From the NCBI GenBank assembly GCA_016926755.1, contig JAFGNZ010000216.1, positions 1 to 64,000 on the forward strand: 64,000 nt of DNA. Reading direction: 5' to 3'. Positions 1 through 64,000 of the stretch are shown one piece after another. Position 1 is the first letter of the stretch. Each line of letters begins with the position of its first letter. A model generated the notes under the pieces. It saw only the letters and a list, made by a program, of their open reading frames with translations. It ran no database searches and was not told the DNA's origin. The position numbers were made by a program, and so were the translations under genes. The stretch comes from Myxococcaceae bacterium. Its GTDB lineage: Bacteria > Myxococcota > Myxococcia > Myxococcales > Myxococcaceae.

Positions 1-1
1 G

Positions 2-160
2 CACCTGGACCTGCTGCGGCCCATCTACCAGAAGACCGCCGCGTACGGTCACTTCGGCCGCTCCGAGAAGGAGTTCACCTGGGAGCGGACGGACAAGAAG
101 GACGCGCTGGTCGCGGCCCTGGGGGGCTCGTCCCGCCTGAAGGCCGTGGGCAGCCCGTAA
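2..160 (+). CDS. metK: S-adenosylmethionine synthetase, C-terminal end (partial)
   Basis: Only the last 52 codons and the stop are in the window; the gene enters from the left edge. The enzyme makes S-adenosylmethionine from ATP and methionine in the cytoplasm. The visible tail reads [16 protein letters not shown] followed by FTWERTDK, which is the strongly conserved C-terminus of MetK proteins. A strong hairpin with a T-rich tail follows the stop, and ahcY lies 99 bases downstream on the same strand, so two consecutive methyl-cycle enzymes are neighbours. The catalytic N-terminal and central domains cannot be inspected here. Confidence 0.9.
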
Positions 161-187
161 GCGGCTCCACAGTCGAAGCTTCCGTGA

Positions 188-1564
<1,377 letters not shown>

Positions 1565-1765
1565 GCCCGCCGTTTCGGACTGGAGGAGCAGGGAAGGGTT
1601 GCTGCCCGAGTGGAGAAGCCGCTGGTTTTGGCTGACCTATTCAGGTCTTGAGCGGAGTTGAACCGCGTCGCTTTGGGGGCGATTACCAGGTGCGTGTGGG
1701 GCCTCTTCGGCCGGGCAGCTACCGAGATAGATGGGATGACCCCGAGAATCCTGACAGGGCTCCCG

Positions 1766-2236
1766 TCACTCCGGGAAGGTCGCCAGCGTGAGCGCCTCCG
1801 GCGGCCCCTTCAGGTCTCCCGGCAGGCGGAGCACCCCGGAGACGTAGCGCCAGCCCGTCCCGTCGTGGCGGAAGTCCGAGCGCTCCACGAAGGAGCGGTC
1901 CTTGCCTCGCTCGAACACCTTGGCGAAGAAGAGCACCTGCGCCACGCCTCGCTCGTCCGGCGGCCGGCGATCCATCACCACGAGCCCGGGGAACTGGTGG
2001 CTCTGCGCGAAGGCGCGCAGCTCGCGCACCACCTCCGCCTCCCGCCGGGCGCGGTCCGGGTGATCCGGGTGCAGGGTCTTCCAGAGGTAGCCCACCTCCC
2101 GGAGCGCGAAGGCGCTGTAGCGTGAGCGCATGAGCGCCTCGGCCGCTGGCGGCTCGGCCTCGCCGCGGTGGTAGGGGGCGCAGCACTGGCGGTAGCGGAC
2201 TCCAGACGAGCAGGGGCAGAGCGGGGCAGGGGGCAT
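1766..2236 (-). CDS. YchJ-like SEC-C motif protein (UPF0225 type)
   Basis: A 156-residue protein starting MPPAPLCPCSSG. The N-terminal CPC...YRQCC pattern is the SEC-C zinc-binding motif. It is followed by ALMRSRYSAFALREVGYLW and a C-terminal half with RSDFRHDGTGWRYVSG, the arrangement of the YchJ/UPF0225 family (NTF2-like fold after SEC-C). Molecular function is unknown in the family. The inner ATG at 2236 was preferred over a frame extension to 2335, because the SEC-C motif normally sits at the extreme N-terminus. It converges with ahcY and diverges from uppP. No further partner genes are visible. Confidence 0.8.
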   Translation of the reverse strand: MPPAPLCPCSSGVRYRQCCAPYHRGEAEPPAAEALMRSRYSAFALREVGYLWKTLHPDHPDRARREAEVVRELRAFAQSHQFPGLVVMDRRPPDERGVAQVLFFAKVFERGKDRSFVERSDFRHDGTGWRYVSGVLRLPGDLKGPPEALTLATFPE

Positions 2237-2368
2237 GGTCGTCGCTCGGGAGCCTACCTCCTTGGCAGGCATGCCTACCTCCAGACGTATCCACCGGTGA
2301 ACAACACTCCGGGGGGATATCGCCCTTGCGGGCAAGGAGAGGACGGCTTACATCCGACCTCACTTCCT

Positions 2369-3259
2369 ATGAGTCTCATCGAAGCCATCGTCCTCGGGCT
2401 GGTCCAGGGGCTCACCGAGTTCCTTCCCATCAGCTCCACCGCGCACCTGCGAATCGTCCCGGAGCTGCTCGGCTGGAAGGATCCGGGCGCGGCGTACTCC
2501 GCCGTCATCCAGCTGGGCACCGTGGCCGCCGTGCTCATCTACTTCCGTGGTGATCTGGTGAAGCTCACCGTGGCCTTCTTCCAGGGACTCTGGCGCCGCC
2601 AGCCGTTCGCCACCCTGGAGTCTCGCCTGGCGTGGTTCGTGCTCGTGGGCACCTTGCCCATCGGCGTGTGCGGGCTGGCCTTCAAGAAGTACATCGAGAG
2701 CTCGCTGCGCTCGCTCTACATCATCTCCGCCAGCCTCATCCTCCTGGCGATCATCCTCTTCATCGTGGAGCGGCTCGCCTCGCACCAGCGGACCCTGGCC
2801 GACATGCGCTGGCGGGACGGGCTGATCATCGGTGGATGGCAGGCGCTGGCGCTCATCCCGGGCTCGTCGCGCTCGGGCACCACGCTCACCGGAGCGCTGT
2901 CGCTCGGCCTGAGGCGCGAGGACGCCGCGCGCTACTCCTTCCTGTTGTCCATCCCGGCCACCACGCTGGCGGGCGTCTTCGAGCTCAAGCACCTGCTGGA
3001 GGCGGAAACCCGGCCGTCCGCCCTGGCCCTGTGGACCGGGACGCTGGTGGCCTTCGGCTCCGGCTGGGCGGCCATCGCCTGGCTGATTCGCTACCTGCGC
3101 ACGCGCTCCACCCTGATCTTCGTCGTGTACCGCGTGGCGCTCGGGGTGCTGCTGATCGGGCTGCTGCAGGCGGGCGTGCTCAAGCCGCTCTCGGGAGTGG
3201 AGAACGTCGCGGAGGAGCCGCCGCTGAAGGCTCCCGTGGAGAAGCAGGTGACGGACTGA
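2369..3259 (+). CDS. uppP: undecaprenyl-diphosphatase
   Basis: A 296-residue polytopic inner-membrane enzyme that dephosphorylates undecaprenyl diphosphate, recycling the lipid carrier for peptidoglycan and polysaccharide synthesis; it also gives bacitracin resistance. The two family blocks are clear: GLVQGLTEFLPISSTAHL near the N-terminus, and LIPGSSRSGTTLTGALSLG in the second half, which carries the Ser/Arg-rich catalytic site. The ATG at 2369 was chosen because family members begin a few residues before the first block; the longer open frame to 2168 encodes an Arg/Gly-rich shadow. The C-terminus has a short polar tail beyond the usual end. The Nudix gene begins one base after the stop, indicating an operon. 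Confidence 0.93.
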   Translation: MSLIEAIVLGLVQGLTEFLPISSTAHLRIVPELLGWKDPGAAYSAVIQLGTVAAVLIYFRGDLVKLTVAFFQGLWRRQPFATLESRLAWFVLVGTLPIGVCGLAFKKYIESSLRSLYIISASLILLAIILFIVERLASHQRTLADMRWRDGLIIGGWQALALIPGSSRSGTTLTGALSLGLRREDAARYSFLLSIPATTLAGVFELKHLLEAETRPSALALWTGTLVAFGSGWAAIAWLIRYLRTRSTLIFVVYRVALGVLLIGLLQAGVLKPLSGVENVAEEPPLKAPVEKQVTD

Positions 3260-3260
3260 C

Positions 3261-3863
3261 GTGGGCTCCTTCTTCGATATGCTGGAGGGCCGGCTGTCCT
3301 CCCGTCCCCCCCGGCCGCTGAACCTGCCGGGGCTGATGCTGCGCGAGTCCTCGGTGCTCGTCCCCCTCTTCGAGCGCGAGGGCGTGCCGCACATCCTCTT
3401 CACGCGCCGCCCCGCCCACCTGCGCCACCACGCCAACCAGTTCTCGTTCCCCGGCGGTGGGAGGGATCCAGAGGACTCGACTCCGCTGCACACCGCGCTC
3501 CGGGAGACAGAGGAGGAGCTGGGCATCGAGCGCACGCAGGTGCGCGTGCTCGGCATGCTGGACGAGGTGCCCACCACCACCGCGTTCCGCATCCAGCCCT
3601 TCGTGGGCATCATCCCCAGCGATGGCCAGTACCGGCCGAGCGCCGAGGAGGTGGCGTTCATCCTCGAGGTGCCGCTGGCCGGCCTGCGCGACCCGTCCCT
3701 GCTCCGCACCGAGAAGCGCACGGTGCGTGGCGTGGAGTACGACGTGCACTTCTACACCTACGGCTCCCACGTCATCTGGGGCGCCACGGCGCGCATCCTC
3801 TACAACCTGCTGGAGAGCATCTCGGACCTGCCGCTGGGCGCCCGCTCCGCTACCGCGGGCTGA
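3261..3863 (+). CDS. Nudix hydrolase, probable CoA pyrophosphatase (NudL-like)
   Basis: A 200-residue protein beginning with GTG directly after the uppP stop. The Nudix box is complete: GGGRDPEDSTPLHTAL then RETEEELGI. It is preceded by the UPF0035 signature LFTRRPAHLRHHANQFSFPGG, which marks the CoA-diphosphatase subgroup (YeaB/NudL). Such enzymes cleave CoA or acyl-CoA into phosphopantetheine and 3',5'-ADP. Substrate is inferred from the signature only. The one-base spacing from uppP suggests translational coupling, although no metabolic link between the two is known. It ends convergent with the MBOAT gene. Confidence 0.85.
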   Translation: MGSFFDMLEGRLSSRPPRPLNLPGLMLRESSVLVPLFEREGVPHILFTRRPAHLRHHANQFSFPGGGRDPEDSTPLHTALRETEEELGIERTQVRVLGMLDEVPTTTAFRIQPFVGIIPSDGQYRPSAEEVAFILEVPLAGLRDPSLLRTEKRTVRGVEYDVHFYTYGSHVIWGATARILYNLLESISDLPLGARSATAG

Positions 3864-3875
3864 GCGCGCGGAGCC

Positions 3876-5300
3876 TCAGAACTGGAGGTAGACGTACGGC
3901 CGCGCTTCCACGGAGGACAGGTGGCGGATGCCCAGGCCGATCAGCACCAGCACCACCGCGCGCGCCGGCGCCGGCAGCCGCACGAAGAGCGTGCCCGCCC
4001 CCTCGTAGAGCTTCATGGGCAGCGCGTGGCTCACCACCGCCACCGCCAGCATCCCCCATACGAGCATGCTCACGTTGTCCAGGCCCGGTATGAGCAGGAG
4101 CATGCGCTCGTAGAACTCGCCCGCGCGCGTCATGTCCGGCGCCCGGAAGACGACGCGCGTGAGCACCACCACCGTGAAGGTGAACAGCATCCCCACGCCC
4201 GTGCGCACCCACCCCACCGACTCCGTCTTCGGCCGGGTGCCTCGAATCCACCACCACGTGCGCGTCACGCACAGCCCCACGCCGTGCACCGCCCCCCAGA
4301 CCGCGAAGCGCCAGTCCGCCCCGTGCCACAGGCCGCCCAGCACCATCACCGTCATCAGGTTGAAGAGCACCCGCGGCTTCGAGGCCCGGTTGCCGCCCAG
4401 CGGGATGTAGAGGTAGTCCCGCAGCCAGCTCGACAGGCTCATGTGCCAGCGGTTCCAGAACTCGAACAGGTTCTTCGCCAGGTAGGGCCGCTGGAAGTTC
4501 TCCGGGAACTCGAAGCCGAAGAGCGTCGCCGCGCCAATCGCGATGTCCGAGTACCCCGAGAAGTCGAAGTACAGCTCGAAGGTGTACGCCACCGCCGCCA
4601 CCAGGCACTCCGCGGAGGTGTAGGCGGCAGGATCCGCGAAGACTGGATCCACCAGCCCGCTGCCCAGCACGTCCGCGATCACCAGCTTCTTCACCAGGCC
4701 CACCGCGATGCGGTACAGCGCGCGGCCGCCCGCCTCGGGCGTCAGCGTGGGCACCTCGCGGAAGCGCTCCAGCAGCGCCGAGGCGCGCACGATCGGCCCC
4801 GAGACGACGCGCGGGAAGAAGAGCAGGTACAGCAGGTGCTCGAAGTAGCTGTGCTCCGCGCTCGCCTTCCCGCGGTACACGTCCACCACGTAGCTGATCG
4901 CCTGGAAGCAGAGGAACGACAGGCCGATGGGCAGCAGCAGCCCGAAGGGCTCCTCGCGCACCACCACCCCCAGCGGGGCCAGCAGGCTCCGCGCCGTCTC
5001 GCGGAACAGCTCCGCGTACTTGAAGGTGCCCAGCAGGCCCAGGTTGGAGATCACCGACGTCGTCACCAGCGCCTTGCGCACCCCCGGCGACTTCGCCCGC
5101 GCCAGCCCCTTGACGATCAGGTGATCGAAGGCCGCGCACCCGAAGAAGACGAGCACCGGGAACGGCGTCCACGCCACGTAGAAGAAGAGGCTCGCGATGA
5201 GCAGCACGCTCAGCCGCGCCACGCGGTACTTGTGCACCGCCCAGTACAGGGCGAACGTCAGGGCCAGGAAGGCCAGGTAGGGGATGCTGGTGGACTGCAT
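3876..5300 (-). CDS. MBOAT-family O-acyltransferase (AlgI-like)
   Basis: A 474-residue multi-pass membrane protein of the membrane-bound O-acyltransferase family, which moves acyl (usually acetyl) groups across the membrane onto cell-surface glycans. Diagnostic segments are YFDFSGYSDIAIGAATLFGF, FWNRWHMSLSSWLRDYLYIP and GGLWHGADWRFAVWG. The last contains the near-invariant catalytic His. Length matches AlgI/DltB/PatA relatives. Its ATG is two bases from the stop of the upstream SGNH gene on the same strand, so the two form an operon. By analogy with AlgI-AlgJ/X and PatA-PatB, the MBOAT supplies the acyl group and the SGNH protein places or removes it. The glycan acceptor is unknown. Confidence 0.9.
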   Translation of the reverse strand: MQSTSIPYLAFLALTFALYWAVHKYRVARLSVLLIASLFFYVAWTPFPVLVFFGCAAFDHLIVKGLARAKSPGVRKALVTTSVISNLGLLGTFKYAELFRETARSLLAPLGVVVREEPFGLLLPIGLSFLCFQAISYVVDVYRGKASAEHSYFEHLLYLLFFPRVVSGPIVRASALLERFREVPTLTPEAGGRALYRIAVGLVKKLVIADVLGSGLVDPVFADPAAYTSAECLVAAVAYTFELYFDFSGYSDIAIGAATLFGFEFPENFQRPYLAKNLFEFWNRWHMSLSSWLRDYLYIPLGGNRASKPRVLFNLMTVMVLGGLWHGADWRFAVWGAVHGVGLCVTRTWWWIRGTRPKTESVGWVRTGVGMLFTFTVVVLTRVVFRAPDMTRAGEFYERMLLLIPGLDNVSMLVWGMLAVAVVSHALPMKLYEGAGTLFVRLPAPARAVVLVLIGLGIRHLSSVEARPYVYLQF

Positions 5301-5301
5301 G

Positions 5302-8271
5302 TCAGCCTCCCTCCGCTTTCCGCGCGCCCGGCGCCGAGGTGGAGCCTGGGGCCGGAGTCTGCGCCTGGGTCCGTCCGGGCCCCTCGAGCGCGGCGCGGGC
5401 CTGGGCCGGCGGAGTCGTCACGGTGGCCGGCTCGGGCGCCTGGGCTGGTGCCTGCCCCTGCGTGGGAGAAGGTTGTCGGGTCGGAGGAGGGGCCTCCGGA
5501 GGCGCCTGCCGCGGCGCGGGGGCCTGGGTCGGGACCTGGCCCGGGGTGGGTGCCTGCACCTGCTCCGGCGGGGCCGACTTGAAGGCCTCATAGGCACCGA
5601 GCAGCTCCTTCACGAAGGAGGCGGCGAGCCGCTCGTAACCGAGCTGCGTCAGGTGCGTGCCGTCCGGGTGGCCCAGCGCCGGCTCGGAGCGCTGCCAGCG
5701 CATCATGGAGCGCTCGCCGCCCATGGCCGCTCGGGCGGACCAGTACGCGCAGCCTGCCTCGCGGGCCACCGCCGGCAGCGTGGTGAGCACCCGCCCCAGC
5801 GCGACGGCCTCCGTCCGCCGGCCGTTCGAGTCCTGCAGCAGGCGGTCCGTGGGCCCGATCAGCAGGCACTCCGCGCCCGTGGAGGCGCGCAGCCGGGAGA
5901 GGAGGGCGACGTACTCCTGGCGCAGGGCCTCCGGGTCGAGGTCCGCCACGCCCGCCTCGTTCGTGCCGTACCAGAGCACGAGCAGCTGCGGCTTGCGCGC
6001 GGCCAGCTGGGCGTCCAGCGCCGCCGGCTCGTGGCGGCTCAGGGTGAAGGCCGTGCTGCCGGGCAGGCCCGCCGAGTCGTAGACGACGCCGGGCTGCTCC
6101 AGGTCCAGAGAGGCGCCCAGCACCGTGATGGGGCCGCCTCCCGCGTTGCTCACCTCGAGCGTGTGCGCGGGGCCCGTGACGGGGAAGGAGCGGATGCGCA
6201 CCGTGGGCGCGGTGGCCGGCGCGGGCGCTGGCTCCTCGGGCGGTACGGGCTCCCCGTCCACCTTCACCTCGAGCGTGCCGGCGCCCGGCGCGTCCAGCCA
6301 GTACAGCGCCAGCCTCGCCTGCGGCGCCTTCGCGGTCGCGCAGCCCTCGCAGAACCGGATGCGCAGCGTGGCTCCGGGAGCCCCCACCGCGCGGATGCCG
6401 CTGAGGCCCCACACCTCGCCTGGTTGGGCCTCCGGCTGCAGCGCGTCCTGCACCTGCCACTCACCGATCAGCTCGCGCGACACGCGGGCGGCCTCCAGCC
6501 GCCGAGAGGGCTTGCCGGCCGCGATGAAGCCGCGCCCTCCCTCTCCGAACCGCTTGGAGAGCGCGCCCCGCACCGCGTCCGTGAAGGAGTGGGCCGACGT
6601 GTGGGAAGCGCCGAGCTGGACGATGCCCAGCCGCTCCGCGTCCTTGTTCTCCTGCTCCAGCGCCCGCAGCCGCGCGAAGGTGCCCTTCAGCGCCGTGGCG
6701 CCATCGATCAGCCCCGGCGGATCCTCGGCCAGGTACAGCGGCGGGTGGGCCTTCGCGTAGGCGCGCTGGAGCGCGAAGTCGAACAGGTGGCCCAGCAGAT
6801 CCGAGCCCCTGGCCCGCGGGTGCACCAGATCCTCGTTGAACAGCTTCGCGGACAGCCACTTGATGGAGGAGCCCTCGCCTCCCATGGCCGAGAGCCCGTC
6901 CCAGAAGGCACAGCCGCCTTCGAGCGCCACCTCTCGGAGGATGTCCCCCACCTGCTTGGAGCCTCGGCGCGGCACCAGCTCGCCGCCCATGGTGCGCACC
7001 GCCGCGTCCAGCGGCGACATGACGAGGCACGCGGAGTCCGGCACGGACTCGCGCACCACCTGCACCAGCTCCTTCGCCGTGGAGCGGATCTCCTCCGGCT
7101 TGATCCGGTTGCGCGAGATGTAGAAGGCCTCGTTGCCGCCCACCATCAGCACCACCAGCGCCGGCTTGCGGTGGCGGAGCTGGGAGCGGAAGGCGCCCCG
7201 CTGGGCCCGGAGGAACACCGCCGCCGTCGCCCCCGGCAAGCCCACCGTGTCATAGACGACGCCCGGCAACCCGTTCTCCAGCGAGACGCCGTGCAGCTCC
7301 ACCTTGCCGTAGGTCTGCAGCGAGAGCGTCTTGGCGTCCTCCGGCAGCGAGAAGCGGGAGAAGGCCGCGCTGGGCTCCTCGAAGCGCGTGAGCAGGCGCT
7401 GCGTGGGCTTGTTGTCCACGCTGAACTGCACCGAGCCCCCCATGGGCTGCGTCATGAAGAACAGCTCCGCGACGCGCGCCCCCTCCGCCGAGAAGCGCAC
7501 GCTCTGCGAGCTCGCGGCGCTGGACGCGAACGCCACGCCCGTGAGGCCCAGCCGGTCCTTGGGGTAGTTGCGGTCGATGAGGCGGGTGATCTGCCAGCCC
7601 TCGCTCGCCGTGCCGTTGCGCACCGTGCGCCCCGCCCCCGTGGGCCGGTCGATGTAGAGGAAGCCCTTGCCCCCCGAGCCGTGCCGCTCCTGGAGCCGCG
7701 CGCGGATCATGTCCGTGATGTGGTCCGAGGCGATCAGCGAGTCTCCCAGGTGCACCACCCGCACCGGCTGCCGCCGCCGGTCCTCTCGCAGCTCCTTCAA
7801 GGCCGCGAAGAAGGGGGCCAGCCCGCTCTCCTCGCACCCCTCCGCCCCCCTGCGCCGACAGCCGGGCTCGATGTCCACGTGCTGGGAGCCCATCCGCTCG
7901 CGCAGGGCCTCCAGGGACAGCGCGCGGGCCCGCGTGAGGGCGCTCAGCCCCTCCAGATCGGACGGAGGCGCGGTGGCGGTGGGGCTCTCCTCGTCCGGTG
8001 GCTCCGCCTCGTCCTCTGGCGGAGGGAGCTCCTCGGAGGGCGGCTGCGTGGGCACTCCCGCCAGCATGTCATCCACCGGCTGCACGGAGGCGCTCTTGCC
8101 CGTCAGGACCCGAGGCAGGACGAGCTCGGCCAGCCGGGGCGCGACAGGCCCCTCCTGGCTCAGGCTGGGGATGGGACGGAATGCCTCCGGCAGCGGCGCC
8201 AGGGACAGCCCGAGCGCGAGCGCCGCCGTGAGGACGATCGTCCATCCGGTGGTTTGGGCCTTGGGGTTCAA
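5302..8271 (-). CDS. Large secreted/membrane-anchored protein with two tandem SGNH (GDSL-type) hydrolase domains
   Basis: A 989-residue protein with an N-terminal hydrophobic segment (about residues 8-26), an acidic/proline linker, two SGNH domains and a Pro/Gln/Ala-rich C-terminal tail of about 85 residues. Domain 1 shows HLGDSLIASDH (Ser 178), VGGNEAF (Asn 380) and DLVHP (Asp 481/His 484). Domain 2 shows QLGASHTSAHSF (Ser 556), WYGTNEAG and HPDGTHLTQLGY. Both triads look complete. The repeated phrase PGVVYD..GLPG in each half indicates internal duplication. The start is a TTG, since the nearest upstream ATG meets a stop after four codons; the start is therefore uncertain. The MBOAT gene follows two bases downstream. 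Role inferred: periplasmic O-acyl transfer or de-acylation of a glycan. Confidence 0.8.
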   Translation of the reverse strand: MNPKAQTTGWTIVLTAALALGLSLAPLPEAFRPIPSLSQEGPVAPRLAELVLPRVLTGKSASVQPVDDMLAGVPTQPPSEELPPPEDEAEPPDEESPTATAPPSDLEGLSALTRARALSLEALRERMGSQHVDIEPGCRRRGAEGCEESGLAPFFAALKELREDRRRQPVRVVHLGDSLIASDHITDMIRARLQERHGSGGKGFLYIDRPTGAGRTVRNGTASEGWQITRLIDRNYPKDRLGLTGVAFASSAASSQSVRFSAEGARVAELFFMTQPMGGSVQFSVDNKPTQRLLTRFEEPSAAFSRFSLPEDAKTLSLQTYGKVELHGVSLENGLPGVVYDTVGLPGATAAVFLRAQRGAFRSQLRHRKPALVVLMVGGNEAFYISRNRIKPEEIRSTAKELVQVVRESVPDSACLVMSPLDAAVRTMGGELVPRRGSKQVGDILREVALEGGCAFWDGLSAMGGEGSSIKWLSAKLFNEDLVHPRARGSDLLGHLFDFALQRAYAKAHPPLYLAEDPPGLIDGATALKGTFARLRALEQENKDAERLGIVQLGASHTSAHSFTDAVRGALSKRFGEGGRGFIAAGKPSRRLEAARVSRELIGEWQVQDALQPEAQPGEVWGLSGIRAVGAPGATLRIRFCEGCATAKAPQARLALYWLDAPGAGTLEVKVDGEPVPPEEPAPAPATAPTVRIRSFPVTGPAHTLEVSNAGGGPITVLGASLDLEQPGVVYDSAGLPGSTAFTLSRHEPAALDAQLAARKPQLLVLWYGTNEAGVADLDPEALRQEYVALLSRLRASTGAECLLIGPTDRLLQDSNGRRTEAVALGRVLTTLPAVAREAGCAYWSARAAMGGERSMMRWQRSEPALGHPDGTHLTQLGYERLAASFVKELLGAYEAFKSAPPEQVQAPTPGQVPTQAPAPRQAPPEAPPPTRQPSPTQGQAPAQAPEPATVTTPPAQARAALEGPGRTQAQTPAPGSTSAPGARKAEGG

Positions 8272-8392
8272 CGTCCGGCCATGAGACTGGCTTTTTGGGG
8301 CCGGGTCAAAACTCTGATCACCGGTGTTTCGGCCGCCAGGCTGCCGGGGGGGCGAGCCGTCGAAGTCGCCTCCCTCCCGGCCGAGAGGCGCT

Positions 8393-9475
8393 ATGGTGCG
8401 CCGCCGTATGTCCCTCTACCCCATCATCATGGCAGGTGGCTCCGGCACCCGCTTCTGGCCCCTGTCCCGCCAGGCGCGCCCCAAGCAGTTCCTCCCGCTC
8501 GCCTCGAAGAATCCCCTCATTACCGACACCGCCGCCCGGCTCAAGGGCCTGGCCCCCCTGAAGCAGACCTTCGTCGTCTGCGGCCCCCTGCACGCCAAGG
8601 CCGCCGCGAAGCTGCTCAAGGGCCTGCCCAGGCAGAACCTCCTGGTGGAGCCGGTGGCGCGCAACACCGCGCCCGCCATCGCGCTCGCCACGCTGCAGGT
8701 GGCCGCGAGGGACCCTCGGGGCATCCTCATCGTCCTGCCCTCGGACCATCACGTCGCCAACCCGGAGGCCTTCCGGCAGACGCTCGCGGAGGCGGCCCGC
8801 GTCGCCGCGGCTGGCCACATCGTCACCCTGGGCATCAAGCCCCACCGCCCCGAGACGGGCTATGGCTACATCCAGCTCGGCGAGCCCCTGGAGGGCGGCG
8901 GCCGGAAGGTGAAGGCCTTCAAGGAGAAGCCGGACCTGGAGACGGCCCGTGGCTACGTGGACTCCGGCGAGTTCCTCTGGAACGGCGGCATCTTCGTGTT
9001 CCGCGCGGACGTGATGCTGGAGGCCTTCGCCCAGCACATGCCCGAGATGAAGAAGGGGCTGGAGGCCCTGCGCGCCGCGGTGGGCAAGCGCACCTTCCCC
9101 GCAGTGCTCAAGCGCGTCTTCCCCAAGCTGCCCTCCATCTCCATCGACTATGGCGTGATGGAGAAGGCCTCGAACATCGCCGTGCTGCCTGGGGACTTCG
9201 GCTGGTCGGATGTGGGCTCGTTCGCCGCGATCCCCGAGGTGCGCCCCACGGACGAGCGCGGCAACGTCGTCTCCGGCGCCGAGTCCATCGTCGTGGACTG
9301 TAACGGCTGCGTGGTGCTCGGCGGCGACAAGCGCACGCTGGCGGTGGTAGGGCTCACGGACGTGGTGGTGGTGGATGCGGGGGACGCGGTGCTCGTCGTC
9401 CCCAAGGACAAGAGCCAGGACGTGCGCAAGATCGTCGAGGCCCTCAAGGCTCGCAAGCGCCAGAAGCTCCTGTAG
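8393..9475 (+). CDS. manC: mannose-1-phosphate guanylyltransferase
   Basis: A 360-residue cytoplasmic nucleotidyltransferase making GDP-mannose from mannose-1-phosphate and GTP, for surface polysaccharides. It shows the pyrophosphorylase signature MAGGSGTRFWPLSRQARPKQ, then EKPDLETARGYVDSGEFLWN and SIDYGVMEKA. It lacks the fused isomerase domain of long AlgA/ManC enzymes. The ATG at 8393 follows GAGAGG at good spacing; an alternative ATG lies at 8408. It diverges from the SGNH/MBOAT operon. A phosphomannomutase at 18.2 kb would supply its substrate. Confidence 0.88.
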   Translation: MVRRRMSLYPIIMAGGSGTRFWPLSRQARPKQFLPLASKNPLITDTAARLKGLAPLKQTFVVCGPLHAKAAAKLLKGLPRQNLLVEPVARNTAPAIALATLQVAARDPRGILIVLPSDHHVANPEAFRQTLAEAARVAAAGHIVTLGIKPHRPETGYGYIQLGEPLEGGGRKVKAFKEKPDLETARGYVDSGEFLWNGGIFVFRADVMLEAFAQHMPEMKKGLEALRAAVGKRTFPAVLKRVFPKLPSISIDYGVMEKASNIAVLPGDFGWSDVGSFAAIPEVRPTDERGNVVSGAESIVVDCNGCVVLGGDKRTLAVVGLTDVVVVDAGDAVLVVPKDKSQDVRKIVEALKARKRQKLL

Positions 9476-9569
9476 GGCCCTCGGGCATCAGCGCACGTCC
9501 TGTAGTCTCCCGTTCATGAGGCGAACGTGCTCCGTTCACGGGTGGGAAGAGCGCCAGGTCACGGCATAG

Positions 9570-9766
9570 GCGCTCGCCGATGCGAGGGAGGCGCTGGCCC
9601 GCCATGGTGGCGAGGTCCAGGTGCGCCGGCCTACGCATCCGCTCTTCGGACGTACCGTCTGTGTCTCCGGGTCCACCTTGTCTACGAAGCGAAGAGCTCT
9701 GGTGCCTGGCAGTCAAAGATCAGCGAAATGATCGAGGGGCTTGGTGTGGAGGTACACTTCCGGTGA
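9570..9766 (+). pseudogene. Decayed gene fragment before an immunity-like gene (possible toxin remnant)
   Basis: No intact gene fits the 290 bases between manC and the next gene, but coding-like pieces occur in two frames. From 9570 one frame reads ALADAREALARHGGEVQV then RRPTHPLFGRTVCVSG. Further on, another frame reads LVYEAKSSGAWQSKISEM and ends GLGVEVHFR at a TGA (9764-9766). That stop overlaps the GTG start of the next gene in the GTGA pattern of coupled genes. This suggests a frameshifted 3' end of a gene once translated with its neighbour. Because the neighbour is immunity-like, a dead toxin is a reasonable guess, but the family is not recognisable. Confidence 0.35.
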
Positions 9767-11103
9767 CGTACGAAGAGTGGAACGCTAGCGACGAGTTCAA
9801 GCTCAAGCTCTACATCGCGGACGATGAGGCCGCGAAGCAGGAGCGCGCGCTGGAGAGTCTGCTAGAGATCTTCGAACACCAGCAGGGCTTCCTCCTTCCC
9901 GAGAAGGTGCTGACCAGCAGGCGCCCGGCGAAATACTCCCGCGCCCAAGCCAGGAAGACTCTCGCCAAGGAGTCGGACTGGCCGCGCTACCTGTGGTTGA
10001 AGCGATACGGCTCACCCGAGATGAGTGTGTGGTTGAGTTGGAACAACCGCTGGGTACGCCTGCGCGTCATCGTCTACGTCAAGCCCCTGGCATCCCTGCG
10101 GCAGGAGGACAGCCACCTGGAGCGGGCTCAGCAGCTTGTCTCGCTGGTTCGCTCCCTCTGCACCCACTTCCCCGTGAGCTACGGCTATGCTCACAGCGAG
10201 GTGGATCTGGCCTCCTACCGCTCCTCGTACCCCGAGTCCCTCAACGACCTGGTGCCCCCGCCCTTCGTCTGCTGGCTCAATATCCTCGGCCGGGAGCTGG
10301 TGGAGGCACTCGGCCGTGCGCGGGTCCTCTCCGTGCCCGCTCACCACCTCGAGGCGCTGGACAACGGCTCCGTGCTCCTCCTCACCGGCCCCTCCATGCA
10401 GGACTTCGACTCCCACGAGGCTCGCCTCGCCCAGGCTCGCGCCTTGTGCCACCTATGCCCGGAGCTCTCCTTGCAGGAGACGCTGGAGGCTCTTCTCCAG
10501 CGCAGCCGCGTCTTCCAGCCCCTCGCCCCCTCGTTCCACCCGGATGTCGCTCCCCTTTTCCACCTCCTCAGCGGCCAGACGCTCCTCCAGGAGCGCCGGG
10601 AGCGGATGGAGCGCTTCAATGCCTTCGAGCCGCCCCCCGTCTCCGAGCGCCTCCCCGCCTCCGAGGCTCCCCCGTGTGATGTCGCGGACCCCCAGGCCGC
10701 CATCCGCCTCTACCAGGGCTTTCACGCGGAGCGCCTGAGCGCCCTGTTGCACAAGGAACTCCCCGACGTCGTGGCGCAGACGCCTGACACATTGCCCGCG
10801 GTGGATGATTACGTCACCCACAAGTCCTGGGCCTTCGCCAACCCCGATGTGCTGGAGGAGGACTGCATCCCCATGCTCGGCGGCCACCTGGGCCTGTTGC
10901 TGGTGCGCCACCTGGGCGGGCGGTGGGTGCCGCGCCAGCGCCTGGAGGAGGTCCAGGTCGTCGTCGGCACCACGGCGTGGTTGCCCTTCCTGCGCGCGCG
11001 CCACCTGCTGGAGGCGCTCTACAAGTCTCGGGACAACCTGCTGAGCTGCTCCCTCACCCAGCTCTACCTCACCGCCGCGCGAGAGGCTGCCGCCCCTTCT
11101 TGA
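9763..11103 (+). CDS. Conserved hypothetical protein, immunity-like
   Basis: A 446-residue soluble protein without signal peptide or membrane segment, started at the GTG that overlaps the stop of the upstream remnant. The middle part (VCWLNILGRELVEALG, then VLSVPAHHLEALDNGS and VLLLTGPSMQDFD) resembles the layout of myxobacterial immunity proteins of the Imm52/DUF3396 kind. There, a WLN...LG segment is followed by a GGVL-type strand. The C-terminal part (IPMLGGHLGLLLVRHLGGRW) looks like a second alpha/beta module. The family was not identified with certainty. Translational coupling to a broken gene and absence of any other partner suggest an orphan immunity protein kept after loss of its toxin. 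Confidence 0.5.
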   Translation: MTYEEWNASDEFKLKLYIADDEAAKQERALESLLEIFEHQQGFLLPEKVLTSRRPAKYSRAQARKTLAKESDWPRYLWLKRYGSPEMSVWLSWNNRWVRLRVIVYVKPLASLRQEDSHLERAQQLVSLVRSLCTHFPVSYGYAHSEVDLASYRSSYPESLNDLVPPPFVCWLNILGRELVEALGRARVLSVPAHHLEALDNGSVLLLTGPSMQDFDSHEARLAQARALCHLCPELSLQETLEALLQRSRVFQPLAPSFHPDVAPLFHLLSGQTLLQERRERMERFNAFEPPPVSERLPASEAPPCDVADPQAAIRLYQGFHAERLSALLHKELPDVVAQTPDTLPAVDDYVTHKSWAFANPDVLEEDCIPMLGGHLGLLLVRHLGGRWVPRQRLEEVQVVVGTTAWLPFLRARHLLEALYKSRDNLLSCSLTQLYLTAAREAAAPS

Positions 11104-11134
11104 TGTGCCGGTCGCGGCGCACACAGGCGCGCGT

Positions 11135-12565
11135 CTATGGCTCCATCCTGGAGGTGGAGGAACGGCCACGCTTGAGAATGGGCAGGTAACAAGTGTTCTT
11201 CCACTCGTATTCGTCCTCGCCGCAAGGCGGGACGCTGTTGGCCGGTCGTTTCCAGCACCCGCCATTGATGTTCACCTGCCCAGGTGCACAAGGCGCGCGC
11301 CGCTGGCCGTCGAGGGGTTTCTCCGGCATGTTCTGGGTGATGGCCTCTGGCGAGACGGGAACATCTCGAGGCACGGCGTGCGCTGTCATGGCCGTGTCGC
11401 CCAGATCCGCTTTCCCACCATCCTCAGAGCCCCCCGCATCCGGCTTTTCAGCGTCTGAGACCTCCTCTAAGACCCAGTTCACTTCCACGGGCGAAGGGTG
11501 TGCTGGTTGGCGCGACATGAACCACGGGGCGCTCAACCCCAGCAGCAGCGAGGCGGCTGAAGCAAGCATGGGCCAGCGCCGGTGCTCATACTTGTGAGGC
11601 ACGAAGTTCGCGCTGACCTGCACGCTGGGCGCTCTGGCGATGACAGGGTTCGAGCCAGACAGAGGAAGGTCTGCTTCGGGATTGACACGCTTCATCGCTG
11701 CCTCCGCCGCTTTGGCCAGCTCGCGAGCCCCTGGCCTCTTCTGGGGCGCTTGCGCCAGCATCCATTCGATGAGCGACGCCAGCTCAGGCACCACCCGCCC
11801 ATTGAGGGACTGGGGCAGCAGACGGAGGGGAAGGGGGGGCCGCAGTGGATCCTTGCGAGCCTCCGGGTCCGTACCAGGGGGAGGGTGCACTCCCGTGGCC
11901 ACCCGGTACATGGAGACTCCCAGCGCATAGATATCGTCGGCCGGACTGGCCTCATAGTGCGCGCCCTTCTGGCGACGGGAACTCCAGTGGAAGCGGAGCG
12001 CCTCGGGGCTGCGGTAGTCCCGAGTTCCGGGCGGCATGGGCTCTTCCGTGAGCAGGGAGGCTCCGGCCCAGGTGCTTGAACCGTAGTCCATGAGGAAAGC
12101 CTGGACGTCTGGAGTCACTCGCACGTTGTCGCCCTTGACGTCCCGGTGGAGGCACTCCTGCTCATGAGTGGCCTCCAGGGCGCGCGCCAGCTGAGCCAGC
12201 ACTCGGAGCACCTGGCGCGAAGTGACAACTCCCAACTCGGCCCACTCGTACAGCGGCAGTCCGTCCACCCACTGCATGACGACGTAGGGGTGCAGAAGGC
12301 CACCCTCGGGTCGCCACCAGCCTCGGTCTATGAACTCCGGCACCGCCGGGTGGTGGATACGAGACAGCGCCGTCACCTCGCGGACGAAGCGCGGGTCCCC
12401 GGGGAAGACGGCCAGCTTGAGCGCCACGGGCTTGGAGGTTGGGTGCCCGGCGTTCCGAGCCCGATACACGACGCCATAGGTGCCGCGCCCGGCGGGCCTC
12501 TCCACGCGCCATGGACCCACGATGTCACCCGGAGCCAGTGAGTCAGGGGTAGGCACTTCCTCCAT
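11135..12565 (-). CDS. Membrane Ser/Thr protein kinase with Cys-rich outer domain
   Basis: A 476-residue eukaryote-like kinase. The cytoplasmic N-terminal domain has the glycine loop GRGTYGVVY (26-34), VALK (Lys 50), HRDVKGDN (140-147) and DYGS in place of DFG (160-163), then the APE-like SPEAL. One transmembrane segment follows (around 330-350, LASAASLLLGLSAPWF). The remaining ~120 residues are predicted outside and end in a four-Cys stretch (CAPGQVNINGGCW, PPCGEDEYEWKNTCY) seen repeatedly at the end of myxobacterial kinases. The ATG at 12565 is preceded by GAGGG and was preferred over an upstream TTG. It lies 135 bases downstream of argS on the same strand. Substrate and signal are unknown. 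Confidence 0.88.
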   Translation of the reverse strand: MEEVPTPDSLAPGDIVGPWRVERPAGRGTYGVVYRARNAGHPTSKPVALKLAVFPGDPRFVREVTALSRIHHPAVPEFIDRGWWRPEGGLLHPYVVMQWVDGLPLYEWAELGVVTSRQVLRVLAQLARALEATHEQECLHRDVKGDNVRVTPDVQAFLMDYGSSTWAGASLLTEEPMPPGTRDYRSPEALRFHWSSRRQKGAHYEASPADDIYALGVSMYRVATGVHPPPGTDPEARKDPLRPPLPLRLLPQSLNGRVVPELASLIEWMLAQAPQKRPGARELAKAAEAAMKRVNPEADLPLSGSNPVIARAPSVQVSANFVPHKYEHRRWPMLASAASLLLGLSAPWFMSRQPAHPSPVEVNWVLEEVSDAEKPDAGGSEDGGKADLGDTAMTAHAVPRDVPVSPEAITQNMPEKPLDGQRRAPCAPGQVNINGGCWKRPANSVPPCGEDEYEWKNTCYLPILKRGRSSTSRMEP

Positions 12566-12700
12566 CTCGTCCCTCGGCGTGCAGGGAGCGGCCAATTCCG
12601 CTCCACATGCAGCCTACCGGACAAGTAGGAGCACGTCATCCCTTCCTTGCAGGTAGGGCTCCGCTGTGTACAGAAGCGTCCGGTTCATCGGCGGCGCTGC

Positions 12701-14479
12701 TTACTCCTCGTCGGGTGGGGCCTCCATGTACTCCGGCGCGTGGATGCCCAGCAGCGCGAAGGCGCTGCGCAGCGTCTGCTTCAGCGCCGCCACCAGCGCC
12801 AGCCGACCCTGCGTCTTCTCCACGTCCCCGCTGATGATCGGGTCCGTCTTGTACTTCGTGTAGTAGCTGTGGAAGTCCGTGATCAGCTCCTGGCAGAAGT
12901 ACAGCACGTGGTGCGGCTCCAGCCGCTCCGCCGAGCTCGCCACCACGTCCGGCAGCTGGCTCATCTTCTTCAGCATCGCCAGCTCCTCCGGCAGCGTGAG
13001 CCGCGCCAGGTGCGCCGACGTCAGCCCCTCCAGCCCCACGAACGGCGTGCCCTTCTCCACCGCCTTCTTCAGGATGCTCGCGCACCGCGCGTGCCCATAC
13101 TGGAAGTAGAAGACCGGGTTGTCCTTTGACTGCTTCTGCACCAGGTCCAGATCGAAGTCGAACCGCGAGTTCGCCGTCTTGATCAGGAACAGGAACCGGC
13201 ACACGTCCGCCCCCACCTCGTCGAGCAGATCCTCCAGCTCGAACACCGTCCCCTTGCGCTTGCTGACCTTCACCTCCTCGCCGCTGCGCGTGATGCGCAC
13301 CATCTGCACGAGCAGGAACTCCAGCTTCTTCGGATCCAGCCCCAGCAGCGCCATCCCCCCGCGCATGCGCGGCAGGTGCCCCGCATGGTCCGCCCCCAGC
13401 ACGTCGATGATGCGATCATAGCCCCGGGCGTACTTCTCCCGGTGGTACGCCAGATCCGCCGTCAGGTACACCGGCGTCCCATCGTGCCGCAGGATGATGC
13501 GGTCCTCCTCGTCCCCGTGCTGGCTCGTCATCAGGAACGTGCCGCCCTTCTGCCGGTCCGCGAACTGCGCCGCCTTGCTGTCCTCGCTGCGGACCTTCTC
13601 GCCCTCGCGCCGCGCCGTCGCCGCCTCGTAGGTGGCGCCGCGCTGCTTGTACTCCTCCGCCACCGCCATCACCTTGCCCCCGGTGTGCAGCGACGCCTCG
13701 CTGAAGAAGACGTCATGGCGGATGCTCGCCTTCTCCAGCGTGGCCTTGATGGCCTTCAGGTTCTCCCGGATGCCCACCGCGATCGCCGCCGGCATCCACT
13801 CGGACTCCGGCGCCTTCACGTACCGCTCGCCCACCTCCGCCTTCCACGTCTTCGCGATGTCGATCACGTACTCGGCCGGGTACTCCCCCTCGCCGAGCTC
13901 GATCTGCTGCCCGAACAGCTGCAGGTAGCGCTTGTAGACCGTGCGCCCCAGCGTCTCCACCTGCTTGCCGTAGTCGTTGATGTAGAACTCGCGCGTCACG
14001 TCGTGGCCCGCCGCCTCCAGCAGCCGCGACACCGCGTCTCCCATGAACGCGCCGCGCGCGTGGCCGATGTGAATCGGCCCCGTCGGGTTCGCCGAGACGA
14101 ACTCCACCATCACGCGCTTGCCCGTCGACTTCGGCGCCTGCCGGCCGAACGACTCCCCGGCCCCCAGCACCTCCCGCGCCACCTCCTGGATCACCTGCTC
14201 CTTGAGCGTGATGTTCAGGAAGCCCGGGCCCGCCACCTCCACCTTCGCGACGATGCCCTCGCGGTCCACCAGCCCCTTCACGAGGGCGTTGGCGATGTCT
14301 CGAGGCGGCTTGCCCTCGGGCTTCGTGAGCATCATCGCCACGTTCACCGCCCAGTCGCCGTGCGCCGGGTTCTTCGGGGGTTCCACGGTGTAGCCGGGCA
14401 CCTGCTCCAGCTTCAGCGTGCCCGCGGCCTTCAGCGCCGCGAGCGTTTCATGGATGAGAGCGTAGACCTTCTGCCGCAT
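12701..14479 (-). CDS. argS: arginyl-tRNA synthetase
   Basis: A 592-residue class I aminoacyl-tRNA synthetase charging tRNA-Arg. The HIGH motif is in PTGPIHIGHARGAFMGD and the KMSKS-like loop is EEVKVSKRKGTVFELEDLLD. An N-terminal Add1-like domain (AHGDWAVNVAMML) and a C-terminal DALR-type anticodon domain (rich in helices, ending APEYMEAPPDEE) complete the usual layout and length. The ATG at 14479 follows GGAGAAAG; the open frame continues far upstream as a shadow of the rdgC-like genes and was not used. It is divergent from the rdgC-like pair across a 150-base region. Confidence 0.95.
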   Translation of the reverse strand: MRQKVYALIHETLAALKAAGTLKLEQVPGYTVEPPKNPAHGDWAVNVAMMLTKPEGKPPRDIANALVKGLVDREGIVAKVEVAGPGFLNITLKEQVIQEVAREVLGAGESFGRQAPKSTGKRVMVEFVSANPTGPIHIGHARGAFMGDAVSRLLEAAGHDVTREFYINDYGKQVETLGRTVYKRYLQLFGQQIELGEGEYPAEYVIDIAKTWKAEVGERYVKAPESEWMPAAIAVGIRENLKAIKATLEKASIRHDVFFSEASLHTGGKVMAVAEEYKQRGATYEAATARREGEKVRSEDSKAAQFADRQKGGTFLMTSQHGDEEDRIILRHDGTPVYLTADLAYHREKYARGYDRIIDVLGADHAGHLPRMRGGMALLGLDPKKLEFLLVQMVRITRSGEEVKVSKRKGTVFELEDLLDEVGADVCRFLFLIKTANSRFDFDLDLVQKQSKDNPVFYFQYGHARCASILKKAVEKGTPFVGLEGLTSAHLARLTLPEELAMLKKMSQLPDVVASSAERLEPHHVLYFCQELITDFHSYYTKYKTDPIISGDVEKTQGRLALVAALKQTLRSAFALLGIHAPEYMEAPPDEE

Positions 14480-14629
14480 GGGGGCGTCTTTCTCCGAATG
14501 CCGTGATTGAGAGCAGCGCAATGTAGGCAGAACCGCCACGGGTTTCACTGCTTCCGTGCGGCCCCTGTGGCCTGTCGTACTCCAGGTTGCTTGACGGACG
14601 CGGGGGCCCTCACCATCCTGCCGCGCCTC

Positions 14630-15254
14630 ATGCCCGTCCTCCGTGGTGCCATCACCTTCTCTCGCTTCCTCGTCGAGCCCGCCGAGGGAGCCGCCGCCGA
14701 CCTCAAGCGCTCGCTGTCCCGGACGCTCAAGGCCCGTGCCTTTGCCCCCATCGACCGCCGCTCCGAGGAGGAGCGAGCCGTTGGCTTCGTGGAGCTGGAG
14801 AACCACGACGCCACCGACTTCGCCGCCGGCAACCTCTTCTATGGCGAGTACGCGCTCTTCGGGTACCGCATCGACCAGATCAAGGTCCCCGGCCCCGTGC
14901 TCCGCGCCGAGGTGGACAAGTGGGCCGCCGCCTTCGAGAAGGAGAAGGGTCGCCCCCCCAGCCGCGGCGAGAAGAGCGAGAACCGCTCCTCCGCGCGCCA
15001 GGTGCTCCGCAACCGCGCCGTGCCCTCCACCAAGGTGCACGACGTGAGCTGGAACCTCAAGACGCAGCAGCTCCAGATCTGGGCCGCCTCGCGCAAGGCC
15101 GTGGAGGAGGTGCTCGGCGCCGTGGAGACGGCCTTCAAGGTGAAGCTCATCCCGTTGATCCCCGCCTCCGTGGCGGCGCGCACCGGCATCGAGGACTCGG
15201 CGCTCGGGCCCACCGCGGAGCTGATCGGCATGGAGCTGTCGGCGGAGGTGAGCC

Positions 15255-15268
<14 letters not shown>
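14630..15268 (+). CDS. RdgC-like protein, N-terminal part of a split gene
   Basis: A 212-residue protein (MPVLRGAITFSRFLVE...) resembling the N-terminal and central parts of recombination-associated RdgC-type DNA-binding proteins. The best match is the block NRAVPSTKVHDVSWNLKTQQ followed by LQIWAASRKAVEEV, equivalent to the RdgC segment where the threaded beta-strand and helix occur. RdgC forms a ring around duplex DNA and limits RecA loading. It ends 14 bases inside the next gene (ATG 15255, TGA 15266-15268), whose product supplies the missing C-terminal part. Family members I recall are single chains, so this is either a natural split or an ancient frameshift. The start at 14630 is the ATG nearest the conserved region. 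Confidence 0.65.
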
Positions 15269-15929
<661 letters not shown>

Positions 15930-15935
15930 TCGCCT

Positions 15936-15950
15936 CCTCCCGTAGGGAGG
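15936..15950 (+). terminator. Short perfect hairpin after the rdgC-like pair
   Basis: CCTCCC pairs with GGGAGG across a 3-base loop, seven bases after the stop codon. There is no T-run, so it may act as an RNA 3' end stabiliser rather than a true intrinsic terminator. Confidence 0.4.
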
Positions 15951-15995
15951 GTGGGGTGGGGTGGCTGCTCCATGCACCTCGCTTTCCCCACTAAC

Positions 15996-16062
15996 GCCGT
16001 CATTACGGAAAATCCGTAAATCCTGGAGTCCTCTTTCCCGAGGCTCCGGTAAAAATGACGGC
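15996..16062 (+). ncRNA. Candidate three-way-junction structured leader upstream of a kinase gene
   Basis: Three nested inverted repeats fit a single junction. P1 is GCCGTCATT (15996-16004) with AATGACGGC (16054-16062). P2 is TTACGGA (16003-16009) with TCCGTAA (16013-16019). P3 is CC.GGAG.CCTC (16022-16033) with GAGGCTCCGG (16040-16049), interrupted by two single-base bulges. P1 and P2 share two bases. Further small hairpins follow (CACGG-TTTT-CCGTG at 16072-16085). The element lies 140 bases before the kinase ATG at 16202, within what would be its leader. It did not match the c-di-GMP (GEMM) or SAM/SAH riboswitch consensus as I know them. It could also be a small mobile or palindromic DNA element. 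Confidence 0.4.
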
Positions 16063-16201
16063 CGCGCCGGACACGGTTTTCCGTGCCCTGGTGCTGCTTC
16101 GAGGGTTTCGAACGTTCGGAAGCCCACGGCGGGCCCCTGCACGAAGGTTGCAGCGCTCCTGCTCACGCGGAGGGGCGGAGTCTCTCGTGGGGGTGGCGCT
16201 G

Positions 16202-18040
16202 ATGAAGTGCGTTCGTTGCCAGATCGTTCATCCAGCCGGGAGTGGCTGTCCGGAGGCTTCCGGTGTTCCTCGTGCGGCAGAGATGGAGTCCTTCGTGGGC
16301 CAGAGGCATGGGCCGCTCGTGTTCGAGCGCCTGCTCGGCGTGGGCGCCATAGGCTCCGTGTACCTCGCCCTGCACCCGGCCTCCGGCGCGCGCTTCGCCG
16401 TGAAGGTGCTGCACCCGCACCTGGCCGCCAACTCGAACGTGCGCTCCCGCTTCCATGCCGAGGCGCACGCGGTGAGCCGCATCATCCACCCGAGCGTCAC
16501 GCGCGTGCTGGACGTGCGGCCGGGCCCTGGCGGGCTGCCCAGCCTCCTCATGGAGTACGTGGCCGGGGAGTCCCTGTCGTGCATGCCCCTGCCGCTGGTG
16601 CCCGCCGAGGCCATCGCGATGCTCATCCAGGTGCTCGAGGGGCTCGAGGCCGCGCACGCCGGGGGCGTGGTGCACTGCGATCTCAAGCCGGACAACCTCT
16701 TCCTGACGCGGGACGCGAAGGGCCAGCGGCGGGTGAAGGTGCTCGACTTCGGCATGGCCAGCGTCCTGTCCGCGAGCTTCTCCCGGGAGGAGCTGGCCTC
16801 CGGGATCGCGCTCGGCTCGCCGGCGTTCATGGCGCCGGAGCAGTGGGAGGACACCGCCCCGGACACCCGCATGGACGTGTATGCGATAGGCGTCATCGGC
16901 TACCGGCTCCTCACCGGGCGCCTGCCCTTCGGCCGCGGCCGCATGGGCGAGGCCCTCCTCAAGCAGCAGGAGATCCGCCCACCGGCGCCGCACCTCCTGG
17001 ACTCCCGGGTTCCGCACGCGCTCTCCGCGGTGGTGATGCAGGCCATCTCCCGGAGCCCGGAGGAGCGCTTCCCCAGCGCCCGGGACTTCCAGCTCGCGCT
17101 CGTCCAGGCCCAGCGCCACCTGGCCCGGCCGACGCTGACGCTGAACGCCGTCGCGCCTCGCACCCAGGCCGTCTCGGGCCTGCACGTGCGCGTGGGAGGC
17201 CTGGGCAGTCCGGAGCCGCGGCCCGTCAGCGCCAGCGATGTGACGGCCGAGGGCCTCTTCGTCGCCTTCGAGGGAGCCCCGCCGCCGCTCGCGGCCAGGG
17301 TGCCGCTGGAGCTCTCCTTCCACGGCTACTCGATGCACTGCGCGGGGGATGTGGTGCGCCACGTCTCCCAGGACGAGGCCCGCGACTGGAACGTCTCCGC
17401 CGGGTTCTTCGTCCACTTCGCCGATCCCTCCGAGGAGCTGCTCACCCTCCTGGCCCAGGCGCGCGCGAGCGCCAGCCCGCCGCCGCCGGATCCGGAGGTG
17501 GCGCAGTTCCTCGCCCGCACCTCCGCGCTCGGCCCGGATCCGTACGTCTTCCTCGGCCTGCCGCCCTCCGCGAGCTTCGAGGAGGTGCGTCAGCGGGCCG
17601 AGGCCGCGCTGCGCCGGCTGGAGGGCTTCTGGCAGCGGCCTCTGCCCGTCCGCCAGCAACGGGAGCTGGAGGCGCTGCGCGATCGTGTGGAGGCGGCCCG
17701 GCGCATGCTCGGCGATCCGCTCTCACGCGCGGGCTTCGACGCCAACCGGGGCAATGTCCACGGCATCGCCCGGTGCCTCGCCGCGGGGCTCTCGGAGGCG
17801 GCGCTGGAGCCGATGCGGCGCGCCTACCTCGCCGCGCGCTCGGGCACGGAGGCTCGCGCGAGCTCGTTCTTCGTTCAGGCGCGGGAGCTGGAGGCCCAGG
17901 GCGCTTTGAAGCCCGCCCTGGACTGCTACGCCCAGGCGCTCGCGCTGGATCCGCTCAACATCACCGGCCAGCGCCACTACTGGGCGCTGCAGCGGCGGAT
18001 GCGGCCGATGACGACCCGCATCCCCGCGATCGCTCGTTGA
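16202..18040 (+). CDS. Non-RD Ser/Thr kinase with PilZ-like, J-like and TPR-like modules
   Basis: A 612-residue cytoplasmic protein. A short N-terminal Cys pair (MKCVRCQIVH) suggests a zinc ribbon remnant. The kinase domain has GVGAIGSVY (46-54), FAVKVL (Lys 68), HCDLKPDN (158-165), LDFGMA and FMAPEQW. The catalytic loop is HCD instead of HRD, a non-RD kinase. Around residues 315-410 comes a PilZ-like domain of the myxobacterial TIGR02266 type, without an obvious RxxxR c-di-GMP motif. Then follows a J-like helical segment (DPYVFLGLPPSASFEEVRQR) lacking HPD, and a final TPR-like repeat (ALDCYAQALALDPLN). The ATG at 16202 follows GGGGGTGG; the upstream frame (from 16055) overlaps the structured leader and looks noncoding. 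Confidence 0.8.
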   Translation: MKCVRCQIVHPAGSGCPEASGVPRAAEMESFVGQRHGPLVFERLLGVGAIGSVYLALHPASGARFAVKVLHPHLAANSNVRSRFHAEAHAVSRIIHPSVTRVLDVRPGPGGLPSLLMEYVAGESLSCMPLPLVPAEAIAMLIQVLEGLEAAHAGGVVHCDLKPDNLFLTRDAKGQRRVKVLDFGMASVLSASFSREELASGIALGSPAFMAPEQWEDTAPDTRMDVYAIGVIGYRLLTGRLPFGRGRMGEALLKQQEIRPPAPHLLDSRVPHALSAVVMQAISRSPEERFPSARDFQLALVQAQRHLARPTLTLNAVAPRTQAVSGLHVRVGGLGSPEPRPVSASDVTAEGLFVAFEGAPPPLAARVPLELSFHGYSMHCAGDVVRHVSQDEARDWNVSAGFFVHFADPSEELLTLLAQARASASPPPPDPEVAQFLARTSALGPDPYVFLGLPPSASFEEVRQRAEAALRRLEGFWQRPLPVRQQRELEALRDRVEAARRMLGDPLSRAGFDANRGNVHGIARCLAAGLSEAALEPMRRAYLAARSGTEARASSFFVQARELEAQGALKPALDCYAQALALDPLNITGQRHYWALQRRMRPMTTRIPAIAR

Positions 18041-18135
18041 TGAAATATCTGCAAAACGAGAATATCCTGGCGTTGTCCTCGATCGTCCATCGAAGTGCCC
18101 TCTGGGATAGAGTCCGCCGCCCTTTGGTGTGCTAC

Positions 18136-18156
18136 CCCTCCGCCACGTTCGGAGGG
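18136..18156 (+). promoter_or_regulatory. Hairpin in the leader of the phosphomannomutase gene
   Basis: CCCTCCG (18136-18142) pairs perfectly with CGGAGGG (18150-18156) across seven bases, 20 bases before the ATG and just upstream of the GAGGAC ribosome site. It could modulate translation or end transcription from the kinase gene. No T-run follows. Confidence 0.35.
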
Positions 18157-18176
18157 CGAGGACTTGGACTCACGCA

Positions 18177-19547
18177 ATGAATACCCACATCTTCCGCGAA
18201 TACGACATCCGCGGCCTGGTCGATAAGGATCTCACCGTCGAGGTGGTGGAGCTGCTCGGCAAGGGGCTCGGGACGATGATCCGCCGCCAGCACGGGCGCT
18301 CCATCGTCGTGGGCCGCGACTGCCGCGAGTCTTCCACCCGCTTCCGGGATGCGCTCGCCAAGGGCCTCACCTCCACCGGCCTCAACGTGCTGGACGTGGG
18401 GGTGGTGCCCACGCCGCTGACGTACTTCGCCGCCAACACCCTGCCGGTGGACGGCCTGGCGATGATCACCGGCAGCCACAACCCGCCCGAGTACAACGGT
18501 TTCAAGATCGGCGCGGGGAAGACCACCTTCCACGGCCCGGAGATCCAGCAGCTGCGCAAGCTCATCGAGGCCGGCGACTTCGAGAAGAGCGACAAGCCCG
18601 GCACCGTGGCGCCCTTCGACATCATCACCCCGTACAACCACTTCATCCGCCAGACGGTGAAGGTGGGCCGCAAGGGGATGCGCATCGTCATCGACGCGGG
18701 CAACGGCACCGGCGGCGCGGTGGCCGTGCCCCTGTTCCAGTCCATGGGCTTCGACGTGGTGCCCCTGTTCTGCGAGATGGACGCCACCTTCCCCAACCAC
18801 CACCCGGACCCCACCGTGGTGGAGAACCTCGAGGACCTGATCGAGGCGGTGAAGCGAGAGAAGGCCGAGGTCGGCATCGCCTACGACGGCGACAGCGACC
18901 GCATCGGCGTCATCGACGACCAGGGCAACATCCTCTGGGGTGACCAGATCATGATCCTCTTCAGCCGCTACGTGCTGAAGGAGAGCCCCGGCGCCGCCAT
19001 CGTCGGTGAGGTGAAGTGCAGCTACACCCTCTATGACGACATCGCGAAGAAGGGCGGCAAGCCGGTGATGTGGAAGGCGGGCCACTCGCTCATCAAGGCG
19101 AAGATGAAGGAGACCCACGCCGAGCTGGCCGGCGAGATGAGCGGCCACATCTTCTTCAAGAACCGCTACTTCGGCTTCGATGACGCCGTCTACTCCTCCG
19201 CCCGCCTGCTGGAGATCCTCACCCAGGAGCCGCGCAAGCTCTCCGAGCTGCTCGCGGACGTGCCGAAGACGTACGCCTCGCCCGAGCTGCGCGTGGACAC
19301 CCGCGAGGAGAAGAAGTTCGAGCTCGTCCGGCGCGCCACGGAGACGCTGCGCGCCGCGGGCCACCAGATCATCGACGTGGACGGCGTGCGCGTGACGTTC
19401 CCCGACGGGTGGGGCCTCATCCGCGCCTCCAACACGCAGCCCATCCTCGTGCTGCGCTTCGAGGCCAGCACCCCCGAGCGGCTCAAGGAGATCCAGCAGC
19501 TCATCGAGGGCACCGTGGACAAGGTGAAGCGCGAGGTCGGCGCCTAG
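18177..19547 (+). CDS. phosphomannomutase / phosphoglucomutase
   Basis: A 456-residue alpha-D-phosphohexomutase interconverting mannose-6-phosphate and mannose-1-phosphate (often also glucose phosphates). The start region FREYDIRG, the phosphoserine loop MITGSHNPPEYNGFKIG, the metal-binding loop YDGDSDRIGVID, the sugar-binding block GEMSGHIFF and the phosphate-binding C-terminal RASNTQPILVLRFEA are all present. This is the AlgC/ManB-type order and normal length. It would feed GDP-mannose synthesis by the guanylyltransferase at 8.4 kb. The glucokinase gene follows 25 bases downstream on the same strand, so the two probably form a sugar-phosphate operon. A hairpin lies in the leader. Confidence 0.93.
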   Translation: MNTHIFREYDIRGLVDKDLTVEVVELLGKGLGTMIRRQHGRSIVVGRDCRESSTRFRDALAKGLTSTGLNVLDVGVVPTPLTYFAANTLPVDGLAMITGSHNPPEYNGFKIGAGKTTFHGPEIQQLRKLIEAGDFEKSDKPGTVAPFDIITPYNHFIRQTVKVGRKGMRIVIDAGNGTGGAVAVPLFQSMGFDVVPLFCEMDATFPNHHPDPTVVENLEDLIEAVKREKAEVGIAYDGDSDRIGVIDDQGNILWGDQIMILFSRYVLKESPGAAIVGEVKCSYTLYDDIAKKGGKPVMWKAGHSLIKAKMKETHAELAGEMSGHIFFKNRYFGFDDAVYSSARLLEILTQEPRKLSELLADVPKTYASPELRVDTREEKKFELVRRATETLRAAGHQIIDVDGVRVTFPDGWGLIRASNTQPILVLRFEASTPERLKEIQQLIEGTVDKVKREVGA

Positions 19548-19572
19548 GCTCCAGGCCGAGGAGAGCGCACTG

Positions 19573-20505
19573 ATGCCGACGCTGGGAATCGATCTGGGGG
19601 GGACCAACGCCCGCGCCGCCGTGGTGGATGCGCAGGGGCAGATCCTCGCCTCCACGAAGCTGGCCCTCACCGAGCGCAGCCCCGCGGCCGTGGTGGAGGT
19701 CATCGCCCAGGCCGCGGCCTCCGCCATGGCCGGCGCCGGCGGCGTGGAGGTGCGAGGCTGTGGCGTCGGCGCGGCCGGGCAGATCCACCGCGAGACGGGC
19801 GTGCTGGCGGTGGCGCCCAACCTCGGCTGGCGCAACGTGCCGCTGGGGGCCCTGCTGGCGGAGCGGCTGGGGCGGACGGTGCGCGTGGTGAACGATCTGG
19901 CCGCCGCCGCCTGGGGAGAGCTGCACGCCGGCGCGGGCCGGGGCGCCCACGACGTGTACGTCGTCTTCGTGGGCTCGGGCGTGGGCAGCGCCATCATCTC
20001 CAACAACCAGCTCGTCCGCGGCGCCGGGGGCGTGGCCGGCGAGCTGGGCCACACCAAGGTGGTGCCGGGCGGGCGGCGGTGCGGCTGCGGCGAGCTCGGG
20101 TGCCTGGAGGCCTACGCGGGCGGGCACAACCTCATCGCCCAGGCGCGCGAGCTGCTCGCCTCCGGGCGCTCCACCGTGCTGGCCGAGCTGGCCGAGGGAG
20201 ATCCGGCGCGCATCACGCCCGTGATGCTGGAGCATGCCGCCGAGGCCGGTGAGCCGGGCGCGCGGGAGATCCACGAGCGCGCCGGGCAGATGCTGGGCAT
20301 GGCCATCGCCAACATGGTGACGGTGCTCAACCCGGCGCGGCTCATCCTCGGCGGGGGCGTGCTGATGCACTGCCCGGGCATCCGCCGCTACGTGGTGGAG
20401 GGGGTGCAGGCGCTCTCCTCCACCACCGCGCGCGAGGAGCTGCTCATCGCCGAGGCGGAGCTGGGTGATGACAGCGGCATCATCGGCGCGGCGCTCCTGG
20501 CCTGA
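19573..20505 (+). CDS. ROK-family glucokinase
   Basis: A 310-residue cytoplasmic sugar kinase of the ROK family. It shows the N-terminal phosphate loop LGIDLGGTNARAAVVD, the second ATP-site segment FVGSGVGSAI, the substrate segment GAGGVAGELGHTKV and the zinc motif CGCGELGCLEAY with its CxCGxxGCxE pattern. Glucose is the likely substrate because of similarity to bacterial GlkA, but other hexoses are possible. It follows phosphomannomutase by 25 bases, giving a route from free hexose to hexose-1-phosphate. Confidence 0.9.
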   Translation: MPTLGIDLGGTNARAAVVDAQGQILASTKLALTERSPAAVVEVIAQAAASAMAGAGGVEVRGCGVGAAGQIHRETGVLAVAPNLGWRNVPLGALLAERLGRTVRVVNDLAAAAWGELHAGAGRGAHDVYVVFVGSGVGSAIISNNQLVRGAGGVAGELGHTKVVPGGRRCGCGELGCLEAYAGGHNLIAQARELLASGRSTVLAELAEGDPARITPVMLEHAAEAGEPGAREIHERAGQMLGMAIANMVTVLNPARLILGGGVLMHCPGIRRYVVEGVQALSSTTAREELLIAEAELGDDSGIIGAALLA

Positions 20506-20604
20506 CACTCGGCGGCGCCGACGGCAGAATTCCACGCGAAAGGGCCAGCCTGTTCGCTACGCTGGCCCCACGCGTCCTTCCTGCGTCATGCCCCGAGGTC
20601 GTTC

Positions 20605-22896
20605 ATGTCCTTCGAATGGAAGCTGGCCAGTCTCGATGAGCTCAAGTCCCTCCTGCTGAGCACGCCGCTCCAGGACGCGCAGATCCGTGTCAACCTCGCC
20701 ACCGCCAAGGTGGAGCAGCCGCTCAGCGTCGGCCTCGAGGCGCTCGACTTCGTGGTGGACGGGGGCGCCGAGGTCGCCATCGAGGCCTTCAACTCGCCGG
20801 GAGACGTGGACACGGAGGGCGTCGTCGGAGATGCCGCGGCCCCGCAGGACATGACGCGGCTGAGCCCGCCGCTCGTGCTCGGTGAGCAGGCGTGGCTGAA
20901 GTACGCCGTCCGGGCCCGCACCAAGGCCCGGGGCGGGGTGACCATCCCCTTCGTGGCCGCCGGTGCCAGCGGAGAGGTGTCGCTGCTCATGGCCGACTAC
21001 CACCCGCACCCGCTCACCGAGGATCTGCGCGACGCCCTCAACAAGGACACGAAGAACCTCCGGCTGCCCGTCGTCCTCGCGCACGTGCTGAAGCTCCAGC
21101 CGAAGGAGGCGCTGTGCTTCCAGGCCCGCATGCGCCTGGAGGCCTCGGTGAGCATGCAGTGGGGCGACGCCTTCACCTCCAACCTCAACGCCCTGAGCCG
21201 CCTGCTGCCGGGCGGCACGCTCCTGTCGCTCAAGACCACCGTGGGGGCCGCCCTCACGGGCAACGTCACCGTCTCGGACGACTTCATCGTCACCTTCTCG
21301 CGCGAGCAGCCCGGGGCCCTGGTGGTCTCCGTGCAGAAGGGCGCGGCGCGGGAGGCCAAGCTCGCCTCGGCGATCGGCGTCTCCATCGAGTCCGCCGTCG
21401 ATCCCCAGCTGTTCGGCGGGGTGCTCGATGCGATCGTCGGGTTGCCCGGCGCCACCCAGTTCGAGAAGTGGCTGGACAAGCTGGCCGCCAAGAAGCTCGG
21501 CGATGAGGAGAAGAAGCTGCTGCGGCTGACGCTCGACCGGCTCGGCCTGTCACACCACGAGGCCGACGCGGTCGCCCTCAAGACGGTCTGGGAGGAGCAG
21601 AAGGCGAAGACACGGCAGGCGCTCGTCGGGCTGGCCGCGGAGAAGATCTCCGCCGGGTTCCAGTACGAGTATGCCCGGCTGTCCGAGCGGCAGACCCTGG
21701 CGCGGCTGGAGCTGCCCGACGCGCAGGTGAAGAAGCTCCACACCCCGCTGCTGATGGGGCGGCTGGCCCACGTCCTCAAGCAGGTGGACCCGAGCATGGT
21801 GCGCAGCTACTTCCACCAGGACACCAAGATGGTGAGCGAGGCGTGGGGCTTCGCGCTGGGCTTCTCGAAGTGGCAGCTGGTCCAGAGCCTGGGCCAGAAG
21901 AAGCTCCACCGCGTGGCGCAGTACGGCTCGCCGGACCACGTCCACGGCCCGCGGCGCTACGCCTTCCTGGGCGTGCGCAGCTACGAGGGCGGCCTCTTCC
22001 AGGGCAAGGGCGGCTGGTCCATCGACTTCAAGTGCGACATGGACGAGTTCCGGCCGCAGCCCACCGTCCGCGACTTCAACTACGGGCTCTACCTGCAGAT
22101 CCACCGCAACGGGAAGCTCACCGACGCCACGCTGCGCCAGGTGATCGACGAGGCCATCGTCTGGCACGTGCTGGATGACGCGGACGAGGAGCAGGTGGTC
22201 GCGCAGATCAAGGAGGCCACCAAGGGCCAGAAGGTGGACGTCCGCCTGGAGGTGAAGCTGGCGGATCCGCTGATCCGCGAGCTCATGCCCCTGGTGGCGC
22301 TGGGCCAGCCGGAGCTGTTCGCCCAGGCGCTGGCGCGCGCCATGCCGTGGGACACGAGCAGCGCCCGGGCCAACCCCGAGTTCCGTCAGCGCGTGTACGC
22401 GCCCCTGTGGAACTCCTACCTCCAGGAGAAGGCCAAGGACTGGACGCCCCAGCGGGCCGCGCAGCGAGCGGCGGCGTGGCTCAAGCAGGATCCCATCGCC
22501 AAGGGCGTGGGCGCGGCGGTGGCCTACTGGGAGGGCGAGGGCACGGCGCGGCCCAACACCTTCGCGGACGTGCTGGACAAGAACGCGCGGCACGCGGACA
22601 TCGGCGGCCAGTACGGCGGCACGTACGTGCGGTGGCAGCGGCTGGTGGCCGGCATGGCGCAGCTGCGGGACGGGCTCCAGCAGGGAAGGGATCCCGGCAT
22701 CATCGAGAGCGTGTTCGAGGAGCTGGAGGAGTTCTGGCGCCTGTCCTTCCATGTGAAGGCGTTCGGCGCGCTCCTGCTCGGGCTGTCCATGAAGACCGTC
22801 CAGGGCCTCCAGGCCGTGGAGCGCACGCTCACCGTCGTGGCACCCGCGGACGAGCCGAAGACTCAGCTCGTCTTCACCTCTTCACGCGAGGGGTGA
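20605..22896 (+). CDS. Large hypothetical protein (763 residues)
   Basis: I do not recognise this protein. It starts MSFEWKLASLDELKSLLLST after a GAGG ribosome site and has no signal peptide, transmembrane segment or obvious catalytic motif. The first ~300 residues look beta-rich with alternating hydrophobics. Residues ~300-400 are helical and charged (KAKTRQALVGLAAEKISAGF). A distinctive middle part reads WGFALGFSKWQLVQSLG then YAFLGVRSYEGGLFQGKGGW. The C-terminal ~200 residues are helical with many Trp and Gln. Base composition and codon use match its neighbours, so it is not obviously acquired. The gene stands alone, 99 bases after the glucokinase stop and convergent with the Cys-rich peptide genes. 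Confidence 0.7.
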   Translation: MSFEWKLASLDELKSLLLSTPLQDAQIRVNLATAKVEQPLSVGLEALDFVVDGGAEVAIEAFNSPGDVDTEGVVGDAAAPQDMTRLSPPLVLGEQAWLKYAVRARTKARGGVTIPFVAAGASGEVSLLMADYHPHPLTEDLRDALNKDTKNLRLPVVLAHVLKLQPKEALCFQARMRLEASVSMQWGDAFTSNLNALSRLLPGGTLLSLKTTVGAALTGNVTVSDDFIVTFSREQPGALVVSVQKGAAREAKLASAIGVSIESAVDPQLFGGVLDAIVGLPGATQFEKWLDKLAAKKLGDEEKKLLRLTLDRLGLSHHEADAVALKTVWEEQKAKTRQALVGLAAEKISAGFQYEYARLSERQTLARLELPDAQVKKLHTPLLMGRLAHVLKQVDPSMVRSYFHQDTKMVSEAWGFALGFSKWQLVQSLGQKKLHRVAQYGSPDHVHGPRRYAFLGVRSYEGGLFQGKGGWSIDFKCDMDEFRPQPTVRDFNYGLYLQIHRNGKLTDATLRQVIDEAIVWHVLDDADEEQVVAQIKEATKGQKVDVRLEVKLADPLIRELMPLVALGQPELFAQALARAMPWDTSSARANPEFRQRVYAPLWNSYLQEKAKDWTPQRAAQRAAAWLKQDPIAKGVGAAVAYWEGEGTARPNTFADVLDKNARHADIGGQYGGTYVRWQRLVAGMAQLRDGLQQGRDPGIIESVFEELEEFWRLSFHVKAFGALLLGLSMKTVQGLQAVERTLTVVAPADEPKTQLVFTSSREG

Positions 22897-22915
22897 GGCG
22901 CTCCCTGAGTACAAC

Positions 22916-22966
22916 CCCGCCGCCAGGTCGCCCGCGCTGCTCGAGCGGGGCCGGCGTGGCGGCGGG
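22916..22966. terminator. Strong hairpin between converging genes
   Basis: CCCGCCGCCA (22916-22925) and TGGCGGCGGG (22957-22966) form a perfect 10-bp stem around a GC-rich interior that can fold further. It lies between the stop of the 763-residue protein and that of the first small peptide gene, so it may serve as a bidirectional terminator. Confidence 0.55.
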
Positions 22967-22980
22967 CCTTCAAGTGGACC

Positions 22981-23145
22981 TCAGCAGCTGAAGCTGCACA
23001 CAGCCCAGCACCGGTCGTCGAGGTCGTCGCAGCTCGAGCAGCAGGGCCGAGCCACCGTCTCCTCGCTCCCCAGGGTGGCGGAGGCCATTGCCGCCGCGGC
23101 GCCCAGCGCAAAGCCGATGAGTCCAATCTTCAAGAGCTTCTTCAT
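22981..23145 (-). CDS. Small secreted Cys-rich peptide A (54 residues)
   Basis: The peptide begins MKKLLKIGLIGFALGAAAAM, a classical signal peptide with a likely cleavage after the ASA near residue 23. The mature part contains TLGSEETVARPCCSSC and ends DDRCWAVCSFSC. Cysteines at 35, 36, 39, 46, 50 and 54 form successive CX3C motifs. The ribosome site is GGAG about ten bases before the ATG, the same as in the paralogue upstream. It is shorter than the neighbouring copy by one 21-residue Cys unit. Function is unknown; a disulphide-stapled helical peptide in the periplasm or outside the cell is likely. Confidence 0.75.
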   Translation of the reverse strand: MKKLLKIGLIGFALGAAAAMASATLGSEETVARPCCSSCDDLDDRCWAVCSFSC

Positions 23146-23241
23146 GTGATTTTTCTCCAGATGAGACGAGTGGCTCGTGACACGGGAGAGAGCCCCGAGG
23201 TGCGCCCTCCCGGCTTCAGGATAGCGGGCCTTCAGCGGACC

Positions 23242-23469
23242 TCAGCAGCTGAAGCTGCACCAGCGGTAGCACGAGGCGGTCTGAGTGTCGCACTGGGTGG
23301 CACACGCTTCGGTGCCGCCGCACGAGTTGAAACAGCTCTCCCAGGCGCTGTCGCAGCTCGAGCAGCAGGGCCGAGCCACCGTCTCCTCGCTGCCCAGGGT
23401 GGCGGAGGCCACTCCCGCCGAGGCGCCCAGCGCAAAGCCGATGAGTCCAATCTTCAAGAGCTTCTTCAT
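23242..23469 (-). CDS. Small secreted Cys-rich peptide B (75 residues)
   Basis: A paralogue of peptide A with a nearly identical signal peptide (MKKLLKIGLIGFALGASAGV) and the same start of the mature chain up to CCSSCD. It then has the extra segment SAWESCFNSCGGTEACATQC before DTQTASCYRWCSFSC. Cysteines fall at 35, 36, 39, 46, 50, 56, 60, 67, 71 and 75, giving CX3C pairs at 35-39, 46-50, 56-60, 67-71 and 71-75. This resembles twin-CX3C helical hairpins, in which helices are stapled by disulphides. The ribosome site GGAGGA precedes the ATG. It is divergent from a signal peptidase gene 121 bases away. Function unknown. Confidence 0.8.
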   Translation of the reverse strand: MKKLLKIGLIGFALGASAGVASATLGSEETVARPCCSSCDSAWESCFNSCGGTEACATQCDTQTASCYRWCSFSC

Positions 23470-23590
23470 GTGATTTTCCTCCAGATGAGACGAGCAGTTC
23501 GAGACACGGGGGAGAGCCCCGATGCGCTCCCTCCCGGCTCCAGGATAGAAGACCCGGAGTGAAACTAGAATACTGAGAGAGAGCGTGAAG

Positions 23591-24157
23591 ATGGGGCAGG
23601 CACAGGGGCCATCCAGTCAGGGGAGAAATATCCGCCTGTGGAGGCCACCGGGGTGGCTCGTGGCCACGGTTGCGTTCGGGGCGCTGGTGCTGTTGCTGCG
23701 CGGCTTCGTCTTCGAGCCTCGACTCATCGTCTCGAGCTCGATGGCGCCCACGCTGCTCCCCGGAGATCGGCTGGTGATGGACAAGCTGTCCTACCGGTTC
23801 CACCTTCCTCGGGCCGGGGACATCATCGTGTTCGCGCTGCCGCCCCAGGCCTTGAGGGCCGGTGAGCCGCGGCAGCCGGCCGCCCTCAAGCGAGTGATTG
23901 CGCTGCCCGGCCAGCGGGTGGAGATCCGCGACGGACAGGTGCTCGTGGATGGGCAGCCGCTGCACGAGCCCTATCTCGAGGAAGCGCCGCGCTACACCAC
24001 GGGCCCGATCCACGTGCCCGAGGGGATGCTCTTCGTCCTCGGGGACAACCGTAACGCCAGCAGCGACTCCCACGACTGGGGCTTGCTGCCCGCGCGCAAC
24101 GTCCGCGGCCGGGCCTGGCTGCGCTTCTGGCCGACGAGCCGGGCCGGCGGCCTCTGA
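23591..24157 (+). CDS. lepB: signal peptidase I
   Basis: A 188-residue type I signal peptidase anchored by one N-terminal transmembrane helix (about residues 22-38), with the active site in the periplasm. The catalytic Ser (50) is in SSSMAPTLLPGDRLVMDK and the catalytic Lys (100) in ALKRVIALPGQRVEI. The family block LGDNRNASSDSHDWGLLP follows. It is short compared with the two-helix Escherichia enzyme but normal for many bacteria. An in-frame GTG at 23585 is an alternative start; the ATG at 23591 has better spacing from GAGAGAG. It faces two tandem secreted-peptide genes across a short shared region, so a processing link is possible but unproven. Confidence 0.9.
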   Translation: MGQAQGPSSQGRNIRLWRPPGWLVATVAFGALVLLLRGFVFEPRLIVSSSMAPTLLPGDRLVMDKLSYRFHLPRAGDIIVFALPPQALRAGEPRQPAALKRVIALPGQRVEIRDGQVLVDGQPLHEPYLEEAPRYTTGPIHVPEGMLFVLGDNRNASSDSHDWGLLPARNVRGRAWLRFWPTSRAGGL

Positions 24158-24268
24158 GCGGTACGAGAGAGAAAAACAGGGGAGCAAAGTCTTGCGGGTC
24201 CAGGTGAGCGGGGACAGGATGCCCGCCGTTTTCCCTCAAACCGTCACCACTCCGAGAAGGAGGAACGC

Positions 24269-25417
24269 GTGGATACTCGTTCTTCGATGACCCGCGTCAG
24301 CGCCGCCACGGCGCTGGCTGCTGTGTTGCTGCTGGGCCCGGCTTGCAAGAAGGAGAGCCAGGAGACGCCTCCGGGCGGGGACACCGCTGCCACGGGGGCG
24401 GCCGCTACGGGCGAGAAGAAGCCCGCGGGCGCGAAGATCGCCCTGCTGCTGCCCGAGTCGAAGACGGCGCGCTACGAGTCCCACGACCGCCCGCACTTCG
24501 AGCGCAAGGTGAAGGAGCTGTGCCCGGACTGCGAGGTCATCTACAGCAACGCGGACCAGGACGCGGCCAAGCAGCAGAGCCAGGCCGAGGCGGCGCTCAC
24601 CAATGGCGCGCAAGTGATGGTGCTGGATCCGGTGGACTCCGCTTCGGCGGCGGCCGTGGTGGCGCGCGCCCGGCAGTCCAAGGTGCCCGTCATCAGCTAT
24701 GACCGGCTGATCACCGGCGCGGACGTGGACTACTACATCTCCTTCGACAACGAGAAGGTGGGCAAGCTCCAGGCGCAGGCGCTGGTGGACAAGCTCAAGG
24801 CGGACGGCAAGGGCAGCGGCACCCTCGTGATGATCAACGGCTCGCCCACCGACAACAACGCGAAGCTGTTCAAGAGCGGCGCGCACAGCGTCATCGACGG
24901 CAGCGGCCTGAAGGTCGGCGCCGAGTACGACACGCCGGACTGGAGCCCGGACAAGGCCCAGCAGCAGATGGAGCAGGCCCTCACCTCGCTGGGCAAGGAC
25001 CAGATCGTCGGCGTGTACGCGGCCAATGACGGCACGGCCGGCGGCGCCATCGCGGCGATGAAGGCCGCGGGCGTCAAGCCGCTGCCCCCCGTCACGGGCC
25101 AGGACGCGGAGCTGGCCGGCATCCAGCGCATCCTCGCCGGCGAGCAGTACATGACGATCTACAAGGCCATCAAGCCGGAGGCCGAGGTCGCCGCGGAGCT
25201 CGCGGTGGCGCTGGCGCGCGGGCAGGCGGCGCCGGCGGGCAAGGTCAACGCCAAGGTCAACAACGGCAAGGTGGACGTGCCCTCCATCCTGCTGGCGCCG
25301 GTGGCAGTGACGAAGGACAACGTGAAGAGCACCGTCATCGCCGACGGGTTCTGGAAGGCCGAGGAGATCTGCGCGGGCAGCTACAAGGACGCCTGCGCCG
25401 CGGCGCAGATCCCGTAG
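24269..25417 (+). CDS. Sugar ABC importer, substrate-binding lipoprotein (XylF-like)
   Basis: A 382-residue periplasmic-binding protein of the ribose/xylose family, tethered by a lipobox (LLLGPACKK). A low-complexity Gly/Ala/Thr linker precedes the fold. Typical segments are KIALLLPESKTARYESHDRP, DYYISFDNEKVGKLQAQAL, VGVYAANDGTAGGAIAAMKA and VTGQDAELAGIQRIL. The DxxR and QDAE signatures point to the xylose-type subgroup. Start is GTG after a near-perfect AAGGAGGAACGC; a later ATG at 24287 would still keep the lipobox. The ATPase and permease genes follow with 15-base spacing and 4-base overlap. Xylose or a related pentose is the likely ligand, but this is not shown by sequence. Confidence 0.88.
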   Translation: MDTRSSMTRVSAATALAAVLLLGPACKKESQETPPGGDTAATGAAATGEKKPAGAKIALLLPESKTARYESHDRPHFERKVKELCPDCEVIYSNADQDAAKQQSQAEAALTNGAQVMVLDPVDSASAAAVVARARQSKVPVISYDRLITGADVDYYISFDNEKVGKLQAQALVDKLKADGKGSGTLVMINGSPTDNNAKLFKSGAHSVIDGSGLKVGAEYDTPDWSPDKAQQQMEQALTSLGKDQIVGVYAANDGTAGGAIAAMKAAGVKPLPPVTGQDAELAGIQRILAGEQYMTIYKAIKPEAEVAAELAVALARGQAAPAGKVNAKVNNGKVDVPSILLAPVAVTKDNVKSTVIADGFWKAEEICAGSYKDACAAAQIP

Positions 25418-25432
25418 GCCCGGGAGGGTGGA

Positions 25433-26221
25433 ATGTCAGCGACCACGTTGCTGGAGCTGAAGGGGATCTCCAAGCGCTTCGGGGCCGTCCAGGCGCTCAC
25501 CGCGGTGGACTTCGAGGTCCACCCCGGTGAAGTCGTGGCCCTGGTCGGCGACAACGGCGCCGGCAAGTCCACCCTCATCAAGATCATCTCGGGCATCATC
25601 CCCATCGACGAAGGGCAGGTTCTCTTCGAGGGCCAGCCGGTGTCCCTGACGGGGCCGCAGGCCTCCTCGTCGCTGGGGATCGCCACCGTGTACCAGGACC
25701 TGGCGCTCTGCGACAACCTGGACGTGGTGGGCAACCTGTTCCTCGGGCGCGAGGTGCGCGCGGGCGGGGTGGGGAGGTTGGCGGGCTGGCTGGACGAGAC
25801 GGCCATGGAGCAGCAGGCCAGCGCGCTGCTCCAGCGGCTGAGCGTGAGCATCCCCAGCGTGCGCACGCAGGTGGCCGCGCTGTCCGGCGGGCAGCGGCAG
25901 TCCATCGCGGTGGCCCGGGCGATGATGGGCGCGCCGAAGATGGTGCTGCTGGACGAGCCCACCGCCGCGCTCGGCGTGGCGCAGACGCGGCAGGTGCTGG
26001 AGCTCATCCGCCGGCTGCGGGAGCAGGGGCTGGGCGTGGTGGTGATCAGCCACAACCTGCTGGACGTGTTCTCCGTGGCCGACCGCATCATCGTGCTGCG
26101 GCTCGGCAAGCGGGTGGCGACCTTCGACGCCAAGGCGGCCAAGGAGGTCGAGGTCGTCTCCGCCATCACAGGCGCCAAGAAGGCCGAGGTCATCGAGACG
26201 CTCAAGCCGGAGGCCTCATGA
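25433..26221 (+). CDS. Sugar ABC importer, ATP-binding protein (XylG-like, single ATPase domain)
   Basis: A 262-residue ABC ATPase with Walker A GDNGAGKSTLIK, Q-loop TVYQDLALCDNL, signature LSGGQRQSIAVARAMM, Walker B MVLLDEPTAAL and switch His in VVISHNLLDVF. Most importers of this carbohydrate family have one polypeptide of ~500 residues with two ATPase halves. This one has a single domain and must act as a homodimer, as in the FrcA/short XylG group. Its TGA overlaps the permease ATG by four bases. Confidence 0.9.
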   Translation: MSATTLLELKGISKRFGAVQALTAVDFEVHPGEVVALVGDNGAGKSTLIKIISGIIPIDEGQVLFEGQPVSLTGPQASSSLGIATVYQDLALCDNLDVVGNLFLGREVRAGGVGRLAGWLDETAMEQQASALLQRLSVSIPSVRTQVAALSGGQRQSIAVARAMMGAPKMVLLDEPTAALGVAQTRQVLELIRRLREQGLGVVVISHNLLDVFSVADRIIVLRLGKRVATFDAKAAKEVEVVSAITGAKKAEVIETLKPEAS

Positions 26222-27447
26222 GCTCCCCCCGTGAAGTCGCAGTCGATCCCCGTCTGATCCAGGATGCGCCCGGGCTGAGTGGAGCCTGGCAGGGCTTCCG
26301 CCGCCGCGTGTCCCAGGGAGAGCTGGGCAGCCTGCCCGTCATCGTCGGGCTGAGCGTCATCTGGCTCATCTTCTACCTGGCCAACGAGCGCTTCCTCTCC
26401 GCCGTCAACCTCACCAACCTGATGCTCCAGATCGCCGCCATGGGGACGATCTCCGCGGGCATCGTGCTGGTGCTGCTGCTGGGGGAGATTGATCTGTCGG
26501 CCGGCGCCGTGAGCGGCCTGTCCGCCGCGGTGATGACCATCCTCAACGTCAAGCAGCAGTGGGCGCCGGTGCCGTCCATCCTCGCGGGCCTGGCCGCGGG
26601 CGCCGCGATCGGGCTGTTCCACGGCCTGTGGATCACCCGCTTCCGGGTGCCCTCCTTCGTGGTGACGCTGGCGGGGCTGCTCGGGTGGCAGGGCGCGCTG
26701 CTGTTCACGCTGGGCGGCACGGGCACCGTGAACCTCAATGATCCGCTCATCACCGGGCTGACCGGCACCTTCTTCGAGCCGGAGATCGCCTGGCCGGTGG
26801 CGGCGCTGATCATCCTCGTCTACGTGGGCACGGTGCTGGTGGAGCGGTGGCGGCGGGCGGCGGCGGGGCTGCCCCTGGCGCACCTGCGCTCCACCGTGGC
26901 GCGGGGGGTGGTCATCTCCGGCGCGGTGGTGGCGGCCGTGGCCGTCTTCACGCAGGACCGGGGGCTGCCGCTCGCGGCGCTCCTCTTCGCGGGCTTCGTG
27001 GTGCTGCTGGAGCTGCTCATCAAGCACACGCGCTTCGGCCGCCATGTCTTCGCGGTGGGCGGCAACGCCGAGGCGGCCCGGCGGGCCGGCATCCGCGTGG
27101 AGCGCATCCGCGTGGCCATCTTCACGCTGGCCTCGATGATGGCGGCGGCGGGGGGAATCCTCGCGGCCTCGCGCCTGCTGGCGGTGAACCAGTCCTCGGG
27201 CAGCGGGGACGTGCTGCTCAACGCCATCGCCGCGGCGGTGATCGGCGGCACCAGCCTCTTTGGCGGGCGAGGCTCCGCGTGGTCGGCGATCCTCGGCGCG
27301 CTCGTTATCGGCTCCATCTCCAATGGGATGGATCTGCTGGCGCTGTCCTCGTCCGTGAAGTTCATGGTCACCGGGGCAGTGCTGCTCGTGGCTGCCTCCA
27401 TCGACGCGCTCTCCCGGCGTGGCCGGCAGGCCGCAGGGCGGGCCTGA
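26218..27447 (+). CDS. Sugar ABC importer, permease (XylH-like)
   Basis: A 409-residue inner-membrane permease of the RbsC/XylH family with about ten or more hydrophobic segments. Recognisable parts are IVLVLLLGEIDLSAGAVSGL, the typical first conserved loop, and FAVGGNAEAARRAGIRVERI followed by VIGGTSLFGGRGSAW in the C-terminal half. The long form, with an extra hydrophobic stretch in the middle (around EPEIAWPVAALIILVYVGTV), is characteristic of XylH rather than RbsC. It is translationally coupled to the ATPase gene. A hairpin follows the stop. Confidence 0.9.
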   Translation: MSSPREVAVDPRLIQDAPGLSGAWQGFRRRVSQGELGSLPVIVGLSVIWLIFYLANERFLSAVNLTNLMLQIAAMGTISAGIVLVLLLGEIDLSAGAVSGLSAAVMTILNVKQQWAPVPSILAGLAAGAAIGLFHGLWITRFRVPSFVVTLAGLLGWQGALLFTLGGTGTVNLNDPLITGLTGTFFEPEIAWPVAALIILVYVGTVLVERWRRAAAGLPLAHLRSTVARGVVISGAVVAAVAVFTQDRGLPLAALLFAGFVVLLELLIKHTRFGRHVFAVGGNAEAARRAGIRVERIRVAIFTLASMMAAAGGILAASRLLAVNQSSGSGDVLLNAIAAAVIGGTSLFGGRGSAWSAILGALVIGSISNGMDLLALSSSVKFMVTGAVLLVAASIDALSRRGRQAAGRA

Positions 27448-27452
27448 GCCAG

Positions 27453-27476
27453 GCGCCAGGGCGAGCTTCCTGGCGC
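27453..27476 (+). terminator. Perfect hairpin after the sugar importer operon
   Basis: GCGCCAGG (27453-27460) pairs with CCTGGCGC (27469-27476) around an 8-base loop, six bases after the permease stop. No T-run follows, so the termination role is inferred from position. Confidence 0.5.
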
Positions 27477-27599
27477 TCATGGGGGTGGGAGGACGACGAG
27501 GGGCTGGAGCTGAGGGCGGGGAAGCGGGGTGAACGTGCTCCGTGAGCTGGGGAGCAGCGTCTCTGCCCGCCCATCCCCACCTTTCTTCCGGAGCCCACC

Positions 27600-30398
<2,799 letters not shown>

Positions 30399-30410
30399 GC
30401 CCACGGCGCT

Positions 30411-31319
30411 TCACGGCGCGCCGGCACGTGCATCGCGCGCGGCGGCGTCCGGGAGCGTCATGTCCTCGGGCGTGAAGGCGAGCTGGCACTTGTCGAGCTT
30501 CGGCCCGCACACCCGATCCAGATCGCTCCGGGTGTCACAGCCATACCGGTCCGTGCAGGTGTCCGGCAGGAAGGCCCAGACGAACTGGAGCACGGTGTCC
30601 CGGCGGCCCGCTGGGAGCGCGGCGAGGAAGTCCTCCCGCCGGGACTCGAAGACGCGCGCCAGGTGGACGGTGTTCCCCTCCAGGCGCACGTGGCGCCGAT
30701 CGCCGATGAAGCGACGGGCCGCGTCGTTGAGCTGGGAGTCGATGAAGGCGGGCTCGAAGGGCGCGCCGTCCAGCAGCGGCCCGCCGCGGGTGCCCTGGAA
30801 GAGGGCGAGGTGGATGCGTGGATCCGCGAACTCCTTCTGGAGGATGCGGTGCTCCAGCGCCCACAGCGTCAGCCGCTGGCCTCCCACCGGCCACGAGCGC
30901 CCCCAGAAGAAGCGCCCCAGCCACGGATCCGCCACGCTCTCCAGGTAGGGGTAGTCGTCCACCACCGCCTGCAGCACCAGCGCGTGGTACGCGTTGAGCC
31001 AGTAGGCCAGCGCATCCTCCGGCTTGGGGAAGAGGTCCGGCCGCGAGCGTGGCGAGAAGGTGGCCAGCGCGCGAACGAAGGTGTCCAGCTCCTGGCGCGC
31101 CCGCCCCATGGCGGAGAAGTCCACGTCGCCGTCGGGCTTCACGTGCCGCAGCACGCGCGAGTAGCCGTTGTAGGAGAAGGGCGCGTCACCGCTCGGGACG
31201 AAGGCCGGCAGCAGGCCATGCACGTGGAGCACGCCGCCCACCGCGAGCACGGCGGGGAGCACGAAGGCGACCACCACGAGCAGGTAGCGGCGGCGCCGGC
31301 TGGGGGCAGGGGGTTCCAC
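30411..31319 (-). CDS. DUF547 domain protein, membrane-anchored
   Basis: A 302-residue protein with an Arg-rich N-terminus followed by a transmembrane segment (RRRRYLLVVVAFVLPAVLAV), then a DUF547 domain outside the membrane. Family phrases are ALAYWLNAYHALVLQAVVDD, LTLWALEHRILQKEFADPRIH and LHLALFQGTRGGP-like text (here IHLALFQGTRGGPLL). Four cysteines near the end (DTCTDRYGC, VCGPKLDKC) could form disulphides. The family has no established biochemical role. The GTG at 31319 follows GGGAG at good spacing; the open frame continues upstream only as a shadow of the Rieske gene. It is divergent from the Rieske oxygenase. Confidence 0.82.
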   Translation of the reverse strand: MEPPAPSRRRRYLLVVVAFVLPAVLAVGGVLHVHGLLPAFVPSGDAPFSYNGYSRVLRHVKPDGDVDFSAMGRARQELDTFVRALATFSPRSRPDLFPKPEDALAYWLNAYHALVLQAVVDDYPYLESVADPWLGRFFWGRSWPVGGQRLTLWALEHRILQKEFADPRIHLALFQGTRGGPLLDGAPFEPAFIDSQLNDAARRFIGDRRHVRLEGNTVHLARVFESRREDFLAALPAGRRDTVLQFVWAFLPDTCTDRYGCDTRSDLDRVCGPKLDKCQLAFTPEDMTLPDAAARDARAGAP

Positions 31320-31496
31320 GACACTCCCAGTGTAGACCACGAGTGTCCGGAACCGTGTACACGCGGAGGTGGGGACTGTGTACCTCGTGTCATGGGTCGC
31401 CAGCCCTGGGTCGGACACCTGACAAGCGGGTGGCTCGGACAGCGGGTCCCCAGGGGCCACGGGCGCCAGGGCGAGCAGTGGAAGTATGTTGCGGGC

Positions 31497-32543
31497 ATGG
31501 AGCCGATGCCCGACGTCACCCGCTTCTTTCACCCCGTGCTGCCTGCCCGCACGCTGCGAAAGAAACCGCTCCGTGTGGAGCTGGCGGGCCGCGCGTACGC
31601 GCTGTTCAGAGATGGAACAGGCAAGGCCGCGGCGCTCGCGGATGCCTGCCCGCACCGCTTCGCCCCGCTCTCCGCGGGGAGGGTGCGAAAGGATGGGCGG
31701 CTGGAGTGTCCGTACCACGGGTGGAACTTCGACGCCGAGGGCCGTGGCCGCAGCCCCAGCCAGCCGGACCTGAAGCGGTGCGACACGCGCGCCTTCCAGG
31801 TCGTCGAGCGCCACGGCTACCTCTGGCTGGCGGACCGGGACGCTCCGCTGTCGGCCTTCCCGGACTTCGTGCCGGAGGGGTTCGAGTTCACCGGCAGCTT
31901 CTCCATGCTCTTCCGCGCGCCGCTGCACGTGGCGCTGGACAACTTCAGCGAGGACGAGCACACGCCGTTCGTCCACACCCGCCTGGGGTGGGATGATCAT
32001 GACACGGGGGGCATCGAGTTCTCGGCGGAGAACCACGAGGACCGGACGGAGGTGCACTACCGCGCGCCCCAGCGCGCCAGCTGGCTCGTGAGGCTGCTGC
32101 TGCTGAAGCCCGGGGACTTCTTCCACAACGACTGGGTGACGCGCTTCGATCCTGTGCGCGCCGGCTACACCATCCGGTGGACGGGGAAGGCGGGCGAGCC
32201 GCGTCCGTTCACCCACCACTACGCGATCTTCATGGTGCCGGAGACGGCGCGCACCACGCGCTTCCATGTCTTCGCGTTCCTGAAGCTCCTGGACCCGCGC
32301 TACCGGCCCCTGCTGCCCGTGGTGAGCAGGGCCCACCGCGTGCTGGCCTGGTTCGAGGTCCGCGATGACGCGCTCTTCATCCCCACGGTGGCCGACACGC
32401 CGTACAGCATGAAGGGCATGCGGCTGGGCAAATACGACAAGCCGCTGATCCACCAGCGCAAGCTGCTGGAGCGCATCTACTTCGGCCAGGGCACGGAGGA
32501 GGCCGCCGCGCTTGTCTTCCTCGCCCAGAGTTCTGGGACTTGA
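31497..32543 (+). CDS. Rieske non-heme iron oxygenase
   Basis: A 348-residue oxygenase alpha-type subunit. The N-terminal Rieske [2Fe-2S] site is CPH (51-53) and CPYHGW (71-76). The catalytic mononuclear iron site is DNFSEDEHTPFVH (148-160), with the D..H....H pattern. Such enzymes hydroxylate or demethylate aromatic or other cyclic substrates using electrons from a separate reductase, which is not seen nearby. Length matches single-component-type vanillate demethylase/phenylpropionate-like oxygenases. The ATG at 31497 was chosen because the Rieske fold begins right after it. The 177-base divergent region to the DUF547 gene contains a GTGTACAC palindrome (31355-31362). Confidence 0.88.
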   Translation: MEPMPDVTRFFHPVLPARTLRKKPLRVELAGRAYALFRDGTGKAAALADACPHRFAPLSAGRVRKDGRLECPYHGWNFDAEGRGRSPSQPDLKRCDTRAFQVVERHGYLWLADRDAPLSAFPDFVPEGFEFTGSFSMLFRAPLHVALDNFSEDEHTPFVHTRLGWDDHDTGGIEFSAENHEDRTEVHYRAPQRASWLVRLLLLKPGDFFHNDWVTRFDPVRAGYTIRWTGKAGEPRPFTHHYAIFMVPETARTTRFHVFAFLKLLDPRYRPLLPVVSRAHRVLAWFEVRDDALFIPTVADTPYSMKGMRLGKYDKPLIHQRKLLERIYFGQGTEEAAALVFLAQSSGT

Positions 32544-32636
32544 AGTGCTGAGTTGGCACGTTCAACAGAGGCGAAGAGGCGAAGCCTCATCATACGGCCA
32601 ACAGAGGTGTTGGAGGCCTTACCGATACCGGCTCTT

Positions 32637-35282
32637 TTAAGGACTGATTTCTGCGAGGAACTCTACGACCTCGAGATTCTCTCGATCGGCGCTGGCCTCC
32701 ACGGTAAAGCGCGAACGCATACTGCGGGCACGCAGTTCCTCGATCCAGCCAAGTGCTCGTGCAGAAGGAACACGTCTCTGGAGCAGTGCAAAATACAGAT
32801 ACGTATATTCGTCGGCGAGTCGCGTCGCAAAGGTGATCGGGTCGTCCGAGTTGATCGAGACGAGCAGTTCCGAATGATCCCTGTCTGGAATAGCGCTGTC
32901 TTGCGCCACTCCGCCGGGCATTAGCCAGCGCTCCGCGAACTGGAATACAGGGTGCTCCTCTAGGCCGGTGAGATCTCCGATAAGGAGATTGCTGGACGGG
33001 TTCATTTCTACTGTGATTTCCAATCTGGCCAACTCGCTGTGCAGCCAGCGCTGCACCTCCTGAAGGAAGTCTAGCTCCGCGTCGTCGACCCGCACCTCTA
33101 CTGATTGTTGCCCTCTACGGAAGATATTGGGGTCGGTGAGGTACCAGGAAAGTGGATCACCTGTGCCCTGGAATCGGCCATCTGGAAAGCCGCGCTGAAA
33201 GAGCGCGCCGGGTTGAAGTCGACTGCGGCGAGCGAATGCCAACATGGCAAGGCTTGGGCCATCCCCATATATGCGCCGTGCCAAGCCCTCTGCTTCCGCA
33301 CGAACCCGTTCCACCCTTCCTGGATGGGCCGGGACATTCCCACTCCCGTACCGATCCAATTCCCAGAGCAGATCATCGAGGCGATCTTCGATGGTTTGCA
33401 CAACAAGAGTGGCTGAGTCTGCCCAGCGTCGCGGAGCAATGCCGAGGGCCAAGCCGTGACCAATACGGTCACCGTTCCGGAGCAGTCCAGCCTCGTACAA
33501 CTCGTGCACCCTGCGCACGCCTTCCACAAGCCGGGCAAACTCCTCTCCAACGTGACAGGTCAACCGCATTGGAGGAACGTTCCAGTGTGGCCTGGCTTGG
33601 AGCAGGACTTCCGAAGCATCTACCGAGGCTTGGCGAACCGATGAGAGCAAGTCCACCGTGGCCCAGGTAGGAATGGCCAACTCAGAGCTCGCGATGTCGA
33701 CCCCGCGGATAAGAAGGAGCAGTTCCGGGTGATATACTAGCGCCTGTCGGAGTGCGAGAACCTCACGCCTGCGGTCGCTAAACCATGAGCCGTAACGAAA
33801 CCCGCTAGCATCTTGGCTGGGATCCGCGTACAGCCGGTTCATTCCACGCGGTTGCTGCCGCTTGATGAAGTGGAACACTAGGCCAAGTTCCGGCTCCTGA
33901 CTGCTTGTTTTGGGATTAGGTTGCCATTGACGCCTTGCCCTAGCAAGCTGCTGCACTTCATTGCGGATGCCCAGCCATTGAGCTGGTGGAGCGGTACGCA
34001 TCTCTAGTGCGCCAAGACGTAGATCGACAGATTGGTGTCGCAACGCCGCCACATACTTCTGCTCGTCTAGAGGCCCGCGCAACGCGGAGAGTCGATCGTA
34101 AAAGCGCCGGAACCAGTCGAGGCCGGAGGTTCCCGGCTCTTGGACAAGATAGGCATGCGCGAGGCAGCGGACGCGCTCATACTGCCAGAAGATCTCGGCA
34201 AATCCCACATCCGAGGAGCCCTCGCCGAGAAGGTAATGGATCGCACGTGACGCGAAGAGAGTCTCGCAGCATGCGCCGCCCGGCTGGGGTTGAAGCCATG
34301 TGGACAGGGGATCCGCGCGAAAGAGGTCATCGTATTCCTGCAGAGGCATTCTCCCTGCATCATCGGAGAGCAGCATGTAGAGCCGTTGCGCGTCCACGAA
34401 TGAAGGGGCCGGACCCGTCCCTGCCAAATCTGCCAGCACTCTGTGGCACAACTGGAGCGCCAGTTGTGCTCCTTCCGGCCAATCAAGGTGTTCGCAGATT
34501 TGATGCATTTCTCCATACGAGAATGAGCTGAAGTCTCCTGCGAAAGCCGTCAACTCGCGGGCGCGGAGAAACGAGGCGAGGAAGAGGCGGCAAATGGCGG
34601 CTGCAAGTAACTTCCCCGAGAAGGACGCTCCATCGCCGAACGGAACTTTATCGCCCGGAAGACCGGAGAGCGTCGGTTCACCACGAGCCAGCCATACCAT
34701 CCAGGTGCTCCAGAGCACTGGGAAGCCGAAGGCTGCACCAACATGTAGATGGTTATCCGCTACAGGTTGGTCTTGGAGCACTCGCCGAAGATGCTCTGTC
34801 GCAAGCGAAAGGTGATCCGCGGGAGGCCGTATCGAGTTGGGAGCGTATAGGGCCGAGATGATCAGGTCGCACGGCATCCGCAAGGAAAGCCACCGCCAGT
34901 GGGAGACACGCTCGCTGGTGCTCAATCCTGGCACAGAAGCATCGGTGTTGATGACGATGCGTACACCTCCCCGCTCGATATATCGCTCCGCAAGTTGGGT
35001 TAGGTACCGTGCGAGCGGCACCGTGCGTGAACCTGTAACCTCGGTGTCAACCGTCGCGAACCAGGTGCTATCTCTGAGCACTGCAAGATTAGCGAGGCTC
35101 ATCCCGTTGGCGCGCACGCGCAGGTGCTCCTCTAGCCCCGCAGCGAGCCTTGCGGTTGCCTGGTTCATGATTGCCATGTCAGTGCGAACCAACTGCGTCG
35201 TTCGCTCCTCATAGGCAAGCGCCGAGCTGAACGGCCATGCTTCGACCTCGGCGCGCAATCTGCTGTGCGGGATTTGAGACAT
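32637..35282 (-). CDS. rdrB: RADAR defence protein RdrB-like, divergent adenosine deaminase
   Basis: An 881-residue protein with all elements of the adenosine deaminase metal site. They are HxH at 178-180 (ADNHLHVGAA), HVGEEF from 577, DRIGHGLAL with GHG at 608-610, MNPSSN from 760 and SINSDDP at 809-815. Large insertions between these blocks make it more than twice the size of housekeeping Ada and match the RdrB component of RADAR. RdrB deaminates adenosine nucleosides/nucleotides, and RNA editing has also been reported, in phage-infected cells. The gene begins 19 bases after the rdrA-like stop. Third-position G+C is visibly lower than in flanking genes, consistent with horizontal transfer. 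The housekeeping alternative is unlikely given the size and the partner. Confidence 0.85.
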   Translation of the reverse strand: MSQIPHSRLRAEVEAWPFSSALAYEERTTQLVRTDMAIMNQATARLAAGLEEHLRVRANGMSLANLAVLRDSTWFATVDTEVTGSRTVPLARYLTQLAERYIERGGVRIVINTDASVPGLSTSERVSHWRWLSLRMPCDLIISALYAPNSIRPPADHLSLATEHLRRVLQDQPVADNHLHVGAAFGFPVLWSTWMVWLARGEPTLSGLPGDKVPFGDGASFSGKLLAAAICRLFLASFLRARELTAFAGDFSSFSYGEMHQICEHLDWPEGAQLALQLCHRVLADLAGTGPAPSFVDAQRLYMLLSDDAGRMPLQEYDDLFRADPLSTWLQPQPGGACCETLFASRAIHYLLGEGSSDVGFAEIFWQYERVRCLAHAYLVQEPGTSGLDWFRRFYDRLSALRGPLDEQKYVAALRHQSVDLRLGALEMRTAPPAQWLGIRNEVQQLARARRQWQPNPKTSSQEPELGLVFHFIKRQQPRGMNRLYADPSQDASGFRYGSWFSDRRREVLALRQALVYHPELLLLIRGVDIASSELAIPTWATVDLLSSVRQASVDASEVLLQARPHWNVPPMRLTCHVGEEFARLVEGVRRVHELYEAGLLRNGDRIGHGLALGIAPRRWADSATLVVQTIEDRLDDLLWELDRYGSGNVPAHPGRVERVRAEAEGLARRIYGDGPSLAMLAFARRSRLQPGALFQRGFPDGRFQGTGDPLSWYLTDPNIFRRGQQSVEVRVDDAELDFLQEVQRWLHSELARLEITVEMNPSSNLLIGDLTGLEEHPVFQFAERWLMPGGVAQDSAIPDRDHSELLVSINSDDPITFATRLADEYTYLYFALLQRRVPSARALGWIEELRARSMRSRFTVEASADRENLEVVEFLAEISP

Positions 35283-35301
35283 GCGAGGGAGCTTAGGGAT
35301 T

Positions 35302-38300
35302 TCAGTGGCCAGTAGGTTTGGTTCGCTTTACTTTCTGCGGCCCGCTGCGGGGCGGACGAGGCTTCCGCATCAGCACGACCCATGGATGTTTTTTTTGTTT
35401 ACGGTCAATTTGGTGCAGGAATTCCTTCACTTCGCCCCGGGGAATTCCCGACGAAGTCAGCCGCTCTTCGCGCATATGGAGCAAGCGAAGCCGCTTACGA
35501 GGGTCTTTTTCGAGTTCAGCTTGTGTAAGGCCCAGGAGCGCATTGACGCCTGCTAAGGAGAGCCCACATTCAGGTGCAGCCATCAAAGGTAGTTGTGCGA
35601 GCCATGCGTCAAAGAGTGACTGCCGGGCTTGGTGAACAGAATCTTGCCGACTGGAGAGTGACATAGTCGCCCGCTCCCAATCCTGTCGATTAGGCCCAAC
35701 ATGTAACTCTTCGTCTGGTGAACGCCTTGAGGAGAGGTCCTGAGTGGAACGCAGCAGCCAGTACGCGAGTGCGTCTACGTACTTCGCGCCCTCTCCACGT
35801 TCTCCGGAGGGATTGGTGCGCCTTACGGTTGTCACCATCTTGTTCCAAACTGGCTCCAGCAACTCGTTTTCCAGCAGAGTTGGCCAAGCTGGAACCATCC
35901 ATGGGGAGTATTCATAATTCCCGTATCGGAACACCGCGCCAGGCCATGGTTCGATCTTGGGGAACAGCATCGGCATGTCGTTGCCCTGTTGGTCCACCGT
36001 ATAGTCCCTTGCCATGCGGAGGATCACCTCGAGCATCGGATTCAGGTTTTTCTCCTCGCTTGAGGTCGCCCAGGCATGGAGTTCGGTTACGTCGGTTTGG
36101 AGATCGTTATTGGCCCACAACCGCACCGGTTGAATGCTTGGTCCAGAGTTCCTGCGCCTCGTGGGCAGTTGTTCCTTCCTGGTCAATCCTTCCAGAAGAC
36201 GAGGGTTGATCACCAACGATCCTCCTTCTTCCCGGATCGCGTTGTACAAGCGCTTATCGGCATTGCTCCAGTCCAGGGCGACCTGCCAGAGCGCAATCAG
36301 GGCCGGCGCACCCTCTCCCGAGATAGGCCTGAAGGAGCTAAGGGTCTCCGTAGCTCGGCGCAAGAAGGCGGGAGGCGCCGCCTCAAGCAATTTTCGCCGA
36401 TAAGGAGTGAGATAGTCTTGCAGGGACGCAGTTCTTGATCTCCCGATAATATGACTCAGCCAAGGAATGCGAATCCAATTGAGAGCTGTCTCGAAGCCCT
36501 CGAGAAGTTTGTCCGGCGCACGTCGCAGTTGCTGGGCCTCGATCATGCTTCCGAACTCATGCTCTGAGAACAACTCGTCGATCCGGTCGATCCAGGAGTC
36601 GCTATCGGAAGTGACCTTCTCGTTCAAAGGGATTGCCAGAAGGCGAGCACGACGTGCTTCTCGGAGTTTCATCTTCGCCTGGGCCCAGTTTTCGCCAAAA
36701 GCTGTGCGCAGGCCATGTAGAAGTTGATTGGCGACTGACGGCGGAAGCCCCGATTCAGGTGCGGCCATCAATCCTGCGCGCGAGAGTGCCCAGTCCGATA
36801 GCGCGGATTGTCGTGATGACTCGCTAGTTCTGGAGGCGAGCGCTGCGACACGATTGACCAGTTCCGGCCATTCAAGGAGCACATCGTAAGACTCGGGTTC
36901 CGAGGTTCGTGCTCCCTCGGCCCGAGGTTGTGGCTGCATCGGCTTGAAGCGCGGACCAGTCCCCACGCTGATCACGGCGGACAGGAAGTAGCGTGCAAGG
37001 TAATCGAAGAACGTAGGCCGCTCGCCCGAGAAGATTAGTCCAAGTTCCCAGGTTTCCTTCATCGCGTAGAGATCCTCGAACGATCCCCAATTGGGAATAG
37101 GCCAGGGTGCCACGACCTGACCTTTCTGGACCAGGACGCCGCTTCCATGGGCAAACACTGGCTCGCGCAGCCCCATGATGGCTGGTGAGTGAGTCCTGAA
37201 AGCACCATGGAGGTCATCCGCAGCGAAGTTGGTCGCTAAGATGAGGGCAGCGGTCGTCTGTGGATCGAGTTCCTTCCCCCGAAACGCTAGGCGGAACCGT
37301 TCGGGCACATCGAGAACCAGTTGCCACCCTTGAGTGCTCCGGTGAGTACTCCAATGCTGCCGGACTGGGGTCGCGACGAATCCATCCTCCACCCATAGCA
37401 ACCGAGTTCGATGGACCATCCGCTGAAGAGCGTTCACTATGTCAGGCCCCAGGGGGGCATTACGCAACGCAAACTGCCAGAAGGACTCCACGGCCGCAGC
37501 GGTTGGGTCCTCCTGGAGTTCGTGCTGCTTTGTTCTCTCGACAGCGAGTGCGAGTTCGCCGTAGAGATCCCACAGGGACCTGAGCCGTTCGGGCAGGGCT
37601 TCTCGTACTTGAGTTCCTTGATGGAGATAGTTCTGGAGCGACAGTACCCACCTCGGCTCCTCCCCTTCTCGGGAATGGATGGGGAGGCGCCCGAGCAAGT
37701 CCTTGAGTTCTGGCAATGCGGAGATCCGCTCCCCCTCCGGTAAAGGGGGCAGTGGGCACCTATGGCCTTGCGGAATCACTTTAGCATAGATCTCTAGCGC
37801 GAGCGTTTCAAGGCGAGCCTGATCGGTAGTTGGTACTCCCGTCCTGTCCAGTTGCACATCCCGGATCAACTCTTGCTTCATCATTTCGACGAAAAGAGCG
37901 CTGTGTCCCGTGAGCAGGAAAGCAAGCCGTGGATGATATAATGTCCTGATGACCTCCAAGAGGTGCGCGGAAAGCCGTGGATTCATGTCGGCGTCGTCGA
38001 CGGCAAGCAAGAACAGCGGCTTGGGCCCGGAGCCTTGGTAGGCGAGGCCGAGGTAGTCGTTGGTCAGCGCATCCATGAACTCGCGGAATACGGCCGGTAA
38101 GTCGAGTCTACGGATGTCCTCATTCAACTGTTCAAGGGCAAACGCCTCGGCGTCGAGCACTTTCTTGCGGGCATGCACGTTGCCGCCCCCGTGACTGGCC
38201 GCGACACGGACGAAGCTACGCCACAGTCGCAGCGAACTGGGCTCATCTGCTGCGGGGACGTGCCAGGGCAGCGCCCCAGATTTGCCGTGCTCGCGGCGTG

Positions 38301-38751
38301 GCCAGAGCGTGTGCACCACGCGTTCTAGGTTGCCTATCAAGAGGAACAAGAGATTTGTAGCCGCAGGTAGCGGCTGAAGGTCTGCTAGCCCCACAGGTAC
38401 GATTCGGTCCGAGGGATCGAACCAAGATTCAAAACCGGGGGGTGCTCGCCCATGTAGCAAGGTCTCCGAGTAGCCTGCCAGCAGTGTGAGTAGGAGCGCG
38501 GATTTGCCCGAGCCACGATTCCCATCAAGCAGCACGACATGGTTGGTGCGTGCTTCGTCGAGGGCAGGTAGGAACCGTCGTGACTCCGGAGGGATGAGTC
38601 GCCCTGGAGGGCTGGCCTTGGCCATCGCATGAAGGAGCGCTGCGGCCTGTTCACCGGCGGAGCGTTGCTCCGCTGTGAGGTGCTCCATATCCCGGATAGG
38701 GCCTGCCTCACGGCGAGGCTGGATTTCCGTCATTCCACGCTGCGGAGCCAT
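35302..38751 (-). CDS. rdrA: RADAR defence protein RdrA-like, AAA-type ATPase
   Basis: A 1149-residue ATPase upstream of the deaminase gene. Walker A is DGNRGSGKSALLLTLL (Lys at about 83), Walker B is PLFLLAVDDADMN (about 245-257) and a sensor-like strand LAFLLTGH follows. The rest is helical and long, as in the RdrA partner of RADAR, which forms a ring and cooperates with RdrB. Two C-terminal segments repeat each other (LMAAPESGLPPSVANQLLHG and LMAAPECGLSLAGVNALLGL, about 420 residues apart). The ATG at 38751 is six bases from GGGAG; the upstream ATG at 38757 touches it. Composition is less G+C-rich than the neighbours. No SLATT or Csx27-type accessory gene is visible. Confidence 0.82.
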   Translation of the reverse strand: MAPQRGMTEIQPRREAGPIRDMEHLTAEQRSAGEQAAALLHAMAKASPPGRLIPPESRRFLPALDEARTNHVVLLDGNRGSGKSALLLTLLAGYSETLLHGRAPPGFESWFDPSDRIVPVGLADLQPLPAATNLLFLLIGNLERVVHTLWPRREHGKSGALPWHVPAADEPSSLRLWRSFVRVAASHGGGNVHARKKVLDAEAFALEQLNEDIRRLDLPAVFREFMDALTNDYLGLAYQGSGPKPLFLLAVDDADMNPRLSAHLLEVIRTLYHPRLAFLLTGHSALFVEMMKQELIRDVQLDRTGVPTTDQARLETLALEIYAKVIPQGHRCPLPPLPEGERISALPELKDLLGRLPIHSREGEEPRWVLSLQNYLHQGTQVREALPERLRSLWDLYGELALAVERTKQHELQEDPTAAAVESFWQFALRNAPLGPDIVNALQRMVHRTRLLWVEDGFVATPVRQHWSTHRSTQGWQLVLDVPERFRLAFRGKELDPQTTAALILATNFAADDLHGAFRTHSPAIMGLREPVFAHGSGVLVQKGQVVAPWPIPNWGSFEDLYAMKETWELGLIFSGERPTFFDYLARYFLSAVISVGTGPRFKPMQPQPRAEGARTSEPESYDVLLEWPELVNRVAALASRTSESSRQSALSDWALSRAGLMAAPESGLPPSVANQLLHGLRTAFGENWAQAKMKLREARRARLLAIPLNEKVTSDSDSWIDRIDELFSEHEFGSMIEAQQLRRAPDKLLEGFETALNWIRIPWLSHIIGRSRTASLQDYLTPYRRKLLEAAPPAFLRRATETLSSFRPISGEGAPALIALWQVALDWSNADKRLYNAIREEGGSLVINPRLLEGLTRKEQLPTRRRNSGPSIQPVRLWANNDLQTDVTELHAWATSSEEKNLNPMLEVILRMARDYTVDQQGNDMPMLFPKIEPWPGAVFRYGNYEYSPWMVPAWPTLLENELLEPVWNKMVTTVRRTNPSGERGEGAKYVDALAYWLLRSTQDLSSRRSPDEELHVGPNRQDWERATMSLSSRQDSVHQARQSLFDAWLAQLPLMAAPECGLSLAGVNALLGLTQAELEKDPRKRLRLLHMREERLTSSGIPRGEVKEFLHQIDRKQKKHPWVVLMRKPRPPRSGPQKVKRTKPTGH

Positions 38752-38832
38752 CAACATCTCCCTTCGAAGAACTCTTCCCGCCCGCTGTTCCTACCAGGGC
38801 GTATTCCCGGGCCCAAGCCGATACCGATCCAA

Positions 38833-38871
38833 GTTGCACCCCACGCAAGATCCTGCTGCGAACGGTGCAAC
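38833..38871. promoter_or_regulatory. Inverted repeat upstream of the RADAR-like operon
   Basis: GTTGCACC (38833-38840) and GGTGCAAC (38864-38871) are perfect inverted copies 23 bases apart. They lie in the divergent region about 80 bases upstream of both rdrA and the F420-reductase-like gene. A dimeric regulator could bind them, but no regulator gene is adjacent. Confidence 0.35.
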
Positions 38872-38950
38872 ACACGCCCCACCCTGGGAGCGCTATATCT
38901 CCGCGCATCGAGAGGCCCTACAGGCCTTCATACCACTCAGGAGTGAACGC

Positions 38951-39595
38951 ATGAGCCAGAACCCTCGCATCGCCATCGTCGGCGCCGGCAACGTTGGCGG
39001 CAACCTCGGCATCCGTCTCGCCGGCAGCGGCTACTCCGTCCGCTTCGGCGTTCGGGGAGGCTCGGAGGTGAAGGACCTGCTCGCGAAGTGCCAGGGCCGG
39101 GCCGAGGCCTCGAGCGTGCCCGAAGCCGCCGCCTGGGCTGACGTCATCTTCCTCGCCGTCCCCGCCGGCGCCGCCCTGGAGGCCGCCCGTGCCATGGGTG
39201 AGCTCTCCGGCAAGGTCCTCGTGGACTGCAACAACCCGCTGAAGTGGGAGGACGGCCCCGTTCATACCCCACCCCCCGAGGGCTCCATCACCGCCGCGCT
39301 CGCCAAGGCCTTCCCCAAGGCTCGCGTGCTCAAGGGCTTCTCCACCTTCGGCGCCGAGTTCCACCTCGATCCGAAGATCGGGGATACGTCCATCGACGTG
39401 CACCTCGCCGGGGATGACGCGGAGGCCAAGGCGCTCGTCGCCTCCATCGCCACCCGCGCCGGCTTCACGCCCATCGACGTGGGCCCGCTGCGCAACGCCG
39501 CCCTGGTCGAGTCACTCGCCATCCTGTGGATCCACCTCGCCATGAGGGCCGGGCACGGTCGGCAGATCGGCTTCAAGCTGCTCAAGCGAGGGTAA
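38951..39595 (+). CDS. NADPH-dependent F420 reductase-like oxidoreductase
   Basis: A 214-residue Rossmann protein with IAIVGAGNVGGNLGIRLAGS at the N-terminus and the block VLVDCNNPLKWEDGP, then VLKGFSTFGAEFHLDP. This order is typical of the NADP oxidoreductase, coenzyme F420-dependent family (FNO-like), which also includes many non-F420 dinucleotide-binding proteins. Whether F420 is used here is unknown. The ATG at 38951 directly precedes the nucleotide-binding strand; the frame upstream to 38675 overlaps the rdrA 5' end and is a shadow. Its high G+C contrasts with the adjacent RADAR-like island, so it marks the right edge of that island. Confidence 0.8.
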   Translation: MSQNPRIAIVGAGNVGGNLGIRLAGSGYSVRFGVRGGSEVKDLLAKCQGRAEASSVPEAAAWADVIFLAVPAGAALEAARAMGELSGKVLVDCNNPLKWEDGPVHTPPPEGSITAALAKAFPKARVLKGFSTFGAEFHLDPKIGDTSIDVHLAGDDAEAKALVASIATRAGFTPIDVGPLRNAALVESLAILWIHLAMRAGHGRQIGFKLLKRG

Positions 39596-39601
39596 CCGGC
39601 C

Positions 39602-39748
39602 ATGGGCCTCCACCTGCGATCCACCCTCCGGCTGAACAATGGCGTGGAGATTCCGCGCCGCGCAGCCACGGGAAGGGCTGCGCACGAGCTGGGACCCGAC
39701 GGACGAGCCATGAGCCTCTCTGAATATCCAGTAAATCCTGGTTTCTAG
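39602..39748 (+). pseudogene. Possible aldo/keto reductase N-terminal remnant
   Basis: A 48-codon frame reads MGLHLRSTLRLNNGVEIPRR and then loses similarity. LNNGVEIPR is the typical N-terminal strand of aldo/keto reductases (usually followed by LGLGTW), so this may be the stump of a deleted reductase gene. It starts six bases after the upstream oxidoreductase stop. The phrase is short, so chance cannot be excluded. Confidence 0.35.
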
Positions 39749-39803
39749 GGGAGGGCTCCTGTACCTTCCGCGCTGCAGTTCCCTTTCACCCTCGGGAGTT
39801 CCC

Positions 39804-40400
39804 ATGAAGATGCGTTGGATGGCAGTCGCGGTGATCGCCCTCATGGCTTCGGCGTGCGGCGGCGTGGAGGACGAGTCCACCGATACGCAGGCCGTGGACA
39901 CGGTCAGCGCCGCGGGCATCGGCTCTGAGACCGAGCTCGCCAGCGGTGGCCCCTGCGGCTCCAATTACTGTGGCAAGGGCACGTTTTGCTGCAACCCGGG
40001 ATGTGGCGTCTGCGCGCCCCTGGGTGGTGGATGTCCGGACGTCATGTGCAACGTGACGGAGACGCCGGAGGAGCCCTCCAGCGCCGCGGCCCTCGGCTCC
40101 GAGACCGAGCTCGCCAGCGGTGGCCCCTGTGGCTCCAACTACTGTGGCGCGGGCACGTTCTGCTGCAACCCGAGCTGTGGCGTCTGCGCGCCTCTGGGCG
40201 GTGGGTGTCTGGACGTGGTGTGCGACGTGGCGCAGGTGGCGCCGGAGGAGTCCCAGAAGGCCGCGGTGCAGCAGGCCCCGGAGGAGTCCCTCAGCACCTC
40301 GTGTGGCGGTGTGGTGTGCGGCGCTGGCACCTACTGCTGCAACCCGAGCTGCGGCATCTGCGCTCCGAAGGGCGCGTCCTGCATCGACATCGCGTGCTGA
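39804..40400 (+). CDS. Lipoprotein with three eight-cysteine modules
   Basis: A 198-residue predicted lipoprotein: the signal peptide ends in LMASACGG (Cys 18). Three modules follow with exactly the same cysteine spacing, C-x4-C-x5-CC-x3-C-x2-C-x6-C-x4-C, at residues 51-82, 109-140 and 167-198. Modules 1 and 2 are also nearly identical in flanking sequence (GSETELASGGPCGSNYCG), while module 3 has diverged. The CGxGTFCCNPxCGxCAP text suggests a small disulphide knot. Linkers between modules are Glu/Ala/Pro-rich. Function is unknown; adhesion, inhibition or matrix roles are possible for exported knots. It converges with the tolC-like gene over a strong hairpin. Confidence 0.8.
   Translation: MKMRWMAVAVIALMASACGGVEDESTDTQAVDTVSAAGIGSETELASGGPCGSNYCGKGTFCCNPGCGVCAPLGGGCPDVMCNVTETPEEPSSAAALGSETELASGGPCGSNYCGAGTFCCNPSCGVCAPLGGGCLDVVCDVAQVAPEESQKAAVQQAPEESLSTSCGGVVCGAGTYCCNPSCGICAPKGASCIDIAC
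39921..40223 (+). repeat. Coding tandem repeat (modules 1 and 2 of the Cys-rich lipoprotein)
   Basis: The segments 39921-40049 and 40095-40223 encode GSETELASGGPCG... through the eighth cysteine and are almost identical at DNA level, so this is a recent internal duplication. A third, diverged unit lies at 40302-40397. Confidence 0.8.
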
Positions 40401-40466
40401 GCGCCGCGTGAGCGGGGAGGGGAGGCGCCCGTGCCTCCCCGTCCTCGCCGCGGGCCTCACGGCGCC
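40401..40466. terminator. Bidirectional terminator-like hairpin
   Basis: The inner stem GGGGAGGC/GCCTCCCC (40419-40426 with 40433-40440, loop of six) sits within an outer near-perfect pairing of 40401-40412 with 40456-40465. It lies between the converging Cys-rich lipoprotein and tolC-like genes and overlaps the latter's last codons. Confidence 0.6.
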
Positions 40467-41887
40467 GGCGTGGCGGGTGGCGCCTCCACAGCGGGCGCGG
40501 GCGTCGGGGCCTCTCCCGTAGAGGCCTCCGTGGAGAGCCTGGGCGGAGGGAACGCGCCCACCGCCTTGAGCAGCCGCAGCGCCGCGAGCGAGGCCTGGAG
40601 CCGCTCGGCCACCAGCCCCACCTCGGCCGAGGTGAGCGCGGTGTTCGCGTCCGCCACCTCCAGGTACGTGGCCACGCCCGCCTTGAAGCTGATGTCCGTC
40701 AGCCGCTGCGTCTCCCGCGCCAGCTCCACCGCCTCGCGGGCCTTGTCGCGGTTGGCCAGGGCGCTCGCGAGCTCCAGCTGGAAGCGCGCCACCTCCTCCC
40801 GCGCGCGCGCCTCGGAGGCCTGCCGCGTCGCCTCGGCCTCCGCCACCCTGGCGGACTGCTCGCTCAGCTCGGCCTCGCGCAGGCCGCCGTCCCAGATCGT
40901 CCACGAGGCCGCCAGCGTCACCAGCCACGCGGTGTTGCTCCCCGTGAAGCCGGCCGCGTTGCTCCACCGGTACGCCGCCGACACCCCCAGCGTCGGCAGG
41001 TAGGCGTACCAGGCGCCACGGCGCTGGGTCTCCGCCAGCGCCTCGCTCTGCCGCGCCGCCTCCACGTCCGGGCGCTGATCGAGCGCGCGCTCGGTCAGGT
41101 TCGCCTGCTCGGCGGGGAGCTGGGGCTCCGGCGGCGGCGCCAGCTCGAAGTCCGGGGGGCGCTGCAGCAGCGTGGCGAGCGCCAGCTTCGCGGAGGCCAG
41201 CGCGTTGCGCGAGCTCAGCAGATCCTGCTCGGCGCGCGTCCGGTCCAGCTGCGCGCGCAGCAGCGCCACCCGCGTCACCGTGCCCGCCTCGAAGCGCGCC
41301 TTCGTGTCCTTCTCGCGCGTCTGGTTCAGCTCCAGCAGCCGCGCCTGCGCCGTGAGCGCGGCCTGGGAGGCGGCGGCGCCGTAGTACGCCTGCGCGACGA
41401 TGAAGAGGATCTCCCGCCGCTGCGCCTCGGTGTTCAGCTCCGCCAGGCGCTCGGCCTGGGAGGCCGCCTGGATGGCCACCCACAGCGAGGGGACGATGAG
41501 GGCCTGGCGCAGCTCCACCTGCGCGTTGAGCGCGTTGCGCGGTTGGATGAGCACGTCGATGGACTCGAGCGTGACGGTGTCCAGGGTGGTGGGGGTGCCG
41601 GTGCCCTCGCCCGGGCCGCTGGTAGGCACCCCCACGTCACGGATGGCCGTGCGCTGCGGGAACACGAAGCGCGCCTCCTCCGAGTTGCGCGTATAGGAGC
41701 CGCTGGCGCTGACGGTGGGCAGGTAGCCTGCCCAGGCCTTGCGGGAAGCCTGCTCGGCCTGCTGGAGCCGAGCCCGCGCCGCCTTCAGATCCAGGTTCTT
41801 GCGTTGGGCCTCGTCCAGCGCCTCGTCCAGCGTGAGCACTGGCGCCGCGGTCGTCACCGTGAGGGCCAGCGCCAGAAGGGGCGTCAT
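40457..41887 (-). CDS. TolC-like outer membrane efflux protein
   Basis: A 476-residue outer membrane factor: a short signal peptide (MTPLLALALTVTTAAPVLTL), then two tandem TolC repeats of long helices with beta segments. Examples are LDEALDEAQRKNLDLKAARA, AQVELRQALIVPSLWVAIQA in repeat 1, and DQRPDVEAARQSEALAETQR with ADANTALTSAEVGLVAERLQ in repeat 2. The Ala/Pro tail at the end is low complexity. TolC trimers form the exit duct of efflux and type I secretion machines. No inner-membrane pump or adaptor is adjacent, so it serves a pump encoded elsewhere. The ATG at 41887 follows AGGGAGG. It is divergent from a MarR-type regulator with an operator in between, which suggests regulated efflux. 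Confidence 0.9.
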   Translation of the reverse strand: MTPLLALALTVTTAAPVLTLDEALDEAQRKNLDLKAARARLQQAEQASRKAWAGYLPTVSASGSYTRNSEEARFVFPQRTAIRDVGVPTSGPGEGTGTPTTLDTVTLESIDVLIQPRNALNAQVELRQALIVPSLWVAIQAASQAERLAELNTEAQRREILFIVAQAYYGAAASQAALTAQARLLELNQTREKDTKARFEAGTVTRVALLRAQLDRTRAEQDLLSSRNALASAKLALATLLQRPPDFELAPPPEPQLPAEQANLTERALDQRPDVEAARQSEALAETQRRGAWYAYLPTLGVSAAYRWSNAAGFTGSNTAWLVTLAASWTIWDGGLREAELSEQSARVAEAEATRQASEARAREEVARFQLELASALANRDKAREAVELARETQRLTDISFKAGVATYLEVADANTALTSAEVGLVAERLQASLAALRLLKAVGAFPPPRLSTEASTGEAPTPAPAVEAPPATPAP

Positions 41888-42046
41888 CGGGATCCTCCCT
41901 GGGCCCGCGGAGGCGCGGGCATCCATCGTCAGCAAGTCTGGATGCAGCACACCCGAGCTATGCACGCCAGGGAGAAGTGGGCCGTGCGCAGAGTGTTGGA
42001 CGCGAGGGCCTGCCCCGTTCGGGGGCGGCGAGGGTGGAGGTTGTCG

Positions 42047-42069
42047 TTCTCAATGGTTGAGAATCTCAA
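42047..42069. promoter_or_regulatory. Overlapping palindromes, probable MarR operator
   Basis: TTCTCAA (42047-42053) and TTGAGAA (42057-42063) are perfect inverted repeats with a 3-base spacer. The second arm also pairs with TCTCAA at 42064-42069 (TTGAGA-A-TCTCAA). The site lies 28 bases before the MarR start in the divergent tolC/marR region, the usual place for autoregulation. Confidence 0.6.
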
Positions 42070-42096
42070 TTGTCGAGGTGTGCCGAGCGAATTACC

Positions 42097-42618
42097 ATGA
42101 AGGGTATGAGCAGGACGCAAGGGGACAGGGTGGAGGCCCGCGCACGAAAGAGCGGCGAGGCGGCGGAGTCACTTCGGGCCGAGGAGGAGCTGGCGCGCGA
42201 GGCCTGGGCGCCGCTGTTCGAGCTCATCCAGGAGCAGATGCGGCAGTTCCCGGTGCTGGCGGCGGAGTTCGAGCTGTCACCGGTGCAGGCGCACGCGCTG
42301 CGAATGCTGGGGTACGAGCCCCAGCCCATGAGCGCGCTGGCGGGCCACCTGTCGTGTGATGCCTCGAACGTGACAGGCCTGGTGGATCGGCTGGAGGGGC
42401 GGGGGCTGGTGGAGCGGCGCAACGCCGAGCACGATCGGCGGGTGAAGCTGCTGTGCCTCACGGAGGCGGGCCAGGAGGTGCGGCGGCGGCTGATGGAGCG
42501 GATGGCCGAGCCGCCGGCGGCCATCTCCGCGCTGAGCTCGGCGGAGCTGCGCATGCTGCGGGACGTGATGCGGCGCGCGGTGGAGAAGCTGGGCGCGCCC
42601 GGGGGCAAGCCGGACTAA
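42097..42618 (+). CDS. MarR-family transcriptional regulator
   Basis: A 173-residue winged-helix regulator with a charged N-terminal tail. The DNA-binding part reads ELSPVQAHALRMLG, then MSALAGHLSCDASNVTGLVD (recognition helix), and the wing RLEGRGLVERRNAEHDRRVK, which carries the conserved DxR. Such dimers repress efflux or stress genes and release DNA on binding small phenolic ligands. It is divergent from the tolC-like gene, with a clear palindromic site between them. The start is either 42097 or the next in-frame ATG at 42106. Its stop overlaps that of tonB by three bases in convergent orientation. Confidence 0.88.
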   Translation: MKGMSRTQGDRVEARARKSGEAAESLRAEEELAREAWAPLFELIQEQMRQFPVLAAEFELSPVQAHALRMLGYEPQPMSALAGHLSCDASNVTGLVDRLEGRGLVERRNAEHDRRVKLLCLTEAGQEVRRRLMERMAEPPAAISALSSAELRMLRDVMRRAVEKLGAPGGKPD

Positions 42619-43400
42619 TCCAGCAGGAAGGTATAGGAGTACTTCATCTCGGTGGAGACGGGCTCGCCGCCCTTGATGGCGGGCTTGAAGCGGAAGCGCT
42701 TGATGGCGTCGCGCGCGGCCTCGTTCAGCCCGTAGCCCGGGCCGGAGATGATCTTCGCGGCCACCACCTTGCCCTCGGGATCAATGGTGATGGAGAGCGT
42801 CACCGTGCCCTCGATGCCGGCGCGCCGGGCCTCCTCGGGGTAGGGAATCTTCACCTCGGAGGCCACCTGCGGCTCGCGGTCCACCTGGTAGATGGGGGTG
42901 TACCTGGGGGCCGCGTACTGCTGGACCTCCTTCGGATCCTTGGCGCGCGTGTCCACCTTGCCGTAGGCGGTGTTGCCCACCGGGGCCGCGAAGCCGCCGG
43001 CGCTGGTGGTGGAGGACATGGAGATGCCCACCACGAGCGGCACGGGCTTGGTGGGCTCCGGGGGCGGCTCGTTGGGCGGAGGCGGGGCCTCCTCGGGGGG
43101 AGGCGGGGGCGGCTTCACGGCCTCGGCCACCTTGATCGGCGGCGGCTTGGGCGGTTTCACCTTGGGCGGGGGAGGCTTGGGCTCCTCCTTGGGCGGCTCG
43201 GGCGGCGGGGGCGGGGGCTTCTGCACCTCCACCATCACCAGCTCCACCGGCTTCTGGGCGGCGGTGAGCTCGCGCTCCTTCATCCGGCTGAGCGCGAGCA
43301 GGCCCAGGCCATGCATCGCCACCGAGACGAGCACGAACACCAGCGCCCACGGCGACGAGCGGCGAGGAGGCAGAGGGCTGTCGAGGACCGCCTGGCTCAT
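42615..43400 (-). CDS. TonB-family energy transducer
   Basis: A 261-residue TonB-type protein: one N-terminal transmembrane helix (about 18-38, WALVFVLVSVAMHGLGLLAL), a long Pro/Lys/Glu-rich spacer spanning the periplasm, and a C-terminal domain with IPYPEEARRAGIEGTVTLSI and AIKRFRFKPAIKGGEPV. It couples the proton motive force, through ExbB/ExbD, to outer-membrane receptors. The genes for exbB and exbD lie immediately upstream in the same orientation with short gaps. The TonB-dependent receptor is not in the window. Confidence 0.92.
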   Translation of the reverse strand: MSQAVLDSPLPPRRSSPWALVFVLVSVAMHGLGLLALSRMKERELTAAQKPVELVMVEVQKPPPPPPEPPKEEPKPPPPKVKPPKPPPIKVAEAVKPPPPPPEEAPPPPNEPPPEPTKPVPLVVGISMSSTTSAGGFAAPVGNTAYGKVDTRAKDPKEVQQYAAPRYTPIYQVDREPQVASEVKIPYPEEARRAGIEGTVTLSITIDPEGKVVAAKIISGPGYGLNEAARDAIKRFRFKPAIKGGEPVSTEMKYSYTFLLD

Positions 43401-43417
43401 GGATCCGGCGCCTGGCC

Positions 43418-43858
43418 TCAGGGGCTCGTGGGGACGGCCGCGGGGGCGGGGGCGGCGTCCTTCTGGATGTTGAGGGCGAACTTGGCGATGCCCTGGCCCT
43501 TCACCACGTCGATGAGCCGCATCACCCGGCCGTACGGGAGGACTTGATCCGCGCTGATGATGGCGCGGGTGTCCTTGTCCTTGGCCACCGCCTCGGCCAC
43601 CCGGCGGGCCAGCTCGTCCTCGGCCACCTCCGTGCCGTCGTAGAAGAGCTTGCCGTCCTTGTCGAGCACGACGTTGACCAGGCCCTGCACCGTCTCTCCG
43701 CCGTGGGCGGCCCGGGGCAGATCCACCTCCACCGTCTCGCGGACGATGAAGTTGGCCGTCACCATGAAGATGATGAGCAGCACCAGCACGATGTCCACCA
43801 GCGGGGTGACGTTGATGCCGGTGATCTCCTCGTCATCGTCTTGCGCGCCGCCGGCCAT
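43418..43858 (-). CDS. ExbD/TolR-family biopolymer transport protein
   Basis: A 146-residue protein with one N-terminal helix carrying the conserved Asp in [20 protein letters not shown] (proton-binding site of ExbD/TolR) and a periplasmic domain ([33 protein letters not shown]). The C-terminal Ala/Pro tail is short. It lies between exbB and tonB, three bases after exbB, so the three genes form one energiser operon. Confidence 0.92.
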
Positions 43859-43861
43859 GGC

Positions 43862-44560
43862 CTAGTGCCCCTCTCCGGCCGCGGGAGCCTTGCGCCCCTC
43901 GGCCCGCAGGCTGCCCACCAGCGCGTAGCCCAGGGCGTTGGTGCGGCTGGTGAGCGTCTTGAGCTGGCGGTTGAAGACGTTGAAGGCGACGACGGCGGGG
44001 ATGGCCACCGCCAGGCCCACGGCCGTGGCCACCAGGGCCTCGGAGATGCCGGCCATCACGGTCTGCTGGATGGCGGCGCCCTTCACGTTGGCGGCGCCCA
44101 GATCATGGAAGGCCTTGATGATGCCCAGCACGGTGCCGAACAGGCCGATGAAGGGGGCGTTGTTGCCCAGCGTGCCGAGGAAGGACAGGTAGCGCTCGTA
44201 CTGGGGGCGCTCGCGGGCGACGGTGGAGGCGATCACCTGCTCCACGGTGTCCGGGCCCTGGGCGGTGGAGGCCAGGCCCTCGCGGAGGACGGCGGCCTCC
44301 ATGCCCTTCTTGCCCTGGATGGCGGCGCGCACGGCCTCGAAGTCGCCGCGGGTCAGCTTGATCACCAGGCTCTCCGAGTCCGGCAGCCGGTGGGTGGCGA
44401 AGTAGACGGCGCGCTCGAGCATGAGGGCGATGGAGAGCACGGACAGGACGACGAGCAGCCACAGCACCCATTCGGCGCTGGAGAGGGTGACGCCGAGCAG
44501 CTTGCGGCTCAGCCAGCCGATCTGCTCGGGGGCCTGAGCGAAGAGGAGGAGGGACGTCAT
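43862..44560 (-). CDS. ExbB/TolQ/MotA-family proton channel
   Basis: A 232-residue membrane protein with three hydrophobic regions: [20 protein letters not shown], then [20 protein letters not shown] and [20 protein letters not shown], the standard ExbB layout. With ExbD it forms the pentamer-dimer proton channel that drives TonB. The ATG at 44560 was chosen from the family's N-terminal length; the open frame upstream is unlike coding. The 233 bases upstream, up to the toxin-immunity locus, should hold its promoter; I see no clear Fur-type site there. Confidence 0.9.
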
Positions 44561-44793
44561 GGAACCTGGATCTGAAGAGTGGGCACCGGCAGAACACCGG
44601 CCCTGCGTGAAAATGTCATCTGCCGGGTGTGTCACGGGTCCGCGAGGACCCCAAGGCTCAACGAAGAGCGTCGCATCCATTCTTCTCTGGGCCCAAAAAG
44701 TCAAATGAATCGGCAGGTTGGCGCTCGTTTCCTCGGGTGGAGGGGCACGGCTCGCAGGGGAGGTAGGTGAGTGTGCGCCCCCCCTGGGCGAGT

Positions 44794-45438
44794 TCACGAC
44801 TGTGAGGCCCGCAGTTCCTCGAGCCACTCGAGCGCGTCTTTGTCGTTGTCGGTCAAGAAGTCGAAACGGGTCGCGCGTACCTGCTCGATCAACGGTTCGT
44901 CCTGGACGACGAGGTCCACCATGTCCCACGGAAAGGTGACGTAGGAGAGCCCGCCCCCGACGGAGTCATCCGCCACCCTGCGTTCGAGGTAGTGCGAATA
45001 GAGATGAAAGAAGCGGTCCACGCTGGAGGCGATGGGGACGGCGAAGAGGGCTTCCATGGCTGAGATGAAGACGACGGGCTGGAGCCCCTGGGAGCGGGCC
45101 AGCTTGGGGACGGTGCCATAGTAGAAGGCGAATCCTGGCTCCCAGCCGAAAACGAGCGTGGAGCAGTACTGCACCTGACCGCGCTTCCTCAGCCATTGGT
45201 TTTTTGGGATGAGCCCTCCCTCTTCAGTGCTGGGGCCATAGAGGGCAAGGGTACCGAACTCAGCGGCGCCGAGGTGTTGGTACACGGCCGCGAGCTGCGG
45301 ATCGACGGGCTCCCCCAAGAGGATCGCTCCCTCAGTGGGAGCTGACGCCAAAGGCGGGGGTAGCTTCATCGAGAGCGAGTGCCGCCGGCAGACAGTCATG
45401 AGCCGGTCGAGCCCGGGGAGCATGGAACCAGTGGGCAT
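44794..45438 (-). CDS. Probable immunity protein (SUKH/SMI1-KNR4-like)
   Basis: A 214-residue soluble protein encoded 17 bases downstream of the lipoprotein toxin, in the position of an immunity gene. Parts such as LAAVYQHLGAAEFGTLALYG and VFISAMEALFAVPIASSVDR followed by FFHLYSHYLERR recall the SUKH fold (an N-terminal two-helix start, central strands, and an SxxxFL-like helix near the end). The match is at layout level, not exact. The C-terminus DFLTDNDKDALEWLEELRAS is acidic, suitable for binding a basic nuclease. No signal peptide is present, so it would protect from inside the cell. Confidence 0.55.
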   Translation of the reverse strand: MPTGSMLPGLDRLMTVCRRHSLSMKLPPPLASAPTEGAILLGEPVDPQLAAVYQHLGAAEFGTLALYGPSTEEGGLIPKNQWLRKRGQVQYCSTLVFGWEPGFAFYYGTVPKLARSQGLQPVVFISAMEALFAVPIASSVDRFFHLYSHYLERRVADDSVGGGLSYVTFPWDMVDLVVQDEPLIEQVRATRFDFLTDNDKDALEWLEELRASQS

Positions 45439-45455
45439 CTCGTTCTGTCCTGGCC

Positions 45456-47192
45456 TCAGCGAGAGAGCAGCACCTTGAGTTGAGCCACCTCGCTCAACGC
45501 AGCCCGCTCGGCGGTGGCGAGTGTGGAGGCATCCCTCACGTCATAGAGCTTGTCGAACCAGCGACCATAGTGACGATTGACGATATCGACCACCCGCTTG
45601 ACGTCTTGAGGCCTCAGCCGACTCGAGTGCTCCCTGAGGGAACTCCACACAATGTTGATGCTTTCATGGACGTTCCCATGCAGGCCCGCGAGGTTGGCCC
45701 TGCCGTTGATATCCAGCTTCGGGAAGAGGTGGGCGTACTCCATCGGGCAGATATGGTGCACTTGGTAGGACCTCATCCCCTCCGTACCCAGCAGCCTGGC
45801 GAGCTGGGGGTTGTGTAACTCGAAGTATTCCGTGCGTGACCACTCCCAGAGGCGCTGTTTCGTGCGGCGGTCCAGCGGAGTGCTCAGCAGACTCTCCAAG
45901 CGGCCCATCAGCCCCCGGAGCTGCTGCTTCTCTACCTCTGTGAGGGACTTGAGACCCTGCGACTCCGCCTTCATCCAGAGCTGTTGGAGGAGCGCACGAT
46001 CCTCGGGGGATGTACGCACCAGGAGGTTGCGGAACCAGCGCACCGCGCCCTTTCCTCCCTGAGCGAGGACGGAGGTGATGGTGGGGGCCGCTAGTTCGAT
46101 CAGCGCCAGGGCCCGCCTGATCAGCAGGCCACCCACGATGGCGTAGGCGAACTGTTCCAAGGAGATGCCCGCAGCCAGGATGGCGTACTCGCGCGACTGT
46201 TCCTGGAACTCGACGAGGATGGATTCGTGCAGTGCTCGGTATTCCTGGTGGATGTCAGCGACCTGCTTGGGGAGCGGTGGTGGTTCCGCCGTCCGCGCTT
46301 CCACGACACGCCAGCGAGGTCGGGCTTCGCCGGGCCGGTGTTCGCCCTCCAGTGAGAGGACCACCGTGCGCTCACCCAGGCCTCGCGTGAATGGCAGCAG
46401 AGTGCCCACGACCATCGAGACGGCTTGCTCGGAGGCGTGGAGGACAGGGCCGTCGCCAGAGGATTCCAACTCCGCCGGCTCCAGCCCCACAATTCGCTCA
46501 TCCTCCAGCGACACCCGCGCCACCAGCCGGGCGCTGCCGCCTTGAGGCACGGTGAGCAGCCGCGCCACGCGCCGGGCGGTCTCGAGCGCCTGCCGGTGTG
46601 TCTGCTCTGAGATACCTTTGCGCGCGGAGGGAATCATGCGGGTGTGCGCAGGAGTGGTATCCCTTGATGAGGTGTCGAGATCCACGCTCCAGTGCGTCTC
46701 CGCTCGCTCGAGCGTGAGCGTGACTTCTCGCGGATGGGCGCCGAGCAGGGAAGGGAGGGTGAGCGCGAAGTGTGGAAGGAAGGCTCCTCGGCCCACCGGG
46801 ATGGCAGGCCCCTCACCTTCTTCCAGACGACGCCAGGAGAGCAGCGTCAGCGCGCCGTCATGCGACCAGAAGCGAAACTCCCACTCCGCTCCTCGCGAGT
46901 CCGCAGTGCCCAGCACGCCCCAGAGTGTCTCCAGCGCGCGCTCAGCTTTGGCCTGTCGGGCTCGCTCCAGGGCTTCGGGCGTGGGCGCTGGATGGCGCCC
47001 AGGGGATGAAAGGAGAGGATCAGAGGACTCGCTGCCGGCGGAGCCATGTTGTGGCAGCTCATACCCGGAAAGCCCGAATCGCCTGAGTGAGGGAGCTGTT
47101 ACCGCGGAGGGCGCGCAGGCCTGCAGGAGGCAGGAGCTCAGCAGGATGAGCGTCGCGGAGTTGGGGATGAAGAGAGGACGGGCGGGTGTCAT
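45456..47192 (-). CDS. Lipoprotein toxin candidate with His-rich C-terminal nuclease-like domain (SitA-like)
   Basis: A 578-residue protein with a lipobox (CLLQACAPS, Cys 26). Domain order is a lipoprotein signal, a beta-rich region, a helical hydrophobic segment (AYAIVGGLLIRRALALIELA) and a C-terminal domain. The C-terminal domain carries YQVHHICPMEYAHLFP, NLAGLHGNVHESINIVWSSL and IVNRHYGRWFDKLYD. The HH, GxH and VH residues (479-480, 505, 509) look like a His-metal nuclease of the DUF2380/HNH-like myxobacterial lipoprotein group. In Myxococcus, such lipoprotein toxins (SitA) pass to kin by outer-membrane exchange, and cognate SitI gives immunity. The immunity gene follows 17 bases downstream. 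The family match is by eye. Confidence 0.6.
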   Translation of the reverse strand: MTPARPLFIPNSATLILLSSCLLQACAPSAVTAPSLRRFGLSGYELPQHGSAGSESSDPLLSSPGRHPAPTPEALERARQAKAERALETLWGVLGTADSRGAEWEFRFWSHDGALTLLSWRRLEEGEGPAIPVGRGAFLPHFALTLPSLLGAHPREVTLTLERAETHWSVDLDTSSRDTTPAHTRMIPSARKGISEQTHRQALETARRVARLLTVPQGGSARLVARVSLEDERIVGLEPAELESSGDGPVLHASEQAVSMVVGTLLPFTRGLGERTVVLSLEGEHRPGEARPRWRVVEARTAEPPPLPKQVADIHQEYRALHESILVEFQEQSREYAILAAGISLEQFAYAIVGGLLIRRALALIELAAPTITSVLAQGGKGAVRWFRNLLVRTSPEDRALLQQLWMKAESQGLKSLTEVEKQQLRGLMGRLESLLSTPLDRRTKQRLWEWSRTEYFELHNPQLARLLGTEGMRSYQVHHICPMEYAHLFPKLDINGRANLAGLHGNVHESINIVWSSLREHSSRLRPQDVKRVVDIVNRHYGRWFDKLYDVRDASTLATAERAALSEVAQLKVLLSR

Positions 47193-47204
47193 GGCCGGGA
47201 AGTT

Positions 47205-47981
47205 TCAGGCGGGGCGCCGGGCGGTGACGATGGGCTGGTAGAAGCCGCTCGCCTCGGGCATGTGCCAGCGCACGTCGTGGAAGCCGGCGGCGGTGAGGAA
47301 GCGGCTGAGCTCGTCTCGCTTGAGCGCGCGGTAGCGAGCCCGGGCGCTGGCGGTGGACCAGCCCTCGCCCTGGGGCTGGAGAATGAATTGCTCCACCTCG
47401 TAGCTGCGGCCGTCCGCGGACCAGGTCCACACCTGGAACACGAGCCGCCGCGCTGGGCCCTCGCCCAGCACGCGCACGGGCGTGGGGACGAGCTCCCCGG
47501 GTCGGGGCTCCATGGCGTCGTAATCGCGGATGGTGGCGATGAGCAGGCCCCCAGGGAGCAGCACCGCGCGCAGGTGGTGCGCGGCCGCGGCGAGCTCCGC
47601 GTCCTCGAGCAGGTGGGGGATCGAATTGTCACAGCTCAGGATCGCCTCGAAGCGCTGGGAGATCTGATCGCTCAGCGTGCGCAGGTCCGCGACCGCCAGG
47701 CCGCTCAGCCGCAGGCCGGCGGCCGCAGCTTCGCGCTCGGCTCGCGCGACGGCGGCGGGGCTGAGATCCGAGGCGAAGACGCGGTGCCCCAGGGCCGCCA
47801 GCCCGAGCGCCTGGGTGCCGATGCCGCAGCTGGCGTCCAGCACCTCCTTCGGCCCTTCGCCGAGCGCCTCTCGGAGGAGTCCGTCGAGGAGGGCGCCCTG
47901 CCGTGCTCGGCTGGCCGCCCAGTCAGCGAAGATGAGGTGATAGCCCTCCGCCAGCGCGTTGTAGAAGCTCGTCGGGTCCAT
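47205..47981 (-). CDS. Class I SAM-dependent methyltransferase
   Basis: A 258-residue methyltransferase: motif I VLDASCGIGTQALGLAALGH, followed by ASDLSPAAVARAEREAAAAG and the later strand LLPGGLLIATIRDY. The N-terminus FYNALAEGYHLIFADW is typical of this group, which includes enzymes acting on small molecules such as glycine or sarcosine, though no substrate can be assigned. It lies 12 bases upstream of the lipoprotein toxin on the same strand, so it may share its transcript. The ATG at 47981 was selected; the long frame upstream is a shadow of the coiled-coil gene on the other strand. Confidence 0.85.
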   Translation of the reverse strand: MDPTSFYNALAEGYHLIFADWAASRARQGALLDGLLREALGEGPKEVLDASCGIGTQALGLAALGHRVFASDLSPAAVARAEREAAAAGLRLSGLAVADLRTLSDQISQRFEAILSCDNSIPHLLEDAELAAAAHHLRAVLLPGGLLIATIRDYDAMEPRPGELVPTPVRVLGEGPARRLVFQVWTWSADGRSYEVEQFILQPQGEGWSTASARARYRALKRDELSRFLTAAGFHDVRWHMPEASGFYQPIVTARRPA

Positions 47982-48108
47982 GGGGCGAGTATGCAGTGTT
48001 TCTGCTCCCGGGCCCTTGCCGGACACCCTGGCGGCGGCCGCTTCCGTGCAGAAGCGGGCCCTCTGGCTTGTGGAAGCACCGCCGGGTGACCGACACTCTC
48101 CCCCGCCC

Positions 48109-49617
48109 ATGGCCGTCAGTGAAGAACGCCGCTTCCAGGCTCTCGTGCTCGCCCCCGTCCGGCGCGTGCAGCGGCGCCTCAATGCCGTGGCCTGGGCCGA
48201 GGCGGGCATCGGTCCCATGTGGGCCGCCGCCACCGCCTGTGTCGCCGCGCGACTGGTGCTGCGCGAGGACGCGCCGTGGGCCGCGCCCGGGTTGCTCCTG
48301 GCGGGAGGGCTGTGGTGGGGGCTTCGGGCGCGCCACCGCGGCGCCTCGCTGGAGCAGGCGGCGGTGCTGGCGGATCGCTCGGCCAACGCGGGCGGGCTGC
48401 TGCTCACGCGCCTGGAGCGCCCCGTGGGAGAGTGGGAGCTCTCCGTCAACCAGTACGCCCGCGCGGTGAAGCCTCCCGAGGTGCGCTGGCGGCGTCCCGT
48501 GGGCGCCTTGCTCGGCGCCCTCCTGTTCCTCTGCGTGGGCTTCCTCCTGCCGCTGCCCGCGCCCTCCACGCGCCACCTCAACGCCGCCGCCGCCGCCAAG
48601 GTCGCCGCGGTCCAGGCCAAGGCCGAGGCGCTCGCCAAGGAGGAGCCCCTGGGTGCCCCCATGGAAGAGGAGCTGCGCCGGCTGGCCGAGGAGGTCGCCG
48701 AGGGGCGCTTCGACGCCGCCGACTGGGAGGCCGCCGATGGGATGGAGAAGCGGCTGTCCGAGCGCGCCGCCGAGGCCGCCGCCGAGCTGGCGGGAGCCTC
48801 CGAGGCCGCCCGGGAGCTGGAGGAGGCGCTGGGCGCCGCTGGGAGCGCGGAGAGCGCGGCCCGTGAGCGAGAGGCCCTGGAGCAGGCGCTGATGGCGCTG
48901 GGGAGCGGAGCCCAGGCAGAGGGCGGGGAGCAGGGGCAGGGCGAGGAGCGCGGCGCGAACGGCGAGGGCGGTGAGAGTGGGGAGAGCGGTGCCGCGGGCG
49001 ACGGCGGCACGGAGGCGGGAGGCCAGCAGGGCTCGGGCTCCCAGGGCTCGGGCTCCCAGGGCGCTCAGCGCACGGCGTCCGCGCGGGCGGCCGGGGACCT
49101 GGATCAGATCTCCGATCTCCGGCGGACGCTGGAGCGGCGGCGGCAGCAGCTCGAGGAGCGCTTCGGCCAGGAGAGCGCCGGAAGGCAGGCGAGCAGGCGC
49201 CGCCAGTCCGGCGCGGGGCGGCAGGGGCGGGGCCGGGGCCAGGGGCAGCAGGGCGAGGGGCAGGGCGAGGGAGAAGGACAGAGCGGCCAGGACGCGCACG
49301 CGAGCCGCGCCGTCAGGGAAGGGCCGAAGGGCGCCGGGCCGGGGCGCGGAGGGGAGAGCCAGCCGCTCTTCTTCGGGGGTGAGGCGGAGATGGATCCGGA
49401 GCGCCTCGCGTTCCAGCCGCTGCCTCCCGGGCAGGGCGGCGAGGCGGACGAGCTGTGGGGACTCAAGGCCGCGGACCCGGAGCGCGAGGGCGTCACGGTG
49501 ACGCCCTCCGCGGCTCGGGGGACGGGCGCGCAGGGCGACGCGACGCCGGGGCACTCCGCGGCGCCGCTCCTGCCGCGCAACCGCGACCTGGTGAAGCGAT
49601 ATTTTGGTGGCGAGTGA
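48109..49617 (+). CDS. Membrane protein with coiled coil and Gly/Gln-rich region, first gene of the MoxR/ABC operon
   Basis: A 502-residue protein with three N-terminal hydrophobic segments (WAAATACVAARLVL, GLLLAGGLWWGLRAR, GALLGALLFLCVGFLLPLPA). Then comes a long Ala/Glu-rich coiled coil (about 160-270) and a low-complexity Gly/Gln/Ser/Arg stretch. The layout resembles DUF4175-like membrane proteins encoded next to MoxR ATPases. Function unknown. The next gene starts 16 bases downstream, and the following genes overlap almost without gaps, so it heads an operon. No clear ribosome site precedes the ATG at 48109, and an upstream start to 47980 would overlap the divergent methyltransferase start. 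Confidence 0.75.
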   Translation: MAVSEERRFQALVLAPVRRVQRRLNAVAWAEAGIGPMWAAATACVAARLVLREDAPWAAPGLLLAGGLWWGLRARHRGASLEQAAVLADRSANAGGLLLTRLERPVGEWELSVNQYARAVKPPEVRWRRPVGALLGALLFLCVGFLLPLPAPSTRHLNAAAAAKVAAVQAKAEALAKEEPLGAPMEEELRRLAEEVAEGRFDAADWEAADGMEKRLSERAAEAAAELAGASEAARELEEALGAAGSAESAAREREALEQALMALGSGAQAEGGEQGQGEERGANGEGGESGESGAAGDGGTEAGGQQGSGSQGSGSQGAQRTASARAAGDLDQISDLRRTLERRRQQLEERFGQESAGRQASRRRQSGAGRQGRGRGQGQQGEGQGEGEGQSGQDAHASRAVREGPKGAGPGRGGESQPLFFGGEAEMDPERLAFQPLPPGQGGEADELWGLKAADPEREGVTVTPSAARGTGAQGDATPGHSAAPLLPRNRDLVKRYFGGE

Positions 49618-49633
49618 AACGAGAGGAGCCGAC

Positions 49634-50629
49634 GTGTCTGAGCTTCTGAGCCCCGCCGAGGTGCAGGGGGCGGCGGAGGTGGCGGCCCAGCTGAACAAGG
49701 GCCTCAACCAGGTGCTGCTGGATCAGCAAACCGTCGTCGAGCAGGTGGTGGTGGCGGTGCTCGCGCGGGGCCATGTCCTGCTGGAGGGCCTGCCCGGCCT
49801 CGGCAAGACGGAGCTGTGCAAGGCGCTCGCGCGGTTGCTGGGGCTGCCCTTCCGCCGCATCCAGTTCACCCCGGATCTGCTGCCCGGCGACATCACCGGC
49901 ACCTACGTGCTGGAGGGCGAGGGCCGCCGCGAGTTCACCTTCCGCGAGGGCCCCCTCTTCGCCAACGTCGTCCTCGCCGACGAGATCAACCGCTCCAGCC
50001 CCAAGACGCAGTCCGCCCTGCTGGAGGCGATGCAGGAGCGCAGCGTGACGGTGCTCGGGCAGACGCGCCCGCTGCCCGATCCGTTCTTCGTGCTGGCCAC
50101 CCAGAACCCCATCGAGCTGGAGGGCACCTACCCGCTGCCCGAGGCGCAGCTCGATCGCTTCCTGTTCCGCGTCCAGGTGCCGCCGGTGGGGGCGAAGACG
50201 CTCAGCACCCTGCTCACCTCGCGCGTGCGCGGCGCGCCACCCGCGCTCCCACCCGTGCTCGACGCCGAGCGCCTCGGGCGCCTCTTCACCGCGGTAGATC
50301 GCGTGCACCTGCCCGGGCCCGTGGCCGACTTCATCGGCCGGCTGGTGGAGGCCAGCGATCCGCGCCAGCCTCACGCCCCGGACGCCGTGCGCCGCTTCGT
50401 CCGCTATGGCGCCTCGCCGCGCGCCGCGCTGGGGCTGGCCGCCGCGGGCCGGGCGCTGGCGCTGCTGCGCGGCAAGCCCAACGTGGGCTTCGACGAGATC
50501 ACCGCCGTCGCGCCCGCCATCCTCAACCACCGGCTCGTGCTCGCCTACGAGGCTTCGCTGGAGAAGGTGGCCTCCACGGAGGTCATCCGTGCGCTGATCC
50601 AGGCGGTGCCCGAGGTGCCTCGTGCATAG
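49634..50629 (+). CDS. MoxR-family AAA+ ATPase
   Basis: A 331-residue AAA+ ATPase. Walker A is LLEGLPGLGKTELCKALARL, Walker B is NVVLADEINRSSPKTQSALL, sensor 1 is FFVLATQNPIELEGTYPLPE, and the arginine-finger region QLDRFLFR follows. MoxR proteins are chaperones that insert cofactors or mature vWA-domain proteins, and DUF58 and vWA genes lie in the same operon. The GTG at 49634 follows GAGGAG with good spacing. Its stop overlaps the start of the next gene by eight bases. Confidence 0.93.
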   Translation: MSELLSPAEVQGAAEVAAQLNKGLNQVLLDQQTVVEQVVVAVLARGHVLLEGLPGLGKTELCKALARLLGLPFRRIQFTPDLLPGDITGTYVLEGEGRREFTFREGPLFANVVLADEINRSSPKTQSALLEAMQERSVTVLGQTRPLPDPFFVLATQNPIELEGTYPLPEAQLDRFLFRVQVPPVGAKTLSTLLTSRVRGAPPALPPVLDAERLGRLFTAVDRVHLPGPVADFIGRLVEASDPRQPHAPDAVRRFVRYGASPRAALGLAAAGRALALLRGKPNVGFDEITAVAPAILNHRLVLAYEASLEKVASTEVIRALIQAVPEVPRA

Positions 50630-52499
50630 GCTGCTGGAGCCCTGGCTGCTGCTGGCCGCGCTGCTCGCCGCGTCCCCCGCGCTCGCCCAGGCTGCCGCCG
50701 AGGCCCCCTCGCCACCGCCGGCCTCGCAGAACGAGGAGCCTCCCCTCGCGGCGGAGGAGGACGCGGGGACCGAGGAGCTGGCCGAGGAGGTGCCTCCCGA
50801 AGAGGTGGAAGTGCCCCCGTCCTACGCGGAAGAAGACGAGGGTGAGAGCGCGGAGCCCCAGCCTTCCGGCTACTCCGACGCGACGGGCAACCTGGAGAAC
50901 CTGGAGGCCGCGGACGGGCTGCGCGTCACGGTCCGCATGGGGACACTCCATGCGAAGCGCGGGTACACGCCGCTGGAGGTGATGCTGCACAACGCCGAAC
51001 CCGTGCCGAGGCTGCTGCGGCTCAGCTTCCAGGGCTACAGCTCCGGCTCCTCGAGGACTACGCGCGAGGTGGAGCTGGCCCCGCACCAGCGGCTCACCAC
51101 GTACCTGCTCGTCCCCGCCCCGGTGCAGTCCGGCAGCTTCACCGTGGAGGGGCCCAACCTCCGCACGCGCAGCACCGGCGTCTATATGGATGAGGGCAAC
51201 GGCCTCCCCACGCTGGTGCTCGGCACGTCCAAGGCGCTGGAGGCGAGCACCGGGCTCACCCGAAGCGAGGGGCGCAAGCTCCCTCAGTTGAATGCCCGCT
51301 TCCTCCCCGCGCAGGAGGCCCCCCGCGAGCTGGCCGCCTACGTGGGCTACCCCGCGGTGCTGGTGACCGAGGACGCGGCGTCCGTGCCGGCCGATGTCTG
51401 GGCCGCGCTGGAGGGCTACGCCGCGACCGGTGGCTCGCTCATCCTCGCCCGGCCCCCGCGCGATGTGGGCCAGCGCCTGCCGCTGCTCGCCCGTGCGCCG
51501 GAGCGCGGGGCGTGGAATGCCTATGGCTTCGGCGAGGTGTACCTGTGCAAGGCCTCGGGGGGCTGCGCCAGCGCCGTGGACTCGGCCGACAAGGACGCGA
51601 AGCCACCGCTGGATCCGGTGGGGCCACCGCCACGGTGGGCGAACGAGCGCTTCGCCCTCCGGGGGGGCCAGAAGCCGCTGCTGCCCAACGCCCTGGCGCC
51701 GGTGGGCCGCTTCCTGGTCCTGATCTTCCTGTTCTCGCTGGTGGTGGGGCCCGGCGGGATGGTGCTGGCGCGGCGCAAGGGGCCCGCGGCCCTGCTGATC
51801 GGCGTGCCGGCGGTGGCGCTGCTCACCTGCCTGATCATCGTCGCCGACTCGTTGATGGGGGATGGCTTCGTCACCCACGCCACGCGCTACAGCTACACCT
51901 GGCTGGACCGGCCGAGGGATCGGCTGATCACCTCCGCGGTGGCGGGCTACTACGCCAACCTCGCCTCGGACACGGTGCAGGTGCCGGCCTCGGGCGTGCT
52001 GCTGGCGCCGGAGGAGCGGGAGGAGTGGTACGTGGACGTGGACTGGAAGGGCGGCGGCATGGTGGCGGACGGCTTCCTCCCCTCACGCACCTATGTGGAG
52101 TGGGGAGAGCTGGCCGTGACGCCCACGCGGGCTCGGCTGGTGGTGCGCCGCGAGGGAGCGGCGTGGAAGGTGCAGAACGCGCTCGGGGCTCCGCTCCAGG
52201 CCGGCTTCGTCCAGCTCGGGAAGAAGCGGTACGAGCTGCCCGCGCTCGGCGATGGCGAGGAGGGCGTGGCCACGGAGCTGAAGGAGCAAGGCGAGGAGGA
52301 GGCGCCCTTGACGGACTTCGTGACGCGGCCCCAGGGCCTGTCGCACCGCTCGAAGGCGAGCGCGGCCTTCTCGCTGCCGCTGCAGGAGGGCGACTTCCTG
52401 GCGCGCGTCGGCGGCAGGGGCTTCGGCCCGCTGGCGACGCTGGAGGTGCAGCTGCACGAGGGGATCCACTACGTGCGCGGGCAGGTGGACGGGCCATGA
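50622..52499 (+). CDS. Membrane protein with signal peptide and acidic N-terminal region
   Basis: A 625-residue protein starting GTG inside the end of moxR. It has a signal peptide (WLLLAALLAASPALAQA), a Glu/Pro-rich segment, a periplasmic beta-rich part with Ig-like text (LLRLSFQGYSSGSSRTTREV) and a small domain around VLVTEDAASVPADVWAALEG. Two or three transmembrane helices follow near residues 365-410 (FLVLIFLFSLVVGPGGMVLA and LLIGVPAVALLTCLIIVADS). The final part is a soluble C-terminal domain. I recall no named family. Its place between MoxR and an ABC transporter, with overlapping genes, points to a subunit of the same complex. A 28-base gap separates it from the ABC ATPase. Confidence 0.75.
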   Translation: MHRLLEPWLLLAALLAASPALAQAAAEAPSPPPASQNEEPPLAAEEDAGTEELAEEVPPEEVEVPPSYAEEDEGESAEPQPSGYSDATGNLENLEAADGLRVTVRMGTLHAKRGYTPLEVMLHNAEPVPRLLRLSFQGYSSGSSRTTREVELAPHQRLTTYLLVPAPVQSGSFTVEGPNLRTRSTGVYMDEGNGLPTLVLGTSKALEASTGLTRSEGRKLPQLNARFLPAQEAPRELAAYVGYPAVLVTEDAASVPADVWAALEGYAATGGSLILARPPRDVGQRLPLLARAPERGAWNAYGFGEVYLCKASGGCASAVDSADKDAKPPLDPVGPPPRWANERFALRGGQKPLLPNALAPVGRFLVLIFLFSLVVGPGGMVLARRKGPAALLIGVPAVALLTCLIIVADSLMGDGFVTHATRYSYTWLDRPRDRLITSAVAGYYANLASDTVQVPASGVLLAPEEREEWYVDVDWKGGGMVADGFLPSRTYVEWGELAVTPTRARLVVRREGAAWKVQNALGAPLQAGFVQLGKKRYELPALGDGEEGVATELKEQGEEEAPLTDFVTRPQGLSHRSKASAAFSLPLQEGDFLARVGGRGFGPLATLEVQLHEGIHYVRGQVDGP

Positions 52500-52527
52500 G
52501 CGGCACGCGACGAGGCGAGGTGAGGCG

Positions 52528-53508
52528 ATGAGCCTGTTGCAGGTGAAGGCGCTGCGGCGCGACTACGGCTCGCTGCGCGCGGTGGATGACGTGTCCTTCG
52601 AGCTGGAGGCGGGCACCATCCTGGGCTTCATCGGCCCCAACGGCGCGGGGAAGAGCACCACCATGCGCATCATCGCCACGCTGGATACGCCCACCGCGGG
52701 CGAGGTGCTGCTGGATGGGCAGTCGCTGGTGGACTCGCCCGACAAGGCGCGGCCGCTCATCGGCTACATGCCGGACCGGTACGGCACCTACGACGACGTC
52801 ACCGTCTGGGAGTTCCTCGACTTCTTCGCGCGGGCCTACGGCCTGAAGGGCGCGGCGCGGCACAAGCGCGTGGCCTCGGTGATGGAGTTCACGGGGCTGA
52901 ACCCGCTGAAGGACAAGCTCACCAGCGCGCTCTCCAAGGGGATGAAGCAGCGCGTGGCGCTGGGGCGCACGCTGCTGCACGACCCGAAGCTGCTCATCCT
53001 GGACGAGCCGGCGGACGGGCTGGATCCGCGCGCCCGCATCGAGCTGCGCGAGCTGCTGCGAGCGCTGGCGGATCAGGGCAAGGCGGTCCTCATCTCCAGC
53101 CACATCCTCACGGAGCTGGCGGAGATCTGCGACACGTGCGCCATCATCGAGCAGGGGCGGCTGCTGGCCACGGGCAAGGTGGCGGACCTGCTGGCGCAGA
53201 GCCAGGCGAGCGGGGGGACGGAGCTGACAGTGCGGCTGGCGGCGGGGGCGGACGGGGAGGCGGCCTCCGCGCGCGCGGAGAAGCTGCTGCTGGAGCAGCC
53301 CCGGGTGGGGCAGGTGGCGCGGGAGGCGGAGGCGCTGCGCGTGCGGCTGGAGCTGGAGCCGGGCGCCACGCGGGAGCAGGTGGATGAGGCGGCGGCGCGG
53401 CTGCTGGCGGCGCTGGTGGGGGCGGGCGTCCCGGTGTGCGCCTTCAGCCACCGGGAGCTGAACCTCGAGGATGCGTTCATGACGGTGACGAAGGGGAGGG
53501 TGGCGTGA
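52528..53508 (+). CDS. ABC transporter ATP-binding protein
   Basis: A 326-residue ABC ATPase with Walker A GPNGAGKSTTMRII, signature LSKGMKQRVALGRTLLHDPK, Walker B LLILDEPADGLDPRARIEL and switch region VLISSHILTELAEICD. The C-terminal ~100 residues form an extension with DAFMTVTKG at the end, as in NosF/CcmA-type exporters. It is coupled to the permease by a 4-base GTGA overlap. These ATPases usually work with a permease dimer in export or in mechanical work on the envelope, as in gliding (GldA) or copper-site maturation (NosF). Confidence 0.92.
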   Translation: MSLLQVKALRRDYGSLRAVDDVSFELEAGTILGFIGPNGAGKSTTMRIIATLDTPTAGEVLLDGQSLVDSPDKARPLIGYMPDRYGTYDDVTVWEFLDFFARAYGLKGAARHKRVASVMEFTGLNPLKDKLTSALSKGMKQRVALGRTLLHDPKLLILDEPADGLDPRARIELRELLRALADQGKAVLISSHILTELAEICDTCAIIEQGRLLATGKVADLLAQSQASGGTELTVRLAAGADGEAASARAEKLLLEQPRVGQVAREAEALRVRLELEPGATREQVDEAAARLLAALVGAGVPVCAFSHRELNLEDAFMTVTKGRVA

Positions 53509-54983
53509 GCGCGGCCATGGAGACCGGGGCGCGGGCTCCGCTGAGCGAGCGGCTGGGGGATCGGATCAACCCGCTGGTGGTGAAGGAGATCCGCCAGGGC
53601 CTGCGCACCCGGCTGTTCTGGGTGTGCTTCGGGCTGATGCTGATGGCGTGCGTGATGCTGTCGCTGACGGCGTACGCGGACGTGCGGGACAGCGGCAACC
53701 AGCCTCGGGGGCAGGTGTACTTCTTCACCTACTTCGTGTGCCTGGGGCTGGTGCACTTCTTCATCATCCCGTACAGCGCCTACCGCTCCCTGGCGCGCGA
53801 GCGCGAGGACGAGACGTGGGTGCTGCTGGCCCTCACGGGGCTGGGCCCCCGGCGCATCCTCCGCGGCAAGGTGACGTCCTTCCTCGCGCAGGCGGCGCTG
53901 TACGCCTCGGCGGTGGGGCCCTTCCTGCTGTTCAGCTACTACCTCAATGGCATCGATCTGCCGACGATCCTCACGGTGCTGATGCTGGGGGCCGCGTGGC
54001 TGGTGTTCCTCACGGTGCTGGGGGTGTGCGCGGCGACGCTGGCGGATGGGCGGCTGGGGCGCGCCTTCGTGCACTTCCTCGTGCTGGGCCTGCTGGCCGG
54101 CGCCGTGGTCGTGGGGCTGACGAGCGCCTTCGGGATCAGCGAGGGGGGCTCGCGGCTGATGCGCGAGCGCGAGTTCCCGTATGTGATCGCCGTGGTGCTG
54201 TGGCTGATGCTCAGCTACGGGTGGCTGCTGTTCGAGGCGGCCGCCGCGCGGCTGGCGCTGATCACCGAGGACTACTCGCGGGGGCCCCGGCGCGCGCTGG
54301 TGGCGCAGATGCTGCTCAGCGCGGTGGGGGTGGCGGTGCTGTGGTGGCGGCAGGGGCAGGAGCGCGAGGTGGCCGCCGTGGCGGGCATCGCCGGGTGCCT
54401 GCACCTCACCGTGACGGGGCTCTTCCTCATCTCCGACGTGGACGGAATGGCGCGGGCGCTGCGGGCGAAGACGCGCGGGTGGAGCCTGCTGCGGCCGGGC
54501 GCGGTGCGCGGCTTCCGGCTCATGGTGCTGCTGATCGGCGGGTGGGCGCTCTTCTGCTGCGCGCTCCACCTGCTCTCCGACGACACGCAGCACAACTGGC
54601 GGTCGATGCTCTACGCCACCGTCGCCGCCGCGGCCTACCCATTGCTCTACTTCTCCGTGGCGCTGCTGGTGGCGAAGATGCCGCGCTCGGAGCGGATGAC
54701 GTCTCCGGCGGCGGTGCGCGTCCTCTTCATCGCGCTGGCGGGCCTGGCCTCGGTGCTGCCGCCACTGCTGGCCGTGCTGATGGACGAGGAAGCGGACAAC
54801 GGGCTCATCAACCTGCTCAACCCCATCGTCGGGCTCGTCAACTTCGCGACCCATGAGAACCAGATCAGCGCACCGAAGATGACGGCGGGGATGCTCTACT
54901 TCCTGTGCGGGGTGGCCGCGCTCGCCGCCTTCGCCGCGGATCGCATCCTCGTCGAGCGCGAGCGGCGGGTCCACGCGTCGTGA
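53505..54983 (+). CDS. ABC transporter permease
   Basis: A 492-residue multi-pass membrane protein beginning (after GTG) with VSAAMETGARAPLSERLGDR, then NPLVVKEIRQGLRTRLFWVC, the typical start of ABC-2 type permeases (NPxxxKExR). More than ten hydrophobic segments follow. The REREDETWVLLALTGLGPRR loop is characteristic of the ABC-2/NosY group. It shares a 4-base overlap with both neighbours. An inner ATG at 53517 is an alternative start. Confidence 0.88.
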   Translation: MSAAMETGARAPLSERLGDRINPLVVKEIRQGLRTRLFWVCFGLMLMACVMLSLTAYADVRDSGNQPRGQVYFFTYFVCLGLVHFFIIPYSAYRSLAREREDETWVLLALTGLGPRRILRGKVTSFLAQAALYASAVGPFLLFSYYLNGIDLPTILTVLMLGAAWLVFLTVLGVCAATLADGRLGRAFVHFLVLGLLAGAVVVGLTSAFGISEGGSRLMREREFPYVIAVVLWLMLSYGWLLFEAAAARLALITEDYSRGPRRALVAQMLLSAVGVAVLWWRQGQEREVAAVAGIAGCLHLTVTGLFLISDVDGMARALRAKTRGWSLLRPGAVRGFRLMVLLIGGWALFCCALHLLSDDTQHNWRSMLYATVAAAAYPLLYFSVALLVAKMPRSERMTSPAAVRVLFIALAGLASVLPPLLAVLMDEEADNGLINLLNPIVGLVNFATHENQISAPKMTAGMLYFLCGVAALAAFAADRILVERERRVHAS

Positions 54984-55837
54984 GCGCGGCGGACGAGAGC
55001 GAAGTCGGGCGGCTGGCGCCGGGGCTCCGCCTGGCGCTGCCCCGTGTGCCGCACCGGGGGCGGGTGGGCGAGGTGCGAGCCACCTCCGCCGGCTCCTCGA
55101 TGGAGCTGCACGACTTCCGCGCCTACCAGCCCGGGGATGATCTGCGGCAGGTGGACTGGAACGCGGTGGCGCGCACCGGCGAGGTCATCCTCCGGGTGCG
55201 CCAGGACGAGGTGTCCCCGCGCGTGGAGGTGCTGGTGGATGCCTCTCGCTCCGTGGCGCTGAGCCCGGCGAAGGAGGCGCGCGCGCGGGAGGTGGCGCTG
55301 CTGACGGTGGAGGTGGGCACGCGGCAGGGGTTGACGCCCACGCTGCTCACCTCGGGCGCGCGGCCGGAGCGGGCGCAGGGGCAGGTGTGCCGCTCGGCCC
55401 TGCGCGCGGTGGCGTTCGACGCGAAGGATGACCTGGCCGTGGCGCTGGGGCGGATGCCGCCGCTGCGGCCATGCGGCCTGCGGGTGGTGGTGAGCGACTT
55501 CCTCTTCGAGGCGGACTTGTCCGGGCTGGTGGCGCGGCTGGCGCGTGGGGCCTCGGCGCTGTTCCTGGCGCAGGTGCTGGACGTGGAGGACCTGGAGCCC
55601 TCGGGGGGCGAGGGGGCTCGGCTGGTGGACTCGGAGAGCGGGGCGGCGCTGGAGGAGCTGCTCACGGAGGAGGTGCTGGCCGCCTACGCGCGGCGCTTCG
55701 CCGAGCACCAGCGCTCGCTGAGGACGGCGGCGGCCCGGGCGCGAGCGGCGCTGATGACGGCGCCGGCCTCGGAGCCGCTGAGCGCGCTCGTGCGAGGCCC
55801 CTTGCGGCCGCTCTTCCTCGCGGGAGGGGGCGCGTGA
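54980..55837 (+). CDS. DUF58 domain protein
   Basis: A 285-residue protein of the DUF58 family, usually next to MoxR. The hallmark block is ELHDFRAYQPGDDLRQVDWN followed by AVARTGEVILR, and then a vWA-like half with VEVLVDASRSVALSP (metal-site DxSxS-like). No transmembrane segment is evident, unlike many DUF58 proteins. The GTG overlaps the permease stop by four bases, and its own stop overlaps the next gene by four bases. Likely a partner of the MoxR chaperone and the BatA-like protein. Confidence 0.85.
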   Translation: MSAADESEVGRLAPGLRLALPRVPHRGRVGEVRATSAGSSMELHDFRAYQPGDDLRQVDWNAVARTGEVILRVRQDEVSPRVEVLVDASRSVALSPAKEARAREVALLTVEVGTRQGLTPTLLTSGARPERAQGQVCRSALRAVAFDAKDDLAVALGRMPPLRPCGLRVVVSDFLFEADLSGLVARLARGASALFLAQVLDVEDLEPSGGEGARLVDSESGAALEELLTEEVLAAYARRFAEHQRSLRTAAARARAALMTAPASEPLSALVRGPLRPLFLAGGGA

Positions 55838-57552
55838 GCTTCGGCTTCCCATGGGGGCTGCTGGCGATGGGGGCGCTGGTGCCGCTGGCGGCGGCGTACT
55901 TCCTGCGGCGGCGGCAGAAGCCGGTGACGGTGAGCGCGCTCTTCCTGTGGCGCACGCCGCGCCCGCGCGCCGAGGCGGGCCCGCGCTTCGAGCGCTTCAC
56001 CCGGGAGGCCTCGCTGCTGCTGGAGGCGCTGGCGGTGGTGGCCGCGGCCCTCTTCCTGGCGGACGTGCGCTGGAGCGAGGACACGCGGGCGCGCCACGTG
56101 GTGCTGGTGGTGGATGGGAGCCTCTCGCTCTCGGCGCGGGGGGCGGATGGGGTGACGGTGCTGGAGCGCGTGCGCCGCGAGGCAGCGAAGCGGGTGGAGG
56201 AGGAGCGCGCCACGCGGGTGACGCTGCTGGCCAGCGGCTCCGTGCCTCGAGTCGTCGCCGGTCCGGAGGCGGAGCCCTCCAAGGCGCTGGGGGCGCTGGA
56301 GTCCTTCCAGGCGCTGGGGCCGGACCACGACGTGACGGCCACGCTGCTGTGGGCGCAGGAGCTGGCCGGGCCGGGGCGGCACGTGCACTTCCTGACGGAC
56401 GTGATGCCGGTGGAGGAAGCGGTAGTGCCGCCCGCGGTGAGGTGGACGGCGCTGGGGGAGGCTGGGGACAACGCGGCGCTCGTCTCGGCGCAGCGGCGGG
56501 ACGAGGGCACGACGGCCACGGTGACGCTGCGGGTGGCGCGCTTCGGCGGCCCGGAGACGGTGGAGGTGCGCGTGCGCGCGCAGCCGGGCCCGGGCGCGAG
56601 GGAGGGGACGGAGCAGCGCGAGGAGGTGCGGCTGCCCGCGGAGGGCGCGGCGACGGTGCGCTTCACCTTCGAGAACGCGGGGGACGTGGAGGTGATGTTG
56701 CCGCGGGACGCGCTGCCGGAGGATGGGCAGGCGCGGCTGGTGCACTCCGCGGTACGCCCGGTGCGGGTGGCGCTGGCGGAGGGGTTGGACGCACAGGCGC
56801 GTCAGGCGCTGGAGCGCTTCCTGGCGGTGGCGCCGGAGGTGGAGACGGGGCCCGGCGAGGGGGCGCTGCTCATCGGCCCGCGAGGGACGGACGCGAGGGT
56901 GACGGTGGGGGCGGGCGGCACGCTGCGGACGTTCCTGGGGCCATTCTTCTCGGAGAAGGGACACCCGCTGCTGGATGACGTGCAGCTCGCGGGGGTGCGG
57001 TGGACGGCGGGGGACAACCCTGCGGGACGCGCGCTCGTCACGGCGGGGGACGCGGTGCTGCTGTCCGAGGAGGAGGGGCGGGTGCACCTCAACCTGGAGC
57101 TGTCGCGCTCGAACCTGCAGCGCACTCCGGCCTGGCCGGTGCTCCTGGGCAACATGCTGCGCGAGGCGCGGCGCGCGAGGGAGGGGTTCCCGCGCAGGCA
57201 GCTCACGTTGGGCGAGCCGCTCCCGGTGGTGACGGAGCCGGGGGCTCGCTACACGCTGGAAGGCCCGCTGGGAGAGAGGCCTGTCTTCGGGGCGGGCGCG
57301 CTGAGCCTGCCGGCGCCCCTGGTGCCGGGCCGCTACACGCTGGAGCGGGACGGCGAGCCGGTGGATGTCACCGAGGTGCTGGCGCTGGACGCGCGCGAGT
57401 CGGAGCTGCGCGGGCGGAGCAGCGGCGAGCGGGAGGCGGAGGCGGAGGAGACGGGCGAGTCGAGCCAGGGCGCATCGGACCGAGCGCGCTGGCCGCTGTG
57501 GGTGCTGCTGGGGGCGCTGCTGGCGGACTTCTACGTGACGAGGCGGCGGTAG
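55834..57552 (+). CDS. BatA/vWA-like membrane protein
   Basis: A 572-residue protein with the BatA N-terminal signature (FGFPWGLLAMGALVPLAAAY, then FLRRRQKPVTVSALFLWR), a second hydrophobic segment and a vWA-type domain (HVVLVVDGSLSLSARG, where the MIDAS is DxSxS-like). Then follow beta-rich domains and a C-terminal helix (WPLWVLLGALLADFY). Such proteins in Bacteroides and Leptospira are called aerotolerance (Bat) proteins and pair with MoxR. It starts by GTG in a 4-base overlap with DUF58 and ends the operon, converging with the immunity gene 14 bases away. Confidence 0.85.
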   Translation: MSFGFPWGLLAMGALVPLAAAYFLRRRQKPVTVSALFLWRTPRPRAEAGPRFERFTREASLLLEALAVVAAALFLADVRWSEDTRARHVVLVVDGSLSLSARGADGVTVLERVRREAAKRVEEERATRVTLLASGSVPRVVAGPEAEPSKALGALESFQALGPDHDVTATLLWAQELAGPGRHVHFLTDVMPVEEAVVPPAVRWTALGEAGDNAALVSAQRRDEGTTATVTLRVARFGGPETVEVRVRAQPGPGAREGTEQREEVRLPAEGAATVRFTFENAGDVEVMLPRDALPEDGQARLVHSAVRPVRVALAEGLDAQARQALERFLAVAPEVETGPGEGALLIGPRGTDARVTVGAGGTLRTFLGPFFSEKGHPLLDDVQLAGVRWTAGDNPAGRALVTAGDAVLLSEEEGRVHLNLELSRSNLQRTPAWPVLLGNMLREARRAREGFPRRQLTLGEPLPVVTEPGARYTLEGPLGERPVFGAGALSLPAPLVPGRYTLERDGEPVDVTEVLALDARESELRGRSSGEREAEAEETGESSQGASDRARWPLWVLLGALLADFYVTRRR

Positions 57553-57566
57553 CCCCGGCGGGCGGC

Positions 57567-58478
57567 TCAGTCGAGGAAGCGGCGCTCCCAGCGGCGGGTT
57601 TCTTCCGGACCAAAGTCGAGCATGAGCCCGCGTGGCTCATGAAAGAGCCAGGGCTCCAGCACGCGCGCCAACTCGCGGTATGCGGGGAGGGAATCACCGC
57701 GTGATATGTCGCCCGCTTCAGGCCACTCTCCAAGGGTGATGAGGGCCTTGTCGTCCCCCATCTCCTGCACGGCTGTTTCGGGGGAGTGGAGGCACGAGCG
57801 CAGGGCAGCGGGACCCCCAAGCGCGCCCAGTACTGGCTGTCCCAAGAAGGTAAGCCATTGGGGGCCGCGCACTCGCGTTCCCACCGTCCATGAGTGGTTG
57901 TTCAGGTCTGGAACGTCAATGCCGGGGTGACGGAGACAGACCTCGGAGAGCTCCTTGGATACTCCGACGAGATCAAGCTCTCCGTTCAAGGACAGCCCGC
58001 CCAGCCCTGAGCAGAAGGGCAGGGGAGTGGCCAACTCCAGGGCCAGCTCGTGGACGCGTCCTGGGCCGTGTTCCTCGAGGAACTCGGTGGGCAACCAGAA
58101 CGTCGCCGCACACACTGCGTGAGGCTCGTCAACCATTGTAGGGGCCGCGAGATCCTTGCCGTGGTATTCGAAACGATACCGGCGTTCGGTGAGCGATGCA
58201 TCGTAGAGCTGGATGATGGGGAAGCGCCGTTCGCGGAGTTCGCGCTGAATGCGTTCCCACCCTGGCTCGTCCAGCTTGAAGTACTCCCCCTCGTCATCGG
58301 TGTACCAGCCGAGCGTTTGAGGGCCGATGGCGCGCAGATATGCCTCCAATGCTCGGAGCACCCCCGGCACGACTTCCTCGCGCGGGCGGCGCATGAAGAA
58401 GGTGAAACTCAGCCCCTCACGCACCACGATATGGTCGTAGCCTGCGCGGATGCGCACCCTTGGGTAGTGCTTGCTCAT
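57567..58478 (-). CDS. DUF3396-type immunity protein
   Basis: A 303-residue cytosolic protein starting MSKHYPRVRIRAGYDHIVVR and including FTFFMRRPREEVVPGVLRAL, LPFCSGLGGLSLNGELDLVG and LNNHSWTVGTRVRGPQWLTF, then FLGQPVLGALGG. This pattern matches the DUF3396 (type VI immunity family) proteins that neutralise VRR-NUC/PD-(D/E)xK nucleases. It begins four bases inside the toxin's 3' end (ATGA overlap), which ensures immunity is made with the toxin. No signal peptide, consistent with action in the cytoplasm. Confidence 0.75.
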   Translation of the reverse strand: MSKHYPRVRIRAGYDHIVVREGLSFTFFMRRPREEVVPGVLRALEAYLRAIGPQTLGWYTDDEGEYFKLDEPGWERIQRELRERRFPIIQLYDASLTERRYRFEYHGKDLAAPTMVDEPHAVCAATFWLPTEFLEEHGPGRVHELALELATPLPFCSGLGGLSLNGELDLVGVSKELSEVCLRHPGIDVPDLNNHSWTVGTRVRGPQWLTFLGQPVLGALGGPAALRSCLHSPETAVQEMGDDKALITLGEWPEAGDISRGDSLPAYRELARVLEPWLFHEPRGLMLDFGPEETRRWERRFLD

Positions 58479-59335
58479 GGGAGGACTCCACGTCGGGGCA
58501 CGACACGCCAGGGTTTGGTACCAAGGATATTCTTGTACACGGTTCCCTGATCGCGCCCCTCATGTGGGGGGCCATCAGGGTACTTGCGCCAGGGCGGTTC
58601 TCCACCATTCACACACGGGAACTTGAAATCGAAGATGGCTTGAACCTGGAGCGGATTGCCGGTGTGGACGACGACATCAGGCTCGATGGTGCCGCGCAGC
58701 TCCGCGCCCCTTCCCGCGTTCAGCAGAGCCTTCACCTGATCTTGAGTAAGGTACTGCACGCTGCCGGTGCCAGACTTGATGCGGTAGCGTGGCGAGATGG
58801 AGAACCCGTCGGGCTTCAGCTCCTGGAGCTTCTCCTGGGCGCACTCAAGGGCGACCTGATGCTGCTCGACCCCTAGCTGCATGGCGCGGGTGATGGGCTG
58901 GCCGTTGGCGTCGACACCGACGACCTGGCGGCACTCCTCGTGAGTAGGGCCTCTATCCCCAAAGTGCTTGAGCATGACAACGGAGCGTGCCTCGTCGGCG
59001 CACTCAGAGAGGGCCTGCTGGATGCGCTCGATGAGCGGGGCGTCGATGGCCACGCTGACCACCCTGGCGGCGGCAGTGATTTTCAGTGCGGCGCTGGGAG
59101 TACCCGGCAGGGGCGTCGGCGGTCTGACGGGAGGGCCGGTGGGGACGACGGGGAGTTGCTCGCCGGGTTGAGGCTTGCACAGCAGCGGATTCCGAAGGCA
59201 GGAATGGGTGGCGGAGTCCGTGCCCTGAGCATAGGTGCGAGGCGCGCGGTGGGTGGACGGGGCACAGGCGATCAGCCCCAGGCTGATGGCGAGCGTCGCC
59301 TCCAGCTGCCACCCAGCCATGAGTGTTGGACGCAT
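58475..59335 (-). CDS. Lipoprotein toxin candidate with PD-(D/E)xK nuclease domain (SitA-like)
   Basis: A 286-residue predicted lipoprotein: lipobox LGLIACAPS (Cys 24), a Pro-rich linker, a helical middle, and a C-terminal nuclease core EPDVVVHTGNPLQVQAIFDF with KFPC next. This gives PD (219-220) and DFK (236-238), the PD-(D/E)xK pattern of VRR-NUC-like enzymes. The tail QGTVYKNILG is conserved in such toxins. Start ATG 59335 is preceded by GGAGG; an inner ATG (59320) has no ribosome site. The immunity gene overlaps the stop by four bases. A lipoprotein signal on a nuclease fits toxins passed by outer-membrane exchange in myxobacteria. Delivery is an inference. Confidence 0.68.
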   Translation of the reverse strand: MRPTLMAGWQLEATLAISLGLIACAPSTHRAPRTYAQGTDSATHSCLRNPLLCKPQPGEQLPVVPTGPPVRPPTPLPGTPSAALKITAAARVVSVAIDAPLIERIQQALSECADEARSVVMLKHFGDRGPTHEECRQVVGVDANGQPITRAMQLGVEQHQVALECAQEKLQELKPDGFSISPRYRIKSGTGSVQYLTQDQVKALLNAGRGAELRGTIEPDVVVHTGNPLQVQAIFDFKFPCVNGGEPPWRKYPDGPPHEGRDQGTVYKNILGTKPWRVVPRRGVLP

Positions 59336-59357
59336 CCCTCCTCCACAAGCTCGGGGA

Positions 59358-60212
59358 CTACCGGGGCTCCAGCACGAACAGCTCGCCCGTGCTCTCGAGG
59401 AACTTCTCGCTCTTGTGTGGCGCCCTGAGCCGCACCTGGCGCGACTCCCACTCCGCCGTGTGCCCGTCCTGGAACCGCGCTCCGGATCTCCGCAGGTACT
59501 CCAGCAGCCCCGAGAACAGCTCGAACGTGTCGCGCGCCTCGCCATCGCTCCGCGCGTGCCACGCCAGCTCCGGCAGCCCCAGCTTCGGAGCGCCGTACGT
59601 CCGCATCCACACGCCCTCCTGCCCCTTCACCTCCAGCTTCACGAACCCCACGTAGAGCGCCGTCAGCGGCATCGTCTGCAGCAGCTCCAGCAGATCCTCC
59701 CCCTCCTCCGGCACCAGCGGCTGGGCAGGGAACGAGGTGTGCGCGCTCTCGTTCAGCACCACCACCGCTCCCTCGATCGCCAGCGCCACCGCCACCAGCG
59801 CCAGCGCCACGTACTGCTCCAGCGGATCCTTCTCCTCGCCCGCGTAGAAGAGCAGCGCATGCGAGGCATGGGCCCGGGCGCGCGCCTTCAGCTCCGCGGC
59901 ATAGTGCGCGGGCGCCACGCACTGCTCCACCACCGAGGCCGGCATCGGCGCGCCGAAGGCCACCACCTGCACCGCGTGCCGTCCCCACCGCGCCATGCCC
60001 ACCTCCGCCCCCATGGTGGTGCTGGCGCGCGCGTCCAGCTCGAACCGGGCCTCGGCGAGCGAAGGGTGGAACCCCCGCAGCGCGCGAGTGAGGGAGTTGA
60101 CGTCCAGGCGCAGCTGACGCGGGAAGAGGAGCTGGAGGCTCAAGGGCGTCTCCTGCTCCTGCTCCGTCGCCCCTGCTTTCCGCTTTCCGAAGAGGTGATC
60201 GAGGATGCCCAT
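59358..60212 (-). CDS. DUF4261-like hypothetical protein
   Basis: A 284-residue soluble protein (MGILDHLFGKRKAG...). The middle (LALVAVALAIEGAVVVLNES) and later WMRTYGAPKLGLPELAWHA followed by DTFELFSGLLEYL match the general form of DUF4261 proteins, in which a WxRTxGLxxFGxPDL phrase is typical. Function is unknown. It lies 22 bases upstream of the lipoprotein toxin on the same strand, so it may be part of that locus or simply a neighbour. Confidence 0.65.
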   Translation of the reverse strand: MGILDHLFGKRKAGATEQEQETPLSLQLLFPRQLRLDVNSLTRALRGFHPSLAEARFELDARASTTMGAEVGMARWGRHAVQVVAFGAPMPASVVEQCVAPAHYAAELKARARAHASHALLFYAGEEKDPLEQYVALALVAVALAIEGAVVVLNESAHTSFPAQPLVPEEGEDLLELLQTMPLTALYVGFVKLEVKGQEGVWMRTYGAPKLGLPELAWHARSDGEARDTFELFSGLLEYLRRSGARFQDGHTAEWESRQVRLRAPHKSEKFLESTGELFVLEPR

Positions 60213-60517
60213 GCGGTGCTCGCAGGCTCCTCTATCACACAGGGCGCCCTTTCAGTGGCGCGCTCGCACGGGAGCCGCAGAGGCCCCTGCTCATCCCCAG
60301 TCCCATCAAAATGAGAAAATGAGACTTCTCGCCCACCTGCCCGGCGCCGGAGCCAGTCTGATCCCAGGATCAGGGTCGGCTGCCTGCTGATCGGCGGGGC
60401 TGCGGCGCGGTTTGCAGCGGCGGCCGGCCGGATCGAGCTTTCTGTCGTCGGCCCGTCGCGTCCGGAGCCGATTTTTCGGCCTCCGGCGCGATTCCGGGCA
60501 GAGAGAGGAGGTGGCGC
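60213..60517. promoter_or_regulatory. Divergent region between DUF4261-like gene and ku, with palindrome
   Basis: This 305-base divergent region holds no gene. It contains a short AT-richer patch (around 60305-60330) that may be a promoter and the palindrome CTGATCC-CA-GGATCAG (60358-60373), a possible operator. A related half-site CTGATC recurs near 60387. No sigma-factor consensus could be assigned with confidence. Confidence 0.35.
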
Positions 60518-61417
60518 ATGGCGCGTCCCATGTGGAAGGGCTCGGTCAACTTCGGCCTCGTGAACGTCCCCATCCGGATGTACCGCGCGGTCTCCCCGAG
60601 GGACATCCGCTTCCACCAGCTCCACGCCAAGGACAAGGCGCGCGTGCGCGAGAAGCGCATCTGCGAGGCCGAGGGCGTGGAGATCTCCTACGAGGAGATC
60701 ATCAAGGGCTACGAGATCAGCAAGGGCGTGTACGTCACCATCACGCCCGAGGAGCTCAAGGCGCTGGCGCCCAAGGGCACCTACGCCATCGACATCGAGG
60801 ACTTCGTCCCGGCGGAGGACATCCACCCGCTCTACTACGACGCGCACTACCACCTGGTGCCAGAGACGAACGCCGCGCGCGCCTACGCGCTGCTGAGCCA
60901 GGCGCTGGAGAGCTCGGGGAGGATCGGCGTGGGGCGGGTGGTGCTGAGGACCAGGCAGTACGCGTGCGCCGTGCGGCCCAACGGGCCAGGGCTGATGCTC
61001 TCCACCATGAACAGCGTGGACGAGGTCATCCCGCTGGAGCAGATCGACGGGATGCCCGCGCACATGCCCAAGGTGAACGCGCGCGAGCTGGCCACGGCCG
61101 AGCAGCTCATCGAGTCGCTCGCCGCCCCGTTCGATCCGGAGAAGTACCGGGACGTCTACCGCGAGCAGCTGGAGGAGGTGCTGCGACAGAAGGCCGGCGG
61201 CGTGGAGATCCGCCCCTCGCCCACGCCGGAGCCGGAGTACGCCGCGCCCGCGAACCTGATGGAAGCGCTGAAGAAGAGCCTCGCGGCCGCCAGGCGCACG
61301 CGCGAGCGGGAGGAGGAGGCCGCCGCGCCGCGTCGTGCCACTCGAGCCTCGGGCACGCGCCGGGTCCGCACCCAGGCGGCGGCCCGCACGGCCCGGCCTC
61401 GCAAGCGGAAGAGCTGA
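60518..61417 (+). CDS. ku: Non-homologous end joining protein Ku
   Basis: A 299-residue bacterial Ku: MARPMWKGSVNFGLVNVPIR at the start, then FHQLHAKDKARVREKRICEA (the conserved RI-rich block) and the core up to LEEVLRQKAGG. A basic Lys/Arg/Ala-rich tail (ARPRKRKS) follows and is thought to bind DNA. Ku rings bind double-strand ends and recruit ligase LigD, which is not in the window. The ATG lies after GAGAGAGGAGG. It is a single gene, divergent from the DUF4261-like gene. Confidence 0.95.
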   Translation: MARPMWKGSVNFGLVNVPIRMYRAVSPRDIRFHQLHAKDKARVREKRICEAEGVEISYEEIIKGYEISKGVYVTITPEELKALAPKGTYAIDIEDFVPAEDIHPLYYDAHYHLVPETNAARAYALLSQALESSGRIGVGRVVLRTRQYACAVRPNGPGLMLSTMNSVDEVIPLEQIDGMPAHMPKVNARELATAEQLIESLAAPFDPEKYRDVYREQLEEVLRQKAGGVEIRPSPTPEPEYAAPANLMEALKKSLAAARRTREREEEAAAPRRATRASGTRRVRTQAAARTARPRKRKS

Positions 61418-61568
61418 GCGGCGGGTGAAGACTGGCTGGGACAAGCTGCGCTGAGCCTCCCGAGGACGCCTGGCCCCAGGGCAGCCGGTTTGCCTCGCTC
61501 CTGGAGTCACAGGTGGGGATGCCCCTCTCCTTCTCGATGACCCCCAAAGTCGTCCAAGGAGACGAGCC

Positions 61569-61775
61569 ATGAGCAACATCCCCGAAGTCCCCGAGAAGAA
61601 CCCCGGCCGCAGCGTAGATCCTTCCACCGAGTACCGGCTGACCATCTCCGGAGCGCATCCCCTGGTTGAGCTCGAGCCGGAGCAGCTGCGCGCAGTCGTG
61701 GGCGGTTCGAAGGCCAAGCCGAAGATCAAGGTCGTCGTCTCCCCCGACGGCACCATCACGGTGACGGTGGAGTAG
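61569..61775 (+). CDS. Small peptide with double-glycine leader-like motif
   Basis: A 68-residue peptide: MSNIPEVPEKNPGRSVDPST, then VELEPEQLRAVVGG and the tail SKAKPKIKVVVSPDG...TVTVE. The acidic-helix-then-GG arrangement (GG at 45-46) resembles leader peptides of RiPPs and double-glycine bacteriocins, which a C39 or other protease cleaves after GG. The putative core (22 residues) is Lys/Val/Thr-rich without Cys. A strong ribosome site (AAGGAG, then ATG) supports expression. No modifying enzyme or transporter gene is adjacent in the window, so the assignment is tentative. It could also be a simple conserved myxobacterial peptide. Confidence 0.55.
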   Translation: MSNIPEVPEKNPGRSVDPSTEYRLTISGAHPLVELEPEQLRAVVGGSKAKPKIKVVVSPDGTITVTVE

Positions 61776-61868
61776 CGCCCCTGCCTCACGGTGGGCGGCA
61801 GCGCATGCCCGCCCACCGTGGGGCGGTGTTTCGCCGAAGCCGTAGTAGAGTGCAGGGCACTCGCGTTC

Positions 61869-64000
61869 ATGAGCTTCTCCCTGCCGCAGGCGCTGATGCT
61901 GCTCGTGCCCCTCGGGCTCTTCCTCTGGAAGCGCGGGGCGCGGCCGGGCCCTCCCATGCCCTTGCGGTGGGCGCTGCTGGTGCTGGCCGTGGGCGCGCTC
62001 GCCGGGCCCGAGTGGGTGCTGCGCCACGCGGGCAGCGACGTGGTGGTGGTGGTGGATCGCTCGCGCTCCATGCCGCTGGACTCCGACCGCGTGGCGCTGG
62101 AGCTGGTGAAGCTGCTGGAGGCGCAGCGGCGCCCGGGTGACAGGCTGGGTGTCATCTCCTTCGGGCGCGAGGCGCGAGTGGAGCAGCCGCTGAGCGCGGC
62201 GGGCACCTTCGGCGGCTTCTCGCGGCCGGTGGATGCGGAGGCCTCGGATCTCGCGTCGGCGCTGGATGCGGCCGGCGCCCTCGTGCCCCCCGAGCGCACG
62301 GGCCGGGTGCTCGTGGTGTCGGACGGGCGGGCCACGGGCGCGGACGCGCGGGGCGCGGCACGGCGGCTGGCGGCGCGAGGCATCGCCGTGGACTACCGCC
62401 AGGTGGCGCGCGAAGAGGCACCGCTGGATCTGGCCGTCGTCTCGGTGGACGTGCCCTCGGCCGTGACGGCGCGCGAGCCCTTCCAGTTCTCCGCCGTGGT
62501 GTTCGCCTCGGGCGCTGTCACCGGCACGGTGCGCCTGGAGCGCAACGGCCAGCTCCTGGTGAAGGGGCCCTACGAGTTCCGGCCCGGCCCCAACGTGCTG
62601 CCGTTCCGGGATCTGGTGGAGAAGGAGGGGCTGGCCAGCTACCGCCTCGCCGTGGAGGCCCCGGGCGATGGCGTGGTGGAGAACGACGAGGGCCGCGCGG
62701 TGCTGCGCGTGGAGGGCCCGCCGCGGGTGCTGCTGCTCACCCGCAAGCCGAGAGGCACCCTGGCGCAGGCCCTGGAGTCCGCGGGGCTGCGGCTGGAGGT
62801 TCGCGAGCCCTTCACCGTCTCGCTGGACGCGCTGGACGGCGTGGCCACGGTGGTGCTGGAGGACGTGGACGCCAACGCCCTGGGCGAGCCCGGGCTGAAC
62901 GCGCTGGCCGCGTACGTGGAGCAGGCCGGCGGCGGGCTGGTGATGACGGGCGGGCGGGACAGCTTCGGCCAGGGGGGCTACCGGCGCTCGTCGCTGGAGC
63001 CGGTGCTGCCGGTGTCCCTGGAGCTGCGCGAGGAGCAGCGGCGCACCGCGGTGGCGATCAGCGTGCTGATGGACTGCAGCTGCTCCATGGGCGCCACGGT
63101 GCCGGACGGGCGCACGAAGATGGAGGTGGCCGCCGAGGGCGTGGTGGGCGCGCTCACGCTCCTCAACGATCGGGACGAGGCCTCCGTCCACATGGTGGAC
63201 ACGGAGACGCACGAGATCTTCGGGCTGAGCCCGGTGAGCGAGGGGCTCCCGCTGGACAAGGTGGCGCGCGGCTTCAGCGGCGGTGGCGGCATCTACGTGG
63301 GCGAGGCGCTGCGCACGGGCAGGAAGGAGATCCTCCAGAGCGACAAGGCCACCCGGCACGTGCTGCTCTTCTCGGACGCGGCGGACTCGGAGGAGCCGGA
63401 CGACTACAAGGCGACGATCTCGGCGCTGCGTGGGGAGAACGTGACGGTGTCGGTGATCGGGCTCGGCACGCCGAGTGACTCGGACGCGAAGCTGCTGCAG
63501 GAGGTGGCCGCGCTGGGCGGCGGGCGCATCTACTTCGCCCAGGACGCGATGAGCCTGCCGCGCATCTTCAGCCAGGAGACCATCACGGTGGCGCGCTCGG
63601 CCTTCGTGGACGTGCCCACCTCGGTGGAGCCGGCGCCGGATCTGCCGCTGCTGGGGAAGCTGCCGGCGCAGGGGCTGCCGCAGGTGGGCGGCTACAACCT
63701 CACCTACCTCAAGCCGCGCGCGAACGTGGCGATGCGCACGCTGGACGAGAACGCCGCGCCGCTGCTGGCCATGTGGCCGCGCGGGGCGGGGCGCTCGGTG
63801 GCCTTCATGGCGGAGGTGGACGGGGAGTTCACCGGCGAGCTGCGCCAGTGGAGCGGCCTGCGGGCAGCGCTGGAGAGCATGGTGCGCTGGGCCATGGGAG
63901 GCAGCGGCAAGTCGGAGGGCGAGGCGGTGGCGCGGGCGGAGCGGCAGGGCAACCTGCTGCGCGTGACGCTGGACCTGGCGCCCGGCGAGCCGATGCCCAC
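61869..64000 (+). CDS. Large vWA protein with two vWA domains (partial, runs off the edge)
   Basis: The frame from ATG 61869 stays open to the right edge (at least 710 residues). It starts with two hydrophobic stretches, then vWA domain 1 (VVVVVDRSRSMPLDSDRVAL, with the metal site DxSxS). A glutamine-amidotransferase-like domain follows (VLLLTRKPRGTLAQALESAG and YVEQAGGGLVMTGGRDSFGQ). Then comes vWA domain 2 (ISVLMDCSCSMGATVPDG, DCSCS) and a beta region. This is the order of the membrane vWA proteins that accompany BatA/DUF58/MoxR systems. The C-terminus is not visible. Its operon partner may lie beyond the window. It is related in kind to the BatA-like gene at 55.8 kb. Confidence 0.85.
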   Translation, partial: MSFSLPQALMLLVPLGLFLWKRGARPGPPMPLRWALLVLAVGALAGPEWVLRHAGSDVVVVVDRSRSMPLDSDRVALELVKLLEAQRRPGDRLGVISFGREARVEQPLSAAGTFGGFSRPVDAEASDLASALDAAGALVPPERTGRVLVVSDGRATGADARGAARRLAARGIAVDYRQVAREEAPLDLAVVSVDVPSAVTAREPFQFSAVVFASGAVTGTVRLERNGQLLVKGPYEFRPGPNVLPFRDLVEKEGLASYRLAVEAPGDGVVENDEGRAVLRVEGPPRVLLLTRKPRGTLAQALESAGLRLEVREPFTVSLDALDGVATVVLEDVDANALGEPGLNALAAYVEQAGGGLVMTGGRDSFGQGGYRRSSLEPVLPVSLELREEQRRTAVAISVLMDCSCSMGATVPDGRTKMEVAAEGVVGALTLLNDRDEASVHMVDTETHEIFGLSPVSEGLPLDKVARGFSGGGGIYVGEALRTGRKEILQSDKATRHVLLFSDAADSEEPDDYKATISALRGENVTVSVIGLGTPSDSDAKLLQEVAALGGGRIYFAQDAMSLPRIFSQETITVARSAFVDVPTSVEPAPDLPLLGKLPAQGLPQVGGYNLTYLKPRANVAMRTLDENAAPLLAMWPRGAGRSVAFMAEVDGEFTGELRQWSGLRAALESMVRWAMGGSGKSEGEAVARAERQGNLLRVTLDLAPGEPMP

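What the first reader, a model, noticed from the sequence alone, without database searches (positions are those of the whole stretch)
22968..23555. Tandem secreted peptides built on repeated CX3C motifs
Two paralogues share a signal peptide and leader DNA but differ by a 21-residue unit. Cysteines fall in CX3C pairs (five in the long form, three in the short), a spacing used for disulphide-stapled helices. One gene is only 54 codons and would be missed by usual length cut-offs. These look like a new family of exported peptides, perhaps signals, toxins or metal binders.
Basis: seen in the sequence. Interest (0 to 1): 0.65.

Follow-up and report, generated by a model that had tools for sequence, protein, structure and literature searches.

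The report
Cystine-ladder peptides with their own peptidase
Some soil bacteria carry small genes for exported, cysteine-laced peptides that sit beside their own copy of the enzyme that probably cuts such peptides free, and the peptides vary fast around a fixed cysteine skeleton, as weapons or recognition molecules often do.

Summary
In detail: two minus-strand genes (22981-23145, 54 aa; 23242-23469, 75 aa) share leader and upstream DNA and end in CX3C-rich peptides with 6 and 10 cysteines. It is a real family: 55 members in 25 genomes of one myxobacterial family, all with even numbers of mature cysteines. The cysteine subsets found fit exactly one of 945 possible pairings, the fully nested one (35-75, 36-71, 39-67, 46-60, 50-56): an antiparallel helical hairpin zipped by disulphides. 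AlphaFold2 gives that hairpin (pLDDT 88).

Of 17 relatives of this enzyme in the family, 14 adjoin an intact peptide gene (divergent, convergent or same strand) and one a decayed one. All 13 genomes with the 'EE' leader have the enzyme; none of 12 with other leaders does. The enzymes form one clade inside cyanobacterial signal peptidases.

Leader and enzyme are conserved; the mature peptide is not. Best reading: an exported effector (antagonism or recognition) processed by a dedicated signal peptidase. Processing is inferred and the target unknown. New variant of a known kind.

The parts
23242..23469 (-). long peptide precursor, 75 aa, ten cysteines
   Evidence: ORF; homologues; GGAGG at 23478-23482 on the minus strand
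23374..23469 (-). leader (signal peptide) of the long form, residues 1-32, with the conserved TLGSEETVA end
   Evidence: conserved in alignment A1; the leader occurs only on the four CX3C peptides of this genome; exact cleavage site inferred
23245..23373 (-). mature long peptide, 43 aa, predicted antiparallel helical hairpin, cysteines at 35,36,39,46,50,56,60,67,71,75
   Evidence: AlphaFold2 pLDDT 87.9, helices at model residues 2-17 and 22-42; pairing from subsets
22981..23145 (-). short peptide precursor, 54 aa, six cysteines
   Evidence: ORF; 93% DNA identity of leader to the long form; similar short forms beside the enzyme in L184 and L194
22984..23049 (-). mature short peptide, 22 aa, three predicted disulphides
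   Evidence: by homology to the long form; structure prediction of the 54-aa precursor was poor
23026..23224 (.). direct repeat copy 1 (leader plus upstream DNA of the short gene)
   Evidence: 93% identical to 23350-23548
23350..23548 (.). direct repeat copy 2 (leader plus upstream DNA of the long gene)
23585..24157 (+). dedicated signal peptidase I, 190 aa (GTG 23585; ATG at 23591 also possible), divergent from the peptide genes
   Evidence: Pfam PF10502 E 1.3e-45, TIGR02227 E 4.4e-40; Ser-Met-x-Pro and Lys-Arg-Val motifs; linked to the peptide in 14 of 17 family loci

Best explanation
This is a two-part export module. Part one is one or more small precursor peptides with an N-terminal signal peptide ending in a conserved xGSEE[TA]xA stretch, followed by a mature part of about 22-45 residues whose cysteines form nested disulphides (35-75, 36-71, 39-67, 46-60, 50-56) that zip two antiparallel helices. 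Part two is a dedicated signal peptidase I of cyanobacterial type. Proposed action: the Sec system exports the precursor, the dedicated peptidase recognises the EE-type leader and cuts just before the cysteine-rich part, the peptide oxidises to a compact hairpin in the periplasm and leaves the cell, where it acts on another cell (antagonism or recognition), which is why the surface residues change fast while scaffold, leader and enzyme stay. Shown: genes, family, linkage, co-occurrence, even and subset-consistent cysteines, contrast in rate of change, predicted fold. Inferred: Sec export, cleavage by this enzyme, disulphide formation, release. Least certain: what it acts on.
For: Linkage: 14 of 17 enzyme loci in the family (E <= 1e-30) adjoin an intact peptide gene, 1 of 17 a decayed one, 2 of 17 none within 1.5 kb, and those two genomes carry EE-leader peptides elsewhere. 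Arrangements differ (divergent in 9, convergent in 3, same strand in 2 of the 14), so adjacency is kept through rearrangement. Co-occurrence by genome: 13 of 13 with EE leaders have the enzyme, 0 of 12 with other leaders (Fisher p 1.9e-7). Leader found only on the four CX3C peptides in the own genome. Cysteines: even in 54 of 55 by automatic count; the odd one, L199, has a start set too early. Subsets leave 1 of 945 pairings, fully nested. Model: helical hairpin, pLDDT 87.9. Rates, five pairs of enzyme-linked peptides: pN/pS 0.19 in the leader, 0.33 in the enzyme, 1.57 at non-cysteine mature sites; Fisher p 1.4e-6 and 6e-7. Gain at one site: among seven genomes of the genus the same intergenic site holds the module only here and is a 242-nt gap in G131.
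Against: No expression, secretion or activity data. pN/pS above 1 is not significant by itself (p 0.08; 0.053 with the g12 arrays), so relaxed constraint outside the cysteines is not excluded; other pairs with cysteines included gave ratios of about 0.5-1. Two related groups without the enzyme have conserved mature parts (0.09). No immunity gene or exporter is linked. Mature enzyme-linked peptides are mostly acidic, unlike usual antimicrobial peptides. The g12 arrays make similar peptides without this enzyme, so the fold does not require it. The EE-leader rule was drawn up after seeing the sequences.
Confidence: 0.5

Rival explanations
1. Intraspecies signal or kin-recognition peptide: the mature part is read by a matching receptor of the same species and diverges with it.
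For: Same diversification data; several variants per genome (G000 four, G140, G135 and G153 three each); patchy presence (13 of 195 Myxococcota genomes with peptide and intact enzyme).
Against: No receptor or sensor gene is shared among the module loci; the peptide and enzyme were the only genes shared by loci of different genera in the clustering (read from its list of components).
Confidence: 0.2
2. Structural part of the matrix, envelope or spore coat, with a dedicated peptidase as for TasA and SipW in Bacillus subtilis.
For: Precedent of a dedicated signal peptidase for matrix proteins (PMC6173796, passage).
Against: A structural protein would be expected to be conserved; the mature part is not. 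Only 13 of 195 genomes have it.
Confidence: 0.13
3. Metal-binding or redox peptide, vanabin-like.
For: Weak structural match to vanabin2 1vfi, Foldseek E 8.3, Z 3.1; high cysteine content.
Against: Even cysteine number and co-lost pairs point to disulphides; no conserved non-cysteine ligand position in alignment A1; two middling matches among helical hairpins mean little.
Confidence: 0.08
4. RiPP precursor whose cysteines are modified, for example by a radical SAM enzyme.
For: Weak hit of 2 of 16 family members to TIGR04117, Cys-Xaa-Xaa-Xaa repeat radical SAM target, E 0.027.
Against: No modifying enzyme recurs beside the module; standard Sec-type leader; cysteine losses come in pairs.
Confidence: 0.03
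5. The enzyme is a neighbour by descent only; the peptides are cut by the ordinary signal peptidase.
For: Two orphan enzymes, and peptides without an adjacent intact enzyme in G140, G135 and G153; arrays in g12 without it.
Against: Orientation varies while adjacency persists; perfect genome-level match of leader type and enzyme; the enzyme is under constraint (0.33).
Confidence: 0.06

Closest known systems
SipW with TapA/TasA (Bacillus subtilis)
   Same: a signal peptidase I dedicated to products of neighbouring genes (PMC6173796, passage seen)
   Different: substrates there are matrix proteins; here small cysteine-ladder peptides; the enzyme here is of cyanobacterial type
Bacterial cis-defensins, classes I-V (xanthusin, corallosin)
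   Same: small secreted disulphide-rich peptides, many from myxobacteria (PMC11561630, sections and passages)
   Different: those have the CS-alpha-beta fold and a GXC gamma-core; here 0 of 55 mature parts have CXC and the model is all-helical
Plant alpha-hairpinins
   Same: CX3C-Xn-CX3C helix-loop-helix with disulphides (PMC11591084, passages); 31 of 55 members contain the 4C motif
   Different: that paper excludes peptides with CC next to the core; 49 of 55 here have CCxxC; up to five predicted disulphides instead of two or three; bacterial
Cerebratulus neurotoxin B-IV (1vib)
   Same: disulphide-linked helical hairpin; profile match E 0.72, Foldseek TM 0.59
   Different: matches not significant; animal; fewer cysteines; no sign of common descent
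Conotoxin superfamilies (recalled; only search listings seen)
   Same: conserved leader, fixed cysteine framework, hypervariable mature part
   Different: no homology; bacterial; short

Membership tests
Signal peptidase I (S26) | family profile match | tested here: met
   PF10502 E 1.3e-45; TIGR02227 137 bits against cut-off 47
Signal peptidase I (S26) | catalytic Ser (S-M-x-P) and Lys (K-R-V) | tested here: met
   S-M-x-P in 16 of 16 intact dedicated enzymes; [IL]KRV.AL in 14 of 16 by pattern, L190 has VKRV, L174 not inspected further
Signal peptidase I (S26) | cleaves these leaders | not testable with these tools
   needs a deletion or in vitro assay
Cis-defensins (CS-alpha-beta) | CX3C...GXC...CXC framework | tested here: not met
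   0 of 55 with CXC or the framework; criterion from PMC11561630, regular expression simplified by me
Alpha-hairpinins | CX3C-X4-20-CX3C | tested here: met
   31 of 55, the window's long form among them by its sequence; the short form lacks it
Alpha-hairpinins | no CC next to the core motif | tested here: not met
   CCxxC in 49 of 55; exclusion rule in PMC11591084 Table 1
Vanabins and neurotoxin B-IV (fold) | structural similarity | tested here: inconclusive
   Foldseek E 8.3 and 9.5; Z 3.1 and 2.1
TIGR04117 radical SAM target | profile match | tested here: inconclusive
   2 of 16 members, best E 0.027
TIGR04117 radical SAM target | adjacent radical SAM enzyme | tested here: not met
   no such shared gene in the clustering of neighbours; neighbours were not each scanned with Pfam

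The most novel reading that the evidence does not exclude
A bacterial counterpart of venom-peptide evolution: myxobacteria captured a cyanobacterial signal peptidase, tied it to a cystine-ladder peptide scaffold, and use the pair as a portable cassette that inserts at new sites and evolves new mature peptides on one fixed leader and disulphide ladder.
Probability: 0.3. Interest if true: 0.82.

Novelty: new variant of a known kind. Interest (0 to 1): 0.7.

Why it matters
If right, it gives a tractable bacterial system in which a signal peptidase I is specialised for one peptide family, a leader motif that can be tested for substrate choice, and a scaffold whose disulphides can be read off natural cysteine losses. 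It would also add a class of small, easily missed, fast-changing exported peptides to predatory social bacteria, where exported effectors and recognition molecules are of interest.

Tried and rejected
Structure prediction of the 54-aa precursor was poor (mean pLDDT 57.3) and is not used. The viral structure library gave no match with E <= 0.001. Plasmid and phage collections had no match to the long peptide. CX3C peptides beside the cyanobacterial and other outgroup peptidases: best profile E 0.0047 in 80 loci, not a signal-bearing peptide on inspection, so the pairing seems to have arisen in the myxobacteria. I considered and rejected a defensin (no CXC), a plain alpha-hairpinin (CC present), a lipoprotein (no lipobox before the cysteines, from the sequence) and a RiPP (see rivals). 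Positive selection in the strict sense was tested and not shown (p 0.08, 0.053). Rows dropped: hits weaker than 1e-8, among them a weaker peptide in L203 (10521-10886, E 7e-4) that has 11 cysteines as called, and the 21 of 46 genomes that had no hit entering the set of 55. Members that depart from the standard spacing: L183 and L203 (gap 60-67 of 4), L227 and L228, L230 and L231, L178, L181 and L182 (gap 46-50 of 5-6), L180 and L197.

Full report
What is there. On the minus strand, 23242-23469 encodes 75 aa and 22981-23145 encodes 54 aa. Their leaders and upstream DNA are 93% identical over 199 nt, and a 27-nt block for the CSFSC end is 96% identical. The long form has ten cysteines at 35, 36, 39, 46, 50, 56, 60, 67, 71 and 75; the short one has six. 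Between the shared ends the sequences differ, so this is not a clean insertion of 21 residues. Both have a plausible ribosome-binding site. Divergent from them, with 115 nt between the start codons, lies a 190-codon signal peptidase I gene (23585-24157).

Family. In the own genome four peptides were found at E < 1e-12 (two here, one on C245, one on C75). In 59 genomes of the same family the strong matches (E < 1e-12) all lay beside a peptidase of one subfamily, and in a reverse search the eight peptidase matches with E < 1e-20 all lay beside the peptide, one pair (G039) being decayed. A profile of 16 members (A1) matched 46 of 195 Myxococcota genomes at E <= 1e-3. In 46 stretches (the window and 45 fetched regions) 55 peptides passed E <= 1e-8, from 25 genomes.

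Cysteine ladder. The standard spacing is 1,3,7,4,(5-9),4,7,4,4, which is symmetrical about the tip loop. Members have 10, 8, 6 or 4 mature cysteines; the count is even in 54 of 55, and the odd one (L199) carries a start set too early so that a signal-peptide cysteine was counted. The reduced sets are: 50 and 56 missing (the g12 arrays); 46, 50, 56, 60 missing (short forms); only 39, 46, 60, 67 present (L170, L171, L172); 35 and 75 missing (L196, L226, L199). Of 945 ways to pair ten cysteines exactly one is compatible with all sets, and it is fully nested: 35-75, 36-71, 39-67, 46-60, 50-56. The assignment of the short form's cysteines to 67, 71 and 75 rests on the 4,4 spacing and the conserved DNA of the last block. 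AlphaFold2 on the mature long peptide alone, without relatives, gives two antiparallel helices with mean pLDDT 87.9, pTM 0.58. The cysteine distances in the model could not be read. The 54-aa precursor gave a poor model.

The partner enzyme. A profile of eight dedicated peptidases found 18 loci at E <= 1e-30 in 195 genomes; one (G075, another family) is an ordinary distant peptidase. Of the 17 in the family, 14 adjoin an intact peptide gene, one (G039) is truncated beside a decayed peptide, and two (G140 C1:4827963 and G135 C236) have no peptide within 1.5 kb. In regions of 19.0 and 13.0 kb around these two the profile at E <= 1e-8 found no peptide either. The two genomes hold EE-leader peptides elsewhere, some beside relics of the enzyme (L173, L203 and a partial match at L227). 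The 14 intact pairs are divergent in 9 (WIN, L174, L178, L181, L182, L183, L184, L190, L194), convergent in 3 (L187, L188, L192) and on one strand in 2 (L189, L191). The leader motif [GD]xEE[TA] before the first cysteine occurs in 13 genomes, all with the enzyme; 12 genomes have only other leaders and none has it. The motif was chosen after looking at the sequences. In the own genome the leader is found on these four peptides only. Peptides with other leaders include tandem arrays in G029, G045 and G052.

Origin of the enzyme. In a maximum-likelihood tree of 121 peptidases (16 dedicated, 24 others from the myxobacterial family, 81 more) the 16 form one group with support 100/99, next to 25 mostly cyanobacterial sequences (96/88) and within a wider cyanobacterial set (94/85); the other family enzymes are apart. 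No peptide of this family adjoins the 80 outgroup loci.

Rates of change. In five independent pairs of enzyme-linked loci pN/pS was 0.19 in the leader, 0.33 in the enzyme and 1.57 at mature sites without shared cysteines; replacement against silent changes 63:11 in the mature part and 8:17 in the leader, Fisher p 1.4e-6; against the enzyme p 6e-7. Against it: the excess over 1 is not significant (p 0.08; both groups together 0.053); further pairs with cysteines included range from about 0.5 to above 1; two enzyme-less groups (L179/L185, L180/L197) are strongly conserved (0.09). So the mature part is far freer to change than its leader and enzyme, while its cysteines stay; whether this is positive selection or relaxed constraint is open.

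Gain at this site. In all seven genomes of the genus the 763-aa gene upstream and the sugar-binding gene downstream are found. Between them lie the module here, 242 nt in G131, about 1.8 kb with a 512-codon ORF in G053, and about 3.5 kb with three other genes in the other four; none of the six gaps matches peptide or enzyme profiles (best E 0.61). Between genera no neighbour other than peptide and enzyme recurs as a rule, so the module stands alone and turns up at different places.

What it does. Chain proposed: Sec export, cleavage before the cysteine-rich part by the dedicated enzyme, oxidation to a zipped hairpin, release, action on another cell. Only genes, linkage, cysteine logic, rates and predicted fold are shown. 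Effector in antagonism or recognition is the reading that best fits fixed leader, fixed enzyme and changing mature part; the peptides are mostly acidic, so membrane lysis in the manner of cationic peptides is unlikely.

Literature. Ten-term limits allowed eight searches; none listed a paper on this family or on a peptidase paired with such peptides. Read in part: PMC11561630 (sections 5 and 7 and passages), PMC11591084 (passages), PMC6173796 (one passage). Conotoxins as a comparison are recalled. Subscription papers are not covered by the library, so the family may be known under a name I could not find.

Noticed in passing
L019 (G007) 1372-2082: A 236-codon frame carries a CX3C-rich stretch of similar pattern followed by a thrombospondin type 3 repeat (PF02412, E 2e-7): the ladder may also occur as a domain of larger exported proteins.
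   Followed up: partly
L170, L171, L172 (G029, G052, G045): Tandem arrays of up to several eight-cysteine relatives plus a four-cysteine minimal form a few kb away, without the dedicated peptidase.
   Followed up: partly
window 22897-24268 and L252-L257: The intergenic site between the 763-aa gene and the sugar-binding gene holds different cargo in different species of the genus (module, nothing, a 512-codon ORF, or a LysR-like/epimerase-like/third gene set), as if it were a favoured insertion site (gene names by eye).
   Followed up: partly
window 20605-22896: A 763-aa protein with no Pfam match at E <= 0.01, conserved at 63-71% in all six other genomes of the genus.
   Followed up: no
window 39804-40400: A small cysteine-containing lipoprotein-like ORF (198 aa) with no Pfam family above its cut-off.
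   Followed up: no
L227 and L228 (G140): Two further EE-leader peptides with compressed cysteine spacing, one beside a partial peptidase, suggesting the ladder tolerates shortening of both arms.
   Followed up: no

What the first reader, a model, noticed from the sequence alone, without database searches (positions are those of the whole stretch)
32637..38751. RADAR-type anti-phage system (RdrA-RdrB) in a composition-distinct island
Two adjacent minus-strand genes encode an ATPase with Walker A/B and a giant adenosine deaminase with a complete metal site (HxH, HVGEE, GHG, SxDDP). Size, order and architecture match RADAR. The genes are visibly less G+C-rich than both flanks, as expected for an acquired defence cassette. 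No accessory membrane gene (SLATT or Csx27) is present, so this would be a minimal two-gene form, and the RdrA is long.
Basis: partly seen in the sequence, partly recalled or inferred. Interest (0 to 1): 0.85.

Follow-up and report, generated by a model that had tools for sequence, protein, structure and literature searches.

The report
Divergent myxobacterial RADAR with doubled module
This is a distant myxobacterial version of RADAR, a bacterial anti-virus machine that probably spoils the cell's ATP when a phage attacks; its ATPase carries its C-terminal, possibly sensing, module twice, and standard annotation models miss or under-score this whole branch.

Summary
Two adjacent minus-strand genes encode an 881-aa adenosine-deaminase-fold protein (32637-35282) and a 1151-aa AAA ATPase (35302-38757). 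Homology to RADAR is real for both: RdrB nearly end to end (profile-profile E 1e-66, all zinc/catalytic residues present), RdrA over its ATPase domain (prob 97-99 against 36 or less for 30 unrelated AAA_16 proteins). They form a 6.3-kb low-G+C insertion: a same-genus genome is colinear on both sides with 773 bp there instead. Both proteins fall far below curated RADAR cut-offs (127/800 and 22/600 bits), and none of 195 Myxococcota genomes passes the RdrB cut-off, yet 30 of 147 in the class carry relatives, RdrA then RdrB. They form a separate clade with two groups; this genome also carries a group-2 copy next to PsyrTA defence genes. New here: RdrA is long because a ~320-aa C-terminal module is tandemly duplicated (E 1e-24; reversed controls null). 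No membrane accessory gene is present; a candidate one accompanies many group-2 loci. Best reading: phage-triggered ATP-to-ITP poisoning by a divergent RADAR subtype. Defence was not tested and both structure models were useless. New variant of a known kind.

The parts
32637..35282 (-). rdrB-like gene, 881 aa, adenosine-deaminase-fold effector
   Evidence: PADLOC RdrB E 3.9e-28; NCBIfam RdrB 127 bits; PDB 8fnw RdrB E 6.8e-18 single sequence, 2.1e-53 with alignment; hhalign to RADAR RdrBs E 1.4e-66
34743..34751 (-). RdrB H178-L-H180, zinc-ligand HxH (E. coli RdrB H152/H154)
   Evidence: both His invariant in A1; E. coli residues from PMC9994260
33543..33554 (-). RdrB H577-V-G-E580, zinc ligand and catalytic Glu (E. 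coli H498/E501)
33456..33461 (-). RdrB G608-H609, zinc ligand (E. coli H530)
32838..32846 (-). RdrB D813-D814-P815 C-terminal metal/catalytic Asp motif
   Evidence: invariant in A1, aligned to SDDP of E. coli RdrB
35302..38757 (-). rdrA-like gene, 1151 aa, AAA ATPase with duplicated C-terminal module
   Evidence: hhalign to RADAR RdrA prob 99.1, E 1.6e-18; AAA_16 controls
38500..38523 (-). RdrA Walker A GNRGSGKS (residues 79-86)
   Evidence: G79, R81, G82, G84, K85 invariant in A2
37993..37998 (-). RdrA Walker B Asp254-Asp255 in VDDADMNP
   Evidence: invariant in A2
37903..37905 (-). RdrA His285 at the position of the sensor-1 Asp of RADAR RdrA; several relatives have Asp, Gln or His
36529..37509 (-). 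RdrA C-terminal module copy 1 (residues about 417-743)
   Evidence: profile-profile match to copy 2, prob 99.6, E 1.1e-24; reversed controls prob 0.1-0.2
35356..36318 (-). RdrA C-terminal module copy 2 (residues about 814-1134)
   Evidence: same; short RdrAs have one copy; DNA-level trace 35542-35586 / 36727-36771, 73%
32537..38832 (.). inserted low-G+C segment relative to sister genome G081
   Evidence: colinear flanks 31353-32536 and 38833-39591, 773 bp between them in G081

Best explanation
A two-gene, divergent RADAR-type anti-phage system acquired as a cassette. Inferred working: RdrA, an AAA ATPase, assembles as a ring and uses its fast-evolving C-terminal part, here two tandem copies of one module, to sense a phage product or infection state; it docks on the RdrB deaminase assembly and licenses it to convert ATP and dATP to ITP and dITP, poisoning the nucleotide pool and stopping phage growth, probably at the cost of the infected cell. 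Shown here: homology of both proteins to RADAR, gene pairing and order, complete catalytic residues in both, purifying selection, insertion at a site that is empty in a sister genome, the module duplication. Inferred from characterised RADARs: assembly, substrate, trigger, outcome. Inferred from rate and position only: that the duplicated module is the sensor.
For: RdrB aligns nearly end to end with RADAR RdrBs from plasmids, one of them annotated RdrB (hhalign prob 100, E 1.4e-66; 8fnw/8hr7 E 2.1e-53), and all five residues that define E. coli RdrB chemistry (H152, H154, H498, E501, H530; PMC9994260) are present and invariant in 21 relatives. RdrA: prob 97-99 over about 290 columns of the ATPase domain, spanning the stretch between Walker A and B where RADAR RdrA carries its crown insertion; 30 AAA_16 proteins of the same genome reach at most 36 over at most 64 columns; the best PDB hits of the family profile are RdrA chains, though weak (E 0.05). 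In the related loci examined RdrA lies directly upstream of RdrB on the same strand, as in RADAR. Acquisition: colinear sister genomes G081 and G083 lack it, G+C drop, unrelated contexts in most relatives. Defence neighbours: the second system in the same genome abuts PsyrT/PsyrA matches (924 and 363 bits) and locus L042 abuts the candidate pair PDC-M38A/B. C-terminal modules are 54% and 49% identical to those of the Archangium copy, the ATPase core 75%.
Against: Scores are far below the curated cut-offs of both RADAR models (127/800, 22/600 bits) and PADLOC's RdrA model gives only E 0.052. The C-terminal part of RdrA shows no detectable similarity to the plasmid RADAR RdrAs. The window copy itself has no known defence gene directly beside it, and no viral or phage record yielded a relative. 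No functional data were found for any member of the clade.
Confidence: 0.8

Rival explanations
1. A RADAR homologue with the same architecture but a shifted activity: this RdrB branch deaminates another nucleotide or a signal molecule, or the pair serves inter-strain competition or development, with defence lost or secondary.
For: Deep divergence from other RADARs (profile-level RdrB identity about 21%); RADAR-like loci occur in 15 of 16 genomes of one genus, mostly group 2, often with recurrent neighbours and G+C above the flanks, unlike rare, patchy RADAR, which could mean domestication of that group.
Against: All catalytic residues kept; the window's group is patchy, mostly in scattered contexts, and absent from a colinear sister; other members sit by PsyrTA and PDC-M38; RADARs with proven defence are similarly divergent from each other (RdrB 24-28%, RdrA 22-25% in the ATPase only; PMC9994260).
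Confidence: 0.14
2. Not RADAR: a generic STAND/AAA ATPase next to an unrelated metabolic adenosine or AMP deaminase.
For: Pfam sees only weak AAA_16 and A_deaminase hits below gathering score.
Against: RdrB homology well outside the ADA core, RdrA-specific similarity against AAA_16 controls, consistent pairing and order in related loci, RdrB-model score five times that of housekeeping ADA models.
Confidence: 0.03
3. A decaying or non-functional relic of an acquired RADAR.
For: Low G+C and His at the sensor-1 position.
Against: Both frames intact over 6.1 kb; dN/dS about 0.16 and 0.23 against the Archangium copy; every catalytic residue kept; His at that position also in the full-length L047 RdrA.
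Confidence: 0.03

Closest known systems
RADAR (RdrA-RdrB) of E. coli, Citrobacter rodentium and Streptococcus suis; structures 8fnt/8fnv/8fnw, 8hr7-8hrc
   Same: Two-gene operon, ATPase upstream of deaminase; RdrB zinc tetrad and catalytic Glu; N-terminal AAA ATPase with a long Walker A-Walker B stretch followed by a large C-terminal region.
   Different: Sequence far below curated cut-offs; RdrA C-terminal region not detectably related to the RADAR RdrAs compared, and duplicated (two ~320-aa modules); sensor-1 Asp replaced by His.
RADAR with a SLATT or other small membrane gene (e.g. Aureibacter plasmid locus L076, SLATT after RdrB)
   Same: RdrA-RdrB core.
   Different: No membrane partner in the window; many group-2 relatives have different membrane neighbours (families f3 and f25) with no SLATT match above cut-off.
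Cad1 (CARF-adenosine deaminase, type III CRISPR; PMC11645235)
   Same: Effector chemistry of the kind proposed: ATP to ITP by an adenosine-deaminase domain (from the paper's title and abstract only).
   Different: Controlled by cyclic oligoadenylate through a fused CARF domain; no RdrA partner. A functional analogue, not a family match.

Membership tests
RADAR | RdrA and RdrB encoded in tandem, RdrA first | tested here: met
   window and related loci
RADAR | RdrB: homology over most of its length, zinc His tetrad and catalytic Glu | tested here: met
   with residues from PMC9994260
RADAR | RdrA: AAA ATPase domain of the RdrA kind (not any AAA) | tested here: met
   hhalign prob 96.9 for the single window sequence, 99.1 for the group profile; 30 AAA_16 controls at most 36; best PDB profile hits are RdrA chains, E 0.05
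RADAR | Curated NCBIfam equivalog cut-offs NF041744 (800 bits) and NF041743 (600 bits) | tested here: not met
   127 and 22 bits. The cut-offs mark the curated subfamily, not RADAR as a whole; RADAR proteins with proven defence are very divergent from each other (PMC9994260)
RADAR | RdrA C-terminal helical lobe as in E. coli and S. suis RdrA | tested here: inconclusive
   no sequence match of the modules to plasmid RADAR RdrAs; the region is highly variable even among proven RADARs (PMC9994260); model unusable
RADAR | Crown insertion in RdrA, three insertions in RdrB, 7-mer and 12-mer assemblies, RdrA-RdrB docking | not testable with these tools
   structure predictions pLDDT 32-33; only indirect: about 170 residues between Walker A and B
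RADAR | ATP/dATP deamination to ITP/dITP on infection and phage protection | not tested
   needs the bench
RADAR accessory gene (SLATT or similar; optional) | small membrane protein in the operon | tested here: not met
   no such ORF in 32300-39100

The most novel reading that the evidence does not exclude
Myxococcota harbour their own RADAR subtype, overlooked because curated cut-offs exclude it, in which phage sensing is modular: one set of systems senses with two tandem RdrA modules and no membrane partner, while another uses a single module plus a dedicated membrane protein (family f3 or f25) that reports from the envelope, and has become a near-core, vertically kept immune locus in one genus.
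Probability: 0.25. Interest if true: 0.75.

Novelty: new variant of a known kind. Interest (0 to 1): 0.52.

Why it matters
What RdrA senses in a phage infection is an open question about RADAR (stated as such in PMC9994260). A clade in which the candidate sensor region is a recognisable module, present once or twice, gives a natural experiment: delete or swap one copy and see whether phage range changes. It also shows that present annotation models miss or under-score a branch found in about a fifth of the genomes searched in this class, so surveys that call RADAR rare (under 1% of genomes) may understate it at least there.

Tried and rejected
AlphaFold models of RdrA and RdrB with the two sequences the tool permits (window and Archangium lansinium) gave pLDDT 32 and 33, so no fold search was run on them. 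Viral contigs and phage records yielded no relative. Boundary features: no tRNA in the window, no convincing flanking repeat. Idea that long RdrA arose twice (long and short are intermixed on the RdrB tree): the module tree puts all second copies together (85/86 support, 87% of bootstraps), which favours one old duplication with later losses, but not firmly. Gao et al. 2020 and the second 2023 structure paper are not held; no paper on myxobacterial RADAR was found among those held. A regular-expression table of Walker spacing was too patchy to use.

Full report
WHAT IS THERE. Two minus-strand ORFs, 35302-38757 (1151 aa) and 32637-35282 (881 aa), 19 nt apart, RdrA-like first in the direction of transcription. 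G+C is 0.58-0.60 against about 0.70 around them.

IDENTITY OF RdrB. PADLOC RdrB E 3.9e-28; NCBIfam RdrB 127 bits against 25 or less for housekeeping adenosine deaminase models, but the curated cut-off is 800. Against the PDB the only strong hits are RADAR RdrB chains (8fnw/8hr7/8hrc and 8fnv): E 7e-18 for the single sequence, 2e-53 for the family alignment. tblastn on plasmids returned seven loci with a large gene upstream of the deaminase, one of them annotated rdrA-rdrB (Aliivibrio) and one followed by a SLATT gene (Aureibacter). An alignment of the window's group against those RdrBs matches nearly end to end (prob 100, E 1.4e-66, 727 columns). The zinc tetrad and catalytic Glu of E. coli RdrB (H152, H154, H498, H530, E501; PMC9994260) correspond to H178, H180, H577, H609, E580, all invariant in 21 relatives, as are D813, D814 and P815.

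IDENTITY OF RdrA. Single-model searches are weak: PADLOC RdrA 0.052, NCBIfam RdrA 22 bits of 600, AAA_16 below gathering score. Profile-profile comparison is clear: prob 99.1, E 1.6e-18 against the plasmid RADAR RdrAs over the ATPase domain. As a control, 30 AAA_16 proteins of the same genome compared the same way scored at most 36 over at most 64 columns, while 17 myxobacterial RdrAs scored 93-98 over 207-287 columns. The family profile's best PDB hits include RdrA chains, though only at E 0.05. Walker A (GNRGSGKS, 79-86) and Walker B (D254, D255) keep their key residues in 13 relatives. The sensor-1 position, Asp in E. coli RdrA (PMC9994260), is His285 here.

A SEPARATE CLADE. In 147 genomes of the class, 30 carry a relative of this RdrB; in the loci examined RdrA lies directly upstream of RdrB on the same strand, except where the contig or the gene calling cuts it short. 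With the curated RdrB model, none of 195 Myxococcota genomes exceeds the cut-off. On the RdrB tree the myxobacterial sequences form one clade apart from the plasmid RADARs (100/99; long branches are present, so the exact placing among RADARs is unsure), with two groups: group 1, which holds the window, and group 2. This genome holds both: the group-2 copy is on contig C276 (L004).

AN ACQUIRED CASSETTE. The same-genus genome G081 matches the window on both sides, in the same order, at 68-88% nucleotide identity, with 773 bp where the window has 6.3 kb (window 32536 to 38833); G083, another genus, is colinear too and lacks it. The nearest relative, in Archangium lansinium (RdrB 76%, RdrA 58-59%), lies in a different context. 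No tRNA or flanking repeat was found.

WHY RdrA IS LONG. Residues 417-743 and 814-1134 are homologous: hhalign on the eight long RdrAs gives prob 99.6, E 1.1e-24 over 295 columns; reversed-sequence controls and the N-terminal domain give prob 0.1-0.2. Short RdrAs of the same group (792-872 aa) have one copy. A tree of modules puts second copies together and single copies with first copies, suggesting one old duplication and later losses. Neither module matches the C-terminal region of the plasmid RADAR RdrAs. Between window and Archangium the ATPase core is 75% identical, the modules 54% and 49%. Duncan-Lowey et al. proposed the C-terminal domain as the sensor (PMC9994260); fast evolution and duplication fit that, but do not prove it.

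DEFENCE CONTEXT. The C276 copy abuts genes matching PsyrT (E 9e-279) and PsyrA (E 4e-109), a known defence pair; locus L042 abuts the candidate pair PDC-M38A/B. The window copy has no membrane accessory gene, and its flanks are shared with genomes that lack it.

MECHANISM. Taken together: a maintained (dN/dS about 0.16 and 0.23), acquired, two-gene RADAR-type system, most likely acting by phage-triggered (d)ATP to (d)ITP conversion. Chemistry and outcome are inferred from characterised RADARs. It is filed as a divergent RADAR clade: homology, order and active sites were tested and met; the curated sequence cut-offs were tested and not met; assembly, activity and defence could not be tested.

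Noticed in passing
L004:3718-9945 (G000:C276, same genome): A second, group-2 RADAR-like operon (RdrA 916 aa, RdrB 935 aa) with a 198-aa, four-TM gene upstream (family f25, related gene in L064), next to PsyrTA matches.
   Followed up: partly
L051:7503-8666 and relatives (family f3): A 365-477-aa protein with 3-5 predicted TM segments and no Pfam or NCBIfam match above cut-off lies beside group-2 RdrB in several different gene contexts, co-directional right after RdrB in L069 (in G023:C50 a partial match lies just downstream of RdrB on the same strand), and within a few genes of short group-1 RADAR in L044/L045. In the class search every genome with a match over 200 bits also carries a RADAR-like RdrB, nearly all beside it; exception G081. 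Candidate accessory membrane protein; relatedness of the genomes was not corrected for.
   Followed up: partly
G057-G072 (genus g6): RADAR-like loci occur in 15 of 16 genomes of this genus; G068's copy (L049) is a separate branch, the rest look like group 2. Several species share the same neighbours and G+C is above the flanks, so group 2 looks vertically kept there, unlike the rare, patchy RADAR of other bacteria.
   Followed up: partly
L049 (G068): A RADAR-like pair on a long branch of its own next to group 2, very low G+C (0.53-0.56 against 0.65): a possible third group.
   Followed up: no
L077:5014-10052 (Rhizobium leguminosarum plasmid pRLN3): A RADAR-like pair followed, about 0.9 kb later, by a gene annotated adenylosuccinate synthetase, a purine-pathway enzyme that uses IMP.
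   Followed up: no
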